Shown: positions 1 through 64,000 of the stretch, in pieces
Layout of the letters: each line of letters begins with the position of its first letter
Position numbering within the stretch: position 1 is the stretch's first letter
Origin: Planctomycetales bacterium
GTDB taxonomy: Bacteria > Planctomycetota > Planctomycetia > Isosphaerales > Isosphaeraceae
DNA: 64,000 nt
Direction: 5' to 3'
NCBI GenBank assembly: GCA_027451885.1
Contig: DAIDHX010000093.1
Coordinates: forward strand, 1 to 64,000
Notes under the pieces: generated by a model
What the model saw: the letters and a program-made list of their open reading frames with translations, nothing else
The model's database searches: none
Told to the model about the DNA's origin: nothing
Made by a program: the position numbers and the translations under genes

Positions 1-2060
1 GAGCATGATTTGGCTGCGTATTCCCAGTCGGCCTCGGTGGGTAGGCAGCCGCCGACCGAGGCGGCAAATCGTTGCGCAGCGCGGTAATCCACGTTCACGG
101 CCGGCATTCGCCGCGCCGATTCGGGCTTGAACTGTTTGCAGAGATCCTGGAACGCGTCGTTCCAGATGGCGAGATCCTGGCGATCTTCGGGATGGACGTT
201 CTTGAGATAGGCCTCGATCTCGCCGTTGGTCGTTTCTGTCTCCTGCAGATAGAATCCGGGCACGCGTACGTAGAAGGGTGTGATGGGGTTGGACGCCTGG
301 TCAACCATCGAGTTTTGCCGGGGATCACCGATGCGAAACACTGCTTCCGGCAAACGAATAAAGCGTGCGCCGTCGCGTTCGCGGACGATCGCGCGAGGCC
401 AGTCGCCAACCAGACGGTCGCCCTCGGATCGGTCCGGAGCGTAGCCCACAGGAAGATAGAGCCGTCCCTTGTAGTGATTGAAGACCACGTCGTCTCGGAT
501 CCTGCGAAGCTGGCTCGGCAGGGAGGGATCGTTCACGGCCGGGCGGTCGGGATCGACGGCCGCGTATCCAGTGGGCGTCCAGAGCGATCGTGTGGGGATT
601 GGCGTGCTTTCGGTGGATTTCGCTTTCGCATCTGGCGCTGGGCTAGCCAGGCCGCTCTCCGGTCGGGGCGTGGAGGGACGGCGCGAGAGTGAAACCGCAT
701 ACAGCGAGGCGGCAACGGCCAGCGCGGCCACGCCGCCGGCAATCGGAATCGCTCGACTCGATCGCCGCTTCTCCTGCACCTGGACCGTGTGCGACTCCGG
801 CAAAGAGCAAACGGCGGCCTGAAACAGCGCCTTGAGCTCGCGCGCGGAGGCCGGGCGCAGGTCTGGGTCTTTTTCCAGGCAACGCAACACAAGCTGCTCG
901 ACCTCGGTCGGAATGGAAATCCTTGGGTTCGCCTGCTTGAACGACCGAGGCAATGTGTTCAAGTGCGCCGCGAGCACCGCCATCTTGTTGCCCTGAAACG
1001 GCGTCGCGCCTGTGAGCAGGTGGTAGAGCACAACGCCCGTGGAATAGATGTCGCTACGCGCGTCGATCGGATGAATCACGCCTCCCTTTTCAAAACCGCC
1101 GCGGATTTGTTCCGGGCTCATGTATGCAGGAGTGCCCACCAGGTCCCCTGCGCCCGTAAGATCAACAGCCGCGTCTTCCTCAACCATCTTGGCGATGCCA
1201 AAGTCGAGCACCTTGAGCCGGAGCGGATCGCCTGGATTCCGCCCCTCCGCGAGCATGAGGTTTGAGGGTTTCAGATCGCGATGAATGATCGGCTTGGACT
1301 TGCCCGACGTGTGGTCGGAATGCTCGTGGGCGGCCTCGAGGACGTCGCAGAGAGGTTCCAGGATATCGCGCACCTGCGCCAGCGACATCGGCGAACCATT
1401 CTCCTCTCGGAGGATCTGCTGGAGACTTCGCCCGCGCACAAGCTCCATCTCGATGTAGCCCATCGAGTGCGAGCGTTTGAAGTCATACACGGCCACCGCG
1501 TTTGGGTGATCGATCTTGGCCATGAGCTGCGCTTCACGGCGGAATCGGCGCCACCCTTTATCGTTCTGAGCGAACTCGGAGCGGATCATCTTGAGCGCTC
1601 GCTCGGCGTCGAGCCCCAGATGGAGCACGCGCCAGACCTCGCCCATGCCGCCGACGCCAATCTTCTCAAGCAGTTTGTACTTGCCGAAAACGGTCCGCCC
1701 GTCCTCAAAAACCGGCGGTGGGAGCTTGTCCCAGTCCTCGACCGTGAGGCTGTCCCCCTGCGTGCTCCGGTCTGTTCCGCCCGACCCCGATGAAGAACGA
1801 CCGATTGCCAACTCGCTGATGGGGGTCGTTGGCGCCTGGCTTTCCACGACCGCCTGAGTTCCCGACATATCGTCGGCGACCACGGTGCGCAAAGCCGGGT
1901 CGTTATCGAAGACGCTTACGGGCGTGGTAGGGGCCTGCGAGTCGACCGCATTGTCGACCGAGTCCGGGATCGTACGGTCAACCTCCCCTTCACCTGTTGT
2001 GGTGGCAAGCGTCTCGTAGGACGCATCGTCATCGGCAGGGAGTGGATGTTCGCGGCCCAT
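1..2060 (-). CDS. Ser/Thr protein kinase fused to formylglycine-generating-enzyme-like (SUMF1) domain, C-terminus cut off
   Basis: The frame is open from an ATG at 2060 to the window edge (686 codons, no stop). An AGGGAG ribosome site lies 6 bases upstream. After about 115 acidic, Ser/Thr-rich residues comes a Hanks-type kinase domain: glycine loop GVGGMGEVW, ALK lysine, catalytic HRDLKPSN near residue 258, DFG as LDFGIAK, and activation segment end GTPAYMSPEQ. A single membrane helix follows around residues 435-455 (IPIAGGVAALAVAASLY). The segment beyond it has FGE-sulfatase family signatures: FRIGD, FYLQETETTNGEIEAYL and LPTEADWEYAAK. The kinase would be cytoplasmic and the FGE-like domain outside the membrane. 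Kinase activity is well supported by the motifs. Whether the FGE-like part is enzymatic or only a ligand-binding fold cannot be judged, because its C-terminal Cys region is outside the window. Confidence 0.93.
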   Translation of the reverse strand, partial: MGREHPLPADDDASYETLATTTGEGEVDRTIPDSVDNAVDSQAPTTPVSVFDNDPALRTVVADDMSGTQAVVESQAPTTPISELAIGRSSSGSGGTDRSTQGDSLTVEDWDKLPPPVFEDGRTVFGKYKLLEKIGVGGMGEVWRVLHLGLDAERALKMIRSEFAQNDKGWRRFRREAQLMAKIDHPNAVAVYDFKRSHSMGYIEMELVRGRSLQQILREENGSPMSLAQVRDILEPLCDVLEAAHEHSDHTSGKSKPIIHRDLKPSNLMLAEGRNPGDPLRLKVLDFGIAKMVEEDAAVDLTGAGDLVGTPAYMSPEQIRGGFEKGGVIHPIDARSDIYSTGVVLYHLLTGATPFQGNKMAVLAAHLNTLPRSFKQANPRISIPTEVEQLVLRCLEKDPDLRPASARELKALFQAAVCSLPESHTVQVQEKRRSSRAIPIAGGVAALAVAASLYAVSLSRRPSTPRPESGLASPAPDAKAKSTESTPIPTRSLWTPTGYAAVDPDRPAVNDPSLPSQLRRIRDDVVFNHYKGRLYLPVGYAPDRSEGDRLVGDWPRAIVRERDGARFIRLPEAVFRIGDPRQNSMVDQASNPITPFYVRVPGFYLQETETTNGEIEAYLKNVHPEDRQDLAIWNDAFQDLCKQFKPESARRMPAVNVDYRAAQRFAASVGGCLPTEADWEYAAKSC

Positions 2061-3594
2061 TGCGTACTCCCTCAGCTTGCAGATCTCGACGCTTCGCCGC
2101 GCTCGAGCACGAAGCGCGCCCCTACGGCTCGCGCCACCGTTACGATTATTTTAGCGTATCCTGGCTGGAATGATCCGGGAAACTGATTCACAGCGGCCCT
2201 GGCCCTCGCCTTGCTTTCCCGCAAGGGGCACATCAATCGCGGGATTTCACTCAAAAATGACTGCCGGCTTGAGGGTGAAACCAATCGACGCGGTCGGTAT
2301 CACGGAGTTATTTTGCGGGCGCTGGCATGCAACGATCCGTCTGCTTCCAGAGGATGCCGTAATCTTCCTCATGCATGCAGATCGTGTTTTGATCGTGAGC
2401 AGCTCGCCCCAGTTGGTGCAAAGATGGGAACCAGAATCCCGGATGACGCCCAGGCAATCGCAACCGACCTCCAGGCTACTGGCACAGATTCCCTGGCCGT
2501 ATTCCCCCACGTCGAACACGTTCTTCGTGCGCCCGGTGTGGCCGAGGTCGCCTGACGGCACAACCCCTGATCGTCAAGGAGCGCTTTCCAGGCACGACCC
2601 GCGCAGCCGGAAATCGGCATCACAATCGAGCGACCGCGCTATTTCGAAGCTCACTGTCATCACACGCCCGGGCGTGATGAGTTCGCACTGTCGCCGCGGT
2701 TGGGTTCGGTCCGCGCGGGCAAGTAGGCATCGCTTTTTTCGCGCGATGGGTTCGGTCCGCGCGGGCGCGATGGGTTCGGTCCGCGCGGGCGCAATGGGTT
2801 CGGTTTGCACTCGACGTTTCTCGTGTAATGGATTCATGTTACGGAGACGCTTTGCTCAGTTTTGCGCAGCGGTTGTGGCTTCATTTTCTGACGCGACTGG
2901 GTTCGATTTCTGGCGCGATTGGGTTTGCTTCGTCGGCGCGGAAGCGACGCCTTCCACCGCGTCGGAATTACGAGCACGAAGCGTCCGCTCGTGCGTCAAT
3001 TTCGTGACTGTTCCGCCCTGACCGCCTGTGCCCAGCCGGTCACAGTGTGAACACGAACCGCGGGCCAGGCGCACAGACTCGCGCTGTATCTGCCTTACGA
3101 GTTCATCGACTCGGGAATCGCCGAGAGGTGCGTTGCGTGAGTCGTGGGAGATGGGAAGACGGAAGGCTTGGACGCCGTTCCAGGTGTATCTCACTCTGAA
3201 TCTAACGCACATTGGCGCGACCCGAATCGAGAACCTCCTGATTTCTGCCTGGCCCGGTCGGCCTGCGCAGAGACTGCGGATTCTCGCGAAAACCCCAAGC
3301 GTTACGCCGCCGGTGTGCGATGTGCCTTGTACGGAGTGACTGCCTTCGCGCTCCCAGCATGGCTACGAGCACGAAACGCGCGTGTGTCGGATTGCCGATC
3401 CGGGGTGGATCTGCGCGGTCCAGTGCGGGCAACACACTTGCTCCGTGCTCGTACAGCTCGTGCTTGCATGGCTCGTGCTCGCATGGCGGATGCGGAGGCG
3501 GAATTGGCCAGCGCGGGTGCGATTTCGTCCTGACTCCCGCGCGGGTATCAAGAACCGAGTCAAGCGAGCGTATTGGACAGCATATCGGCCAGGC
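2061..3594. other. 1.5 kb gene-free stretch with short direct repeats
   Basis: No reading frame here has a recognisable domain, a convincing ribosome site or planctomycete-like protein composition. The longest frames (for example 2170-3021 plus) translate into Arg/Ser/Pro-rich low-complexity sequence typical of GC-rich noncoding DNA. The stretch carries a near-palindrome at about 2659-2680 (CATCACACGCCC then GGGCGTGATG), a set of 20-24 base repeats at 2701-2814, and CTCGTGCT(T/C)GCATGG repeats around 3460-3495. It lies between the divergently placed kinase start and the end of the NTF2-like gene, so it may be decayed sequence. Confidence 0.55.
2701..2814. repeat. Imperfect 24-bp direct repeats (TGGGTTCGGTCCGCGCGGGC core)
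   Basis: The 20-base core occurs exactly at 2701-2720, 2747-2766 and 2771-2790. A diverged copy starts at 2795 and weaker relatives (TGGGTTCGATTTC, TGGGTTTGCTTCG) lie at about 2898-2935. Copies two, three and four are spaced exactly 24 bases apart, and copies one and two about twice that. They lie in noncoding DNA. They are not CRISPR: there are no uniform spacers and the intervals are too short. A replicated or slipped sequence is the simplest reading. Confidence 0.75.
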
Positions 3595-4068
3595 TCACCG
3601 CTGGCGAGCGAGCGGTTTAGGTTCTGCGCTTGATGTGTGGTCGTGCACGATCTTCCAGCCATTGGGAAAGCGCCGGAAGATCAGAGTGAAGAGACCACTC
3701 GGCCTTGACCCATCGGGCATGGCGAGCTCGAACCGGCCACGTACGTAAGCTGAGTCCTTCCCGAGCGGCTCGATCTCGACCCCCGTGAACTTGACCTTTC
3801 CCATCGAGCGCCCTTCGGCCTGGTAGCGGCGGCGATAGCGCTCCCGCATCGCATCCCAGCCCTCGTAACGGTCGCCGCCCGATTGAAACACGACCTTCGG
3901 TGAATTCCAGTAGCCGTCCAGAAACGCGTCCAGATCGCCCCGATTCCAGTCACGGGCCTGGCGATCGAGCACATCCTGGATGGCGCGGATCGATTCAACC
4001 TGGTCGTCAGCCCTGCTCCATCCCGCTAGCAACCCGATCAGGAGCGTCCAGATCCAGGCTCGCTTCAT
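3595..4068 (-). CDS. Secreted NTF2-like (DUF4440/SnoaL-type) protein
   Basis: This 157-residue protein begins with a signal peptide (MKRAWIWTLLIGLLAGWSRA). The remainder has the cone-fold signatures of DUF4440/SnoaL-like proteins: an early helix (IRAIQDVLDRQARDWNRGDLDAFLDGYW), a central FTGVEIEPLGKDSAYVRG strand region and the terminal GLFTLIFRRFPNGWKIVHDH strand. The ATG at 4068 is chosen because GGAGG lies 7 bases upstream and it starts directly at the signal peptide; an in-frame start at 4083 is less likely. The gene overlaps the end of the upstream transporter gene by 62 bases, so the two are probably co-transcribed. The substrate or ligand is unknown. Confidence 0.85.
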   Translation of the reverse strand: MKRAWIWTLLIGLLAGWSRADDQVESIRAIQDVLDRQARDWNRGDLDAFLDGYWNSPKVVFQSGGDRYEGWDAMRERYRRRYQAEGRSMGKVKFTGVEIEPLGKDSAYVRGRFELAMPDGSRPSGLFTLIFRRFPNGWKIVHDHTSSAEPKPLARQR

Positions 4069-5209
4069 GACTTTTCCTCCCAACCGGGGGCAAGATGAAA
4101 GTCTGCACTGATGCGAAGATTACCATGCCCCACAGCACCGCGAACACCACACCAAAGCCGTAGACGTCCGCAAGCCTCCCGAGCGCGGGCGCCGTCATTC
4201 CGCCCACGCTCACGGCCAATCCGAGCGTCACGCCTGAGGCCACGCCGAGCCGATTCGGCAAGTACTCCTGCCCCAGCACCACGAGCACGGACGTGGGCAT
4301 GAAGAAGCAGAGCGCGAGCGGCACGAGCAGCCAGAGCGCGACTTCAGGGCTCTTTGCCATCGCGAAGAGCGCCAGGAAGACCGCGGACCCTAGAAATCCT
4401 ATCTGAATGACTCCTCTGCGGCCGTGGCGATCGGCGAGCCAGCCTCCCATGAGCGTCCCGATGATCGACGTTCCCAGGAAAACCGCAAGGGCCTGGCTGC
4501 CTTGCGACGGCGTCTGGCTGAACTGCTTCATGAAGTACAGGCCCAGAAATGTGTTGAGGCCGTAAAACACGATCGAGCGGCTAATGGTCGCGCCGCTGAG
4601 AATCGCGAAGGCGTGCCAGTCGTCGCCCCCGGCGTGCTGGTGCGAATGCCCCTGAGCGTGATGCGCGGGAAGGTTGGCCCTCACCTGAGTTGCAAGCCAG
4701 GCGATCACGGCCGTCGGCCCAAGCAGCAGCAGCAATCCCGTGGTGCCGAAGAGATCCTCGATGTTCTTTGTGAGGATAGGCGCCAGGGCGAAACCCACGC
4801 CCCCACCCAGCGAGAAAAGGCTCATACCGGTTGTGCGGCGATCTCCGCTCGCCAGGTGGGCAGCGCGCGCCGCCTCGGGATGAAACGCGGCCACGCCGAG
4901 GCCGCTCATCCCAAAGGCTGCAATCACAAGGCCGTAGCGCGAGGCCTGCGCGCCAACCGCAAGCGCAAAACCCGCGAGCAAGATCGACGTGGGCAACAGC
5001 CAGGGCGCATGCACTCGGTCCGCCATGCGGCCGAAGAGGGGCTGCACCACCGACGACGTGACCGAAAGCGCGAAGACCAGGCTCGCCGCCGCCGCGTTGG
5101 AGAATCCTCGCTCTTGCACCAGGAATGGCAAAAGGGCTGGAACCACACCCTGACAGAGATCGATCAGGCAATGCCCAAGCGCCAGCCGCGCGATCGCCGC
5201 AACATTCAC
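4007..5209 (-). CDS. MFS transporter, fosmidomycin-resistance (Fsr) type
   Basis: This 400-residue polytopic inner-membrane protein has about twelve hydrophobic segments. Its opening (ALGHCLIDLCQGVVPALLPFL) is the N-terminal signature of the fosmidomycin-resistance branch of the major facilitator superfamily. The loop GRMADRVHAPWLLP and the second-half loop GGWLADRHGRRGVIQIG are the duplicated MFS motif A positions. A His-rich loop (HHAQGHSHQHAGG) sits mid-protein, as in several family members. The GTG at 5209 is preferred because AGGAG lies 7 bases upstream; the ATG at 5287 would add 26 polar residues. Family membership suggests drug or small-molecule efflux, but the actual substrate is unknown. 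Its 3' end overlaps the NTF2-like gene. Confidence 0.9.
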   Translation of the reverse strand: MNVAAIARLALGHCLIDLCQGVVPALLPFLVQERGFSNAAAASLVFALSVTSSVVQPLFGRMADRVHAPWLLPTSILLAGFALAVGAQASRYGLVIAAFGMSGLGVAAFHPEAARAAHLASGDRRTTGMSLFSLGGGVGFALAPILTKNIEDLFGTTGLLLLLGPTAVIAWLATQVRANLPAHHAQGHSHQHAGGDDWHAFAILSGATISRSIVFYGLNTFLGLYFMKQFSQTPSQGSQALAVFLGTSIIGTLMGGWLADRHGRRGVIQIGFLGSAVFLALFAMAKSPEVALWLLVPLALCFFMPTSVLVVLGQEYLPNRLGVASGVTLGLAVSVGGMTAPALGRLADVYGFGVVFAVLWGMVIFASVQTFILPPVGRKSHEASLDLDAPDRVASGMEQG

Positions 5210-5350
5210 GATTTGCTCCTGGTGCTCCGACCGCGCTCCAGCAAACAGGCTCAGCTTGCAGAAGCCAGCGCGATCGGTCAGATTCAATTCAAGATCTTCC
5301 TTGAGAATAGCTAAGGGTCAACCGCGTGGCATGACAAGACAGGACCGACC

Positions 5351-6151
5351 GTGAAAACCAAGGCAGAAATCGTGGCCGACTGGCTGCCGCGTTACACCGG
5401 CCGGCCCCTGGAACAATTCGGCAAATATGTTCTTTTAAGTAATTTTGTGAGCTATGTCGAACTCTTCGCCGAACGATTTGGCGTGGAGGTGCTCGGCCGC
5501 TCGCATCCCATGCAGTCGGCGACCGCCGAGAATCTGACCATCCTCAACTTCGGCATGGGAAGCGCCATGGCCGCCACGGTGATGGACCTGCTCTCCTCGA
5601 TCCAGCCTCGGGCTGTGCTCTTTCTCGGTAAATGCGGCGGGCTCAAGAAGACCAAGGTCGGTGACTTCATCCTGCCGATCGCAGCCATCCGAGGCGAGGG
5701 TGCAAGCAACGACTACATGCCTGCCGAGATCCCAGCGCTCCCCTCCTTTCGACTCCAAAAATCCGTCTCCGCCGCCATCGTCAAGCATGGTCTCGATTAC
5801 TGGACAGGCACCGTTTACACCACAAACCGCCGCGTCTGGGAACACGACGACCGCTTTAAATCCTACCTGCGTAACATTCGCGCAAACGCCATCGACATGG
5901 AGACGGCCACGATCTTTATCGTTGGCTTCGTGAATCATATTCCCAAAGGCGCTCTTCTCCTGGTTTCCGACAATCCCATGACCCCAGAAGGTGTCAAAAC
6001 ATCCAAGCGCGACAAATCGATCTCGGAACGGTACACTTTCCAGCATCTTGAAATCGGGATCGACGCGCTTGTGGAACTGCGGGATTCAGGCGAATCGGTG
6101 AAGCATCTGAGGTTTGAAACAGGGGCAGATCCCAGGGAATTCCCTCGATGA
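5351..6151 (+). CDS. amn: AMP nucleosidase
   Basis: The 266-residue product belongs to the PNP/UDP phosphorylase fold and matches the short AMP nucleosidase form that lacks the extra N-terminal domain of the E. coli enzyme. Recognisable pieces are the phosphate/ribose loop LNFGMGSAMA, LFLGKCGGL, the ribose-binding NAIDMETATIF segment and the base-site Asp in LLVSDNPMTPEG. The family reaction is hydrolysis of AMP to adenine and ribose 5-phosphate in the cytoplasm, part of purine salvage. It is divergent from the MFS gene with about 140 bases between starts. Another nucleoside phosphorylase specificity is possible, but the C-terminal GVKTSKRDK stretch favours AMP nucleosidase. Confidence 0.87.
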   Translation: MKTKAEIVADWLPRYTGRPLEQFGKYVLLSNFVSYVELFAERFGVEVLGRSHPMQSATAENLTILNFGMGSAMAATVMDLLSSIQPRAVLFLGKCGGLKKTKVGDFILPIAAIRGEGASNDYMPAEIPALPSFRLQKSVSAAIVKHGLDYWTGTVYTTNRRVWEHDDRFKSYLRNIRANAIDMETATIFIVGFVNHIPKGALLLVSDNPMTPEGVKTSKRDKSISERYTFQHLEIGIDALVELRDSGESVKHLRFETGADPREFPR

Positions 6152-6262
6152 ATGCGTGGTCGCGTTCGTATGAGTTCTTCACTACGTGCTATACAGTCCG
6201 CGCGTGGTGTGATTACAATCCATGTGGTTTTTGTTTTCGCAACGAGATGTGGAGATCGACGC

Positions 6263-6712
6263 ATGCCGACCGGTGGAGTGAGAAACGAAGGTAAGAGTCA
6301 ATTCGTGAAGGAGCAGCTCAAGAGGGATCCGAAGGCCAATACGCACAAGATCAATCTGGCCTGGAGTAACGCTGGCAAGGACGGCGAGATTAGCGCGACT
6401 CTGGTGAACAAGCTGCGTTCCGCGCTGGGTTACGCGGGGAACCTGCGGAAGTCGCGGAAGGCGCGTGGGGTGGTTCAAGTGGCGGTTGTGGGTCGCCGCG
6501 GCCGCAAGCCCAAGGCGAGCCCGGTTGTTGCAGTCGCCCCCAGGGAGCCGGTCACGGCCGCGCGGGCCGAGGCCCCTGCGCGAGGGATCGACTCCGTCGA
6601 GGCCGATATCGATCGCCTGCTCTTCAAGGTCATGTCGATCGAGGGAATGGCCGCCGTCGAGTCCGAGCTCAGGCAAGCCAGGCGCGAACTCTACCGCGCG
6701 CTCGACGAATAA
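6263..6712 (+). CDS. Small basic protein of planctomycete type, possible nucleic-acid-associated
   Basis: The ATG at 6263 has GTGGAG 8 bases upstream and opens a 149-residue protein. The first 60 residues (KSQFVKEQLKRDPKANTHKINLAWSNAG, then EISATLVNKLRSALGY) look like a small helical domain that I recall from planctomycete hypothetical proteins, with the pattern of a winged or helix-turn-helix fold. A basic linker (GRRGRKPK) and an acidic amphipathic C-terminal helix (DIDRLLFKVMSIEGM to RRELYRALDE) follow. I do not recognise a named family. A DNA-binding or nucleoid role is inference only. It stands alone, downstream of the AMP nucleosidase gene. Confidence 0.7.
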   Translation: MPTGGVRNEGKSQFVKEQLKRDPKANTHKINLAWSNAGKDGEISATLVNKLRSALGYAGNLRKSRKARGVVQVAVVGRRGRKPKASPVVAVAPREPVTAARAEAPARGIDSVEADIDRLLFKVMSIEGMAAVESELRQARRELYRALDE

Positions 6713-6880
6713 CTCGCACGCATGAACCTGTGAATAAAACCGTTTCCAAGAGCGCAAGCGCGCGCCAAGAACTTGTTTCTTTCGCGCGCAGGCTCGCCTG
6801 GCATCTCTGGCTCACTCACTCAGTATCGCTGGGTGAACAACTGAGAAGATGCATTTGTCCTACCTGCCGGAAAAGACGCC

Positions 6881-7984
6881 GTGAGCCTCACCATCCGATC
6901 GATTGAGGCCAGGGTTCTTGATCATCCCGTGCGGCAAGCAGGCGCGATTATCTCAGCGCTCGGGCGGCATCACGCCTCGCGCTATGTCACCGTTGTGCTG
7001 ACCGCGAACGACGGCACTCGGGGCTACGGCCAGGCCGCAACCACGACCACCTGGAGCGGCGAAACGGCCGAGACTGCCGCGACACTGATTGAGACCTGCC
7101 TCGCCCCGGAATTGCTGGGTAGAGGGTTCTCGGAACCGGCGGAGGCGCTCGCAAGTCTCGATCGCACCCTGCACGGCAACCCTTTTGCCAAGGCCGCGAT
7201 CGACGTCGCGCTCTGGGACCTCTGGTCGCGATCACGCGGAGTCGCGGTCTCGGAGCTCATCGCCGATCGCGACCCGGTCGCCTGGATTCCCACCCGCGCC
7301 AGTATCGGCTGCTATCCTCCCGAGGAAACCGTACGCCTGGCCGTGGAATTCTGGAATCGAGGCGTCCGCACGCTCAAATTCAAGACCGGAGTCCCTGGCA
7401 TCGATGACGTTGCCCGGCTCCAAGCGGTGCGCGACCGGCTGGGACCCGAGCCCGTTTTCACAATTGATGCCAATGGCGGTTATCCTACCGCCGACCACGC
7501 AGTGCGCGCGATCGATTCGCTCTTGCCGTTCAACCTTGCGCTCGCGGAGCAGCCAACTCCCCGCGATCGGCTCACCCTGCTCGCCCAGGTTCGCAAGCGC
7601 GTGCCGGTTCCAATCCTGGCCGATGAGTCGGTGTTCACGCCCGACGAACTGGACGAGGCGCTCGAGCTGGACGCGTTCGACGTGCTTTCGATCTATCCCG
7701 GCAAGAACGGTGGTTTCACCCATTCGCTCGCGATGGCCAGACGCGCCCACGCGGCAGGCAAGGCATGCACGATCGGTTCGAATCTTGAAACCGATTTAGG
7801 CCAGGCGGCGATGATCTGCATGGCCGCGAGCCTTGAGGCATTTCCTGTGGAGCGCCTGGCGTGCGACCTGATGGCGGCGCTCTTTTACGATCGCTCGGAC
7901 GTGAGACCCGCGATCGAGTTCCGCAACGGCAAGGTTAAGACGCCTACGGGCATGGGATTTGGGGTCGCGCCAATCCTCGATTGA
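6881..7984 (+). CDS. Mandelate racemase/muconate lactonizing enzyme family protein (enolase superfamily)
   Basis: This is a 367-residue protein of the usual family length with an N-terminal capping domain and a C-terminal TIM barrel. The KxK general base appears as TLKFKTG. The three metal ligands are in FTIDANGGY (Asp), LAEQPTP (Glu) and ILADESV (Asp/Glu). The opposite lysine appears in IYPGKNGG. This arrangement is that of the muconate-cycloisomerase/dipeptide-epimerase subgroup, so it abstracts a proton alpha to a carboxylate. The exact substrate cannot be read from the sequence. The start is GTG with a weak GGAAAAG upstream. A tRNA gene follows directly on the opposite strand. Confidence 0.9.
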   Translation: MSLTIRSIEARVLDHPVRQAGAIISALGRHHASRYVTVVLTANDGTRGYGQAATTTTWSGETAETAATLIETCLAPELLGRGFSEPAEALASLDRTLHGNPFAKAAIDVALWDLWSRSRGVAVSELIADRDPVAWIPTRASIGCYPPEETVRLAVEFWNRGVRTLKFKTGVPGIDDVARLQAVRDRLGPEPVFTIDANGGYPTADHAVRAIDSLLPFNLALAEQPTPRDRLTLLAQVRKRVPVPILADESVFTPDELDEALELDAFDVLSIYPGKNGGFTHSLAMARRAHAAGKACTIGSNLETDLGQAAMICMAASLEAFPVERLACDLMAALFYDRSDVRPAIEFRNGKVKTPTGMGFGVAPILD

Positions 7985-7993
7985 GGTCGTGAG

Positions 7994-8065
<72 letters not shown>

Positions 8066-8142
8066 AGATTTCTCTTCTGAATTTACCAACTGAAGGCTTC
8101 GCGGCCAAGTCCCTGTTACGATCGAGCGCGAGATCGGTGATC

Positions 8143-9342
8143 TTACAGAGGCGGGGTTGAGCCTCCCGCGGACGCGCTGGCTTTGGAAGCTGGCGGGGAA
8201 GCCGCCGAGGGACTTCCCAACGTGGGCGCAGCGCCCTCGGGTGAGGACGGGCGCGCGATCACAATTCCCATGCCGATCTCGTGCGCGGCGTCATAGGCCA
8301 GCACGGCCGCGCGGTGCCTGGTGAGATACTCCGCTGAAAGCAGCATCGACGTTCGGCCGGTTTTCTCACGCGTGGAACGCAGCCGCTCCACCAGTTCATT
8401 GAGATCGGCGGGAGCAGGCTCGCGGTCGATCTTGAGATTGCCTTCCGAATCAATCTCCACGAGCACGTAATCCTTTGACAGGTCGTCGAGGGATCGAGAA
8501 CGACCCTGCGTCGCCGAGGCGGGCGCGTTCTCGTTGCTCGGCTTGGGGATTTCGAGCGTTTTGAACATCACCGTCGTCGCCGTAACCATGAAGAAAAGCA
8601 CGAGCTGGAACGCCACGTCAACCATGGGCGCCAGGTCGAGCTCTTCGACGGTTTGCGGGCCGCCGCGGGAAAAGGTGAAGGTCTCGTCGTCTTCGTCGAC
8701 CACGGGGACGTCGTCATAGTCGCGAGCGTGCACGACTGGTAGCGCCAGGCGGCTTCCCTGGCTCGAGGCTTCACGAGTTGGCGTTCTGGTGGATGCAGCG
8801 AGTGCTGCCGCGGCTGCCGCCTGTTCCGGCGTGGCCTCCTCAAGTTCGATGGCGTCGTCCGAATCTTCATCGTCGTCCGCTTCTTCGGCCCAGAGCACCT
8901 CGGCGTTTGTGTCATCGGGTTCGGGGGGCTTTTTCGCGGCGGGAGTGCCGGGGTCGAACGCGGCCGGCAAATCACGCAGCACGGGAAATGCGACATCATC
9001 GGACTCGGAGCGAAGCTCGAGCCAGTCCGGCGAACGGAGCGTGGGCGCGGGGGGAGGAGTGAGACCTTCCTCGGCCACAAGCTCGAAGTCGCTCGGCTCC
9101 TGCCGCCGGGATCCCCCCTTCGCGGTTGGGGGCGAGGACTCAACGTGCGTGCCCGTGGCCGCCCCAGGCGCGGTCAGCTCAGCGACGTCCCCCAGCCGGG
9201 TCCAGGGTGTGGACGTACCCGCGGGACGCACCAGGTCGTCCTCGCGAATCGAGCCCTTCACCAGACCCTGCCTGACACTCGCGCTCGAAAGACCCCGCTC
9301 GAGCTCCAGAGTTTCCGCGTGGAAGACGTCCCAGCTTGCCAA
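8143..9342 (-). CDS. ExbD/TolR-family protein with N-terminal GYF_2-like domain and long acidic linker
   Basis: The protein has 399 residues, far longer than a normal ExbD (about 140). Residues 1-60 (WDVFHAETLELERGL to DDLVRPAGTSTPW) resemble the GYF_2/DUF4339 adaptor seen in many planctomycete membrane proteins. Residues 70-220 are acidic and low complexity. The ExbD part starts at ELDLAPMVDVAFQLVLFFMV, with the membrane helix and its conserved Asp that takes part in proton coupling, followed by a periplasmic domain. The start is TTG at 9342, supported by AGGGAG 8 bases upstream. It is third in a minus-strand operon after ExbB and a short ExbD, 33 bases behind the latter. The energised partner is unknown; no TonB or TolA gene is nearby. 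Confidence 0.88.
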   Translation of the reverse strand: MASWDVFHAETLELERGLSSASVRQGLVKGSIREDDLVRPAGTSTPWTRLGDVAELTAPGAATGTHVESSPPTAKGGSRRQEPSDFELVAEEGLTPPPAPTLRSPDWLELRSESDDVAFPVLRDLPAAFDPGTPAAKKPPEPDDTNAEVLWAEEADDDEDSDDAIELEEATPEQAAAAAALAASTRTPTREASSQGSRLALPVVHARDYDDVPVVDEDDETFTFSRGGPQTVEELDLAPMVDVAFQLVLFFMVTATTVMFKTLEIPKPSNENAPASATQGRSRSLDDLSKDYVLVEIDSEGNLKIDREPAPADLNELVERLRSTREKTGRTSMLLSAEYLTRHRAAVLAYDAAHEIGMGIVIARPSSPEGAAPTLGSPSAASPPASKASASAGGSTPPL

Positions 9343-9375
9343 GTCAAGTTCTCCCTGATCGCGCCCGCCTGGGCG

Positions 9376-9810
9376 TTACTTTCCCTTGGCCTCTTCCTGG
9401 ACGCCCACGTGCACAGTAATGCCTTCGACCTGGGAGACCTGGCCCGCAATGCGAATCACCTCGCCGTGCGGCACGTCACCATCGGCCTGGATGATGACCT
9501 TGCGCTTGCCTTCGCGAACTCCCTCGGCAATCGCCGCCTTGGCCTGATCGATGGTTGCCGTCGGCCCCTCGCCATGTCCGAGCAGGAGTTTGGCCTCGTA
9601 GGCGGGGGGCTCGGGCTTGAGCAGGGTCAGAAAGGTCGCCTCGTTTTCCTCAACACCCACGCCGTGCCGCGCAGGAGGCACGTCCACCTTCTCACCGCCG
9701 CTCATCTGGACCGAGAAGAGCATGAACGTCATGAGCTGAAAGACCACGTCGACCATCGGCGTCATGTCGATGTGCTCGTTGCGATCTTCCTCGTCGCGGC
9801 GAAACATCAT
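9376..9810 (-). CDS. ExbD/TolR-family biopolymer transport protein
   Basis: The product (144 residues) has the ExbD order: a short cytoplasmic N-terminus, one membrane helix carrying the essential Asp (IDMTPMVDVVFQLMTFMLF), and a periplasmic domain ending in QVEGITVHVGVQ. The family forms the proton-motive-force-driven complex with ExbB-type channels. Two adjacent ATG codons (9810 and 9807) follow a GGAG about 11 bases upstream. It lies 22 bases after the ExbB gene and ahead of the longer GYF-ExbD, so one transcript would supply two different ExbD subunits. Confidence 0.92.
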   Translation of the reverse strand: MMFRRDEEDRNEHIDMTPMVDVVFQLMTFMLFSVQMSGGEKVDVPPARHGVGVEENEATFLTLLKPEPPAYEAKLLLGHGEGPTATIDQAKAAIAEGVREGKRKVIIQADGDVPHGEVIRIAGQVSQVEGITVHVGVQEEAKGK

Positions 9811-9832
9811 GGGCGGAGGAACTCCAACCGAA

Positions 9833-10534
9833 TCACTTCGTTTCGAGGATCTCGAGAACGTCCTGGAGCTGGCGCTCGGTCCGATCACGGAGCTTGCGCA
9901 GCTTGGCATGGACGTCGTTGCCAATAAGCATCATCGGATTGGCGATCAACAGCCCAGCGCCCGTGGCCCAGAGTGCCAGGCTGATATCCTGGGCGAGGGC
10001 CTGCGGGGCGACCTTCTCGGAGCCGCCGATCCGGTTGAAGGCCGCGATCATGCTCGCCACCGTGCCCAGAAGCCCAAGCAGCGGCCCCATCCGCACCACG
10101 GTCGAAACGGATCCCAGCCGACTTTCCATGCTGGCCACGACCTCGCTATGGAATTCGGAAACCACAAGCTGGCGAATTTTGGCAAGCCCCTTGTCGCGAT
10201 TTTTCACCGCCACTGCGATCAGTTGCCCGAGCGCGGAATGCCAGTAAGACGGGCTCTGGCACAGGCTGATCACGGCGTCGAATTTCTTCGCCTTGCACAG
10301 CTCGCGTACCTGGTCGATGAGCGTGCTCGGGTCCGAGATCCCCTTCTTGCCAAGGCCCCGATAGAGCAGGATGGCGTTATACGAGCCCCACACGGCAAGA
10401 AAGCCGAGCGCGATGTAAATGACTGTCCCGAACGAATCAATGATCTTGGTGACGTTCATATTCGCCCAGATTTCCGCGAGCGGACCCGGATAATCGCTCC
10501 CGGTCCAGGCCCATGAAGAAGTTAAAAGACGCAT
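9833..10534 (-). CDS. MotA/TolQ/ExbB proton channel family protein
   Basis: Three membrane helices are visible: FGTVIYIALGFLAVW near the N-terminus, then VRMGPLLGLLGTVASMIAAF and ISLALWATGAGLLIANPMML. The GPLLGLLGTV-x-MI-x-AF motif and the polar residues in the last two helices define the ExbB/TolQ channel family. The start is uncertain: ATG at 10534 is given, but 10552 and 10459 (MNVTKIIDS) are possible and none has a strong ribosome site. It heads the ExbB-ExbD-ExbD operon and is divergent from the response regulator gene. Confidence 0.9.
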   Translation of the reverse strand: MRLLTSSWAWTGSDYPGPLAEIWANMNVTKIIDSFGTVIYIALGFLAVWGSYNAILLYRGLGKKGISDPSTLIDQVRELCKAKKFDAVISLCQSPSYWHSALGQLIAVAVKNRDKGLAKIRQLVVSEFHSEVVASMESRLGSVSTVVRMGPLLGLLGTVASMIAAFNRIGGSEKVAPQALAQDISLALWATGAGLLIANPMMLIGNDVHAKLRKLRDRTERQLQDVLEILETK

Positions 10535-10779
10535 CTCGCCCGGCGCTCTCATTATTCTGCCGGTGGATCGCCGCCTTATCAAGTGGCCCGGAACCAGCCG
10601 AGAGTTCCACGCCGGTGGCGGAAAGTCAGGAAAAGCACCGACTTGACAGACGACCGCCAGGACGGATGGAATACCTTGCCTTGCCCGCCCGTGCGCGAGA
10701 CAATGCTTTTATACCCTTCTCGGCGGAACGATCGGGCGCCGGAGGCGGTCGTACCTCTGCGGACACCACGAGCAAACTC

Positions 10780-11619
10780 ATGCCGCGCACGGTTCTGGTT
10801 GTTGATGATGAGCGCGACAACAACGACATCCTTTCGTCCCTGGTACAGGCGCGCGAATTCAGTCCGATCCAGGTCTTCTCCGGCGCCCAGGCGATTGCAG
10901 CCGTGGCCGAGCGGAAGCCTGATCTGATCCTGCTCGACCTGATGCTGCCCGACATGGACGGGTTTGAGCTCTGCGACCGCTTCAAGCGTGCGCGCGAGAC
11001 CAACCTGATTCCCATCGTCATGGTCACCGCACTCAACGATGAGAAACATCGGGCCACCGGGGTCAAGGTTGGGGCGAACGGTTATCTCAGCAAACCGTTC
11101 ACTCCTGAGCGGCTCTACGCAAGCATGGACCAGGCGCTCGCCTGGCACGAGGAACACCAGAAGCGTGGAACCACCGGAGAAATCAACTTCGACATTCGGT
11201 CTGAGCTCACCTACCTTGCCCAGGCCAATGACATGCTGGCGGACCTGTTCGCCCACACCTCGCTCACGCCGCGGCAGATCAAGGATCTGAAGCAGGCGAT
11301 CATGGAGATGGGGGGCAACGCGATCGAATGGGGCCACCGCAAGAACGCGGAACTCGTACTGCGAATCACCTATCGCATCGACCCCAAGGCGGTCACCCTG
11401 ATCATCGAGGACCAGGGTCCAGGCTTCAATCCAACGCAACTCCCCCACGCCGCGTCGGAGGAAGACCCGATCGGCCATATCGAGCTACGCAATGAACTCG
11501 GGCTCCGCGAAGGGGGCTTCGGGATCATGCTTGCCAAGGGGCTTGTGGACTCGTTTCACTACAACGAGCGAGGGAACGTCGTCACGTTCGTCAAACACTT
11601 CGATCCAAAACCCGAATAA
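10780..11619 (+). CDS. Response regulator with HATPase_c (anti-sigma/RsbW-like) output domain
   Basis: The 279-residue protein begins with a receiver domain: VLVVDDE (D9, D10), phosphoacceptor D53 in LILLDLMLPDMDG, the Thr of VMVTALND and the Lys of YLSKPF. The second half is a GHKL ATPase of the RsbW/SpoIIAB type, with N box GGNAIEWGHRKNAEL, G1 box IIEDQGPGF and GGFGIMLAKG. It lacks a His dimerisation helix, so it is not a normal sensor kinase. A phosphorylation-controlled serine kinase or anti-sigma switch is a reasonable inference. The ATG at 10780 starts exactly at the receiver domain; the frame is open further upstream, but that part is not domain-like. No partner STAS protein or sigma factor lies next to it. 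Confidence 0.9.
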   Translation: MPRTVLVVDDERDNNDILSSLVQAREFSPIQVFSGAQAIAAVAERKPDLILLDLMLPDMDGFELCDRFKRARETNLIPIVMVTALNDEKHRATGVKVGANGYLSKPFTPERLYASMDQALAWHEEHQKRGTTGEINFDIRSELTYLAQANDMLADLFAHTSLTPRQIKDLKQAIMEMGGNAIEWGHRKNAELVLRITYRIDPKAVTLIIEDQGPGFNPTQLPHAASEEDPIGHIELRNELGLREGGFGIMLAKGLVDSFHYNERGNVVTFVKHFDPKPE

Positions 11620-11648
11620 GCGCCGGCCCCTCTCGTACGTTGGGCTCG

Positions 11649-12068
11649 CTACGTCGTCGGATCCGGGCGGGGAATGATCCAGCACGAGTCATGCCGGATC
11701 ATCCCGATGCGAGGGTAATACTCACGCGCCCTGGGCGCGGCCAAAAGCACCAGCAACGTGTGCCGCCCTGCGATCTCGTGCGTACGATCGACAAGCCGCT
11801 TGCCGATCCCCTGGCGCTGATGTGCCAGGTCAACGGCGAGGTCGGAAAGGTAGGTGCAATAGCTAAAATCAGAGAGTGCGCGGGAGATCCCCACCAGAAG
11901 CCCGCCCGCGCGTGCCGTGACAATCAGATTCGCGTGCCGGAGCATTGACTCAAGAGCGTCCGGATCGTGAACTGGCCTGCGCTCGCCCAGGGTCGAGCGT
12001 ACGAGCAGGTCCCGGAACTCGGCTACTCCCAGCTCCGGGAACGTCTCGCGGCTGTAGACAAACTCCAC
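11649..12068 (-). CDS. GNAT-family N-acetyltransferase
   Basis: This 139-residue protein has the GNAT core: strand 4 ([15 protein letters not shown]), the acetyl-CoA loop [10 protein letters not shown] (R/Q-x-x-G-x-G) and a terminal strand with REYYPRIGM. It would transfer an acetyl group from acetyl-CoA to an amine; the substrate is unknown. GTG at 12068 is preferred because GGGAGAG ends 5 bases upstream. It lies 30 bases after the enolase stop on the same strand and is probably the second gene of that operon. Confidence 0.88.
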
Positions 12069-12098
12069 GGCTGCTCTCCCACGCAGGAGCAAGCGCCC

Positions 12099-13904
<1,806 letters not shown>

Positions 13905-14681
13905 TCAAGTTTTGCTGGTGGTTGGAGAGCGCAACAATGGTGCGACGTATTTTCTAAGAAACCTCGGCGAATCCGTTCCAAGATGACCGCCGAAGTGACC
14001 CGCGGCGGCCATGGACGGACGCCAGCCGACATGCCGCAAACGCTTGTAAGCATGCCGCGCGTCTCCAGTCGACTCCTTGGGCGCCTGGAACCGCACGAGC
14101 CCCGCGCTTGCGCTTTTGACCCGGTCGATTGTGCCGAAGATTTGCGTACCTGCGCCGAGCACGATCACGTCCAGCGGCGACCAGAAGACGAACACGTCGC
14201 CACGCACGGCCTGAAGCGCCTGCGAAAGGTCGTAAGTTGGGGAAAGCGCAGGGGCGAGTAAAACCACGGATTCGACCGTTTGTGGGGGAAGCTGCTCGAG
14301 GGCGCGGACAATCACCCCGGTGCCGCCGGATTTGCCGACCAGAAAAATGGGTGCGCTGGGATGTTGGGCGGCGAACATGGCAACCGTCTCAGTCGCCAGT
14401 CTGGCCATGCGATCGCGATTGCCGACGTCGGTGAGATCCTTGTACCAACGTCCAAGGCCGTGCCCCCAGCGAAGGTTTTCGAACGCGTATGAAAACCCCT
14501 CGGCTGCGAGTGCGTATTGCAGCCCGACGGCGCAGAGATCGGGCCCGCCGACGCCATCGGCAACGAGCACAAGTCCCTGGGGATGTTCGAACTCCCAGCG
14601 CGAGTGCCCGAGCTCCTCCAGCGGTGGACCGTAGAAGAGCCGATACCAGGGCTCGAAGATCGCGGCTGTCAGCAGGGACAT
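13905..14681 (-). CDS. Alpha/beta hydrolase
   Basis: The 258-residue protein has alpha/beta-hydrolase features: strand plus turn HPQGLVLVADGVGG, the nucleophile elbow FLVGKSGGTG (GxSxG with Ser), an acid strand VFVFWSPLDVIVLG and a His near the end in AAGHFGGHLG. No signal peptide is evident. The specific ester or amide substrate is unknown. ATG at 14681 is chosen, 10 bases behind the stop of the diadenylate cyclase gene; a start at 14720 would overlap that gene. The tight spacing implies translational coupling with the cyclase. Confidence 0.82.
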   Translation of the reverse strand: MSLLTAAIFEPWYRLFYGPPLEELGHSRWEFEHPQGLVLVADGVGGPDLCAVGLQYALAAEGFSYAFENLRWGHGLGRWYKDLTDVGNRDRMARLATETVAMFAAQHPSAPIFLVGKSGGTGVIVRALEQLPPQTVESVVLLAPALSPTYDLSQALQAVRGDVFVFWSPLDVIVLGAGTQIFGTIDRVKSASAGLVRFQAPKESTGDARHAYKRLRHVGWRPSMAAAGHFGGHLGTDSPRFLRKYVAPLLRSPTTSKT

Positions 14682-14691
14682 GAAGTCGACT

Positions 14692-15630
14692 TCACGCGGG
14701 TGCGGGTTCCGTCTCCACATCCTGCCACTTCATGGCGCGGGCGTGCCGCATGGGGGCAATTCGCAGGATAACCTCGCCGCCCTGGAAGAGCCGGACTGTG
14801 CCGTTGGACTGACTCACGACCACGGCGACTGCCTGTGTGGCCTCGGTGATGGCAGCCGCGGCCCAGTGCCGCGTACCCAGGCCCTTGGGTAGCGAGAGCC
14901 CGGTCACAGGCGCATCGATCAGGCGGCAGGCAGCCTCCACCGTACCGTCACGAGCGACTACGAATGCACCATCGAGCTGGGCGATTTCCTTGATGGCTTC
15001 TCGAACCCGTGGGTCGCGCAAGTTGCGTTCCTTGCGTTTGTAACCACGAAAGGGATCGAAGCCCAGCGGGCGCGTGCGGGCGAGAACCCTGCGTGCATCG
15101 CCCACGACGATCAGGCTGCCGACCGCCTTGCCCTCGCGCCCCTCGCGCCCGATTTCCACCGCCACGTCAACGACGGCCTTGAGCGTCTCGAAGGGAACCG
15201 ATGTCTCCAGCGCACGTAAGTCGCGCGAGGTCAGACGCTCAAGGTGCTCGCCCAGTCGAATGACGGTGATGGAGTCGAGATCGTCGACATCGAATCCCGA
15301 ATAGACGGCCACGACTCGAGCACCTGCCACGAGCATGTCGTTCGCCACGGCCTCAATGAGAGCCAGGCTGATGCGCTCGGCGATGGAGACCTCGGCGGGC
15401 TCGAGCTCGATGGTGGAAAACCCGGCCTTGCGGGCAGATTCGAGGTGGCGCTCGGAATCGGACGCCACGAGAATTCCGAGCCCGTCGCACTCCAACCGCG
15501 CGGACTCCCAGTCCATCGGGCTTTCGGGCAGAATCAAGACGCTGGCGGCGCCCAGTTTCCGCGCAAGCTCAAACGCGAGCACCAGCAAGGGTGGACACGC
15601 GGCAGCTCTGGTCAGGGCGCCTGGGGTCAC
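14692..15630 (-). CDS. Diadenylate cyclase (DisA_N domain), DacZ-like two-domain form
   Basis: The C-terminal half (about residues 150-290 of 312) is a DisA_N domain, the catalytic fold that makes cyclic di-AMP from two ATP. The DGA motif is at residues 220-222 (LDGAFVVARDGTVEAA). The second motif reads GLGTRHWAAAAITE at 251-264, so the canonical RHR is RHW. The N-terminal half (LVLAFELARKLGAASVLIL to VVAVYSGFDVDDLDSITVIRL) looks like the pyruvate-kinase C-terminal-like alpha/beta domain that precedes the cyclase in archaeal DacZ. No membrane segments (CdaA type) or HhH domain (DisA type) are present. The start is GTG with AAGGA 9 bases upstream. The hydrolase gene follows after 10 bases. Confidence 0.85.
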   Translation of the reverse strand: MTPGALTRAAACPPLLVLAFELARKLGAASVLILPESPMDWESARLECDGLGILVASDSERHLESARKAGFSTIELEPAEVSIAERISLALIEAVANDMLVAGARVVAVYSGFDVDDLDSITVIRLGEHLERLTSRDLRALETSVPFETLKAVVDVAVEIGREGREGKAVGSLIVVGDARRVLARTRPLGFDPFRGYKRKERNLRDPRVREAIKEIAQLDGAFVVARDGTVEAACRLIDAPVTGLSLPKGLGTRHWAAAAITEATQAVAVVVSQSNGTVRLFQGGEVILRIAPMRHARAMKWQDVETEPAPA

Positions 15631-15869
15631 AAGCTGGATCCTTGAGCGAATCGCGACGGAGCGCCGTGAGCGAACCGGCGCGGGGCACGGGGCCGCTTTC
15701 GAACGCGACGTGAGAGAAAGGACGCACCGCGCCGGCGGATTCAGAATAATTGATTCTGGTATCGAGACCGGCGCGATTCAAGCCGAGAATCCTACCAAAC
15801 TTCAGGTGCCCGACGACGAACCGTCTCGAAAGCCGCTACTCCGCCGGGCGTATGAAGTGCTGGATCAGC

Positions 15870-16565
15870 CTACTTCTTCGTGGCTGCTTCGGTCTTCGCC
15901 GCGGGAGCTGGCGTCTCGGCCTTCTTGGCGGCCGGAGCACCCTTGGACTTGCGGATCTGCTGGATGTACTGATCGAGCATGCGCGCACGCTGATCGTACC
16001 ATTCCTTGAGGCCCGCGCTTGGATTCAGAATCCGCACGTCGTCGACGTAATTCACGCCTTCAATCTTGCCGTAACCCGTGAACCAGGCGGCGAAGACTTC
16101 CGGGCTGACGGCGTAGGGCTTCTTGGCAGAGGGGCCCTTGATCGCGCGGGCGTCGATCGCGCGGCCCGTGATCAGGATGTCAAGGATTGGGGGTGGATCG
16201 ATCGAGCTTTCCACGAGCCCTGCATCCTGAGCCGCCACAATGGCTTCCGCCACGGCCTTGCGCGCTGCCTCGAGCTTGGCTTGAACCTCGGGCGGGATCG
16301 GCGGTAGTGGCGCCTCCTTCGGTTCCTCCTTCTTGGGCTCTGCCTTCTTCGAGGCATCAGCCTTTGGTGCCGGCTCGGTCTTCGCAGCCTCGGCCTTTTT
16401 CTCGGCCGGAGCGGCCTTGGCCGGAGCCGCTTCCTTTGCCGTCGGTGCAGGCGCAGCCTTGGCTTCTGCTTTCTTTTCCTGCCCGTAGACGCCTTGTGTT
16501 TGTGCCAGGCCCAGCATCAGGGCTACGCACGCCGACAGCGACAATGAGACGAAACGTCGAACCAC
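15870..16565 (-). CDS. Exported Lys/Ala/Pro-rich protein
   Basis: GTG at 16565 is chosen because AAAGGAG lies 8 bases upstream and it begins directly at a signal peptide (VVRRFVSLSLSACVALMLGL, cleavage near VYGQ). Residues 30-90 are low-complexity EKKAEAK/APA repeats, likely a disordered spacer. A conserved-looking core follows (PPEVQAKLEAARKAVAEAIV, DILITGRAIDARAIKG, FAAWFTGYGKIEGVNYV, DQRARMLDQYIQQIRKSKG), then a second Ala/Lys-rich tail. I recognise no named domain. It is probably a periplasmic or cell-wall-associated protein. Confidence 0.78.
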   Translation of the reverse strand: MVRRFVSLSLSACVALMLGLAQTQGVYGQEKKAEAKAAPAPTAKEAAPAKAAPAEKKAEAAKTEPAPKADASKKAEPKKEEPKEAPLPPIPPEVQAKLEAARKAVAEAIVAAQDAGLVESSIDPPPILDILITGRAIDARAIKGPSAKKPYAVSPEVFAAWFTGYGKIEGVNYVDDVRILNPSAGLKEWYDQRARMLDQYIQQIRKSKGAPAAKKAETPAPAAKTEAATKK

Positions 16566-16861
16566 CAGCGGTTCTCCTTTCTGAATGCGACGGATTTCGT
16601 GCCGTTCCACGCCCCGGCGAGGAGCGTCCGTGCCAACCGCGCGGCCACAAGCGAACCAGGTCCGCACGAGACTCGCGGCCTACGAGGTTAATCAGTATGA
16701 TGAGAGTGTAACGGCAGTGCGCTGGCTTCGCCAGGGTAGCACCGGCAGGGAATCCGCGCGCCTGCTGATGAGTGGGGTCCGCCGATCCCGCCCTAGCGTT
16801 TGTCGATCCTCCACACGCCTGCGAAACGGCGTCCCACCTCACGAATCAGGGCGAGCGTACC

Positions 16862-19843
16862 GTGAGAATACCCGGGCTCGGCTTGGTAATCGTCATCGCC
16901 TGTGCTGGCCAGGCCGCCGCGCGTGAGCCGGATCCAGGCCATGATCTACCAGAGGCAGTCGCAACGATCCTCGAAACGCATTGCGTGCGCTGCCACAACG
17001 ACGACACCGCCAAGGGGAAGCTCTCCCTGACGCGATTGGCGGCCGCGCTTCAGGGTGGGAACGAAGGACCAGCGATCGTTCCCAATCAACCGGACCAGAG
17101 TCTGCTGCTCGAAAAGATCAGTGGCGAGCGGCCCGAGATGCCCCGCGGGAGCAAACCCCTCGGCCGCGCTCAAATTGAAACAATTCGCGGCTGGATCGCG
17201 GCCGGCGCCCCCTGGCCGAAGCAACGCGTGCTTCACGACCGCCGTTTCGCCAGCGAGACATGGTGGGCATTCCAGCCCTTGCGCAAGCCATCGGTTCCCA
17301 CGGTTCAGGGCCGTGACTGGCTGCGGAATCCGATCGATGCGTTTATTCTCGCCCGGCTCGAATCGCAGCGCCTTCAACCCTCCGCCGAGGCCGATCGCCG
17401 AATTCTCATCCGCCGCGCCTGCTTCGATCTCCTGGGGTTGCCGCCGACACCCGAGGAGGTCGACTCATTCGTGAACGATCCCGCGCCCGACGCTTACGAG
17501 CGACTCCTCGATCGTCTGCTCTCGAGCCCCCATTATGGTGAGCGCTGGGGAAGGCACTGGCTCGATATCGCGCATTACGGCGATACCCACGGCTACGACA
17601 AGGATAAACGCAGGGATCACGCCTGGCCTTATCGCGATTACGTTGTGAGCGGCTGGAACGCCGACCTCCCCTATGACCAGTTTATCCGCGAACAGCTTGC
17701 GGGAGATGTGCTCTGGCCAGGAAGTCGGCGTGGGACTGTGGCCACCGGGTTCATCGTGGCCGGGCCGTGGGATTTTGTGGGCCAGGTTGAACTCCGCGAA
17801 GGAACCATCGACAAGCTCAAAACGCGCGTGCTCGATCGTGACGATATGGTCACGACCGCGATGGGCACATTCGTGAGCCTGACCGTGCACTGCGCCCGTT
17901 GCCACGATCATAAGTTTGATCCGATCCCCCAGCGTGATTACTACCAGCTCCAGGCCGTGTTCTCTGGGATTGAGCGTGGCGATCGGCGCGTTCCCTCGGC
18001 CGCGATCGAAGCCAGGCGTGGGGATCTTGAGGCAAGACGCAGCCAGGCGCGCGCACGTTTGGCCCGGATTGACGAAGCCATTGCAACCTTGACCTCGAGC
18101 ACGCCCCTGCTCGCCCAGATTGATCGCGAGCTCAAGGAGCTCCGCGGCCATCACGCAGCGGATGGAGGTGGACCGATCACAAGTCCATCGAATGGCTACC
18201 ACTCGGCGATCTACCCCGATGCCAATCACACGCTGTGGATTCAGCTTGATCTGGGCTCGAGCCGCGCGATCGACGAGATCGTGCTGGTACCTGCCCGCCC
18301 CACCGATTTTCCCGACACGCCCGGCTTTGGATTCCCGCCCGCCTACCGGGTGGAGCTTTCGGCTGACCCGGTGTTCGAGCACGCGGCTGTGGTGAGCTCG
18401 GCGACGGACGCCGAACCCGGACCAGGGAGCGACGAGCCGCGCGTCATTCGCGCTGGGGGACGGCACGCGCGTTACGTGCGCATCACCGCCACGAGACTCT
18501 GGAAGCGGCTCGAAGACTATGTGTTTGCGCTCGCGGAAATCGAGATTCTTTCCGGCGGCGTCAATCTGGCGCGCGGGGCGAAGGTCTCGGCGCGCGATTC
18601 GATTGACGCGGGCCGCTGGCGCCGTGATTACGCAGTCGATGGTTTCGACAGCCGGCACAGGTTGGCTGACCCGGCCGATGCCGCCGAGCGAGCCCGCTTT
18701 GAGCGCATCATGCGAGGCGACGAGCTCGCCGCGGAGCGGCAGCGCAAGATCCTTGAGATGATCGGTCCCGCACGGATCAAGGAACGCGTCTCGGCTCAAG
18801 CGGAACTCGAGCACGCCGAGGCCGCACTTGCCGCCCTGCCCCGCGGCGAGCCAGTTTACGCGGCCGTTCCCGTTTCACCGCGAACGATTCACCTCCTGCG
18901 CCGCGGTGACGTGGAACAACCTGGACCAATGGTCGCGCCGGGATCGCTCTCGTGTCTGAAGCCGCTCAATTCAGATTTCTCCGCGACCCGGGGAGACGAA
19001 GGCCGCGCCCGGGCCGCACTCGCCGAATGGATCGCCAACCGCGAGAACGTACTCACCTGGCGCTCGATCGCCAATCGCGTTTGGCATTACCACTTCGGCC
19101 GCGGGATTGTCGATACGCCAAGTGATTTCGGACGTAACGGCGGCGCTCCCACGCATCCTGAACTTCTTGATTATCTCGCCTGCCAGGTACGCGATGATCC
19201 CTCGCTCAAGCGTTTACACCGGCTGATCATGTCGAGCGCTGTGTATCGACAGACCTCGGCCGGCGACCCCGCGCGTGCTGCGATCGACGCTGACAACCGA
19301 TTCCTCTGGAGACAAAATCGTCGCCGGCTGGATGCCGAGTCCGTCCGCGATGGCGTACTCTTCTCCGCCCAGGCGCTTGACACGCGCATGGGCGGACCAG
19401 GATTCGAGCTCTTTGCCTTCAAGGACGACCATTCCCCCGTCTACGATCACACCGATCCCACAAAGATCGACTATCCCCAGGCACGGCGGCGAAGCATTTA
19501 TCGGTTCGTGGTGCGAAGCGTGGCGAACCCGTTCATGGAAGCGCTTGATTGCCCTGATCCCAGCATCAACACGCCCGTCCGCAGCCAGACGTTGACCGCG
19601 CTTCAGGCACTCGCGTTGTGGAACGACCTCTTTATGGTGCGGTTGTCGCAAGAATTCGCCCGTTCGCTCGAACAACAACCAGGCACCGTTGAGGCTCGCG
19701 TGACGCAGGCGTATCGCCGGGCGCTCGGCCGCTCACCAACAGAAATTGAACGCAAGGCGCTCGCAACTTATGCATCCCAGCGCGGGCTCGCAAACGTTTG
19801 CCGATTGATCTGGAACATGAGCGAATTCAACTTCATCGATTAG
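16862..19843 (+). CDS. PSD1/DUF1549-DUF1553 planctomycete cytochrome c protein with F5/8-type C insert
   Basis: The 993-residue secreted protein starts at GTG 16862, which opens a signal peptide (VRIPGLGLVIVIACAGQAAA). It has the PSCyt1 heme site CVRCH near residue 40, the DUF1549 (PSCyt2) block with PIDAFILARLESQRL, LLGLPPTPEEVDSF and ERWGRHWLDIAHYGD, and a second heme-type site CARCHDHKFDPI. A discoidin-like F5/8 type C segment is inserted (HTLWIQLDLGSSRAIDEIVL to RHARYVRITATRLW). A C-terminal DUF1553 (PSD1) block contains RVWHYHFGRGIVDTPSDFG and LTALQALALWNDLF. The function of these proteins is unproven; periplasmic redox or glycan degradation has been suggested for the family. It leads a three-gene operon. 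Confidence 0.93.
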   Translation: MRIPGLGLVIVIACAGQAAAREPDPGHDLPEAVATILETHCVRCHNDDTAKGKLSLTRLAAALQGGNEGPAIVPNQPDQSLLLEKISGERPEMPRGSKPLGRAQIETIRGWIAAGAPWPKQRVLHDRRFASETWWAFQPLRKPSVPTVQGRDWLRNPIDAFILARLESQRLQPSAEADRRILIRRACFDLLGLPPTPEEVDSFVNDPAPDAYERLLDRLLSSPHYGERWGRHWLDIAHYGDTHGYDKDKRRDHAWPYRDYVVSGWNADLPYDQFIREQLAGDVLWPGSRRGTVATGFIVAGPWDFVGQVELREGTIDKLKTRVLDRDDMVTTAMGTFVSLTVHCARCHDHKFDPIPQRDYYQLQAVFSGIERGDRRVPSAAIEARRGDLEARRSQARARLARIDEAIATLTSSTPLLAQIDRELKELRGHHAADGGGPITSPSNGYHSAIYPDANHTLWIQLDLGSSRAIDEIVLVPARPTDFPDTPGFGFPPAYRVELSADPVFEHAAVVSSATDAEPGPGSDEPRVIRAGGRHARYVRITATRLWKRLEDYVFALAEIEILSGGVNLARGAKVSARDSIDAGRWRRDYAVDGFDSRHRLADPADAAERARFERIMRGDELAAERQRKILEMIGPARIKERVSAQAELEHAEAALAALPRGEPVYAAVPVSPRTIHLLRRGDVEQPGPMVAPGSLSCLKPLNSDFSATRGDEGRARAALAEWIANRENVLTWRSIANRVWHYHFGRGIVDTPSDFGRNGGAPTHPELLDYLACQVRDDPSLKRLHRLIMSSAVYRQTSAGDPARAAIDADNRFLWRQNRRRLDAESVRDGVLFSAQALDTRMGGPGFELFAFKDDHSPVYDHTDPTKIDYPQARRRSIYRFVVRSVANPFMEALDCPDPSINTPVRSQTLTALQALALWNDLFMVRLSQEFARSLEQQPGTVEARVTQAYRRALGRSPTEIERKALATYASQRGLANVCRLIWNMSEFNFID

Positions 19844-19894
19844 CCTGACCAGATGAGGCATTGCTGCCCATCCCGTACTGCCGGAGTTCCCCCG

Positions 19895-21295
19895 ATGCTG
19901 AGCCTCGCCGCTGCCATTCTTGGGCTCTTCCAGGGGGCAAGCGATCCTGCAGTATCCGAGGCGGAGATCCTCGCGAAAGTCGAAGAGTACATGGCGGTGC
20001 GCACCAGCCGCGACCATTTCAGCGGCACAATTCTCATCGCACGCGCGGGCAGGCCAATCGTGCGCAAAGCGTTCGGCAAGGCGAATCTTGAGCTCGACGT
20101 GCCCAGCAGCATCGAGACCAAGTACCGCCTCGGATCGGTCACCAAGCAATTCACGGCCGCCTGTATTCTGATCCTGCAAGAACGGGGCAAGCTCAAGCTT
20201 TCCGATCCAATCCACAAGTATCTATCCAGCGCGCCCAAAACGTGGGATGCGATCACCATCGAGCATCTGCTTACCCATACTTCCGGCATTCACAATTACA
20301 CCGATGCACCCGACTTTCCCAGGCGGATGACGATCCCACAGACGCTCGATGAGCTCGTGAAGAGCTTCATGGTCCCGCCGCTCGACTTCAAACCAGGCGC
20401 GAAGTTCCGCTACTCAAATTCGGGCTACATTGTGCTTGGAAAGATCATCGAGAAGGCGTCGGGCCAGTCCTACGAGGCGTTCCTCAAGAGTGCGATCCTG
20501 GACCCGCTCGGCATGCGCGATACCGGCTACGACCATTCCGGAACGATCTTGAAGGGTCGCGCATCCGGCTATTCCCGGCTGCTGGGCCTGGTCACGACCA
20601 ATGCGGCTTACATCGATATGTCGTTGCCGCACGCGGCCGGCTCGCTCTATTCCACGGTCGACGACCTCCTCAAATGGGACCAGGGGCTCTCGCCAGGCGT
20701 GTTACTTTCAAAAGCCTCGCTCGATGCGATGTTCAAGGCAGGCCAGAGCGATTATGGCTTCGGCTGGTCGATCAAGAGGAAGCTCGGCACAACGTGCAAC
20801 GAGCACGGCGGTCGAATCCCTGGATTCGTTGCAATGATAATGCGATTCCCGGCCGAGCGGCTGCTGATCGTTGTTCTCAGCAATCAGGATTCGACACCCA
20901 TCGGGCGAGTGGGGGACGACCTCGCGGCGATCACGCTCGGCAAGCCGTACCTGGTTCCTCGAGCACCCAAACCAATCCCCGTGGCGCAAGAGATACTCGA
21001 TCGCTATGCGGGGGAATACGAAACGGAGATTGTGGGCGCGGGCAAGGAGCGTTACACGGTCGAAGTGAGCTCGGGAAAGCTCCAGGTTGTAATGAAGCTG
21101 AAGGACGCAACTTCGCGTTCGAGCACGATCGCGGAAGCCCCCGAGCGTTTCTACATTCCCGGGCCACGGGACGAATCGATCGAGTTTACGCTCGAGCCCG
21201 ACGGGCGAGTGGCGGGCTTTCGCTGGTTGCGTCGAAACCAGGTGATCGAGGCCAGGCGAGTCGCGCCCTCGAAGCCAGCACAGAAGGCGGCCTGA
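19895..21295 (+). CDS. Serine hydrolase, class C beta-lactamase/DD-peptidase family
   Basis: The 466-residue protein carries the three active-site motifs of the beta-lactamase class C/penicillin-binding fold: SxxK as GSVTKQF, YxN as YSNSGY, and HGG in EHGGRIPG replacing KTG. A C-terminal domain (DRYAGEYETEIVGAGKERYTVEV) resembles the DUF3471 lipocalin-like tail. A signal sequence (MLSLAAAILGLFQGAS) points to export. ATG at 19895 has GGAG about 10 bases upstream. It lies 51 bases after PSD1 and 59 bases before the DUF1501 gene. Peptidase, esterase or beta-lactamase activity cannot be separated by sequence. Confidence 0.9.
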   Translation: MLSLAAAILGLFQGASDPAVSEAEILAKVEEYMAVRTSRDHFSGTILIARAGRPIVRKAFGKANLELDVPSSIETKYRLGSVTKQFTAACILILQERGKLKLSDPIHKYLSSAPKTWDAITIEHLLTHTSGIHNYTDAPDFPRRMTIPQTLDELVKSFMVPPLDFKPGAKFRYSNSGYIVLGKIIEKASGQSYEAFLKSAILDPLGMRDTGYDHSGTILKGRASGYSRLLGLVTTNAAYIDMSLPHAAGSLYSTVDDLLKWDQGLSPGVLLSKASLDAMFKAGQSDYGFGWSIKRKLGTTCNEHGGRIPGFVAMIMRFPAERLLIVVLSNQDSTPIGRVGDDLAAITLGKPYLVPRAPKPIPVAQEILDRYAGEYETEIVGAGKERYTVEVSSGKLQVVMKLKDATSRSSTIAEAPERFYIPGPRDESIEFTLEPDGRVAGFRWLRRNQVIEARRVAPSKPAQKAA

Positions 21296-21354
21296 TCGGT
21301 GATGCGATCAAGCCGCACAGAATCGATCGCGTGTTACGCATGAGGAGCCCTGTG

Positions 21355-22815
21355 ATGCAGAAGCCTAACCCGAAACAGTCAGAGCCCGTTCTCGGCCGCC
21401 GCAGGTTTTTGGCGGCGACGGGGGGCGGTTTTGGGGCTCTTGCGCTCGCGCACATGCTGGGCTCGGAATCGTTCGCGGAGGATCGCGCCCGTGGCCCGCG
21501 GCCGAACTGGCCCCGGGGCGGCATGCATCATCCGGCAAAGGCCACGCGTGTTGTGCAGCTCTTCATGTCAGGCGCAGCGAGCCAGTGCGATACATTCGAC
21601 TACAAGCCGCTGCTCGTGGCCAGGAACGGCGAGAAGTTCGACCCCGGCGGCAAAGTTGAGCTCTTCCAGAGCCAGCCAGGGGACGTCATGGCCAGTCCGT
21701 GGAGATTCCGCCAGCACGGCGGCTGCGGACGTTACGTGAGTGACCTGCTACCCCATCTCGCGCAGCGCGTGGACGATATCGCATTCCTGCCGGCGATGGT
21801 TTCCAAATCGAACGTCCACGGTCCCGCCACGTTCATGCAGAACACGGGTTTCGTGTTGCCGGGATTTCCCAGCATGGGGGCCTGGGTTTCCTACGGCCTG
21901 GGAGGCATGAGCGAGTCGCTCCCCACATTCGTGGTGCTGCCTGATGCGCGCGGGTTCCCGCCTAACGGTCCCGCGAACTGGGGCGCGGGATTTCTACCCG
22001 CCGCGCACCAGGGAACGATGGTTCGACCTTCCGCTCGCAATCCCATCCACGACCTGTTCCCCGTCCCCGAGGCAGGCCTCGATCCTGCTGCACAGTCCGA
22101 GGGGCTTCTGCTCCTCAATCAGCTCAATCACGATTATGCCTCGACTCGGCCGGATGATTCACGCCTCTCCGCGCGAGTGGCAAGCTACGAGCTCGCCGCG
22201 CGGTTGCAATTAAGTGCTCCCGAAGTGCTCGACATCGCGAGCGAGTCGCACGCCGTCCGTGCGCTCTATGGCCTCGACGAACCGATCACTGCCGACTTCG
22301 GCCGAAATTGCCTGATCGCCCGACGGTTGCTGGAACGTGGCGTGCGATTCGTGCAAGTCTGGAGCGGCGCGGACAATGGCTTTCCGCGCAGAAACTGGGA
22401 CTCGCACGAGGATCTCGCGCGCGATCACCTGGACATGGGGACGAGCATGGACAGGCCCACTGCGGCATTGCTCATTGATCTTAAGGCACGCGGACTCCTT
22501 GATGAGACGATCGTCATCTGGACTACCGAGTTCGGCCGTATGCCCTGCAGTCAGGGCTCAAAGGGGCGAGACCACAATCCGTTTGCGTTTACTTCGTGGC
22601 TTGCCGGCGGAGGGATCAAGGGAGGCGTGATGCATGGCAAGAGCGACGAGTGGTCGTTCAGGACTGCGGAAAACGAGACCACATGCTATGACCTGCACGC
22701 GACCGTGCTGCATCTGCTGGGTGTCGATCACACCAGGCTGACCTACAAGCACAACGGCATCGATCGCCGCCTGACCGACGTCCACGGCCGCGTTATCAGC
22801 GAGATTCTTGCCTGA
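21355..22815 (+). CDS. DUF1501 protein with Tat signal
   Basis: The 486-residue product starts at ATG 21355 behind a GAGGAG site. The Tat motif RRRFLAATGGG sits near residue 15, so the folded protein is exported. DUF1501 family landmarks include VVQLFMSGAASQCDTFDYKP, SKSNVHGPA, YGLGGMSESLPTFVVLP, FVQVWSGADNGFPRRNWDSH, DETIVIWTTEFGRMP and GRDHNPFAFTSWLAGGGIKGG. The last pieces resemble the alkaline-phosphatase/sulfatase metal-site layout, consistent with the proposed sulfatase-like fold. DUF1501 and PSD1 genes are regularly paired in planctomycetes; here a serine hydrolase is placed between them. The 3' end overlaps the convergent gene by 20 bases. Confidence 0.93.
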   Translation: MQKPNPKQSEPVLGRRRFLAATGGGFGALALAHMLGSESFAEDRARGPRPNWPRGGMHHPAKATRVVQLFMSGAASQCDTFDYKPLLVARNGEKFDPGGKVELFQSQPGDVMASPWRFRQHGGCGRYVSDLLPHLAQRVDDIAFLPAMVSKSNVHGPATFMQNTGFVLPGFPSMGAWVSYGLGGMSESLPTFVVLPDARGFPPNGPANWGAGFLPAAHQGTMVRPSARNPIHDLFPVPEAGLDPAAQSEGLLLLNQLNHDYASTRPDDSRLSARVASYELAARLQLSAPEVLDIASESHAVRALYGLDEPITADFGRNCLIARRLLERGVRFVQVWSGADNGFPRRNWDSHEDLARDHLDMGTSMDRPTAALLIDLKARGLLDETIVIWTTEFGRMPCSQGSKGRDHNPFAFTSWLAGGGIKGGVMHGKSDEWSFRTAENETTCYDLHATVLHLLGVDHTRLTYKHNGIDRRLTDVHGRVISEILA

Positions 22816-25144
22816 GCAAATCCAGAACTCGCTCGAGAGCAACACGAACTGCCCTGCGATTCGATTCGGCCTCGGGGCCGATCGCTTCCTGGACCTGTTG
22901 CAAACGGCCTGCCCAGAGTGCGCGTCCATGGGGGACGTGATCCATCAGCACGGCAACGCGTTCGGTGATCTCGCTCGGAAAGTGCGAGTCCGCGGGCCAG
23001 CGCTCGCGCAGCACCTGCTCCCAGCGGGAAAGAATCGCGTCAGAGGGTCCTTTTTTTGCCGTTTCACGCGCGATCGAGAAGGCGTGGCATGCTTCAAGGG
23101 CAGACCAAACTTCCGCGGATCGCTCCACGAATGGGATCTCAAGCAAGAGCGAGCGCAGCTCGTCATAAAGCCCAAGCCGTCGGCCTGTGTCGATGGCAAG
23201 GGCATCCCATGCCGAGCGTCTGGTTGGCTCAAGTGACTGGCGGGGGATATCTCGCAATTGGTCAAACCAGTGCCCTGACTCGATCTCTGGTGAACCTGGT
23301 TCGTACGAGATGGCATTGTGAATCGCCCGCCGCAGGGCACGATCCAGCCGTGCTTCCGCGGTGGACGACGGATCAGGACGTTCGTTCCCGAATTCGGCAT
23401 CTGGGGACGACCCGATCACGTGTTGTCGCCTGGCAAGTTCGAGCAGGACTCCGGGCGGCCTTTGCGTGGGCTGAATCCTTGAGGAACGCGCCACGGTGGA
23501 GGCTGTTGCAGCGGTCGAATCGATGCGATAGAGCGGGTCGCCCAGATACACAAGCTTCCAGGGCCCGCCGAAAAGCTCTTGCTCGCCTTGACGAAGCGCG
23601 GCGATCAGCGGAACGCCTGCCTCGATCAGTGCGCTCACCAGCCGAGGCCGGCGGAAAGCAACGAGAAAGGGTTCGTCGATCGATCCAAAGTAAACAAATG
23701 CGCCCTGCGCGAGCCAGCGGCCGGCGATGGTGGCCTGGTCGCCAGGGTTCGAGGCTGAAAAGCTGTGGATCATGGCCGCGATGCAGGGCTTGCCCCAGCC
23801 TACATCCACGGAAAAGCCTGGGCCTCCGGGAATCAGGAAATTCTCTGGGCCGCCCACCGAATTGACCATGATGAGCCCCGCCGAGTTCAGCCCATCGAAA
23901 TGCGACTGCCAGGCGGAGAGATTCGCTGCCTGGGCCTCTTGAACCAGCACTGTGGCAGCGGAACCGAGGCTGTGCCGGATTCGATCGCCGGCCTCGTCCA
24001 TGCGATAATCTTTCCAGGGGCTTTCCCGCGACTCATAGGTATTCCAGAGAGTCGCGGAGTGTGGTTGCAGAAAGAGCGCAGCCATTGCGCGTGCCACGCT
24101 TGCGGCGGGATCCCCGAGCAGTCGTCCCGTGTAGGCCCACCGTCGCGGGGCTTCACGCCCGGTCGCCCGGGGTGGGCGTGTTTCGATCCGCCGTCCGATC
24201 AGATCATCCACAGCCAGAAAGCCAGACCTCGGTTGCCTCGGATCGACCTGGTAACGAAACGGCCAGTCGCAGGCAAGGGTGAGAAAATCACACTCGTCGC
24301 CAATCCGAGCATGCCGTGGGATCACCGCGGCCACGGTTCGCTCGACGGCAACCGCGAGCTGACTGGCTTCGTTGGGTGTCAAGTTCGTTCGATCATTCCA
24401 GGAGCCGGGGAGGGCTGGCATCCGAATCAGGGCCTGCCTGCGCCCGGCCGCAAGTGCAAGGGCACCCGCGAACATCCGCGCCTGAGGATCAGCCAGAACC
24501 GCACCCGGCGCTCGCGGTTGATCGTGCCCTGGTTTCACCGCCTGAATTCGGCGTTTCTCAGATGCAAGCCCCCTCGCTGTCGCCTCATCGGACCAGCGTT
24601 CCTTGAAGACCTCCGAACCCCAGGAGGCGACGACGGCGCGAACCGCGCGATCCCAGAGATCTTCCCGATCAGCAGCAGGGGCTTGCACACGCTCGTACCG
24701 AATGACACGAGCGGGCCGATACTCACGCAGAAACGGTAAAACCCAGGCGGGGTCATCGAAAAGAATCGGAAAGTAGGTCTGCTGATCCCACGTCGTGAGC
24801 GCCTCGAGAAATGCCTCCAGGTCATGCACAAGGTAGACCTGGTCGACCGGTTTTCGCTCAGAATGTCGCCCGCGATCCCAGACGGTCTGCGCCCTCTTGA
24901 GCCAGGCCAGGCGAGCGTCCTCCAGACCCCCAGGGTCTGTTCCCAGCCGCAGGATCGCGAACGGATCCCTCGGGTCAGTCGCCGACATGGCCCGCTCCAT
25001 GGATGCCACTCGCACAGGCGCTGAGGCCACGGGCGTCGATCTGTGCAGCCACTCACTCCACGCCCACGCCGTGAGCACAACCGCTCCGGCCACAAAAAGG
25101 GAGACTCCGACGCGAAAGATGATCCGCCTCAGCTTTCTTGCCAT
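22796..25144 (-). CDS. Membrane-anchored protein with possible degenerate caspase-fold (gingipain-like) domain
   Basis: The 782-residue protein starts with basic residues and one membrane helix (FRVGVSLFVAGAVVLTAWAW). Residues 60-230 include YLVHDLEAFLEAL and FPILFDDPAWVLPFLREY. From about residue 410 to 540 the sequence (GLIMVNSVGGPENF, then ATIAGRWLAQGAFVYFGSIDEPFL, then LVYLGDPLYRID) resembles the clan CD fold of gingipain-like and TIGR03790-type proteins. That group typically has an invariant-class stretch, GxxVxxxGSxxEP, and a GDPLYRP end. The strand where the catalytic Cys is expected reads IAAMIHSFSAS, with no Cys at its end, so it may be non-catalytic. The fold assignment is inference. 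The ATG at 25144 is preferred; 25171 and 25177 (GTG) are alternatives. Confidence 0.72.
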   Translation of the reverse strand: MARKLRRIIFRVGVSLFVAGAVVLTAWAWSEWLHRSTPVASAPVRVASMERAMSATDPRDPFAILRLGTDPGGLEDARLAWLKRAQTVWDRGRHSERKPVDQVYLVHDLEAFLEALTTWDQQTYFPILFDDPAWVLPFLREYRPARVIRYERVQAPAADREDLWDRAVRAVVASWGSEVFKERWSDEATARGLASEKRRIQAVKPGHDQPRAPGAVLADPQARMFAGALALAAGRRQALIRMPALPGSWNDRTNLTPNEASQLAVAVERTVAAVIPRHARIGDECDFLTLACDWPFRYQVDPRQPRSGFLAVDDLIGRRIETRPPRATGREAPRRWAYTGRLLGDPAASVARAMAALFLQPHSATLWNTYESRESPWKDYRMDEAGDRIRHSLGSAATVLVQEAQAANLSAWQSHFDGLNSAGLIMVNSVGGPENFLIPGGPGFSVDVGWGKPCIAAMIHSFSASNPGDQATIAGRWLAQGAFVYFGSIDEPFLVAFRRPRLVSALIEAGVPLIAALRQGEQELFGGPWKLVYLGDPLYRIDSTAATASTVARSSRIQPTQRPPGVLLELARRQHVIGSSPDAEFGNERPDPSSTAEARLDRALRRAIHNAISYEPGSPEIESGHWFDQLRDIPRQSLEPTRRSAWDALAIDTGRRLGLYDELRSLLLEIPFVERSAEVWSALEACHAFSIARETAKKGPSDAILSRWEQVLRERWPADSHFPSEITERVAVLMDHVPHGRALWAGRLQQVQEAIGPEAESNRRAVRVALERVLDLLRQESR

Positions 25145-25421
25145 CCCGATCCCCGTCCGGCCTGGCTTCATGCCCACAAGGGTTTCTCAACGAACAGTTT
25201 ATGATTCAATCAAGGTGCAAGCATCGATCCTTCGCTCGGAACGACAGGTGGAGCACTCGACTGGTAAAGGGTATAATCGGAGAGGTTGAGGCTGCCACGA
25301 CTTGCCCTGAATCGGCCTGGCCGGCATGAGGGGAAGTTTGCGGAACGCGACGGGTTGCAACAGGCAGTTCGCCGTCGCGCCAACCTTTGAGCATCCCCCC
25401 GGCCCCGAGGACACAAGCGTA

Positions 25422-25817
25422 ATGAAAAAGGGCGGTATCCTGAATCCCGCGATTTGCTCGTTGCTCGCGGAGCTAGGCCAGGCCGACGAGCTCATGATCG
25501 TCGACGCGGCTTATCCCTTGCCCACCGACGGCCATGTCATCGACCTGACTTTAACTCCGGGAATCCCCCGCCTGCTCGACGTTGTGCGCGCAGTGAACGA
25601 GGAACTCGTGATCGAGGCAATCGCCGTTCCGGAAGAAATCAAGGACCACAGTCCTCGGATCTACCAGGAACTGCTCAAGATCGTGGGGGGCGTCGATGTC
25701 GACGAGGTGCCCTATCACGAATTCAAGGAGCAAGCGCTCGACGTCAAGGGCATCATCCGGTCTGCGGAATTCAGCCCCTACGCGAGCGTGCGAATTGTGG
25801 CGGGAAGCGCATTCTAG
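25422..25817 (+). CDS. rbsD: RbsD/FucU family sugar mutarotase (D-ribose pyranase-like), catalytic His replaced
   Basis: The 131-residue product aligns over its whole length with RbsD, which interconverts pyranose and furanose ribose. It begins MKKGGILNP as the family does, keeps D28 (IVDAAYPLP), the EEIKDHSP region and the C-terminal SAEFSPYASVRIVAG. The residue matching catalytic His20 is Gln (ELGQADEL). ATG at 25422 lies at the family start position; the longer upstream frame has no homology. No ribose transporter or ribokinase gene is beside it, so ribose use is not supported by context. It may be inactive or act on another ligand. Confidence 0.85.
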   Translation: MKKGGILNPAICSLLAELGQADELMIVDAAYPLPTDGHVIDLTLTPGIPRLLDVVRAVNEELVIEAIAVPEEIKDHSPRIYQELLKIVGGVDVDEVPYHEFKEQALDVKGIIRSAEFSPYASVRIVAGSAF

Positions 25818-25903
25818 CGAGGTCGAAACGGCCGGCGCAGCGTTCGGGGTGAGGAATGCGCTCGTCTCGGCCTGATGGCGCTTCATCAGGTGAAAAGAAG
25901 AGA

Positions 25904-26444
25904 CTCGTGGCGAGCGATATAAGCCGGATTCTGTCGAGATCCTGGCCTGGCGCAAGCGCCCGGCCGCGGGTCTCGGATGATCATTTATCTGGGACGCGGG
26001 TTCCCCCGCGCCTCGAGCGACCTACCCGGAAGTCTTGACGGATCAGGCGGATCCGTGCGTCTCGCGCTCCATTGGCTCGCGGCGAATCGCGAGATTCGCT
26101 CTGTGCCCAAAACGCGGGACGCTGCTCCCCTATTTGGTCTTGCTCCCGATGGGGTTTGCCAAGCCAGACCGGTCGCCCAGCCTGCTGGTGAGCTCTTACC
26201 TCACCGTTTCACCCTTACCTCGCCCAGGGCAAGGCCCCGGCCGCGGCGGTTTACTTTCTGTGGCACTTTCCCTATTCAGGCCTTGTGAGCCCAAACGGTG
26301 GGTGTTACCCACCATCGCGCCTTGTGGAGTCCGGACTTTCCTCCGCGGCATGTCCCGGGATGCCGAGAACGAAGCGACCTCGAGAACCCTGGTCGCTCGA
26401 TCACGACACCCCAGCGCAACGGCGATCATCCCGCTCGCCACGAG
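25904..26444 (-). ncRNA. rnpB: RNase P RNA (bacterial class A)
   Basis: Read on the minus strand, the sequence has the universally conserved RNase P RNA elements in order: GAGGAAAGTCCGGACTCC (P4 5' side) at about 26341-26324, AGGGTGAAACGGTG, GTAAGAGCTCACC, GCAAACCCC, AAATAGGG, AGATAAATGATC and finally ACAGAATCCGGCTTAT. The ends form a perfect 13-bp P1 helix: 26432-26444 pairs with 25904-25916. The length of about 541 nt is larger than most class A RNAs. About 100 nt lie between P1 and the P4 strand, which indicates an enlarged P2/P3 region. It is the ribozyme that matures tRNA 5' ends. Confidence 0.96.
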
Positions 26445-26527
26445 CTTCCAGGATTATCATACGGCGACCAACCGCTTTGGACAATCGAAGAAACGCAGCG
26501 GAGCGTGCGACCAAGGGTACCAATTCC

Positions 26528-28075
26528 CTAGTTCTTCGAGCGGTCTGAACCAGTGACTGCCGTGACTTTTGAAGACGCGCTGGGGATCGCACGCGGAGGG
26601 ATGGTGCGCAGGTGTTTCCCGCTTTTTCCCTCCCAGATGTGGATCGAGCCATCGGAGCAGCCGGCAGCGACCCGACTGCCGTCGCGTGCAATCGCGAGTG
26701 ATTCGGCGTATTCCGAAGCCCCTGTATAACTGCGCCTGGGTGAGGGATTGTCGGGGTTCCAGAAGCGAATCGAACCGTCGCCAGAGGAGGCCAGGATCTC
26801 CGGCTTTCCTGCGACCCAGCGTACCGCGGTAACTGCCTTTTTCGGTCCGTTCAGCGTTCGAATTTGCTCGCCTGATTCGTAATCCCAGACCTTCAGAACC
26901 TGATCCGCCCCAGCCGACACGAGCCGTTTGCCGTCAGCCTGCCAGTCCACACCCAGCACGTGATGTGTGTGCCCTTCAAATGAGCGTACGAGCTTGCCAT
27001 CGGCAAGATTCGAAACCTTGAGAAACTTGTCCGCCGCCGCCGAGGCGAGCCGGGTTCCATCAGGCGAGAAGCGCAGCCCGAGCACGGTGTCCGAATGGGT
27101 CGATTCAAGCTTTCGTACGAGGAGCCCTTTACCCACTTCCCAGATGGTGATTTCGCCGGACTGGGAAGGCTCGCCTCCGCCAGCCGCCAGGAGCTTTCCA
27201 TCCGGGCTGAAATCGAGCGCAAGCACTCGGTCGCGGTGCGGCCCTACCATCCGCACCAGGTGCGCGGGGATGGGAACCGCCTGTACGAAGGCGCAGCGAC
27301 GGGTCAACAGTGTCAGGGCAGGCCCTGCGCCTGGCAACGGAACGAGCGCACTTCGGGGAACGCCCAGGCCCGGTGTCCACTCCACAGTCGAAAACAGCAA
27401 TACCTGCTCATAACCACCCACCGCCAGCAGGCGCTGGTCGGGGCTGTAGCGGAGAGATTGAACAACATCCTTGCCCCCCTTGAATGTGGCGAGCTGCACG
27501 CCAGAGTCAACGTCGTAAATCGACACCAGGTTGCCACGGCCTGCCGCGAGTTGCCGGCCGTCCGCCGTGAGGTCAAGCGCATACACCGCCTGGACGCTCG
27601 CTGGAGGTTCACTGAGCTCGACCGCCGCGATTGGCTGCGACTCGCCGCTGGTCTCGGCGGAATCGTCGCGCGCTCCCTGGTCAATCCAGAGCTTGATCAA
27701 TCCCAGTTGGTCCGGATCGAGCGGCCTGTTTGCCGGCTTATCCGCAGGGGGCATGATGGGCTCAACACGATGGGCCGACATGCGAAAGAGCAGGCTCTCG
27801 TCGGCCTTGCCTGGAACCAGGGCCGGCCCTCGCTTACCGCCTTTGAGCATGCTTGCCACACGCTCAAGATCGAGGCGGTTCTCGGCAAGCGCCTGGCCGT
27901 GGCAGCCCACGCAATGATCCTCGAGTATCGGCGCAACCTCGCGCGCGAAGCTAACTGGATTCTTGCGCACCGGCGTTTTCACGGTAATCGGCTCAACCCC
28001 CGCGCTCAGTCGCGAAGGCGATGGCACGAAGGCTGCGATCACAGTGAAGATTCTGATCAGTGGAGAGAGCTTCAT
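26528..28075 (-). CDS. Secreted planctomycete-type cytochrome c (PSCyt1) and WD40-repeat protein
   Basis: ATG at 28075 opens a signal peptide (MKLSPLIRIFTVIAAFVPSP) for a 515-residue protein. A PSCyt1 domain with heme site CVGCH follows, including the typical LLFRMSAHRVEPIMPPADKP and LGLIKLWIDQGA segments. From about residue 150 to the end there are roughly seven WD40 blades, for example HRDRVLALDFSPDGKLLAAGGG, HSDTVLGLRFSPDGTRLASAAADK and HHVLGVDWQADGKRLVSAGADQVLKVWD. The combination suggests a periplasmic heme protein with a beta-propeller scaffold; the electron partner is unknown. It follows the PPC protein gene by 38 bases on the same strand. Confidence 0.93.
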   Translation of the reverse strand: MKLSPLIRIFTVIAAFVPSPSRLSAGVEPITVKTPVRKNPVSFAREVAPILEDHCVGCHGQALAENRLDLERVASMLKGGKRGPALVPGKADESLLFRMSAHRVEPIMPPADKPANRPLDPDQLGLIKLWIDQGARDDSAETSGESQPIAAVELSEPPASVQAVYALDLTADGRQLAAGRGNLVSIYDVDSGVQLATFKGGKDVVQSLRYSPDQRLLAVGGYEQVLLFSTVEWTPGLGVPRSALVPLPGAGPALTLLTRRCAFVQAVPIPAHLVRMVGPHRDRVLALDFSPDGKLLAAGGGEPSQSGEITIWEVGKGLLVRKLESTHSDTVLGLRFSPDGTRLASAAADKFLKVSNLADGKLVRSFEGHTHHVLGVDWQADGKRLVSAGADQVLKVWDYESGEQIRTLNGPKKAVTAVRWVAGKPEILASSGDGSIRFWNPDNPSPRRSYTGASEYAESLAIARDGSRVAAGCSDGSIHIWEGKSGKHLRTIPPRAIPSASSKVTAVTGSDRSKN

Positions 28076-28113
28076 GGCGGTCGATCCGGCGGCAGGTTGA
28101 AGGCGTGGATCGC

Positions 28114-30663
28114 CTATTTGGCGATGGTGAGGGCGAGGGGTTCGGCAACCGTGACTGGTTCGCCGCGGAGGATAACCGTTGCGGACACAAAGACGCCCGC
28201 CGCAGCGCCCACGGGACTGTCGGCCGCGAGCTTGATCGCGAGCCTCGCCGAGTCCTTGTCCGCGGGGATCACGATTGGGGGACACGACAGCTTGAGCGCA
28301 GGGGGCGCGAGCAGCCGAGCCTCGACTGGCCCAGATGCGCCCAGTAACCGTTTGAGGGTGAGATCCACGTCAAGCGTATTACCAGGCTTTACTTGACCAG
28401 TGCTCTTGAGTGTCAGGCCAAGCGGCGAAGGGCGTACAACCAGCTCGATGGGATTCGAGGGTTCCGTGAGCGTGATATTTGGCTTCGACTTTGCATTTGG
28501 GTCCTTGCTAAACGGAAACGGCCCCGCGCCCCGCAAACCGAAGGAGTAAACCCCAGTGGGAACCCCGCGTGGAATCACCAACGTGAGCGTGCCCTTGGCC
28601 TCGTTCTTTGGGATCGTGACTGACGAGGCGGGAACATTCGGCGGTAAGTCCGCGCATGTCACAGCGACGGCCTCCGCAAAGCCGGCCTTACGCGTGACGG
28701 CGAGGGCGAGTTCCACTCGGCTTCCCTCGGCGGCGACGATCCGACCTGGTAACGCCTCGAGCACAATCGGTGCAGGGTCGGCCAAAATCGCTGCCACCAG
28801 TCCGTGATACGCCCGCGCCTGGGCGAACTGGCCTGCCTGTGGGTTCGGCGGGCTCGTCATACCGCCGGCGAGTGCTTCGCGTTCGAGATCGACCCCCAGG
28901 CTCGATGCGCCTGGAATATAGTCGAGATCGTCCTTGCGGTCCCCAAAGCGCGATCGACCCACCAGCCGCACCGGCCCTACCACGGCCCGGGCATCGGCGT
29001 CCGCCTGGAAGACCACCGTCGCTGCCTGCTGATTTGCGCCGATCACGACGGGCTCGGCATGCAACCCCGGCGGCAACGCGAGCGGCTCGACACGGATGCT
29101 GCCGCGGAAACCTTCCCGGCGGATCGCCAGCACGGAAGCCGTGGCACGCCCCCCCGCCCGAATCACGAGGGTACCGTCCGGCCCAATCACCGACGGCGTC
29201 AGAATGAGTGCGAAGTCCGGCTCCTCGCGGCGGATCACAAGCCGATAGGTAAGACCCGGACGCCCACGCTGAGATCCATACAGGTCGCTCACTTCAACCT
29301 GGTAAAGACCATCCTCAGCCGGCTGCCAACGCACATTCGGATCAGCCGATTGCGTGTTGAACCGTGCCCCAGCACCAGCGTCGGGGGAGTCGTCCCCGCG
29401 CGACAAGTCCACCGTTTTACCCGTCTTCTCATCCACGCGCTGAATCACGAGCGATGGATCGGCGAATGATCCCCCCTGCTCCGCGACGCCCGCGATCATC
29501 CAGGGCTCGCCCGCCTTCGCTCTGAAGCGAAACACGTCGACATCACCGGCGGGATGAAATGTACCCGAGATATCACACGGCAGCGTGATGCTCTGCGGAT
29601 GTTCGACATCATTGGGTTCGCGCTCAACCAGCACGGGAAGCCTGGTGGCAGCTACAAATCGAGAACGAGACGCGAAGTTCGCGCGGCCCAGGGTCGCCGC
29701 CCGTGATAGAGCCAGCTCGAATCCCGAAAACCCAATCGCTGCCGAAGATGGCACCAGCATGCGCGGCGGTGCGGTTCCCGCTGTTGCCACCAGCTCACTC
29801 GGCTCAAGCTTCAGCATATGTTCAAGCGATTCATAGACCGGGCCGGCGACGCCAGCCGCTGGCTCGACGTCCGCACCGGGACCCAGGCCGCGGCCAATCA
29901 GGCGAAACCGGGTCTTGCTGCCAACCGCGGCCGCGGCAGGCAATATGGCGTCAAGATGGGGGCCAGTGTGAATCGTGAGCCGGTAAAAATGCTCGGGCGA
30001 GCCGCTGTAGATTGCGTCGTGAATCTTGACCGTGTAACGCCCATCCGCCGGCAGCACAAGATCGAGAAACGGGTCCAATCCATCGCTATCCCGGCTCTCG
30101 GCAAGCTCCACGCCCGTAGGGTCGTAGACGCGAATCGTGGCGTCGAGCCGGCTCTCGAACCGCTCGGCCGCGAGATCCAGAAACACACGCATCCCCCGCC
30201 GCCCATCAAACGCAACGAAGTCGATCTCGGTCGCCGCGTGGATCTCGCCGTTGATCACCTGGTCGATTGCGACCAGGTTGGCCTGCTCAGGGGAGTTATT
30301 CGGTTCCGTCTCCACGGTCTCGGGCCGGTCGCCCACAACCCATGTGCGCGGATTGCTCACGCCAAACCGGCCAACGACACGCACATCATGCCCGCCGAGC
30401 GGCACATCGGGCGCGGCCGTGACTCGAAAGACGTTTTCCTTCACCTTGACCGAAGCAATCCCCGGATGGTCAAACCAGAGCCGCTCCGCGTTCTCGAGAT
30501 CCGCTCCTCGGATTGTCGTTTCGACCGGCTCGCCAACCCGGGAGCCAGCGCGAGACAAGCTTGTGAGCCTGGGCTGCGGGAATTGAGCCCAGGCTGAAGG
30601 CGCGGTGATCGTGAGCACGATCCCTGCCAACGCCCACCCAGATCCCATCCGCACTCGGCTCAT
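28114..30663 (-). CDS. Secreted multidomain protein with PPC (pre-peptidase C-terminal) domain
   Basis: The 849-residue protein begins with a signal peptide (GWALAGIVLTITAPSAWA). An IPT/TIG-like opening (LTSLSRAGSRVGEPVETTIRG) precedes a PPC segment (ATEIDFVAFDGRRGMRVFLD, ATIRVYDPTGVELAES, LDLVLPADGRYTVKIHDA, YRLTIHTGPH). A second PPC-like segment is centred on GDVDVFRFRAKAGEPWMI and DGLYQVEVSDLYGSQRG. Ig-like strands follow (VELALAVTRKAGFAEAVAVTCADLP). ATG at 30663 is favoured by GGAG/GGGAG upstream. No protease motif is present, so it is probably an extracellular binding protein. It is the first gene of a pair with the cytochrome-WD40 protein, a pairing common in planctomycetes. Confidence 0.88.
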   Translation of the reverse strand: MSRVRMGSGWALAGIVLTITAPSAWAQFPQPRLTSLSRAGSRVGEPVETTIRGADLENAERLWFDHPGIASVKVKENVFRVTAAPDVPLGGHDVRVVGRFGVSNPRTWVVGDRPETVETEPNNSPEQANLVAIDQVINGEIHAATEIDFVAFDGRRGMRVFLDLAAERFESRLDATIRVYDPTGVELAESRDSDGLDPFLDLVLPADGRYTVKIHDAIYSGSPEHFYRLTIHTGPHLDAILPAAAAVGSKTRFRLIGRGLGPGADVEPAAGVAGPVYESLEHMLKLEPSELVATAGTAPPRMLVPSSAAIGFSGFELALSRAATLGRANFASRSRFVAATRLPVLVEREPNDVEHPQSITLPCDISGTFHPAGDVDVFRFRAKAGEPWMIAGVAEQGGSFADPSLVIQRVDEKTGKTVDLSRGDDSPDAGAGARFNTQSADPNVRWQPAEDGLYQVEVSDLYGSQRGRPGLTYRLVIRREEPDFALILTPSVIGPDGTLVIRAGGRATASVLAIRREGFRGSIRVEPLALPPGLHAEPVVIGANQQAATVVFQADADARAVVGPVRLVGRSRFGDRKDDLDYIPGASSLGVDLEREALAGGMTSPPNPQAGQFAQARAYHGLVAAILADPAPIVLEALPGRIVAAEGSRVELALAVTRKAGFAEAVAVTCADLPPNVPASSVTIPKNEAKGTLTLVIPRGVPTGVYSFGLRGAGPFPFSKDPNAKSKPNITLTEPSNPIELVVRPSPLGLTLKSTGQVKPGNTLDVDLTLKRLLGASGPVEARLLAPPALKLSCPPIVIPADKDSARLAIKLAADSPVGAAAGVFVSATVILRGEPVTVAEPLALTIAK

Positions 30664-30758
30664 CACGCTCCACTCCCGGGCCGCAAACCGCACGACAAAA
30701 CACGCTGCCGTTCAACCCACGCCGCGGGGCCGAACTGATTGTTGAACAAGATTTTAAC

Positions 30759-31283
30759 TTAGCGGTCGCTTCCAGGAGTGGCAAGTGCCGTTTCGACGGC
30801 GACGCGCGACGTTGCCTTGCTGCGCCGCATACGGCGCGAGCGCGGGCCAGGCAAGTTGGCGACTTGCTCTCGAACGATGGATTGGTCTGGCTGACGCAGG
30901 TGGGAGCGAAGCTGACCGATCGTAACCGGACCTAAACCGGCGATCTTTCCACGCGCATCGGCCAGAGAGACGATGGGCGCTCGCTCACGTGCATCGAGCA
31001 CCCGATTCACAAGCGCTGGCCCCACGCCCGGAAGAGCACCCAGAACCGAAGCAGGCGCCGAGTTGAGCTCAACCTGGAGCCGGGGCGCGGCCGTCTTCCG
31101 CCGGCTGGCCTGACCTGGCAAAACGGCTAGTACCCCCAGGCCAAACGCCGTCACGAACGCAACGCACGCCAAAAACTGCCTGGCTGAATCCGGCCAGCCG
31201 TTCGCGGTACGATTTGCGTGCGCCGGCTCTCCTTCGAAAAGCCGTGCCAGCCGCGCCCGATACCGGCTGAACAAATGTACCAT
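30759..31283 (-). CDS. ComEA-like helix-hairpin-helix protein with membrane anchor
   Basis: This 174-residue protein has one membrane helix (FLACVAFVTAFGLGVLAVLPG) and then a ComEA-type double helix-hairpin-helix: VELNSAPASVLGALPGVGPALVNRVLDARE followed by IAGLGPVTIGQLRSHL. That fold binds DNA backbone and in ComEA takes part in DNA uptake, so the domain probably lies outside the inner membrane. A basic tail (RSRRMRRSKATSR) follows. No other competence gene is adjacent, so a role in transformation is only a possibility. Confidence 0.85.
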   Translation of the reverse strand: MVHLFSRYRARLARLFEGEPAHANRTANGWPDSARQFLACVAFVTAFGLGVLAVLPGQASRRKTAAPRLQVELNSAPASVLGALPGVGPALVNRVLDARERAPIVSLADARGKIAGLGPVTIGQLRSHLRQPDQSIVREQVANLPGPRSRRMRRSKATSRVAVETALATPGSDR

Positions 31284-31559
31284 AAACCGAGCTACCTGGA
31301 GAAGTTACGTCCACGCTCAGTATACATGAGAAGGATGACCAAGGGACAATGACCCAGAGTGGAGATTCGGACGAGCGCGGCTTTTGATGAGCGATTTCGA
31401 AGTGCCGCGCGATCCCTGTTAAAATAGAGAGGTCGGGACCGCCCCTGGCGTAGATCGTTCGCGAGAAAGTAGACTCATCTGGCGTAAGTGGTGATATTTG
31501 CAGCAGCGATTCGCGGCCTTGTTTCTCCCCAGGCGCGGGTCCTCGGAAAGCGGAAAAAG

Positions 31560-32651
31560 ATGACCGACGAGCGTACGGAGTCGTCATCGCAGGACGGTTC
31601 TGAGAGCGTTCGGCGCACCCGATCGGATCGGCTGCTGGCGGTTCTTGAGCCTTTCCGCCGGGTGGTCGTTGTCTCGCACGTCAATCCGGATCCGGATTCA
31701 CTCGCGAGCATGCTCGGCATCAAGGCGCTTGTCGAAGCCAAGCAAGCGGGCAAGCCTGTGATTCTGACGGTCGACGGCATGATCGCCCGGTCGGAGAATC
31801 GGGCGATGGTAGAGTTGATCCCGATTCCGCTTGTTCCGGTGGAAGACGTCGAGATTGGTCCTGAGACAGCACTTGTGATGGTCGACACCCAGCCGCGGAC
31901 AGGCAGGAGGCATAGCGAGGCTGCATTTCCGCAAGTGATCATCGACCACCACGAGACAGGGGGTGATACCGAAGGCGCGCTCTTCCGCGACATTCGAGTT
32001 CACCTCGGCGCGACCAGCACCATGGTGACAGGCTATTTGCTCGAACAGGGAGTGCCCACGTCGGCGGAACTGGCCACTGCGCTTTTATACGGGATCGACT
32101 CCGAGACCACCGGCTATCCGCGCGAGGCCGGCTCGCTCGACGACGGAGCTCTGATCTGGCTGTTCCCCCGTGCTGACAAGGATCTACTGGCACAGATCAA
32201 AAATCCAAAGCTGCCTCAGAGCCACTTCGCCACATTCCACATGGCGCTTTCGAATGCCTTTCTTTACGACGACCTGATCGTGAGCTGGTGCGGTGTGGTG
32301 GCCCAGCCCGATATTGTCGCGGAGATTGCCGATTTCTTCGTTCGGTTTGACCAGGTAAACTGGTCGCTCGCGGCTGGCGTGTTCGACAACATGCTCAAGC
32401 TCTCGCTCCGCGCCAGCCAGCTTGGTGGGAGTGCGGGCGAGATCCTGGCCTGCGTGGTTCGGGGACTTGGCGGCAATGCCGGGGGGCACGACAAGCGTGC
32501 GGGCGGCGCAGTCGTGCTACCTGACTCGGCTCCCGAGACAATCGACCAGCTCCTCGCCACGATCCGCGGGCGCCTGCTCGACAAGCTCAAGATCGACGAA
32601 CAACAGGGACGAAGAATCCTGAACGGCGGCACCTTCATCCCACCCCCCTGA
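31560..32651 (+). CDS. DHH-family phosphoesterase (NrnA/GdpP-type domain)
   Basis: The 363-residue cytosolic protein contains a DHH domain with the metal ligands H40, D44 and D46 (VVVSHVNPDPDSLAS), D109 (VMVDTQPRTG) and D129-H130-H131 (VIIDHHETGGD). The fourth motif is GIDSETTGYPREAG. The C-terminal DHHA1 domain carries GGNAGGHDKRAGGAV, the substrate-binding GGH signature. Family members hydrolyse short RNA, pAp or c-di-AMP. Given a diadenylate cyclase 16 kb away, c-di-AMP or pApA hydrolysis is an attractive inference. ATG at 31560 follows GCGGAAAAAG. It is divergent from the ComEA-like gene. Confidence 0.9.
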   Translation: MTDERTESSSQDGSESVRRTRSDRLLAVLEPFRRVVVVSHVNPDPDSLASMLGIKALVEAKQAGKPVILTVDGMIARSENRAMVELIPIPLVPVEDVEIGPETALVMVDTQPRTGRRHSEAAFPQVIIDHHETGGDTEGALFRDIRVHLGATSTMVTGYLLEQGVPTSAELATALLYGIDSETTGYPREAGSLDDGALIWLFPRADKDLLAQIKNPKLPQSHFATFHMALSNAFLYDDLIVSWCGVVAQPDIVAEIADFFVRFDQVNWSLAAGVFDNMLKLSLRASQLGGSAGEILACVVRGLGGNAGGHDKRAGGAVVLPDSAPETIDQLLATIRGRLLDKLKIDEQQGRRILNGGTFIPPP

Positions 32652-32683
32652 TTCCAATCGAGACCTCATCCATCGCGTGATCG

Positions 32684-32719
32684 AGCTTGCCACTTGAGAA
32701 TGACCCTCAAGCGCAAGCT
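32684..32719 (+). terminator. Hairpin after the DHH phosphoesterase gene
   Basis: AGCTTGC (32684-32690) pairs with GCAAGCT (32713-32719), and an inner CTTGAG/CTCAAG stem continues it. It lies 33 bases after the phosphoesterase stop and before the next gene. The following bases are only weakly T-rich. Confidence 0.4.
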
Positions 32720-32815
32720 ATGTTGATTTCAGGGATTCGCGCTCGCCGCCGATGCCCAGTACGCGTTATCCTAATTCGAACGGCTTGGATTACTTGGGCC
32801 CGAGGGACGGGTGAC

Positions 32816-33931
32816 ATGTTCAATTCCCGCCACGCGCTGCGCGATACATCCGATATTCTTAGTCCTTCCCTCCTGATCTACCGCGATCTTGTCCTGCAGA
32901 ACTTGCGAACCATGATCGAAACCGCGCGGGGCGCGGATCGACTTCGACCGCACGTCAAGACGCACAAGATGGCCGACATCGTGCGGCTCTCAGAGTCGCT
33001 CGGGATCAAGAAATTCAAGTGCGCGACCATCGCCGAGGCGGAGATGGTCGCCGCGGCGCAGGGTCCGGATGTCCTGCTCTCGTATCCGCTCGTGGGACCG
33101 AACCTGCATCGATTCGTGCATCTGGTTCGAGGTTACCGCAACACGATCTTCCGCGCGACGGTGGATCACCCGGATTCCGCTCACGCGTTGTCGGAAGCGG
33201 CGGCGGGGCTGGAACGGCCGATTCGCGTCTTGATCGATCTCGAGGTCGGAATGGGCCGCACGGGCATTGATCCGGGCGATCCCGCGGCCGAGCTCTATGC
33301 GCTTGTGGACCGCTTGCCGAATCTTGCCGTCGATGGCCTGCATGCCTATGACGGCCATGTGCGCGACAGTGATCCTGCTGCGCGAGCTGCCGCCGCTCGT
33401 CTGGGTCAACAGAAGACGATCGACCTGGCGGACCGGCTCATCCGGCAGGGATTCTCGGTGCCCCGGCTCGTCATGGGCGGGTCGCCGACGTTTCCGATCC
33501 ATGCCGCGCTCGAGCGCGCGGGCGTGGAATGCTCGCCAGGCACGACCGTCTTGCACGACGCGAGCTACAGCGAGAAGTTCCCCGATCTCAAATACACGCC
33601 GGCTGCACTTTTGCTCACGCGAGTGATCAGCCATCCCCGAGCGGACCGGATTTGCCTCGACCTGGGCCACAAGGCCGTGGCCGCCGATCCGAGTGGTCCG
33701 CGGGCGCGGATCCAGGGTCTGGAAGATGCCGAGGTTGTCAACCATAGCGAGGAGCATCTCGTTCTCCAAACGCCGCGGGCGGGAGACTTCGCCATCGGGC
33801 AGGCATTGCTCGCGATCCCAACCCATATCTGCCCGACCGTAGCGCTCCACCGCCGCGTCTACGTCATTGAGGACGGACGGGTTACGGCGCAGTGGGATGT
33901 GACGGCCCGGGACCGGGTCCTGGGCGTTTAG
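32816..33931 (+). CDS. D-threonine aldolase/D-serine dehydratase-like PLP enzyme (fold type III)
   Basis: The 371-residue protein has the alanine-racemase-like N-terminal barrel with the PLP lysine in RPHVKTHK, VLIDLEVGMGRTGI, GLHAYDGHV and the phosphate loop LVMGGSPTFP. The C-terminal beta domain has DLGHKAVAADP and the metal-binding His in IPTHICPTVAL, which is typical of the DSD1/D-threonine aldolase group. Expected reactions are aldol cleavage of D-threonine to glycine and acetaldehyde, or D-serine deamination. ATG at 32816 follows GAGGGA. The 3' end overlaps the convergent lipA by 4 bases. Confidence 0.9.
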   Translation: MFNSRHALRDTSDILSPSLLIYRDLVLQNLRTMIETARGADRLRPHVKTHKMADIVRLSESLGIKKFKCATIAEAEMVAAAQGPDVLLSYPLVGPNLHRFVHLVRGYRNTIFRATVDHPDSAHALSEAAAGLERPIRVLIDLEVGMGRTGIDPGDPAAELYALVDRLPNLAVDGLHAYDGHVRDSDPAARAAAARLGQQKTIDLADRLIRQGFSVPRLVMGGSPTFPIHAALERAGVECSPGTTVLHDASYSEKFPDLKYTPAALLLTRVISHPRADRICLDLGHKAVAADPSGPRARIQGLEDAEVVNHSEEHLVLQTPRAGDFAIGQALLAIPTHICPTVALHRRVYVIEDGRVTAQWDVTARDRVLGV

Positions 33932-34893
33932 CCGCGATCCGCCGTGACGGTGTTCGAAGCCGGCTCGATGTCCGCGCTTCGTGCCATCTCGCCAGCGTGG
34001 TAGCTCGAGCGTACAAAGGGGCCGCTGGCGACTTCCTGGAAGCCAAGCGCCCGTGCCATGCGCCCGAGCTCGTCGAACTCGCTGGGGTGCAGATAACGCA
34101 CAACCGGGAGATGACGCGTCGAGGGCTGCAGGTATTGCCCCAGCGTAAGGAAATCGCAGCCCGCGAAACGCAGGTCGGCGAGAGTTTCGAGCACTTCCTC
34201 GGTGGATTCGCCCAGACCGAGCATCAGCCCGCTCTTGGTTTTGATCTCAGGAGCGGCTTTCTTGACGTGCGCGAGCACGCTCAGGCTCGTGGCGTACTGG
34301 CTCTTGCGTCTCACGGCCTGCTGCAACCGAGCGACTGTTTCCAGGTTGTGGTTGAAGACGTCCGGCCGTGATTCGAGCACGCGGTCAATCCGCGCGGGAA
34401 TGCCGTCAAAGTCGGGGGTGAGTACCTCGATTGTCGCTCCTGTGCGAGCGCGCACGGCGAGAACCGAGCGGCGAAAATGATCCGCCCCGCCGTCGGGCAA
34501 GTCGTCGCGGGTCACGGACGTAATCACCACGTGCTTGAGCCCGAGCCGAGCGCAGGCTTCGGCAAGACGGTCGGGCTCATCCTCGGCCACGGCTTCGGGC
34601 TTGCCGCGTGGCACCGCGCAGAATCCGCAGGGGCGAGTGCAAACCTCACCCAGGATCATGAACGTGGCCGTTCGGGCGGTCCAGCATTCGGAGCGGTTCG
34701 GGCAGCGTGCGCTTTCGCAGACGGTCTCGAGCTTGAGCTCGGCGACCAGGTCGCGTGTGAATCCCATGCCGCCGCCGGCGGGGATGGGTCGTTTGAGCCA
34801 CTCGGGGAGCCTCCGCGTGCGGGGCGCCTCCTGTGATTCACCTGCGGGAACGATCGGCAGCAGAAGCGACCCTTTATCCACGGCTTGCGACAT
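33928..34893 (-). CDS. lipA: Lipoyl synthase (radical SAM)
   Basis: The protein (321 residues) has both iron-sulfur sites of LipA: the auxiliary cluster cysteines C59, C64 and C70 (CESARCPNRSEC) and the radical-SAM CxxxCxxC at C85, C89 and C92 (CTRPCGFC). The C-terminal RSSYHAGE supplies the auxiliary-cluster serine. It inserts two sulfur atoms into protein-bound octanoyl groups to make lipoyl cofactor. The start overlaps the end of the upstream octanoyltransferase gene by 20 bases, so the two are one operon. Confidence 0.97.
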   Translation of the reverse strand: MSQAVDKGSLLLPIVPAGESQEAPRTRRLPEWLKRPIPAGGGMGFTRDLVAELKLETVCESARCPNRSECWTARTATFMILGEVCTRPCGFCAVPRGKPEAVAEDEPDRLAEACARLGLKHVVITSVTRDDLPDGGADHFRRSVLAVRARTGATIEVLTPDFDGIPARIDRVLESRPDVFNHNLETVARLQQAVRRKSQYATSLSVLAHVKKAAPEIKTKSGLMLGLGESTEEVLETLADLRFAGCDFLTLGQYLQPSTRHLPVVRYLHPSEFDELGRMARALGFQEVASGPFVRSSYHAGEMARSADIEPASNTVTADRG

Positions 34894-35590
34894 GCAGATT
34901 CCTTGGCGCCTGCCGGCGCAGCATGGGATGGCTCGTGTAGAAGTGATGGCTCTCGAGCCCGAAGGCGTGCTCGAGGTAGCGAATCAGAGCCTCGCGGACC
35001 TTGGGCATGGGCGCGGGACGTTGGCGCCGGGATTCCATCGACGTCTGTCGCACCGGCTGCGCGCCGGTCCCGGGCTCCGAGATGAGCTGAAAGATCTCGA
35101 GGAACGGCCCAACGTTCAGTGTGATGCCGTGATAGGCGATGTCGCGATTCACGGCCACACCGATCGACGCGATCCGCGCCGCGCCGGAATACACACCCCC
35201 AAGGTCCGCGCGCGGTGTGCTGGAGAGGTCGAACTCGGCAAGTACGTTCACGACGATCTGGCAAAGTCGATTCAGATATTCGTTCAAGCTCACCCCGAGC
35301 GTTCCCAGTGGTGCAGCAAGGTAAGCGGCAAGCTGCCCAGGCGCATGCAAGATGCAGCCTCCCCCACGGTTCACCCAGTGAACCTTGATTCCAAGCGCGC
35401 GAAGGGTGTCGTCGTCGGCTGCGATATGCGCCCAGCTTCCCGCCCGCCCCACGCTGATGGTGAGGGGATGCTCGCAAAGAATGAGCACCGCGCCGGGTTG
35501 TTCGCCAAGGTCGTACACCATGCGCCGCTGGAGACGCTGAATCTCCAGAAAATCAACCACGCCAAGGGTGTAGATCTCGAGCGGCAGCAT
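34874..35590 (-). CDS. lipB: LipB-like octanoyltransferase family protein with non-canonical active site
   Basis: The 238-residue protein is in the LipB/LplA fold family: ILCEHPLTISVGRAG, NRGGGCILHAPGQLAAY, ARIASIGVAVNRDIAYHGITLNV. It sits directly ahead of lipA with overlapping ends, which supports a role in octanoyl transfer from acyl carrier protein to lipoyl domains. However, the catalytic Lys of E. coli LipB aligns with R139 and the acyl-carrying Cys (NPCG) aligns with P173 (SEPG). A Cys occurs instead at position 79 inside the RGGxxxxHxPGQ motif. It may be a subfamily with a relocated nucleophile. The ATG at 35590 has no strong ribosome site. Confidence 0.85.
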   Translation of the reverse strand: MLPLEIYTLGVVDFLEIQRLQRRMVYDLGEQPGAVLILCEHPLTISVGRAGSWAHIAADDDTLRALGIKVHWVNRGGGCILHAPGQLAAYLAAPLGTLGVSLNEYLNRLCQIVVNVLAEFDLSSTPRADLGGVYSGAARIASIGVAVNRDIAYHGITLNVGPFLEIFQLISEPGTGAQPVRQTSMESRRQRPAPMPKVREALIRYLEHAFGLESHHFYTSHPMLRRQAPRNLHVASRG

Positions 35591-35909
35591 CTCGGGGACG
35601 CCCTGTCATCGACGCACCAGGTCGATCGGGGCGACAACCCCGTTCGGCGGCTTCGCCCCACGGGCGAACGACACCTTTAATTTACCTCGCAAAATCCAGA
35701 GCCGACAAGGTCACCTCGACAGCGGTAGAAGCTTCAACAACCTCACCCCCGGACAGACCTGGTATCGCACATCCGCTGGAAATCCCCTGAATGGATCCAT
35801 GCTGTGGCGCCCAGACTCGAGCGCAAGAAAACCCCTGGTCGAACGGAACTAGCGGGATGCCAGTGCCGACCAGGGGTTTCCCGGCGAGAGTTTCTTCTAT
35901 CCCTTGGGG
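35591..35909. other. Intergenic region between BON gene and lipB
   Basis: This 319-base stretch has no supported gene. Its one clear element is the hairpin at 35829-35879, described separately. It should also contain the lipB promoter near 35600-35700, but I cannot point to a convincing one. Confidence 0.5.
35829..35879 (-). terminator. Hairpin terminator after the BON-domain gene
   Basis: A 13-bp perfect stem pairs AAACCCCTGGTCG (35829-35841) with CGACCAGGGGTTT (35867-35879) around a 25-nt loop. On the minus strand the stem runs into GGGGTTTTCTT, so the BON transcript, whose stop is at 35910, would end here. Confidence 0.7.
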
Positions 35910-36563
35910 CTAGCTCGAAATGGTGATCAGGTTCTCGACCTTGTGGACCCCGGGCGCGGACCAGGCGGTGCGCTCCGCCTCCTGGCGCTCGGCCCAGGAA
36001 TGAACGTCTCCTTTCAGTGTCACGCGGCCGTCATGGCTCTCCACCTGAATCTTGTGCGCGTCGAGCTCTGCGCTCCGCAGGAGCGCTGCCTCGATGCGCG
36101 ACTTGACCTCGCTCGCCGAAACACGCGGCTCAACGGCGATCAAGTTCGTGACTCCGCGCACGCCGAGCACATGGTGCACCGCTTCCGCGGCTGCGTCTTT
36201 CTGGTACTGCCAGTCGACCTTGCCATCAAGCGTGACCCAGCCCTTTGTCACCGTGACTTGAATACCCCCCTCAGGCGCGAGCGCTTTCCATCTCAGGATT
36301 TCGATCGCCTTGGAGGCAACTTCCGCGTCCGACCGCTGGGCTAGACCTGGGAGATGCACCTCGATGTCGTTTGCAATGGCTCGCACGCCCTTCACGCGTC
36401 TGGCCGCGCGTTCAGCGGTGAGCTTCTCGGCATAGCTCTTCACACACCCCGTGAGCGTCACCACGCCCTCGTGGGCCGCCGCGCCGATTTCAGCAGCGTC
36501 GACGCCCGGCTCCCACTCAAGTTCGTCGAGGACGTCGCGGCGAAGTTCGGTATTGGCGTTCAT
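35910..36563 (-). CDS. Triple BON-domain protein
   Basis: The 217-residue protein contains three consecutive BON domains, each ending in a V-TL-G-V strand: [30 protein letters not shown] and [15 protein letters not shown]. They are followed by the GV..V.N.I pattern ([33 protein letters not shown]). BON domains bind phospholipid or other surfaces and occur in osmotic-shock proteins such as OsmY. No signal peptide is seen, so it may be cytoplasmic. ATG at 36563 has AAGGAGG 5 bases upstream. It lies next to hsp20, which suggests a stress-response pair. Confidence 0.92.
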
Positions 36564-36670
36564 CTCCCCCTCCTTCACAACGAGAGACGGCGCGGGGCGT
36601 CGCCTCCGATTTCAAGGACGTTCACAGCAAACCGAGTCAATCACAGCCGCCCCGAGCCATCTCGGCCCGT

Positions 36671-36697
36671 CCCGGCCTGATCTGACGCCAGGCCGGG
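36671..36697 (-). terminator. Hairpin after hsp20
   Basis: CCCGGCCTG (36671-36679) and CAGGCCGGG (36689-36697) form a perfect 9-bp stem with a 9-nt loop, 19 bases beyond the hsp20 stop. No T-run follows, so it may be a terminator or an mRNA-stabilising end. Confidence 0.5.
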
Positions 36698-36715
36698 ATC
36701 TTAAGGCCAGTTGGG

Positions 36716-37300
36716 TTACTTCTTTTCGCCCTGGATCTCGAGCCTGCGCGCCCTGGGCAGGTGGGTCTCGGGAACCGGCACTGTCACTTCGAGAACTCCG
36801 TCATGGAATTCGGCAGTCGCCCTGGCCGTCTCAGCGCCCTCGGGCAATGGGATGGCACGATAGAAAGCGCCGTGGGAGCACTCGTGGTAGCTGTACCCCT
36901 CGTGTTCCTGGGTCTCCTCGTGTTTCCGTTCGCCCTGGATCGTGAGGAACTGGTCCGTGATCTCGACCTTCACGTCGTCGCGGGCGACTCCCGGCAGATC
37001 CGCCCGCACATACACCTTCCCCTGCTTTTCCACCACGTCGACCCGTGGCGACCATTCCGCCGGCACAAAGCCAACCTCACGCCGGAGCATCTCTCGACCT
37101 CGAGTCAGGAACTTCGGCATCCACATTCCCGTCTCGAGCCCGAATTGCTCGAATAACTGATCCATCTCCCGTGCGAAGCGACGCAGAACCGGCATTGGCG
37201 CCCTCTCCCCCTTCACAGGCGCCTGGATCTGCGCACCCGCCGCCATCCGACCGTGGCCATCCTCCGCCTTGGTTTTGGGGGCTTCTTTGACCGTTGTCAT
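36716..37300 (-). CDS. Hsp20/alpha-crystallin small heat-shock protein
   Basis: The 194-residue protein carries an alpha-crystallin domain: SPRVDVVEKQGKVYVRADLPGVARDDVKVEITDQFLTIQGERK, then the GAFYRAIPLPEGA segment and the A-x-x-x-n-GVL motif (ATAEFHDGVLEVTVPVPE). The N-terminal 60 residues are charged and likely disordered. It is an ATP-independent chaperone holding unfolded proteins. ATG at 37300 has GAAGGAG 7 bases upstream, which decides the start over longer in-frame versions. The upstream region contains a terminator and a promoter that may belong to a small RNA. Confidence 0.95.
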   Translation of the reverse strand: MTTVKEAPKTKAEDGHGRMAAGAQIQAPVKGERAPMPVLRRFAREMDQLFEQFGLETGMWMPKFLTRGREMLRREVGFVPAEWSPRVDVVEKQGKVYVRADLPGVARDDVKVEITDQFLTIQGERKHEETQEHEGYSYHECSHGAFYRAIPLPEGAETARATAEFHDGVLEVTVPVPETHLPRARRLEIQGEKK

Positions 37301-37545
37301 GGCTTTCTCCTTCGTGGTCGAAATCCACATGGAGACCCGGTCCACGCGCCCGCGCTGCGGGCACGCGCTTCGCTTAGCATCACCGGTTCCATGCCCCATC
37401 TTCAAATCGGATCATGCCGCAAACCCTCAACTCCAGCACGGCCTCTGACCGTTCGGAGCAATCCCACGCGGCAGCCTTTACCATTCCATCGAAGCGCTTC
37501 CGAGCAGAAGGCTCCGAGCGTCCGACCGTAAGACGTGCAAGGCAC

Positions 37546-37578
37546 AAAAAAACCCCACTCATGCTTCGCATGGCGGGG
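37546..37578 (-). terminator. Intrinsic terminator, minus strand
   Basis: On the minus strand, CCCCGCCATGC and GCATGAGTGGGG form an 11-12 bp stem with one mismatch region and a 3-nt loop, followed by seven T residues (the A-run at 37546-37552 on the plus strand). This is a textbook rho-independent terminator, yet no gene lies immediately upstream of it. Confidence 0.8.
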
Positions 37579-37620
37579 CCGCCTTAGCCTCGGGCTTGTG
37601 ACCCTTCACGAGCCACTTCC
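37546..37620 (-). ncRNA. Candidate small RNA of about 75 nt, or hsp20 leader attenuator
   Basis: A consensus promoter (TTGACA, 17-base spacer, TACGAT) at 37655-37627 would start a transcript near 37620, and the terminator ends it at 37546. The body has no credible ORF; the only one, ATGAAGGTGGAAGTG from 37629, would be 14 codons. Either this is an independent small RNA, or a terminated leader controlling readthrough into hsp20 250 bases further on. It resembles no RNA family I know. Confidence 0.5.
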
Positions 37621-37626
37621 ACCTTC

Positions 37627-37655
37627 ATCGTATCTACAGTCTACAATCATGTCAA
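37627..37655 (-). promoter_or_regulatory. Sigma-70-type promoter for the minus-strand small transcript
   Basis: The minus strand has a perfect -35 box TTGACA (37655-37650), a 17-base spacer and the -10 box TACGAT (37632-37627; 4 of 6 to TATAAT). It is one of the closest sigma-70 consensus matches I noticed in the window and points at the terminator 50-80 bases away. Confidence 0.65.
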
Positions 37656-37761
37656 GACATTCTGTTCCAACTTTCTTGAGGCGCACGATCACGCGTCCCT
37701 GGTCCCGGATTTCCCTGGCGGGACCTTCTCACAAGCGGTCGAATCGATTATAAAATGAGTT

Positions 37762-37846
37762 AATGCCCACGTGCCTACGACAGGCACGGGCGCTGGGTTT
37801 TGAAGGCCCGCTCGATCGCACCCGCCGGTCGAGCGGGCTTTTTTTT
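37762..37846 (+). ncRNA. Candidate small RNA or leader upstream of the M50 protease gene
   Basis: A TATAAA box at 37749-37754 (with only a poor -35, TTCTCA) precedes a short sequence with two hairpins: GTGCCT/AGGCAC near 37771-37787, and then the terminator stem. Eight T residues end it at 37846. The M50 protease ATG lies 46 bases further on. It could be a free small RNA or an attenuator for the protease; I recognise no riboswitch consensus. Confidence 0.45.
37806..37846 (+). terminator. Intrinsic terminator, plus strand
   Basis: GCCCGCTCGA (37806-37815) pairs perfectly with TCGAGCGGGC (37829-37838) across a 13-nt loop and is followed by eight T residues. It points in the plus direction but there is no plus-strand gene upstream for over 3 kb, so it must end a short transcript. 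Confidence 0.88.
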
Positions 37847-37891
37847 CGCGCGGGGCGGTCGACTTTATCGATCGGCGGCGGGAGGGGAATC

Positions 37892-39112
37892 ATGTTCGGT
37901 TCACGCTGGCGGGTCATTCGCCTCCTGGGGATTCCCATTTCGGTGGATCCAAGCTGGCTCATTACGCTTGCGCTCTTGACACTGAGCCTCGCGACGGGTT
38001 TCCCGGCGATGTTGCAGCAGTATTTCCCAGGGACGAGCCGCGGGCTTTCGCCTGTGCAGTACTGGCTGCTCGGGCTGGCGACATCGCTTGTTTTCTTCGG
38101 TTGCATTTTGCTGCATGAGATGGGACATGCGGTCGTTGCACGGGCGCGGGGGATGAAAATTCGAGGGATTACGTTGTTTCTATTCGGGGGTGTCGCCGAA
38201 CTGGGGGGGGAGCCGCCGTCCGCGGCCACGGAATTCTGGATGGCGATCGCGGGCCCAGTGGTGAGCCTGGTGATTTCGCTGTTCTTCTGGCTCTGCGCCG
38301 CGGCCGCGTCGTATGCAGGACTTTCGCACGTCGTGGTGCTCGTGCTCGGCTATCTTGCAGGGATCAACGCGCTTGTGCTTGTATTTAACTTGATGCCTGC
38401 TTTCCCGCTCGACGGCGGCCGCGTGTTCCGCTCGATTCTCTGGAGCGCAACCGGCAACTTGCGCAAGGCCACGGCCTGGGCGTCGCGGATGGGGCAGGGA
38501 CTGGCGTGGGTTCTTTTTGGGCTCGCGCTTTTGCAGTTCTTCGGTGGCAACTGGCTGGGAGGAATCTGGATTGGGCTCATGGGGCTGTTCCTCGACCACG
38601 CCGCGCGTTCCAGCTACCAGGATCTGCTCGTCAAGCAGGTGCTGGAAGGAGTCGCCGTGAGCAGTTTCATGACTCCTTCGCCCATTGCCGTGCCGGCCGA
38701 GCTCGACCTCGCAACCTGGGTTGATGATTATGTGTTCCATTATCATCGCAAGCGATTCCCGGTGGTGTCGCACGGGCGGCTGGTGGGGCTGGTGAGAACG
38801 GCTGCGCTGGGGCGGATTCCGCGCTCGGAGTGGAGTCTGCACACGGTGTCGGATGTGATGGAGCGCGACCTCGAGTTCCTGAGGATTCCACCCCGGACCG
38901 ATGCGCTCGATGCGCTTGGCAGAATGCAACAGAGCGGCGCGACCTCGCTTCTGGTAGCCGAGGGAGACCGGCTCGTGGGCGTGATCAGCCTTTCGGATTT
39001 GCTCCAGTACCTGGATCTCAAGCTTGATCTTGAGGGGGTGGACGATCTGGGTGAAGGAATCGCGGCGCGGGACGACTGGCATTCACCCGTGGGAGCCGGG
39101 CGCGGCTCGTAG
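37892..39112 (+). CDS. Site-2 protease family (M50) metalloprotease with C-terminal CBS pair
   Basis: The 406-residue integral membrane protein has the zinc site HEMGH (H75, H79) in a membrane helix and the third ligand D174 in NLMPAFPLDGGRVFR. About six hydrophobic segments precede two CBS domains (VSSFMTPSPIAVPAELDLATW and TVSDVMERDLEFLRIPPRTDALDALGRMQQSG). This is the Rip/group III intramembrane protease layout, in which CBS domains sense nucleotides. It cleaves membrane-embedded substrates, often anti-sigma factors. ATG at 37892 has GGAGG 6 bases upstream. A terminated small transcription unit lies just before it. Confidence 0.94.
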   Translation: MFGSRWRVIRLLGIPISVDPSWLITLALLTLSLATGFPAMLQQYFPGTSRGLSPVQYWLLGLATSLVFFGCILLHEMGHAVVARARGMKIRGITLFLFGGVAELGGEPPSAATEFWMAIAGPVVSLVISLFFWLCAAAASYAGLSHVVVLVLGYLAGINALVLVFNLMPAFPLDGGRVFRSILWSATGNLRKATAWASRMGQGLAWVLFGLALLQFFGGNWLGGIWIGLMGLFLDHAARSSYQDLLVKQVLEGVAVSSFMTPSPIAVPAELDLATWVDDYVFHYHRKRFPVVSHGRLVGLVRTAALGRIPRSEWSLHTVSDVMERDLEFLRIPPRTDALDALGRMQQSGATSLLVAEGDRLVGVISLSDLLQYLDLKLDLEGVDDLGEGIAARDDWHSPVGAGRGS

Positions 39113-39120
39113 GTCAGGAA

Positions 39121-40149
39121 TCAGCCGATGCGGAGCACCTTCGCCCCGCGGATCTTCCCCCTCTTGATCGCGCGGAGCGCCTCGTTCGCGTGTTCGAGAG
39201 GGTATTCCTCGAGCTCGGGCACGAGCGGGATCTCAGCCGCGAGCGCGAGCATTTCGCGCACGTCGAGCCGCGTGACGTTCGCCACGCTCCTGAGCTGCTT
39301 CTCCAGCCATAGATGCGCAGGGTAGTCGATTCCCAGGAGGCTTTCCTTGTCCGCGTTTTCCTTGCGGATGGCGTTGATCACCAGTCGGCCGCCGGGCTCG
39401 AGATTCGCCAGGGCCGCCACGACTGGAGTCCATGCGGGGGTCGTATCAATAATTGCGCGCAGGAGCTCCGGCGCTTGCTCGAGCGTGTCGCCAGCCCAGA
39501 CCGCGCCAAGCTCCCGCGCAAAGGCACGCTCGGGCTCCGAACGGGCGAACACATATACCCGCGTTTGCGGGAAGCGATGGCGTACCATCTTGATGACAAG
39601 ATGGGCTGAGGCGCCAAACCCGGTCAGTCCCAGATTGTCTCCGTCCTGGATGCCGCTGAGCCGCAGCGCGCGATAGCCAATTGCGCCTGCGCACAGCAAG
39701 GGTGCCGCATTCACGTCTGAAAGCGCGTCGGGAATTCGATGGACAAACGAGGCAGGTGCAGTTAACAGCTCAGCATAACCGCCCTGCGCGTCCCGGCCAG
39801 TCGCCTGGAAGTCGGCACAGAGATTTTCATTTCCGCGCAGGCAATGCGAGCAGGCGCCACACGCCGAAAAGATCCAGGCCACGCCGACACGATCGCCCGT
39901 CGCATGATCGCTTACGTTTGCTCCCGTGGCGACGATCCGACCCACGGCCTGATGGCCCAGAATCGCCGGGAGTTGCCGCGGCGGCAGCCGGCCCTCGATC
40001 TCGTCGAGCTCGGTGTGGCACACCCCGCACGCCGAGACCCGGATCAGAACCTCGTCGGCGCTAGCAACCGGATCGGCCCAATCGACCAGTTGAAGTGGAC
40101 TGGGCTTTTCCGCCAGTTGGGCGATTTCGTTGAGGATCATCGCTCGCAT
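39121..40149 (-). CDS. Zinc-dependent alcohol dehydrogenase
   Basis: This is a 342-residue medium-chain dehydrogenase. Catalytic zinc ligands are in SACGVCHTELDEIEG and LGHQAVG, the structural zinc knot is CGACSHCLRGNENLC, and the NAD(P)-binding region runs from LCAGAIGYRAL to LGLTGFGASAHL. The cofactor loop reads GFGASA rather than the usual GxGxxG. The C-terminus has EYPLEHANEALRAIKRGKIRGAKVLRIG, typical of the AdhA-type group. ATG at 40149 is chosen since upstream residues are not homologous and GGGGAG lies about 10 bases upstream. It would oxidise alcohols or reduce aldehydes; the natural substrate is unknown. Confidence 0.92.
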   Translation of the reverse strand: MRAMILNEIAQLAEKPSPLQLVDWADPVASADEVLIRVSACGVCHTELDEIEGRLPPRQLPAILGHQAVGRIVATGANVSDHATGDRVGVAWIFSACGACSHCLRGNENLCADFQATGRDAQGGYAELLTAPASFVHRIPDALSDVNAAPLLCAGAIGYRALRLSGIQDGDNLGLTGFGASAHLVIKMVRHRFPQTRVYVFARSEPERAFARELGAVWAGDTLEQAPELLRAIIDTTPAWTPVVAALANLEPGGRLVINAIRKENADKESLLGIDYPAHLWLEKQLRSVANVTRLDVREMLALAAEIPLVPELEEYPLEHANEALRAIKRGKIRGAKVLRIG

Positions 40150-40340
40150 CGATTCCAGTCTCCCCGCGTGCGTGAAGTGCCTGAGAGCGCGCATGGATGA
40201 CAAACACGAATTCCGCATGCAAGGGGGTTGTGGCGGTCGCGTTCCGGGGCGATTGCGCGCACAATAGGAATCCCTTGGAATCTCCAGGGCCGACCGGTGA
40301 AGGCGGGGCATGAAGTGAGTCGAGAGGCGAGGCGCGCACC

Positions 40341-41351
40341 ATGAACTGGGGACAGTACGAGCAAGAGGTGCGGCTTGCCGCGACAGCCGCGGCGCGTGCG
40401 GCGGTGCTTTGCCAGGCGGTGCGGGCTGAGCTTGTTGTGGAGGCGGTCGCCAAGAGCGATGAGAGCCCGGTCACCATCGCCGACTATGGCGCCCAGGCAA
40501 TCATAGCGCGGATGATTGCTGAGCGGTTTCCGGATGACCCCGTGATCGCTGAGGAAGATTCGCACGAGCTGCGCCGACCGGAGCGTGCGGCTCTTCTGGA
40601 AGAGGTCAGCCGCCGGGTCAATGCGGCCTGGCCAGACCCAGGTGGATTCGGTGGTGCGGACGCGGTCCTCGCCGCGATCGATCGGGGCGCTTCCGCCCAG
40701 GGGGGTGTTCGCTTCTGGACCATCGATCCGATCGACGGCACCAAGGGCTTTCTCCGCGGCGGCCAGTACGCCATCGCGGTCGCCCTGCTCTCGGCCGGTA
40801 ACGTGGCCGTGGGCGCCCTCGCCTGCCCAAATCTGCCTGTAACACCAGAAGCGGATGACATCGGCGTGGTGTTCGTCGCCGCGCGAGGCCATGGCGCGTG
40901 GGCCTTGCCCCTCAACGCCATCGATGCGCTCGACGCCCACACCCTTGCAATTCACCCCAGCCCCCATACCGACTTGCGCGACGCGCGTTACACGGAATCG
41001 GTCGAATCCCGCCATAGCGCCCAGGACGAGTCTCAGCTCCTCGCGAACCGCCTCGGCATCGTCAAGCCTCCCATCCGCATCGACTCACAGGCCAAGTACG
41101 CACTCGTGGCACGCGGTGAGTCCGATATCTACATCCGCATGCCAACCCGCAAAGACTACCACGAGAAAATCTGGGATCACGCCGCGGGAGCTCTCCTGGT
41201 CGAAGAGGCCGGCGGCACCGTCACCGATATCCTGGGCCGACCTCTTGAATTCCAACACGGACGAGAACTCCTCGCCAACCGCGGCGTCCTCGTCACCAAC
41301 GGGCCATTCCACCTCCCCGTCCTCACCGGCATCGCCGCCGCCTCCGCCTGA
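40341..41351 (+). CDS. 3'(2'),5'-bisphosphate nucleotidase-like phosphatase (inositol monophosphatase family)
   Basis: The 336-residue protein has the lithium-sensitive phosphatase signatures: KSDESPVTIADYGAQAII, PVIAEEDS (metal Glu-Glu), WTIDPIDGTKGFLRGGQYAIAVAL and the C-terminal IWDHAAGALLVEEAGG. The order and length match HAL2/CysQ-like enzymes that convert pAp to AMP in sulfate assimilation, though an inositol monophosphatase activity is possible. It is divergent from the alcohol dehydrogenase gene. Confidence 0.92.
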   Translation: MNWGQYEQEVRLAATAAARAAVLCQAVRAELVVEAVAKSDESPVTIADYGAQAIIARMIAERFPDDPVIAEEDSHELRRPERAALLEEVSRRVNAAWPDPGGFGGADAVLAAIDRGASAQGGVRFWTIDPIDGTKGFLRGGQYAIAVALLSAGNVAVGALACPNLPVTPEADDIGVVFVAARGHGAWALPLNAIDALDAHTLAIHPSPHTDLRDARYTESVESRHSAQDESQLLANRLGIVKPPIRIDSQAKYALVARGESDIYIRMPTRKDYHEKIWDHAAGALLVEEAGGTVTDILGRPLEFQHGRELLANRGVLVTNGPFHLPVLTGIAAASA

Positions 41352-41800
41352 ATTCTCCCAGCAAATCACAGCCAATCTCATTTCCTGCCCAGACCGTCAG
41401 GACGCGTCACGCACATCATTCTTCGAATTCCCTGGGACTCACTCCCCACTTAAGTCAATATACGGTATCTGGTGAAACTGGATGGAGTTTATTGAGCCCC
41501 CATTTTGCGCAGGCTATATTAAAGGGGCTTTTCCGTCCTTCGGCGAAGACAGGTCGAATCTGCTGGCAACAGTCTTAATAAACTCATTGAGCTTTGCTCT
41601 CGGACCAGACCTGACACGTAGAACGCACCGACAAAACACATTGATGCACCCATGCTATTTTGGGCAAGATTGTGTAATCTGATTGCTTCCCGGGCGCGGG
41701 GTGAGAGAGATCAGGTTGGTTCTGAGCGACGGGTGTGCGCGCGGGGCCGGGCGAGGCGAGTTGCTTTACGACGAACGGCGGAGTGAGACGGAGGTGGGGG
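41352..41800. other. Promoter region of the giant beta-helix gene
   Basis: No gene is supported in this 449-base stretch. It is visibly more AT-rich than its surroundings between 41440 and 41690 and contains the sigma-70-like promoter at 41492-41520. A long untranslated leader of about 270 bases would precede the giant gene. Confidence 0.55.
41492..41520 (+). promoter_or_regulatory. Probable promoter of the giant beta-helix gene
   Basis: TTGAGC (41492-41497) and TATATT (41515-41520) are separated by 17 bases and lie in an AT-rich island about 280 bases upstream of the ATG. The spacing is ideal and both boxes are close to consensus. Confidence 0.5.
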
Positions 41801-44800
41801 ATGGGTTTGAAACGCCGGGGACGTCGCCCGAGGGTAACGCGGTCAAATCAGCGGCGTTTCCTGCTCGACTTTGAGCGCATCGAGGAGCGTTTTCTCCTCA
41901 CCGTGTACACCGTTTCCAGCACGTCAGCCACTGGGACGGGAAGCCTGAGCGATGCGATCACCAAGGCGAACGCCGCGAGCGGAGGGACGATCGAGTTCAG
42001 CATTCTGACGACCGATCCCGGCTACAATTCCACCACGAAGACGTGGACCATCTCGGTTCCCTCAGCGCTTTCGATCACGAAGCCGATCACGATCGACGGC
42101 ACGACCCAGCCTGGAAGTTCAAGCGCAAGCGGCCCCGTGATTGTGCTCGCTGGCCCCAGCAACAGCACGACCGATGGGCTTGTGCTGGCCGCGGGCTCGG
42201 ATGGCAGCAGCATCAAGGATCTTGCCTTCGTCGGATTCATGGGCGCAGGGATCCATATTGAATCAAATAAGGATCTCGTCGTCTCCTCCTACCTTGGCGT
42301 GGCGTTCTCCAGCGGAACGACGCTCGATACTGGCAACGGGGTGGGCGTGCTGATTGATGGCGGCGTGAGCAATACCATCGGCGGCTCGACTTCAAGCGAC
42401 GCCAACTTGATCGGAAATAACAGCACGGCTGGCGTGCAAATCACCGGCACGACCGCCAAATCGAATCTCATTCTGGGCAATACCATCGGCGGCTCGATTT
42501 CCGGCCTGGCGGCTGGGAACGGCGTGGGCGTGCAGATCTTCAACTCGTCGAGCAACACCATTGGCGGCACGGTCACGGGTGCGGCGAACACGATCGGCTC
42601 AAACGCGAATCAAGGCGTGGCAATCCTCTCTGGTTCGGGGAACTTCGTCCGGCAGAATCTCTACCAGGGCTCGAATGGAACAGTGACTCCGGTTGAGGCC
42701 AACGACATCACGCTCGGGCCCGGGGCCAACAGTTACATCCCAGCGCCCACGCTTTATGCCGCCGTGTATGATCCGACCACGTCCAACTTGACCATCTCGG
42801 TGAACGATACCGGCGCCACGGTCCCCGCGGGCACGTCGGTCACGCTCGATTTGTATGAGATCGATTCGACAAGCAGCCCGTTGCAGCGAACGTTTCTCAC
42901 GAGTCAGACCTTCACGACTGGCGCGACCCCGCAAAGCTTCACGCTTTCGAGCCTGGCAGTGACGAATGGCGACGTGATCGCGGCCACGGCTTCCATGACC
43001 GCGTCGGGTGCGTCTGGAGCGAATGGCACCTCGGCCTTTTCCGCGGAGGCGACCGTTCAGCTCCCCTTCGTGGTGAGCAACACGCAAAGCTCGGGGCCAG
43101 GCTCACTGGCGGCGGCGATCACGGCCGCCAATAGCGCGAGTAGCGAGCAAACGATCACGTTCGACATTCCCACGACGGACGGCGGATACAACAGCGCGAC
43201 GAACACCTGGACGATCCCCCTGGACTCGAGCTTTCCCAACATCTCGGCCCAAGTGAACATCAACGGCGCGAGTCAGCCGGAATATCAGGCGGCGGATGGT
43301 CCGGCGATTCTGCTCGAACCTGGCTCATCGGGGCCGACGAATGGGCTCGTGCTCGCAAGCGGCTCGACCGGCAGCTCGATCACGGGGCTCGAGCTCCTCA
43401 ATTTCACAGGCGCGGGGATTGCCGTCGCTTCGGGGCAAAACACGATTCAGGCGGATTTGTTAACTGGCAATTCGATCGGAGTCTCGGTCACCGGATCATC
43501 GAACGTGATCGGCGGTACCGGAACGAACGAGCCTGATACCATCACCAACAACTCAGGCGACGGCGTTCTGATCTCAGGCGCCTCGGCCACTGCGAATCTC
43601 GTCTCCGGCAATGTGATCACCGGCAATGGCAAGCTGGGGATCGCCCTTGTGAACGGCGGCAACGGCAGCCAGCCCGCACCCACACTCACAGCCGCGGCGA
43701 CCGAGGCAACCAACCTCACGATTGACGGCACCCTCGCGGGCAAGGCGAACAGCAGCGAAACGATCGAGTTTTTCGCAAGCTCCAGCGGCCAGAGCCCAGC
43801 CGCGGTCTACCTGGGCTCTACCACGGTGTCCTTTGGCAGTTCCACGACGGCCTCCTTCGTGACAACTCTCTCGCTGAACGCGCCTTTGGTCTCGGGCCAG
43901 CTCATCACGGCCACCGCCACCGCGTCGGACAACACGTCCGAGTTCGCGACATCGATCGCGCTGACATCACCCTTCGTTGTGACAAACACGTTTGACAACA
44001 CGGCCAGCCCGCCCGTGGGCTCCCTGCGGCTGGCGATCGAAGACGCGAACCTGGTTACATCGGGAACCACCACGATCTCCTTCTCAATCCCGGCGAGCGA
44101 TCCCGGGTTCTCCTCGAATAACGGCCTCAACACCTGGACAATCACCCTGGCCTCGGCACTCCCCTCGATCATGGCGCCAGTGATCCTTGAGGGCGCCAGC
44201 CAACCCAGTTATTCGCCCGTCTCCGCGATCCCGGTGATCGTGCTCAACGGAATCGGCGGCGTGAAAACAGGGCTTGTGCTGGGCAACTCCGGAGGCGGAA
44301 GCCTCATCCAGGCCCTCGATTTCGTGAACTTCTCCGCGAACGACCTCGAAATCGATACCAGCGGCACGACGGCTGTTGGGAACTACCTTGGCATTTTCCC
44401 CGATGGCAAGCAGGGATCGACAAGCGGCAACGGCATCGCGATCGCGGGTTCCAATAACTCGATCGGAGGCTACGGCGCCAGCTCAGGAAATGTCAGCGCG
44501 TTCAACCTCTCCGGCGCTGGGATTGTGGTGACCTCGGGTACCGGCAATTTGATCCTGAGCAATTCGATCTACCACAACAATCAGGCGATCGTGCTCGACA
44601 GCGGCGCCAACAACAACCAGCCCGCGCCCACGCTCGACGCCGCCATCTCTGTGGGATCCACGGCGTTCGTCTTCGGCCAGTTGCTGGCAAGCAGCGGCTT
44701 TCAGCCCGGTGTGGATTACGTTCTCCAGTTCTTCGGCAGCGCGACCGGCGATCCGGATACCCAGGGCCAGGCCCACGTACTGCTTGGCTCAGCGCTGATC

Positions 44801-47800
44801 ACAATGCCTGCCACTGGCGATCTCCAGTTCGAGGAAACGCTCTCCGGCGCAACTTACTCCGGACAAACCGTGGTCGCGACGGCGACCAATTTTTTCACCG
44901 GCGACACGTCTGAGCTCTCGACCGGCGCGACTCTCGGCAACACCTTCGTGGTAAACACCACAGCCGACAACGGGTCGAATCAGAATCCCACGCCAGGCTC
45001 GCTCCGGGCCGCGATTTTGAACGCGAATGGGCATCCTGGTTCCCAGATCACATTCAACATCACCGGAGCGCCAACACCGATCGTTTTCACGCCCAACGGC
45101 CCGCTGCCGCCCATCTCAGCCCAGACCTTCATCGACGGTACCTCGCAGGCGGGCTACAGCACCACCAACAACCAGCCCGTGATCTGGATCAATGGCGGTG
45201 GTCTGGCCGGCGCAGGGCTGACCCTGGCTTCCGGATCGAGCGGTTCGGTGATCAAGGGGCTCGATCTTTACAACTTCGCAGGCGCGGGATTAGCAATCCA
45301 ATCGAGCAACGACGCCGTGATCGACTCCTATCTCGGCACAACCGCATCGGGCAGCGGGTTCACCGCCGGGCCAGGCAACGAAACGGGAATCACGGTGAGC
45401 GGCTCCAACAACACGATTGGAGGCTCAACCGCCGGCGCGGGGGATGTGATCGCATTCAACACCGCGGCCGGTTCCGCCGGCGTCGGCGTGCATATCCTCT
45501 CGGGATCCGGCAACCTGATTACCCAGAGTCTGATCTTCGCCAACGATCAGGAAATCGTGCTCGACCAGGGCGCCAATAACAACCAGGCCCCGCCGCTCAT
45601 CACCGGTGTAAACTCGATCGCCAGTACCACCTCCACAATCGTGCAGGGCACGGTGACCGGCTTCTTGCCCAACACGGCTTACACCTTGCAGTTCTTCTCC
45701 AGCGCGGCGGGAGATCCCTCCGGACCAGGTGCGCCACCGCAGGCGCATGTGTACCTAGGATCATACGTTCTGACCACCGATTCGAACGGAAACGGTGCAT
45801 TTCTTGTCACATTTTCAGGTGAATATGTTCCTCCTGGCCAGACGGTGACAGCGCTCGCGTCCGATGTGTCGAATAACACATCGCCCCTGGCTGCCGCCGC
45901 GCAGGTTTCGTCTCCTTATGTCGTCACAACCACCAGCGACTCGGGCGTCGGTTCGCTCCGCCAGGTGATCCAGAACGCCGATGCAAACACCGCCAGCGGT
46001 CCGGTTGACATCAGCTTCAACATTCCGGGCACTGGGCCGTTCACGATCCAGCTCTTCTCTCTCTTGCCTGCAATTACGCAGCCGGTCGTGCTCGACGGCG
46101 CAAGCGAGCCCGGCTTCGCGGGCACGCCTCTGATCCAGATCAGCGGCGCGGCGATCGGCGGCGGCCTGGCAAACGGAATCGTGCTCGGTGCCGGCTCGAG
46201 CGGCAGCACGGTTTCGGGCCTCGTAATCAGCGGATTCTCGGGTGCGGGAATCGAAATCGACAGCACGGGTGATCTGGTCAAAGGCAACTGGCTCGGCGTC
46301 GACACCAGCGGCACCAGGGCCGGACCAGGCAACGGCGAAGGCGTGCTCATCAACAATGACGCGTCCAGTACGATCGGGGGCACGTCGGCCGCGGCGGGGA
46401 ATCTCCTGGGATTCAATGGCACGGCGGTCTCCATCGGCGGCTCGGCGGCGACCGGTACGCTCGTGATCGGCAATCAGATCGGGATCAACATCACCGCGGG
46501 CAAGACGATCGGCAACATCACCGGCATCGTGATCAACAGCCCAAACAACACCGTCGGCGGCTCGGCAGCGGGCTCCTCGAACACCATCGCCTACAACCTC
46601 TTCGATGGCGTCCAGGTTGCAAGCCCAGCCTCGGGTGTTGCTGCCACAGGCAATCTGATCTCGGAGAATTCGATCTATGCTAATGGATTGTATCCGATCG
46701 AGCTGATAAACGGCGGCAACGGCTTTGTGAGCGGGCAGGCGATCACGCTCAACAACGCAACGCCCATGGCTTCGTCTGGTACGACGCTGGTGCAAGGCAC
46801 GCTCACCAACTTCGTGTCGGGCACCTACAACCTGGAGTTTTTTGCAAGCGGCCCGAGCGACCCGCCCGGCAACGGCCAGGCGCACACGTTCGTAGCCGCG
46901 GTGCCCTTCGTGTTCAACTCGGCAACGCCCGACTTCACGATTACACTGCCCGTCCTTGCAACACCGGGCGTGCGCTACAGCGCCACGGCCACGCTGCTGA
47001 GCACGGGTACCGCGACCAGCATCAACAACACATCCGAACTCTCCACCGCGGTGACAGCCTCGACCTCGCTCGTGGTCTCGAGCACGGCCGATAGCGGGCC
47101 AGGCACGCTCCGGCAAGAGATCTCTACCCTGGACCAGTATCCTTCGATCGGGACAATCACCTTCGCACTTCAGGGCGCGGGGCCCTACGTGATTGATCTG
47201 CAAACCGCGCTGCCGCTGGTGCAGGCGCCGGCCGTGATCGATGGCACCTCTCAACTGGGCTATCAAGGAATACCGCTCGTGCAACTGGCGGGCATGGGCG
47301 AGATCCAGGACGGCATCGTACTGGCTCCCGGGTCAGATAACTCGACCATCGAGGGACTAAGCCTGATCGGCTTCACGAACGCAGCCATCCATCTCGAGTC
47401 GAGCAACGATCTCATCACCGCCAATCTGATTGGCGAGCTCATTCCGGGGCAGCAACCGAATCCGCAGTCTCCCGCCGGCAATGCGATCGGCGTCCTGGTC
47501 GACGGCAATGCGCTCGACACGACCACCCAGGGCGCCACAATTGGCGGCACGGTCTCGGGCGGAGGAAACTCGATCGGCGGCAACTCCGCCGCGGGAATCT
47601 CGATCACCGGCTCGGGCGAGTTTGGGACGCTCGTGATCGGCAACGTGATTGGCGTCAATCTCACGAATCCGGCTGACACTTCCCAGGCAAACACGATCGG
47701 GATCGCAATCACCTCCGCGCAGGGTGTCACGGTCGGCGGATCCGCGGCGGGATTCGGCAACATCATCGGCGACAACTCGCAAGCGGGGATCCTCGTCAGC

Positions 47801-50800
47801 GGCACCATCGCCGGCACGACCCCAGGCGAGAACGCCACCATTCAGGGCAATCTCATCGGGACCGACCCAGCCGGCGATCATCTGGGCAATGGCGAGGGCA
47901 TCCTGCTCTCGGATTCCAACGCCAACCTGATCGGCGGCCCGATTGTCTCGCTCATCGATCCCGTCATCCTCAGCGGGCCAGGCAACGTGATTGCCTTCAG
48001 CATCTATCAGGGGATCGAGATCTCGGGCCCGAACGCCACGAATAACGCCGTGCAGGGCAACTTCATCGGGACCGACTCGGCCGATGATCGGCTCGGCAAC
48101 GCGATCGGTGTGCAGCTTGATACCGGAGCGTCGAATAATCAAATCGGTGGTGCGAATACCACGATCGGTGGCACGTTAACCGCCACTGGCAACACCATCG
48201 GCGCCAACAGCCTTGCGGGCGTCATGATCCAGGATCCCGCCACGACCGGGAACACGGTGGCAGGCAACACGATCGGTTTCGATCCATCAAAGCCCAAACT
48301 CTCGAGCCTCGGCAACTCGATCGGCGTGCTGGTGGAAAACGCCGCGGGAAACCTCATCGGCGGACTGAACTCGACGACGACTGCCGCAACGTCGAGCGCG
48401 GCGAATGTGCTTGGATATAACAAGGCGGCCGGGATCGAGCTTTACGCGTCCGCCCTTGGCGAGGGGAATGGTGAGACGACCAGTGGTAACGTGGTCGAGG
48501 GCAATCTCGTCGGCGTCGATCTGGCGGGCGACAGCATTGCCAACGGCGACCTGAGCAAGAACAGCGGCGCGGGAATCCTGCTGCTGGCGACCGCGAGCCC
48601 AGGCGCTTCCAACCTGGCCCAGGCGTCGGTCTCCCAGAACACCATCGGCGGCGTGGTGCCGGCCGGCGCAACCGGATCGGTTGCGAACATCGTGGGAAAC
48701 AACCCTGTCGGCATCGAGCTGGCGGCAACGCTCAGCGGTTTTCTCAGCGGCACGGTCGCGGGTACAGCGGCGATCGAAAGCAATCTCATCATCGGCAACG
48801 ACGTGGGGATTTCACTCGCCCAGACCAACCTGGCGAATCAGACTGGCGTACTGCTGCAGGCGAGCGATTCGACGCTTGGTCCGGAACAGGGCCTGCAAGG
48901 CCCGCTCCAGGGTCTTGGCGGCTTTGCATCGGTAACCAGCAATACCATCGGAGGCACCACCCCAGGCGCGGCGAATGCCATCGATTTCAACAGCGCAAAC
49001 GGTATCGAGCTCGGCGCAACGCTGGCGACACAGTCTGGCCCCAACGCTGGGCTCACGAATTCTGTCTCCGTGACCGGCAACGCGATCGAGGGCAACACGA
49101 TCGGCTCGAAAGCTGATGCCACCGCGGATTTGCCCAACGGCAATGGGATTCTGATCACAGCAACAGGCTCAGCCTCAGGCGCGCTCGCGGTGAACAACAA
49201 CACCATCGGCGGCGCACTCGGCACGACCACGGTCGGCGGTCTCTCTCAAAACGCCCTCGGAGACGCGGCCAACGTCATTGCCGCAAACGCCAACGAAGGG
49301 ATTGTCGTCGACATGAGGGCCGTCACCTCGGCGACAAACGCCCAGAATCCCAGCGGCCAGTTCGCGAACCTGATCGAGGGCAACCTCATTTCCCGCAACA
49401 CGCTCAACGGCGTACACGTACTCGGCGACCTCACGGGCGCGTTCTCCTATGGCGCGATCGTCGACAATTTCATCGGCGTGACACGCGACGGCAGCAGCGC
49501 CTATAACCTGTCGCAGAACCCGCCCAAACCGCAAGGAAACGGCCTCTCGGGTGTCTTGCTTGAAGCGGTGTCAGGCACCGTGCAAGCTACGACGACGGCG
49601 GTGAATGTGTACGGAAATCTCATCTCAGGCAACGGCCTCTCGGGCGTGACCATCCAGAGCGACAAACCATCGACCGTTCCTTATGCCGATGTGAGCATAT
49701 CTGGTAATTTGATCGGACTGGACGTGACGGGCGAGATCGCCGTGGTGACGGGCAACCTGCCGCTGGGCAATGTGCTCGATGGCGTGCTGATCAACAACGT
49801 GCTGGGAGTGACGCTTGGCGGTACGGCCGCGGCCGGGACGGTTCAGGGGGCGGGCAATGTGATCTCGGGGAACCTGGGCCGCGGCGTTGAAATCCGCGGC
49901 GGTCAACTTCCCGCGCCCGCAAGCCCGGCAAGCGTGGGCGATCTGGTGATCGGCAATAACATCGGCACCGATCTCACCGGGAGCAAGAACCCCACGGGGG
50001 CAACCTATCTGGGCAATCTTTCCGACGGCGTCTTCATGCTCGTGCCGCCCAATGTGTTAGTCACGAATAACCTGATCGGCGACAACCGCGGCGCTGGCAT
50101 TCACGTGGCCACGCAGACGAACTCGAGCTCACCCACACAGGCGGCGAATGGGCTCGTCACGATCCAGAACAACTCGATCGGCGCCAATGCCGCGGGAGTC
50201 AACCTCTTCAACGGCTCGGATGGTGTGTTCATCGATAGCCTGCAACCCACCAGCGAGGCAGTGAGTGCCGTGGCGATCGTTACCGGGAATCTCATTGCCG
50301 GCAATCACGCGAACGGCGTCGATCTGCTAAATTCCGCCAAAATCGCGGTGACCGGGAACACGATCGGAGGCGCGGTAGGGAACGCAGCCGACGGCGTCTT
50401 CCTGAACACGTCGAGTGAGGCCACGGTCGGCGGTACGACCCAGGCCAATCAGAACATCATCTCCGGCAATCAGGCGAGCGGAGTTCTGATCAGCGGCAAT
50501 TTGCCAACCAGCTTCACGGGCCAGGTCACCAGGGGCAACCTGGTCATCGGCAACATGATCGGCGTGGACGCCACGGGCCAGACGGCCTTGCCGAACCAGG
50601 TCTCGGGGCTGGTGATTAGCTTTTCCGTCGACAACACCATTGGCGGCAGCACCGCGGGCACAGGGAATGTCATCTCGGGCAATCGGCTCGAGGGAGTGCT
50701 CCTGGCCGGTGACGCCGCGACGGGGAACCAAACGTCGGGCAACATCCTCTGGGGCAATCGCATCGGCGTGGGCAAAGACGGGTTGTCCGCCGTGCCGAAC

Positions 50801-53119
50801 TCCGCCGATGGAGTCTTCTTGCTCAACGCCTCGAAGAATCAGATCGGAGGCCCCGCTCGAGGCGAAGGCAACATCATCACCGGAAATAGCAGCAACGGCC
50901 TGCGGATCTTCGGCTCCGGCTCGCAAAACGACCTGGTCGAGGGCAACTTGATCGGTGTCGGTGCGGACGGCGACACCATCATTGCCAACCAGGGGAACGG
51001 CGTTCAGCTCGACTCGGTCGGCCCTGGCAACATTATCGGAGGATCGAATCCGGGTGAAGGGAACGTGATCTCGGGTAACGCTCAGTCCGGCGTCTTGATC
51101 CTTTCCTCCACCATGAGCACGACCGGCGGCGTGCAGGTGCTCGGCGACGAAATCGGGGTGAATGCCGCGGGCGATCAGGCTCGACCCAATAACGCCAACG
51201 GCGTACTCATCTTCGGCGCCAGCGGAAACAGCATCGGCGGCACGCAAGCTGGGTCAGGCAACGTGATTTCCGGCAATCTGCAGTCGGGCGTAACGATCTT
51301 CTCGCCGTCGGACACAGCACCCGCCAGGGCGAACATCGTCGCCGGCGACAGGATTGGAGTGGACGCAACCGGGTCCTTCGCAATTGGCAACGGCGCTGGC
51401 GTGCAGCTCATCGACGCGAGCAACAACGTCATCGGCCCATTCGACGTGATCTCCGGCAATGCCGGCGGCGGCCTCCTGATCCAGGGCGTAACCACGCACG
51501 CAAGCGGGAACGTCGTCCTGGGCGATCTCATCGGCGTCGACATCACCGGCCAGTACGCCATCCCCGGGCAGGCAAACGGCGTCGCCATCCAGAACGCGTC
51601 TGGAAACCAGGTCGGGGCCGTCCTCTCCGGAGCGCCGCTCCTGGGCGCACAGGTTCCCAGAATCTTCTCCAATGTCATCTCCGGCAACCAGCAAAACGGC
51701 GTACTCATCGTCGGATCTTCATCCCAGAATCTCGTTGTGGGCAATGCCATCGGCGTCAACCCGCAAGGAAACACCGCGATTCCCAACACATTTGGGATCC
51801 TGATTCAGGACCTCTCAACGTCGGCCAGCAACGATACGGTCGGCGGCAGCACGGCGGGCGCAGGCAACCTGATCTCAGGCAACAGCGCCACCGGCGTGCA
51901 GATCGAAGGACCCTCCACCACGGCGAATCCAGGGCTGGGCAGCACCGTCGAGGGCAATATCATCGGGCTCAGTTCAACCAACGCCCCGCTCACCAACTCG
52001 ATCGGGGTTCAGATCCAGGATTCCGTGTCGAACACGATCGGCGGGCCGTCGGCCGCGGCCGGCAACGTGATCTCTGGCAATGTCTCCATCGGCGTGGATA
52101 TCTTCGGCCAGGATTCGTCGGGCAACCTGATCGCGGGCAACAGGATCGGCAGCGACACGAGCGGCTTTGCGTTCCCAGCAGGAACGAGCGAGGCCAATCC
52201 TAGCCAGCTCATCGGCGTGCTCTCCAACGGCGCATCGAACAATGTGATCGGCGGTCTCTTGCCCGGTGAGGGGAACGTGATCTCCGCCAACAACATCGGC
52301 ATCGAGATCGCGGGGCTGAAGTCGTCCGGATCCAACCAGATCAGCGGCAGCCAGAATTTTGTCCAGGGCAATTTGATCGGGTTGAACGCGGCCGGCAGCG
52401 GCGCCCTTTCGAATCTTGAAATTGGTGTTTACATCAATAATTCTCAGGCCAACGTGATCGGGCCCGGCAACGTGATCTCGGCCAACGGGATTGCGGGAAT
52501 CGAGCTCCTGGCTCAAGGGTCGAGCCAGAATGTCGTGAGCGGCAATCGGATCGGTACCAACGCCGCCGGCGCGGCGGCCTTTATTCCCAGCCCGCACCTT
52601 CAACCGCTGGTCACGTCCGGGGTCGAGCCGGGCATCAGCGTCTACCCCGGCGCCCAGCTCAACGGCATCGTCATTCTGGGCGCTTCGAACAACCTCATCG
52701 GCTGGACCACCAACGCGGGAATCGCCCCCAACAACATCAGCGGCAATGCACAAGTTGGTGTTTATATCACGAGCCGGGACTATTCGAATCTGCTCTACCC
52801 CGTTCCCGCGGGGAACGTGGTCTCGGGCAACGCGATCGTGCGCGACGGTATCTACGGCGTGCTGTTCTACAACGCACCCAACAACACCACCCCCCGCTTC
52901 ACCGGCCGAGGCCCGACCCTCAGGCCGAACCGATTCGCGGGATCACCTACCCCGTTCCGCAATTACATCTCCTCGTTTGATGGCGGAGCGACGCTGCCCA
53001 GTCCAGGCAGGAGGAGCGCACACACGCGCGGCGCCCATGCACGCCAGGTCTCCCATGCCGTGATCGACACCCGCAAGCCACGCGTGCCCACGCTGTTTGA
53101 GCACAGGCCAAAGCGCTAG
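41801..53119 (+). CDS. Giant secreted right-handed parallel beta-helix repeat protein (3772 residues)
   Basis: ATG at 41801 has GGAGG 6 bases upstream. A basic N-terminus leads to FERIEERFLLT, a variant of the LEPR-XLL motif found at the start of many planctomycete surface proteins. The first half has about six modules of 300-390 residues, opening near residues 34, 423, 724, 1048, 1373 and 1756. Each begins with a (V/L)VxxTxDxGxGSLR-type motif followed by TIxFxI, an IDG(x)SQPGY strand, NTIGG helix coils and an Ig-like FF-x-S-GDP-GQAH segment. From about 1800 to 3700 it is nearly pure PbH1 coils of the pattern GNVISGN-GVxI and NxIGxxxxG-NxIGG. The C-terminus is basic (HRPKR) with no known anchor. 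It is probably a surface adhesin or glycan-binding fibre; activity is unknown. Confidence 0.95.
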   Translation: MGLKRRGRRPRVTRSNQRRFLLDFERIEERFLLTVYTVSSTSATGTGSLSDAITKANAASGGTIEFSILTTDPGYNSTTKTWTISVPSALSITKPITIDGTTQPGSSSASGPVIVLAGPSNSTTDGLVLAAGSDGSSIKDLAFVGFMGAGIHIESNKDLVVSSYLGVAFSSGTTLDTGNGVGVLIDGGVSNTIGGSTSSDANLIGNNSTAGVQITGTTAKSNLILGNTIGGSISGLAAGNGVGVQIFNSSSNTIGGTVTGAANTIGSNANQGVAILSGSGNFVRQNLYQGSNGTVTPVEANDITLGPGANSYIPAPTLYAAVYDPTTSNLTISVNDTGATVPAGTSVTLDLYEIDSTSSPLQRTFLTSQTFTTGATPQSFTLSSLAVTNGDVIAATASMTASGASGANGTSAFSAEATVQLPFVVSNTQSSGPGSLAAAITAANSASSEQTITFDIPTTDGGYNSATNTWTIPLDSSFPNISAQVNINGASQPEYQAADGPAILLEPGSSGPTNGLVLASGSTGSSITGLELLNFTGAGIAVASGQNTIQADLLTGNSIGVSVTGSSNVIGGTGTNEPDTITNNSGDGVLISGASATANLVSGNVITGNGKLGIALVNGGNGSQPAPTLTAAATEATNLTIDGTLAGKANSSETIEFFASSSGQSPAAVYLGSTTVSFGSSTTASFVTTLSLNAPLVSGQLITATATASDNTSEFATSIALTSPFVVTNTFDNTASPPVGSLRLAIEDANLVTSGTTTISFSIPASDPGFSSNNGLNTWTITLASALPSIMAPVILEGASQPSYSPVSAIPVIVLNGIGGVKTGLVLGNSGGGSLIQALDFVNFSANDLEIDTSGTTAVGNYLGIFPDGKQGSTSGNGIAIAGSNNSIGGYGASSGNVSAFNLSGAGIVVTSGTGNLILSNSIYHNNQAIVLDSGANNNQPAPTLDAAISVGSTAFVFGQLLASSGFQPGVDYVLQFFGSATGDPDTQGQAHVLLGSALITMPATGDLQFEETLSGATYSGQTVVATATNFFTGDTSELSTGATLGNTFVVNTTADNGSNQNPTPGSLRAAILNANGHPGSQITFNITGAPTPIVFTPNGPLPPISAQTFIDGTSQAGYSTTNNQPVIWINGGGLAGAGLTLASGSSGSVIKGLDLYNFAGAGLAIQSSNDAVIDSYLGTTASGSGFTAGPGNETGITVSGSNNTIGGSTAGAGDVIAFNTAAGSAGVGVHILSGSGNLITQSLIFANDQEIVLDQGANNNQAPPLITGVNSIASTTSTIVQGTVTGFLPNTAYTLQFFSSAAGDPSGPGAPPQAHVYLGSYVLTTDSNGNGAFLVTFSGEYVPPGQTVTALASDVSNNTSPLAAAAQVSSPYVVTTTSDSGVGSLRQVIQNADANTASGPVDISFNIPGTGPFTIQLFSLLPAITQPVVLDGASEPGFAGTPLIQISGAAIGGGLANGIVLGAGSSGSTVSGLVISGFSGAGIEIDSTGDLVKGNWLGVDTSGTRAGPGNGEGVLINNDASSTIGGTSAAAGNLLGFNGTAVSIGGSAATGTLVIGNQIGINITAGKTIGNITGIVINSPNNTVGGSAAGSSNTIAYNLFDGVQVASPASGVAATGNLISENSIYANGLYPIELINGGNGFVSGQAITLNNATPMASSGTTLVQGTLTNFVSGTYNLEFFASGPSDPPGNGQAHTFVAAVPFVFNSATPDFTITLPVLATPGVRYSATATLLSTGTATSINNTSELSTAVTASTSLVVSSTADSGPGTLRQEISTLDQYPSIGTITFALQGAGPYVIDLQTALPLVQAPAVIDGTSQLGYQGIPLVQLAGMGEIQDGIVLAPGSDNSTIEGLSLIGFTNAAIHLESSNDLITANLIGELIPGQQPNPQSPAGNAIGVLVDGNALDTTTQGATIGGTVSGGGNSIGGNSAAGISITGSGEFGTLVIGNVIGVNLTNPADTSQANTIGIAITSAQGVTVGGSAAGFGNIIGDNSQAGILVSGTIAGTTPGENATIQGNLIGTDPAGDHLGNGEGILLSDSNANLIGGPIVSLIDPVILSGPGNVIAFSIYQGIEISGPNATNNAVQGNFIGTDSADDRLGNAIGVQLDTGASNNQIGGANTTIGGTLTATGNTIGANSLAGVMIQDPATTGNTVAGNTIGFDPSKPKLSSLGNSIGVLVENAAGNLIGGLNSTTTAATSSAANVLGYNKAAGIELYASALGEGNGETTSGNVVEGNLVGVDLAGDSIANGDLSKNSGAGILLLATASPGASNLAQASVSQNTIGGVVPAGATGSVANIVGNNPVGIELAATLSGFLSGTVAGTAAIESNLIIGNDVGISLAQTNLANQTGVLLQASDSTLGPEQGLQGPLQGLGGFASVTSNTIGGTTPGAANAIDFNSANGIELGATLATQSGPNAGLTNSVSVTGNAIEGNTIGSKADATADLPNGNGILITATGSASGALAVNNNTIGGALGTTTVGGLSQNALGDAANVIAANANEGIVVDMRAVTSATNAQNPSGQFANLIEGNLISRNTLNGVHVLGDLTGAFSYGAIVDNFIGVTRDGSSAYNLSQNPPKPQGNGLSGVLLEAVSGTVQATTTAVNVYGNLISGNGLSGVTIQSDKPSTVPYADVSISGNLIGLDVTGEIAVVTGNLPLGNVLDGVLINNVLGVTLGGTAAAGTVQGAGNVISGNLGRGVEIRGGQLPAPASPASVGDLVIGNNIGTDLTGSKNPTGATYLGNLSDGVFMLVPPNVLVTNNLIGDNRGAGIHVATQTNSSSPTQAANGLVTIQNNSIGANAAGVNLFNGSDGVFIDSLQPTSEAVSAVAIVTGNLIAGNHANGVDLLNSAKIAVTGNTIGGAVGNAADGVFLNTSSEATVGGTTQANQNIISGNQASGVLISGNLPTSFTGQVTRGNLVIGNMIGVDATGQTALPNQVSGLVISFSVDNTIGGSTAGTGNVISGNRLEGVLLAGDAATGNQTSGNILWGNRIGVGKDGLSAVPNSADGVFLLNASKNQIGGPARGEGNIITGNSSNGLRIFGSGSQNDLVEGNLIGVGADGDTIIANQGNGVQLDSVGPGNIIGGSNPGEGNVISGNAQSGVLILSSTMSTTGGVQVLGDEIGVNAAGDQARPNNANGVLIFGASGNSIGGTQAGSGNVISGNLQSGVTIFSPSDTAPARANIVAGDRIGVDATGSFAIGNGAGVQLIDASNNVIGPFDVISGNAGGGLLIQGVTTHASGNVVLGDLIGVDITGQYAIPGQANGVAIQNASGNQVGAVLSGAPLLGAQVPRIFSNVISGNQQNGVLIVGSSSQNLVVGNAIGVNPQGNTAIPNTFGILIQDLSTSASNDTVGGSTAGAGNLISGNSATGVQIEGPSTTANPGLGSTVEGNIIGLSSTNAPLTNSIGVQIQDSVSNTIGGPSAAAGNVISGNVSIGVDIFGQDSSGNLIAGNRIGSDTSGFAFPAGTSEANPSQLIGVLSNGASNNVIGGLLPGEGNVISANNIGIEIAGLKSSGSNQISGSQNFVQGNLIGLNAAGSGALSNLEIGVYINNSQANVIGPGNVISANGIAGIELLAQGSSQNVVSGNRIGTNAAGAAAFIPSPHLQPLVTSGVEPGISVYPGAQLNGIVILGASNNLIGWTTNAGIAPNNISGNAQVGVYITSRDYSNLLYPVPAGNVVSGNAIVRDGIYGVLFYNAPNNTTPRFTGRGPTLRPNRFAGSPTPFRNYISSFDGGATLPSPGRRSAHTRGAHARQVSHAVIDTRKPRVPTLFEHRPKR

Positions 53120-53150
53120 CAGCCGCTGGATCCTCTCCGCGAATCGTGGC

Positions 53151-54581
53151 TCACAGGGTCGGCGGCGGGGTGATCGGGATCATGCTCGCGCGGGTGCGGC
53201 CGTAATAGACGTTGAACAGAATCGCGGCCTCCGAATCGAACGGCCTCGGGCTGGCGACGGAAGTCACATAGGCTAACGTCAGCACCGACGATCGCTGAAA
53301 TTGAATGTTCAGCCCGAACGTGAGATCAACCATGTCGGGCGTGCCCGCGATGTCGAACCGGTTGAAGACGTCGCGGTGATTGATCGGGTTGTTGACGTGG
53401 ACCTCGAACGCGGGAGCAATTGCATTGATGAACTCGCGCGGATCTTGCGACTTCTTGAGATAGTAGCCAATGCCAAAATCGTTGTAGATCATCGAGACGT
53501 CGTTCACATTCGCCGCGAAATTGAAGCCCGTGAAGCCCTGCAGATACCAGCGGTCCTTGTTGTAGATGTAGCCCAGAAAAGGCTGGAAGTAGACGCCGTT
53601 GATCCCAAAGAGGTAAGGCGCCCCCGCGAACCGGCCCGGCCCAGTCGGCATGACCATGGCGAAGCCGGCCGAGACCAGGCTGCCGGTCTGCTTGTTCTCC
53701 GCCAGGATGTACTTCGAAAAGATGCTGAGATTCCCCATGGCCGTGGAGGTGGGAGTCGCGACGACGTGATTGAGGCTGTTCGCCGAGAGGTTCTCGATCG
53801 GAAGCCGCACGCCAATCGAGCCCATGCCCTGATTGAAGGTTTTCTCGAGACCCAGCAAATAGCTATATGCATTCATCTGAGTGATTGGTGACAGGTCGCG
53901 GCGGTTGAGGGTGTTGTTGACATTGCCGTAGTAATTGAAGTCGAAGAAGACGCGATCCTGCGGCCTGGGGGACTGGTTGTCGGTGACCTTGAAAGCACGA
54001 ACGGTTTGCAAGACCGGCGAGCCCGCGCGTGACCCGGGCGGATGCGGCGGCCCGGGAGGTGGAACCGGCGGCGGCACTGGCGACGCGTTGGCATGTCCTT
54101 CGAAGGCACGGAACGTGAAGGGCGCCAGATCGCCGATCATGGCGAACGGAGTTGCGGCGGCGGACTCAACGGCCGTGGTAAACCCTGGCCCAAGCGCATT
54201 CGCAGCCGCGGCGAAGTCAGGTCCCGCGCCCGGTTGTCCCCCGACCGCACCGGCCCCTCCAGCGCCCGGCATAACCGTGCCACCCGCTCCGCCCGCACCC
54301 GTGGCTGCGCCGGCGCCGCTCTGCATTCCAGGTGGCACACTTCCGCCAGCTCCCGGCTCCAGCCGCGCTTCAGCCGCCCTGGTCCCTGCTCCCGCACTCC
54401 CCTTGGCCGTACCAACCTGCGGACTTGCCTGGATGGATGATGTAATCTCATCCCCCTCGATCGCCGCCACAATCGGTGGCCGCGCAGGAGGGGGGATCAT
54501 CTGCGCACTGGCCTGCTCGCAATGGGCAATCGCACCGACGAAAATCGTAGGCGCGACCCACAAGACCAAGCGCGATTTCAT
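53151..54581 (-). CDS. Putative outer-membrane beta-barrel protein with Gly/Ala/Pro-rich N-terminal region
   Basis: The 476-residue protein starts at ATG 54581 (AGGAGG 9-10 bases upstream) with a signal peptide (MKSRLVLWVAPTIFVGAIAH). Residues 30-190 are Gly/Ala/Pro-rich, including PPPVPPPGPPHPPG. From RVFFDFNYYGNVNN on, alternating strands appear (YSYLLGLEKTFNQGMGSIGVRLP, LSIFSKYILAENKQTGSLVSAGFAMVMPTG, YFQPFLGYIYNKDRWYLQGFTGFNF, MVDLTFGLNIQF, AAILFNVYYGR), as in porin-like barrels. I do not recognise a named family. It is convergent with the giant gene, 31 bases apart; a secretion or anchoring role for that protein is only a thought. Confidence 0.78.
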   Translation of the reverse strand: MKSRLVLWVAPTIFVGAIAHCEQASAQMIPPPARPPIVAAIEGDEITSSIQASPQVGTAKGSAGAGTRAAEARLEPGAGGSVPPGMQSGAGAATGAGGAGGTVMPGAGGAGAVGGQPGAGPDFAAAANALGPGFTTAVESAAATPFAMIGDLAPFTFRAFEGHANASPVPPPVPPPGPPHPPGSRAGSPVLQTVRAFKVTDNQSPRPQDRVFFDFNYYGNVNNTLNRRDLSPITQMNAYSYLLGLEKTFNQGMGSIGVRLPIENLSANSLNHVVATPTSTAMGNLSIFSKYILAENKQTGSLVSAGFAMVMPTGPGRFAGAPYLFGINGVYFQPFLGYIYNKDRWYLQGFTGFNFAANVNDVSMIYNDFGIGYYLKKSQDPREFINAIAPAFEVHVNNPINHRDVFNRFDIAGTPDMVDLTFGLNIQFQRSSVLTLAYVTSVASPRPFDSEAAILFNVYYGRTRASMIPITPPPTL

Positions 54582-54848
54582 CGAAACACCCCTCCTGGGT
54601 CCACGCGAGCGCAATCGTCCCGCTCCAAATACGGCCGAGAGGAAATCTCCTTTTGTATCGGTCAGGCAAGATCGATCGCTTTTCCGGATTTTTTGGATTT
54701 TCCGGATTCTTCCTGAGACCGATCGAGGTACCGCGAGTTGGCTTTCCGAATACCACGCCACGGGCACAAGCAAAAGGGCCGCCGTGACGATAAGCATCGC
54801 CACGAACGGCCCTTCTCTCAGTCTGGATGGGATGTCGCGTTTCTGGTC

Positions 54849-55922
54849 TCACCAATCTCCGCCACCGCCGCCGCCCCAGTCACCGCCGCCGCCACCCCAG
54901 TCGCCGCCGCCACCCCAGTCGCCACCGCCGCCGCCAGCGTCGCCGGTATCGCCCCAGCCGCCACCGCCGCTGTCGCCGTTATCCCAGGACTCGCCGCGGC
55001 CGTCGTTATCGTCGCCGCCGATGATGGCGTCGCCACCCTGGTCTGCTTGTTGCATGGGATCCTGCGTGAACGACTCGGCCGAGCTCATGTGGCTGTGACG
55101 TCCCGAGAACTGGTCGTAGAGCCAGTTTCCGGCCAGCGCACCACCGAGCCCTCCGAGCATCCCCGAGAAGAAGCCACCGCCGCCGCCGCCGCCGCCGTAT
55201 CCCGGTCCGTAATAGCCTGGCCCGCCGCCGGGAGGACCCATGGCTCGGCCAGGACCGCCCCCCATGCCCATCGGAGGATAGCCTGCGGCCCTGCCGCCAA
55301 AGAGCCCCCCCAGGAGCCGCACCACGAAGAGCACCGCGAAGATGCCCACGATAATCAGAAAGAACGTTCCCAGCATCGATTGTGACCTCGCGCCACGATG
55401 GAGCTCGTTGCCCACCGCGTGCGCGGGCGCCGTGGCTGCGCCCGCGAGCGCGTGCTCGATCGCCTTGACCCCGCTCTCCAGTCCGCCGTCATAGTTCTCG
55501 TGGTCGCGGAATTTGCTGACAAACGCCTCTCGAATCGCCTGCCGTGTCTCCCTCGGCAGCAGGCGGGCGTAGCGTTCGCGGACCAGGACGTTCGAGGCCA
55601 CACGGTCGCGCTTGGAGATCAGCAGATACATTCCCTGATCGTTGATTTCGCGATCGCGCTTTTCCGCCTCGCGATTGATCGCCAGCTCGCGCGCCGCTCG
55701 TGATTCGCCCGCCTTGAGCCCTGGGATCGACTCGATCGTTTCGATGACGATCGGAATTCGCGACGCACGCTCAATGCGCGTCAGATCGGTTTGTGCCTTG
55801 CGCACGACATCAGCGCTAAACAGGCCCGCCTGGTCACGCACCGTGGCCGACTCGGCCAGCGAGCCCAGACCAAGGGCCGCGATCAGTGTCGTCAAAGTCA
55901 ACAATCGTCTCAGGTTCGCCAT
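54849..55922 (-). CDS. TPM-domain protein (TLP18.3/Psb32/MOLO-1) with Gly-rich tail
   Basis: The 357-residue protein has a signal peptide (MANLRRLLTLTTLIAALGLG) and a TPM domain of about 130 residues: VRDQAGLFSADVVRKAQTDLTRIER, IPIVIETIESIPG, DQGMYLLISKRDRVASN, and FRDHENYDGGLESGVKAIEHAL. A membrane helix (LGTFFLIIVGIFAVLFVVRLLGGLF) follows, then a Gly/Trp/Asp-rich tail with repeated GGGGDWGGGG units. TPM domains occur in photosystem repair and membrane proteins with phosphatase-like folds; the substrate here is unknown. ATG at 55922 has GAGG 9 bases upstream; 55931 is the alternative. Confidence 0.88.
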   Translation of the reverse strand: MANLRRLLTLTTLIAALGLGSLAESATVRDQAGLFSADVVRKAQTDLTRIERASRIPIVIETIESIPGLKAGESRAARELAINREAEKRDREINDQGMYLLISKRDRVASNVLVRERYARLLPRETRQAIREAFVSKFRDHENYDGGLESGVKAIEHALAGAATAPAHAVGNELHRGARSQSMLGTFFLIIVGIFAVLFVVRLLGGLFGGRAAGYPPMGMGGGPGRAMGPPGGGPGYYGPGYGGGGGGGGFFSGMLGGLGGALAGNWLYDQFSGRHSHMSSAESFTQDPMQQADQGGDAIIGGDDNDGRGESWDNGDSGGGGWGDTGDAGGGGGDWGGGGDWGGGGGDWGGGGGGDW

Positions 55923-56110
55923 GGTTTTCATCCTCGTGAAGCCGCCGCCCCATCGCGGGAATCGTCGCGCCGAGTGCGCCGCCGTGATTCCTTCTATACG
56001 GACGAACTGCCCCACATGGTCACTAGTCGCATGAGCTATTCGCTGCGCAATCCCTTTTCTTGGTCCAGGCCTGGCATCCTCCAGGATTCCTGGTGATCTG
56101 ATCGCGATCC

Positions 56111-56398
56111 TCAGGAGGACGCAATATCGGCGAATTGGGTGATCGCCACCACATCATCTTGCCGCACCAGCACCCGCGCTCGATTGCGGCGGATCCCCAG
56201 GCGGGCCGAATCGTAGACATAGAGCTCTCGCGTCGCGGTGCTGTCTCGAAAATCGTGCAAATCCGCGTCCGTAAGCTCCAGGAATTGGTCATCAAACGAA
56301 ACCAGCGTCCCAAGGCATACGAAGCTGGATTTCAGATCCAACACCACGATATGCCCGATCAGTTGGGTGAGTCGTTCTGAGGGCGCCCAGGATCTCAT
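56111..56398 (-). CDS. Small conserved planctomycete-type protein, Sm-like strand pattern
   Basis: The 95-residue protein (LIGHIVVLDLKSSFVCLGTL, FLELTDADLHDFRDS, TRELYVYDSARLGIRRNRARVLVRQDDVVAI) is of a type I recall as conserved across planctomycetes. The alternating strands and the GTL-x-x-FDDQFLEL turn resemble an Sm/LSm fold, which in other proteins binds RNA. No family name is known to me. The ATG at 56398 is the only good start. Confidence 0.78.
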   Translation of the reverse strand: MRSWAPSERLTQLIGHIVVLDLKSSFVCLGTLVSFDDQFLELTDADLHDFRDSTATRELYVYDSARLGIRRNRARVLVRQDDVVAITQFADIASS

Positions 56399-56602
56399 GC
56401 ATGCATCCTAACGCGTGCTCGTTTCCCATGAGCCGGGGGAAAGGGCTCGCCCGCCTCGTTCTCAGGAAATCACCTTGACGAATTCTAGGGTCCACACTAG
56501 CTTCCCGCCACCATTTCCACCAGTTTCTCACTCTCTTCATTTTACGGTGAACCTGGCCGGACCGTTCTGGAGCCGGCTGAAAGTTCCCAGGCGGAACGAG
56601 GA

Positions 56603-58123
56603 ATGCCCTACTACCATGGCGCGCGGGTTTTGGGCGGAATCATGGTCCTGGCGATGGCCCTGGCGACCTTCGTCAGGGGGGATGATGAACGGCCTCGGGC
56701 CGAGGCGGTAAGCCCCGCTCCGACCTCAGCCCGCTACATGCTGTTGTCGAACGGGCAGCTTCTCTACGGCACCGTGGAGGAGAAGGAAGACGCCTTCATT
56801 CTCACGCAACGAGTCGGGACGCTGAAGATCCCTCATTCGCGCGTCGAGGGGATCTTCGCCACGGTTGACGAGGCGTTCGAGTACAAGCTCGAGCAGTTCC
56901 CTGAAGGCGATTCGAGCGAACGGATCAAGCTTGTCCACTGGTGCCTGAACCAGGGGCTTCGTGAACAAGCACGCAAGCAGCTCGGGATTATTCTTGCCAA
57001 GAATCCAGCCGATCCGGAGGCCAAGGCGATGCTGGTCTCGATGGATCAGGCGGATGCCCGGCTGGCGATGCGTGCGCGTGATCCGGAAATCCAGCGCACG
57101 AAGGCTGATCCGGAGTCGCTGAATCCGCGTCCTCGCACGCTTGAGCCTGGTGTGATCCACGTTGCGCAGACAGCGATGGGGATCCAGACGACGCCTGTGA
57201 TTTTTGATTTGCCGAAGCCGCTTGCAATCCGCCGCGGGGAGGAATTCACTCGATTCGTTCATCCGCTGTTGCAGGTGTATTGCGCCAAGTGTCACAGTGA
57301 AAACTACGAGGGGAGTTTCCAGCTTGTGCCCGTGCGAACGCGGGCTCAGCGCACGCCAGACGCCCTGCGTGCGAATCTGGACGCCACGCTGCGGCTGGTG
57401 GATCATGAGAATCCCGCCAAGAGCGTGTTGCTCTCGAGCGCGCTTCGCCCGCACGGCAATGGGCCCAACAAGCGGCCGATCTTCCCCGGCTCGAACGATC
57501 GCGCCTACCAGGTGCTTGCCTCATGGGTGAACAAGCTGGGGGCATCACCGAGTGATGGAAAGCCAGCGGTAGAGAGCGGCCGGCCGAATTCCGTGCCGGA
57601 AGAGATCTTCGCCGCGAGTCGAAATCGAGCCATGCAGAACGCGCCTCGATTGCCAGGGAATCGGGGAGCAGGCAGGAATCTCCCCGCGCCTGCGATCGAT
57701 CCCACCCGCCTGGGGTCTCGGCAGCCGGGTCCAGGCCTGGCTGCTCCGGGCATGATCGAGGAGGACGAAGACGAGGACGACGGAGACGCCGACCAGTTCC
57801 CGCTCCCCTTCGCGGTCACCGGCAAGATGCCCAAGCTTCCAACCCAGCCGCACGAAGTCACTCCCGGCGCGGTTGGCGGCAAACCGCTCCAGAACAACCT
57901 TTCGCCCAGCGATCCGCGCGTTCGGCCGGCTGGGTCCGCCAGGGAATCCAGGATCCCGCCGCCACGAACCATCGACTCCAGGCCCAGTGCCAATCTCAAG
58001 GACAAGGACAAGGACGACAAGCCCAAGTCCAGGCCCAAAACTCCGTCCAGGCCGCTCAAGATCGACTCCTCGGTCTTCGAACGGGCGCTCCAGATCCGCA
58101 ACGGCGCCGGCGGCGGCGAGTGA
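56603..58123 (+). CDS. Secreted protein with single planctomycete-type CxxCH heme site
   Basis: The 506-residue protein has a signal peptide (VLGGIMVLAMALATFVRG). Residues 40-180 form a helical region beginning with YMLLSNGQLLYGTVEEKEDAFIL and RVGTLKIPHSRVEGIF. A heme-binding site follows in HPLLQVYCAKCHSENYEGSFQLV near residue 235. The LDATLRLVDHENPAKSVLL and YQVLASWVNKLG segments match the PSCyt1-like core. The last 170 residues are Pro/Lys/Asp-rich and probably disordered. It is likely a periplasmic redox or structural protein. ATG at 56603 is given; 56642 is an alternative start. Confidence 0.85.
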   Translation: MPYYHGARVLGGIMVLAMALATFVRGDDERPRAEAVSPAPTSARYMLLSNGQLLYGTVEEKEDAFILTQRVGTLKIPHSRVEGIFATVDEAFEYKLEQFPEGDSSERIKLVHWCLNQGLREQARKQLGIILAKNPADPEAKAMLVSMDQADARLAMRARDPEIQRTKADPESLNPRPRTLEPGVIHVAQTAMGIQTTPVIFDLPKPLAIRRGEEFTRFVHPLLQVYCAKCHSENYEGSFQLVPVRTRAQRTPDALRANLDATLRLVDHENPAKSVLLSSALRPHGNGPNKRPIFPGSNDRAYQVLASWVNKLGASPSDGKPAVESGRPNSVPEEIFAASRNRAMQNAPRLPGNRGAGRNLPAPAIDPTRLGSRQPGPGLAAPGMIEEDEDEDDGDADQFPLPFAVTGKMPKLPTQPHEVTPGAVGGKPLQNNLSPSDPRVRPAGSARESRIPPPRTIDSRPSANLKDKDKDDKPKSRPKTPSRPLKIDSSVFERALQIRNGAGGGE

Positions 58124-58217
58124 TTGGAGAACCTGGCACGCTTGACCTCGCTCGCGCCCGGTCTACAAAAACGTCTGTGAAGGACGTTCCAGGGCAACCT
58201 GGCGGATCGAGGTCATC

Positions 58218-58976
58218 ATGGCCGGCCAAACCATCCTGATCACGGGCGCAAGCGGAGGCATCGCCCAGGCGCTCGCCAGGAGGCTCGTCCTGGCGGGCGA
58301 TTCGGTCCTGCTCATGACCCGGAATCCAGCCAGAATCGACTCCCTGGCCGCCGAACTCGGCGAAGCGGCGTCGATCCTCGCTGGCGACGCGGGTACCGAA
58401 GCCGATCTCAACCGCGCCGTTCACGAATGCCTCGGATGGCAAGGCCGGCTCGACGGCCTCGCCCATTGTGTCGGCTCCATTCATCTGAAACCGCTGCACG
58501 CCACCACGCTCGACGAGTTCTCACGCACGATTCACACCAACCTGGTGACCGCGTTTCTCGCAAGCCGGGCCGTGCTTCCTGAAATGCGCAAGGCCAGGCG
58601 CGGCTCGATTGTGCTCATGAGCACGGCCGCGGCACGCCAGGGGCTGAATAACCACGAGATCATCGCGGCGGCCAAGGGCGCGCTCGAGGCCATGGTCCGC
58701 TCGGCCGCGATCACCCACGCCCGCTGGAATGTGCGCTTCAACGCGGTCGCTCCCGGCATGACCGAAACGCCACTCACCGCGCCCCTGCTCCAGGCCGAGG
58801 CCAATCGTAAGTTCAGTGAGGCGCTTCATCCGCTCGGCAGGCTGGGTACACCCGAAAACGTCGCCGCCGCCGTTGCGTTCCTGCTCTCGGACACAGCCGA
58901 CTGGATCACGGGCCAGGTTCTCGGTGTCGATGGCGGGCTCTCGTGCGGAATCATGCCCCCGCGGGTCACGGCCTGA
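58218..58976 (+). CDS. SDR-family oxidoreductase lacking the catalytic Tyr
   Basis: The 252-residue protein has the short-chain dehydrogenase fold: cofactor loop TGASGGIAQALA, NNAG equivalent AHCVGSIH, and the C-terminal PGMTETPLT and GQVLGVDGGLS. The active-site YxxxK appears as I149-AAA-K153 (NHEIIAAAKGAL), so Tyr is replaced by Ile, while S135 (LMSTAA) and the Lys remain. This belongs to a group of divergent SDRs with such a change; the reaction is not predictable. The first loop ILITGASGG suggests NAD(P) binding is retained. GAGG lies 5 bases before the ATG. Confidence 0.9.
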   Translation: MAGQTILITGASGGIAQALARRLVLAGDSVLLMTRNPARIDSLAAELGEAASILAGDAGTEADLNRAVHECLGWQGRLDGLAHCVGSIHLKPLHATTLDEFSRTIHTNLVTAFLASRAVLPEMRKARRGSIVLMSTAAARQGLNNHEIIAAAKGALEAMVRSAAITHARWNVRFNAVAPGMTETPLTAPLLQAEANRKFSEALHPLGRLGTPENVAAAVAFLLSDTADWITGQVLGVDGGLSCGIMPPRVTA

Positions 58977-59066
58977 ACGTCCACCCTCCCCGCGCAACAC
59001 CCAGGGAGGCCGCGGCGATGCAATCGCACACGTCGACGAGGATGCCGCAATCTGAATCCCTTGCGA

Positions 59067-60242
59067 TCACATTTCAAGAAATGGCACTGGCAACAGAAAC
59101 GCGTGTTGCTCGTACAGGCTCTGGACGCCGTTCCACGACGTGTATTGCGAGAGGAAAACCACCAGAACATAGAGCAGCGCGGCGGGGATGATCGCCAGGC
59201 GGCCGATCCAGCGCAGGGTCCAGTGCCGCGGCGTCGCGCGGCGGCCAGCCCGCGCATAAGCCCAGCCGGTGAGCACGTGCGCAGGCGCCAGGAAAACCAC
59301 AAACACCAGGCTCTCGAGCCACGCCGCCTCACGCGGGATCATCTCAACCTTGAGCAAGTAGAGCGGGATCGAGGCCAGGAGCAGCACCATCAAGGAAAAG
59401 GCAAACGCCCAGGGTGCGCGTTTCCAGCGCTCGCGGATCTCGCGCCGGGAATAAAGCGCCCGCAACCGGCCCTCGACCGCGTAACGGATCTGCAAGAACG
59501 GCAGAAACGGCACCACGAGCGCCAGCAGTATCAAGCCAAGCACGCCCACCAGCGGCATCTTGAGCCCCTGGTGGATCAAGATGGCCGGCGGAATCAGCCA
59601 GACCAGGGTGCCCAGAAAGCCCACGAGCCCAAGCCGAAAGTAGTAGAACAGGCGGAGCCGCGCGGCGAAGCCCCAGAGTGCGTCTCGCGAAGCGGCGTAC
59701 AATCCCCCCTCCTTGAGCCGTCTGCGCAGCCAGAAGGGGTTGCCGATGGGGATCAGGAAGTGCCTGAGCCGGCCGCCGCGGAGACACGCCACGGCGATAT
59801 GAACCAGACTCAGCCCGAGCACGCCGAGCGCTGCCAGACGCCAGAGCCGGGGCGCAAGCGTGCCAGGAGCGACCAGCTCCGACGAGCGGGCGTAGCCCGC
59901 CAGCAACCAGGTGGGCGTAATCGAGATCCAAAGGCCGATCGCAACCGAGCCGATCCGCGCCGCGGGCCGCACTCCGATGAGCCCATCCCGCAACCGACCC
60001 GTGCGCGCCACGCGCGCGGAGGATTCCAGAAAGTAGCCCAAACTGAGAAACTGAAGCACAGGCGCGGCCGCAAGCATCGACAGGCCGACCACAAGCGCCA
60101 CAACCCCAAACACCCACTCCGCCGCCCACCCCACAAATCGCGCCACGGCGGCCACGGCCCGCACCCCGATCGGCCTGCGGACAGGCGGAGGTGCGGCCGG
60201 AGGCTCGCTCGCCGGTGCCAGTTCGAGAAGCGCGGGTTCCAT
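59067..60242 (-). CDS. DUF4013-like integral membrane protein
   Basis: This 391-residue protein has about eight strongly hydrophobic segments. It includes VALVVGLSMLAAAPVLQFLSLGYFLESSARVARTGRLRDGLIGVRPAARIG, the membrane plus GYF-then-basic loop pattern of DUF4013-type proteins. Further segments are LFYYFRLGLVGFLGTLVWLIPPAILI and LFLFSLxVLLLASIPLYLLKVEMI-type helices. It has no catalytic motif. It is probably a membrane protein of unknown function. The ATG at 60242 is used; a GTG at 60248 would add two residues. Confidence 0.82.
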   Translation of the reverse strand: MEPALLELAPASEPPAAPPPVRRPIGVRAVAAVARFVGWAAEWVFGVVALVVGLSMLAAAPVLQFLSLGYFLESSARVARTGRLRDGLIGVRPAARIGSVAIGLWISITPTWLLAGYARSSELVAPGTLAPRLWRLAALGVLGLSLVHIAVACLRGGRLRHFLIPIGNPFWLRRRLKEGGLYAASRDALWGFAARLRLFYYFRLGLVGFLGTLVWLIPPAILIHQGLKMPLVGVLGLILLALVVPFLPFLQIRYAVEGRLRALYSRREIRERWKRAPWAFAFSLMVLLLASIPLYLLKVEMIPREAAWLESLVFVVFLAPAHVLTGWAYARAGRRATPRHWTLRWIGRLAIIPAALLYVLVVFLSQYTSWNGVQSLYEQHAFLLPVPFLEM

Positions 60243-60354
60243 GTCCACTGATACTCGCCGCGCCTCGCCGGCGTTTCAATGGATTCGGAAACGAAGTCGC
60301 ATGGCGAAGGCCACGCGCTTCGCGGTTCGGAGCCCCACTCAAATGGGGCAGGTA

Positions 60355-61674
60355 TTACAACCCCGCGGCGCGGGCGACCGGCCAGTTGTCGCCTCGGCGC
60401 GCGGCCGCTCGCTGGAGCGCCAGCTCACGCTCCAGCCGCGTCTGCACGAAGAGTCCCTGGTAGAACTCCTCCTCGACAGCGCCGAACGAGCAGCCCCGCC
60501 GCGCCGTCACGATTCGCGCAGTCTCAAAGAGTTGCCCCAGCGGGAACCCAGGCGCGATCCGGCCGTAATGCACCGTCGTAAACGACGGCACGTGCTTCGG
60601 CAACAAAATGCCCGCGGGCAAAACGTTGCACATCACCCCGATCGACGTGCCGGTATTGATCATGCTCCCCATGCCGGTACGCGTGTGATCGCCGATGAAG
60701 CAGCCAACCTTGGCCATCCCCGTCGCCAGCGGCTCGCCATGCAGCGGAACATGGACCTCGCCATAATCGTTGCGCAGGTCGCTGTTGGACGTAATCGCCC
60801 CCAGGTTGACCCATTCGCCCACGTACGCGTGGCCCAGAAAGCCCTCGTGATACTTGTTCGAACGCCCGTGCACGATCGACGCCTCGACCTCGCCGCCGAT
60901 CCGGCAATTCGGGCCGATCGAAACTCCACCACGCAAATTGGCGCGAAAGAGCTGCGTCCGAGGGCCAATCCAGCACGGACCCTCAACCCGCGTGAACGGC
61001 TGCACCCACACCCCGGCTCCGATCGTGATCGGGCCGTTCGTGGTGTCGAAGACGGTGTAAGGGTCGATCCGCGCGGACTCGTGAATCGATAGCCGATCCG
61101 CCGGACCCACAAGCGCGAGACCCGTCAGGTGGCGGTTTGTGACCCCCTGGCTCGCCTGCGTAGCGAAATCCTCCTCGAGAGCCCGTTCATTCGCCGCCAC
61201 CAGATCCCAGGGATGATCGATCCAGCGCCCGCCGACCTCGGTCCCCGAGGAACGCGAGAGCATATCGTCAAACCATCCATCCACGCCGCCCGGCTCAAGC
61301 TGAACCGCATCATCCGGCAGAACCTGGGCAAAGGCCGGCCGGCCCTCGCAAAGTCCAAGCCAGGGCACTCCCGGCGCGGGGGGCTCAAATCCCACCGGCG
61401 GTACCCAGCGGCTGTTCGCCACCACCACCGGACCTCGCGCCAGCCAGTCCCGATTATTCGCCACAATCCGCCGCTCGGGCGTTTGCTCCAGCAGCCCAAG
61501 CAGGTGCGGACGTACCACACAGCTCGTCTGCCACGGACCTGGAACCACTCCAAACGCACGACACAACTTGCTTGCAAGAGTGCTTGAGCCAAGCAAAAGC
61601 TCATGCGCTGCCCGAGTCAGCGTGAGTGGCTCCAGACCGCTCGCCGCATGATCTTCCACCAGACAGAGACGCAT
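60355..61674 (-). CDS. GlmU-like sugar nucleotidyltransferase with left-handed beta-helix
   Basis: The 439-residue protein has an N-terminal NTP-transferase-like domain (MRLCLVEDHAASGLEPLTLTRAAHELLLG) lacking the classic GxGTR pyrophosphorylase loop. A C-terminal hexapeptide left-handed beta-helix follows (ITIGAGVWVQPFTRVEGPCWIGPRTQLFRANLRGGVSIGPNCRIGGEVE). The arrangement matches the alternative GlmU-type family TIGR03991, found in Bacteroidetes and planctomycetes. It probably transfers a nucleotidyl or acyl group to a sugar phosphate in envelope synthesis. The ATG has GGAGG 4-5 bases upstream. Confidence 0.87.
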   Translation of the reverse strand: MRLCLVEDHAASGLEPLTLTRAAHELLLGSSTLASKLCRAFGVVPGPWQTSCVVRPHLLGLLEQTPERRIVANNRDWLARGPVVVANSRWVPPVGFEPPAPGVPWLGLCEGRPAFAQVLPDDAVQLEPGGVDGWFDDMLSRSSGTEVGGRWIDHPWDLVAANERALEEDFATQASQGVTNRHLTGLALVGPADRLSIHESARIDPYTVFDTTNGPITIGAGVWVQPFTRVEGPCWIGPRTQLFRANLRGGVSIGPNCRIGGEVEASIVHGRSNKYHEGFLGHAYVGEWVNLGAITSNSDLRNDYGEVHVPLHGEPLATGMAKVGCFIGDHTRTGMGSMINTGTSIGVMCNVLPAGILLPKHVPSFTTVHYGRIAPGFPLGQLFETARIVTARRGCSFGAVEEEFYQGLFVQTRLERELALQRAAARRGDNWPVARAAGL

Positions 61675-62186
61675 GGTTCCTCCGCTTCAGACGAGAATCG
61701 ATGGTGTCTCCGACGCCTGCACTCCTTGGGGCGTTCGAGATCAAGCGAAGGGTGCGAATCAAAGTCAGCCGCTCGTCAGTCCCCGCGAGCGAGCGGCATC
61801 CTACATCCAATTCCAAAACCCGCCTAGGCCGGTCGCGCCTCACGCACGCTCGTGATCGCGAACAAACCCCTTTCACGAATCGGCTTACGGCGGAACAACC
61901 AGGATTCCCGCACGCCAGAACCGCGCGGCTGCTGGCCGACGTCCCGTTTTGTTGTTAAAATACAGGATGTTGAAACAGGCGCGAGCCAGCGAATCGGCGT
62001 GAACAACCCGGTTCGTCGCTGTGTCTGAGTCAGCGATTGTCCTGCCGCATCGGCAGGGCATGCGGCACGGGTGCGAGTGACGCCCGGCCGCGGGACGAAT
62101 TCGCCTCACATGTGCCCCACGGCGTTGCCGCGCGGGCCGGCGAAAGGCGTTCCAGGCTTTTCCCGCGTAGCGCGGGGAGGTGTTCA
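61675..62186. other. Intergenic leader region before the 73-codon ORF
   Basis: No gene is supported here. Near 61958-61963 a TAAAAT box lies in a TGTTGTTAAAATACAGG context, but without a good -35. The last 150 bases are highly structured; see the regulatory feature at 62041-62180. Confidence 0.5.
62041..62180 (+). promoter_or_regulatory. Structured mRNA leader with alternative hairpins and SD-occluding stem
   Basis: CCTGCCG (62041-62047) pairs with CGGCAGG (62051-62057). TGCCGCA (62043-62049) can pair instead with TGCGGCA (62061-62067), so the two hairpins exclude each other. A third stem, CCCGCG (62162-62167) with CGCGGG (62171-62176), overlaps the G-rich ribosome site GGGGAGG (62174-62180) ahead of the ATG at 62187. 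This arrangement would suit translational control. It matches no riboswitch class I know. Confidence 0.5.
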
Positions 62187-62408
62187 ATGTCGATGGTCAT
62201 GACCAAACCAAAACGGCGGAAACAGAATTCGTCCGCCCCAGCCTCGAAACGGCACAAAATGCGCCCGGTCGAGGCCCCCGAAACCGCAGTTATCAAGGGT
62301 GAACCGCCCGAGAGCCAGGCACTGAGTTGGGCCGAGGCGCCTGAAGCAAACGCCGACGCCGGCCATTTCCTTGGAAACGTCTTCACACATGGTCGAAGCA
62401 AGAGTTGA
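62187..62408 (+). CDS. Small hypothetical protein, 73 residues
   Basis: ATG at 62187 has GGAGG 6 bases upstream. The product is basic at the N-terminus (MTKPKRRKQNSSAPASKRHK) and acidic afterwards (PPESQALSWAEAPEANADAG). I recognise no family. Support is the strong ribosome site, the structured leader and a hairpin that follows; without database matches it remains a candidate. Confidence 0.55.
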   Translation: MSMVMTKPKRRKQNSSAPASKRHKMRPVEAPETAVIKGEPPESQALSWAEAPEANADAGHFLGNVFTHGRSKS

Positions 62409-62793
62409 GCGGCCGGGCCAGGAGGCGAATGCCCGCCCTGGGGGCCCCACCGCACGGCTCTAACGGCTGGCTGACATCCTGGCCCAGTTCATCCCATGGG
62501 AGAGCGTCTCGGGGCTTGCAAAATTCCCCGGGCTCACGCTCTCCCCTGCGTTTTATCCAACACCCAGACGAAAACCCCGCCACCCCTCGAATTCCGACCG
62601 CTTTGCCTAATTTGCGCCACCCGCTCGTTCCACTCGCCAGACCCGAGAAGACGCACCTTTGAGCGGTTGTGTCTTGTCCGAACCTCAAGTTCGTCCTACC
62701 ATGTGCGAAGAAATGATAAATGGAACGTGGCCTCAGCGTGAATCATCCAGGTTCGGGACGTCCCATTCCGGGGCGTAGGCTAGTGAGGTTCTC
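62409..62793. other. Intergenic region before the aminotransferase gene
   Basis: This 385-base stretch has no supported gene. It contains the strong hairpin at 62498-62545 listed separately. Confidence 0.5.
62498..62545 (+). terminator. Strong hairpin after the 73-codon ORF
   Basis: GGGAGAGCGT (62498-62507) pairs perfectly with ACGCTCTCCC (62536-62545), and an inner CGGGG/CCCCG stem extends it. A short GTTTTA follows. It lies 90 bases past the small ORF and would terminate its transcript. Confidence 0.6.
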
Positions 62794-64000
62794 GTGATCG
62801 TACAGCGCTCACCCGAGCAAGGACGCAAGTTCAAGCCATTTGACTTTGGAGCATCCACCCTCTGGCTTGATCGGCAACGGCGTAAGTTCACCGGCCGGCT
62901 CGGCCTCAACCAGCGCGAAGACGCCCTCGTCGAGCGGATCCGTCGGCTGAAGCGCGAATCAGGCTCGCATTCGCCGAGCGCATGGACCATCGCCAAGCTC
63001 ATCCCCGAGCTCAGGCTCAAGGTTGATGCCTGCTTCCTGTCGAATCCTTACGCGACCAAGCTCTTTCTCATGCACTTTCACCGCGAGGTCATTCGGCCTC
63101 GGCGGTTGCGCTCATTGCTCGAGCTCTATCCTTCCCAGAATCGCGTGATCGCGGGCAAACTGGGCTACGTGCTCGACCTCGAGCCAGAGTCGATCTTTGT
63201 GGGCAATGGCGCAGCCGAGATCATTCAGGCCATTCTGCATCGGTTCACACGCGACACCATTCTCGTCAACTTGCCGACCTTTTCGCCCTATTACGAATTC
63301 GCCCGGGCGGATACCCGGGTGGTGTTCAACGTGCTCCGCAAGGAAGATGATTTTCGGCTCGATCCTGAGGCGTACCTGAAGCTCGTGCGCAGGGAACGCC
63401 CGGACACGGTCGTGCTCATCAATCCCAATAACCCCGACGGCGGCTATGTGGCTCACGCCCAGATGGTTCGGCTGATCGAGTCACTCAGCGCCGTGCCGAC
63501 CGTGATCGTCGATGAAAGCTTCCTCCACTTCGCCTGCGAGGGAGAAAGCTTTGCGATCCGCAGCGTGGCGGACCTGGTGCGCAAGCATCCCAACCTGATC
63601 GTCGTCAAGAGCATGAGCAAGGACTTCGGCGTCGCCGGCATTCGCGCTGGCTACGCCGTGATGTCCCCCGACCGGGTCCGCTCGTTGCTCGAAAATGGCT
63701 TCCTCTGGAATTCCTCGGGCCTGGCGGAATACTTCTTCGACCTCTACTGCCGGGCCGACTTCCAGGCCCAGTACGACCGGGAGCGGATTCGCTTCATCCG
63801 CAATACCAGGCGCTTCATCAAGACGCTGAGCAGTATCGACGGGCTCAAGGTTTATCCCAGCCATGCGAACTTCGCCCTGGCGGAGATCACAAACGGTGTA
63901 CCCGCCGAGGAGCTCGTCTTCCGCCTGCTGATTCGCCGCGGGATTTACACCCGCACCTGCGACGACAAGAAGGGGCTCGAAACCGGCCGCTTCGTCCGCA
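62794..64000 (+). CDS. Aminotransferase class I/II (fold type I PLP), C-terminus cut off
   Basis: GTG at 62794 follows GAGG by 5 bases, and the frame stays open to the window end (402 codons). The core matches the histidinol-phosphate aminotransferase-like branch: FVGNGAAEIIQAILHRF, the INPNNPDGGY motif, the Asp in IVDESFLHF and the PLP lysine in VVKSMSKDFGVAGIRAGYAVM. About 80-85 residues precede the usual start of the fold. A role in amino acid or amino-sugar synthesis is possible. The adjacent genes do not identify the pathway. Confidence 0.9.
   Translation, partial: MIVQRSPEQGRKFKPFDFGASTLWLDRQRRKFTGRLGLNQREDALVERIRRLKRESGSHSPSAWTIAKLIPELRLKVDACFLSNPYATKLFLMHFHREVIRPRRLRSLLELYPSQNRVIAGKLGYVLDLEPESIFVGNGAAEIIQAILHRFTRDTILVNLPTFSPYYEFARADTRVVFNVLRKEDDFRLDPEAYLKLVRRERPDTVVLINPNNPDGGYVAHAQMVRLIESLSAVPTVIVDESFLHFACEGESFAIRSVADLVRKHPNLIVVKSMSKDFGVAGIRAGYAVMSPDRVRSLLENGFLWNSSGLAEYFFDLYCRADFQAQYDRERIRFIRNTRRFIKTLSSIDGLKVYPSHANFALAEITNGVPAEELVFRLLIRRGIYTRTCDDKKGLETGRFVR

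Follow-up and report, generated by a model that had tools for sequence, protein, structure and literature searches.

The closest described relatives of the protein considered here are the soluble DacZ enzymes of haloarchaea (Haloferax volcanii HVO_1660; NCBIfam NF041371), in which an N-terminal domain resembling the C-terminal domain of pyruvate kinase (PK_C) is followed by a C-terminal DAC domain with DGA and RH motifs. The H. volcanii enzyme forms c-di-AMP in vitro with Mn2+ (PMC6741144). CdaZ/DacY of Methanocaldococcus jannaschii, an archaeal enzyme as well, has the same order of an N-terminal PK_C domain and a DAC domain according to its description in that work (PMC6741144). In the DAC tree of Braun et al. 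(2019), the DacZ/CdaZ branch also includes Planctomycetales (Planctomicrobium piriforme, Isosphaera pallida, and Rhodopirellula islandica), Myxococcales, and Gemmatimonadales, and a PK_C-like fold was predicted for the N-terminal domains of close bacterial homologues (PMC6741144). These Planctomycetales proteins come from the same phylum as the sequence studied here, and we liken them to it by that description. In the literature searched, we found no published assay of a planctomycete DacZ. Bacterial CdaA shares the DAC catalytic fold and the DGA and RH motifs, but it has a transmembrane N terminus, reads HDGA and RHR at the two motifs, and lies on a separate branch from the protein described below.

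The dacZ gene and its product

The window, i.e., the whole analyzed stretch of 64,000 nt from a Planctomycetales bacterium, encodes a 312–amino acid DacZ-type diadenylate cyclase on the minus strand (dacZ, 14692..15630). The gene runs from a GTG codon at 15630 to a TGA at 14692, with AAGGA located ~8 bases upstream of the start. We are highly confident that archaeal DacZ and this planctomycete protein are orthologues, which would make the latter a soluble diadenylate cyclase that forms c-di-AMP from two ATP. By analogy with its characterized relatives, the protein very probably makes this nucleotide. It is ~29 to 38% identical to DacZ of haloarchaeal Haladaptatus; it differs from haloarchaeal DacZ in having RHW where HVO_1660 has RHM and in the lack of mscS next to the gene, no mscS partner adjoining dacZ being found within the window.

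A Pfam search assigned residues 15 to 134 to DacZ_P (115.6 bits, E = 1.5e-33), a curated model titled “Probable sensor domain DacZ_P,” and residues 161 to 286 (14773..15150, minus strand) to the catalytic DAC domain (PF02457; 79.1 bits against a cut-off of 27, E = 2.5e-22). Both matches are far above chance. DACZ_N, a related archaeal model, matched weakly (E = 0.15), and a PHROGs search gave no match. The DGA and R-H catalytic motifs of DacZ/CdaZ diadenylate cyclases are both present, at the positions in the 312-residue minus-strand frame given by the earlier sequence-only reading: DGA at residues 220 to 222 (14965..14973, minus strand), in which D and G are almost constant across the family, and RHW at residues 254 to 256 (14863..14871, minus strand). 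The dacZ product is the sole canonical DAC protein of the genome.

Predicted structure of the N-terminal domain

The N-terminal region that holds DacZ_P (residues 1 to 145; 15196..15630, minus strand) is predicted to be a PK_C-like α/β domain and a putative sensor; the Pfam and pyruvate kinase profile matches, the structural model, and the Foldseek search all point to it. A profile built from 35 planctomycete relatives matched the pyruvate kinase C-terminal domain over positions 11 to 113 (E = 3.1e-4), as well as DAC structures, and one relative matched Pfam PK_C itself at E = 5e-5, under the cut-off of that model. The AlphaFold2 model of the whole protein is globular α/β with a mean pLDDT of 88.7; over the DAC part, it matches structures of DisA and CdaA. 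When modeled alone, the N-terminal domain reached a pLDDT of 90.5. In a Foldseek search with this model, all 50 of the 50 PDB matches listed were pyruvate kinases, with a best E value of 1.2e-6 and TM-scores of ~0.54 to 0.66 by query length. PDB entry 9g69 was considered as a possible archaeal DacZ and set aside, its match being confined to the DAC part.

Family assignment

NCBIfam DacZ was by far the best model for the window protein (165.8 bits), compared with 31.4 bits for CdaA, 29.8 for CdaM, 26.7 for CdaS, and 26.5 for DisA. The CdaA score falls below the TIGR00159 cut-off of 188.8 and the DisA score below the NCBIfam cut-off of 201. The DacZ score is itself under the curated cut-off of 430 for NF041371, as expected, since this equivalog model was built for haloarchaeal orthologues; judged by score, the window protein is a relative of that narrow group and not a member.

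Archaeal DacZ sequences for comparison were taken from Haladaptatus plasmids, from the best 80 loci of a contig scan, all of them haloarchaeal, and from genomes sampled across the same archaeal phylum around a Haloferax genome; of the latter, 136 of 148 had a DacZ profile match at E ≤ 0.001. A tree was built from 84 DAC domains, with 11 CdaA-like loci among them; it did not include DisA and CdaS, which the family scores set apart. In it, the window protein grouped with archaeal DacZ. All DacZ sequences came together with support of 93/91, and planctomycete and non-haloarchaeal DacZ with 97/92. Planctomycete DacZ formed one side of a branch supported at 89/78, within which the RHW clade had support of 100/97, and planctomycete CdaA-like proteins formed a single clade (100/99). 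The tree program warned of possible attraction between two sets of long branches, those of CdaA and those of archaeal CdaA-like sequences; the placement of the window protein is untouched by this. Residues D220, G221, R254, and H255 are kept in nearly all DacZ sequences.

The sequence-only reading had proposed a soluble protein with the architecture of DacZ rather than that of DisA, CdaA, or CdaS, and had suggested a structural model of the N-terminal domain and a tree with archaeal DacZ as checks. The architecture is backed by the Pfam and NCBIfam profiles, the structure search, and the tree, which also fit a soluble protein; the PK_C-like nature of the N-terminal domain was borne out by the sequence profile and the structure prediction, with no result that speaks against it, and the tree placed the protein with DacZ and away from CdaA in the set of families it covered.

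The RHW motif and rival readings of the protein

A change of the RHR motif to RHW could have removed cyclase activity and left a DAC-fold protein that only binds nucleotides. Replacement of the whole motif, RHR to AAA, abolishes the activity of Mycobacterium tuberculosis DisA; in that mutant, R and H are removed too (PMC3328451). In the window protein, R254 and H255 are retained and the change is confined to the third residue. That residue varied among the 68 planctomycete DacZ proteins compared (W in 39, E in 15, various others). The fixation of W in all 39 orthologues of the window clade and of E in a paralogue clade (7 of the 7 sampled members, from relatives in the same family) fits the loss of activity, as does the presence of a truly altered DAC-like protein in the same genome (see below). 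Across DacZ, R and H hardly vary. Archaeal DacZ sequences end the motif with M, V, L, I, S, A, or yet another residue; M is the one found in the three Haloferax species sampled, the lineage of the active H. volcanii enzyme. In addition, no replacement CdaA-like match was seen in 18 of the 20 other same-class genomes sampled. Since R and H are kept, the third letter varies, and the enzyme of an RHM lineage is active, we read RHW as a trait fixed in this lineage, at a motif position that is variable in DacZ, and not as evidence of inactivity. It is unlikely that RHW marks an inactive enzyme, and we give the catalytically silent protein as a whole only a very small chance.

Still less probable, to the point of being nearly negligible, is descent from a bacterial enzyme of the CdaA or CdaS type, with loss of the membrane segment and a similar N-terminal domain acquired by convergence. 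In favor of such an origin, the DAC domain does share the fold common to DAC proteins, and CdaA structures are among its matches. However, the family-specific scores and the tree set the window protein apart from CdaA, and the N-terminal domain is PK_C-like, as in DacZ/CdaZ. Moreover, a GREGREGK-like G(R/K/Q)-rich stretch and an NPF stretch are found in archaeal and planctomycete DacZ, the window protein included, and are missing from CdaA. An active DacZ remains the preferred reading.

Many relatives in the same family also carry a second DacZ_P-DAC paralogue, with RHE (L051 to L060 and L062 to L064); the genome of the window has the RHW protein only.

Distribution among planctomycetes

DacZ_P was detected in all 59 of 59 close relatives, including the genome of the window. 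In a phylum-wide draw of 294 genomes, 51 had it, among them all 21 same-class genomes listed. When the same 294 genomes were searched for DAC, 271 were positive. Outside the class, 244 of 273 genomes had a DAC match as strong as those of CdaA-like enzymes (E ≤ 1e-28). Inside the class, a match at this level besides DacZ was seen only in two genomes (G037 and G314). Two same-class genomes (G264 and G330) gave only weak DacZ_P matches, in frames of ~476 amino acids, and the one of these that was fetched (L067) encodes a PTS EIIA_2-DacZ_P-DAC fusion. Because DacZ_P occurs in all same-class genomes listed and a CdaA-level match only in G037 and G314, DacZ is, as far as gene content tells, the normal diadenylate cyclase of this planctomycete class, and the other classes mostly have CdaA-like enzymes.

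DacZ had been viewed beforehand as an unusual route to c-di-AMP in a planctomycete. This does not hold: DacZ is class-wide, planctomycete DacZ was published in 2019, and RHW is found throughout its lineage at a variable position. The window protein is of an already described kind, and the single gene adds little to published knowledge; what the class-wide view adds is that one planctomycete class uses DacZ where most sampled genomes from the rest of the phylum have a CdaA-like enzyme.

The fusion of a PTS EIIA_2 domain ahead of DacZ_P-DAC was seen in other planctomycetes (L041, L067, L068, and L069) and ties the cyclase to the sugar phosphotransferase system.

Gene neighborhood

An α/β hydrolase gene (13905..14681, minus strand) follows dacZ; its product matches Hydrolase_4 (E = 1e-9) and has a GKSGG nucleophile elbow. 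The gene starts 10 bases past the dacZ stop if its start is the ATG at 14681, which fits the starts of homologues; the longest open reading frame, from the ATG at 14720, would overlap dacZ. The two genes are probably on the same transcript. Further downstream lies an enolase gene (12099..13400, minus strand), and several genera retain it at this place. Among 20 fetched neighborhoods, the hydrolase was beside or near dacZ in six, all from the same family and with adjacency kept in some of its genera, and enolase was found in the same six (five genera). Neither gene was found near dacZ outside the family in these neighborhoods, so the link is local. Thus, of the coupling to the hydrolase proposed from the sequence, the 10-base gap stands with the ATG at 14681, and an association beyond one family does not.

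Upstream of dacZ, the window encodes a putative secreted protein that is rich in Ala, Lys, and Pro and belongs to no clear family (15870 to 16667, minus strand); it is found upstream of dacZ in 9 of the 20 neighborhoods; a tenth match lies 4.6 kb from dacZ.

Proposed mechanism

By analogy with characterized cyclases, two DAC domains of separate subunits would pair face to face, each with ATP and a divalent metal, to form c-di-AMP. The metal is Mn2+ in the Haloferax enzyme. D220 of DGA and R254-H255 would act as their counterparts do in DisA and CdaA, and the PK_C-like N-terminal domain may adjust the cyclase in response to a small ligand that it binds. For the window protein, activity, dimer formation, metal use, and ligand sensing are all inferred from relatives.

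The PK_C fold, the enolase gene near dacZ in several genera, and the EIIA_2-DacZ_P-DAC fusions suggest a speculative and rather doubtful extension, in which the PK_C-like domain would read a glycolytic metabolite and planctomycete c-di-AMP would report the status of lower glycolysis (phosphoenolpyruvate or fructose-bisphosphate). The order of the enolase gene counts for little here because it is inherited within one family. Which ligand the PK_C-like putative sensor of DacZ binds is a question shared with archaea, and planctomycetes are well suited to addressing it.

Predicted c-di-AMP turnover genes and a second DAC-like protein

Elsewhere in the genome (contig C311, locus L244, 172 to 2412, minus strand), a PgpH-type 7TM-HD phosphodiesterase is encoded, recognized by its 7TMR-HDED, 7TM, and HD domains. 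The PgpH type is a known kind of c-di-AMP phosphodiesterase, and this protein is probably the c-di-AMP hydrolase of the genome that would remove the product of DacZ. With this gene present, both synthesis and breakdown of c-di-AMP are plausible. The genome also encodes TrkA_C domains; such domains are among the known c-di-AMP targets, and these proteins are candidate targets here. No c-di-AMP riboswitch was found in the genome, a point against the preferred reading.

The altered DAC-like protein mentioned above is 493 amino acids long (contig C266, locus L002, 1477 to 2958, minus strand) and matches DAC at the borderline (27.1 bits against a cut-off of 27). It keeps DGA and has GARTLA in place of the G-x-R-H of active enzymes. 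Of 37 genomes of the family, including that of the window, 34 have a homologue, compared with 0 of 22 other same-class genomes. ARTLA is common to all ten homologues compared. The protein may be a conserved DAC-like protein that is not a cyclase.
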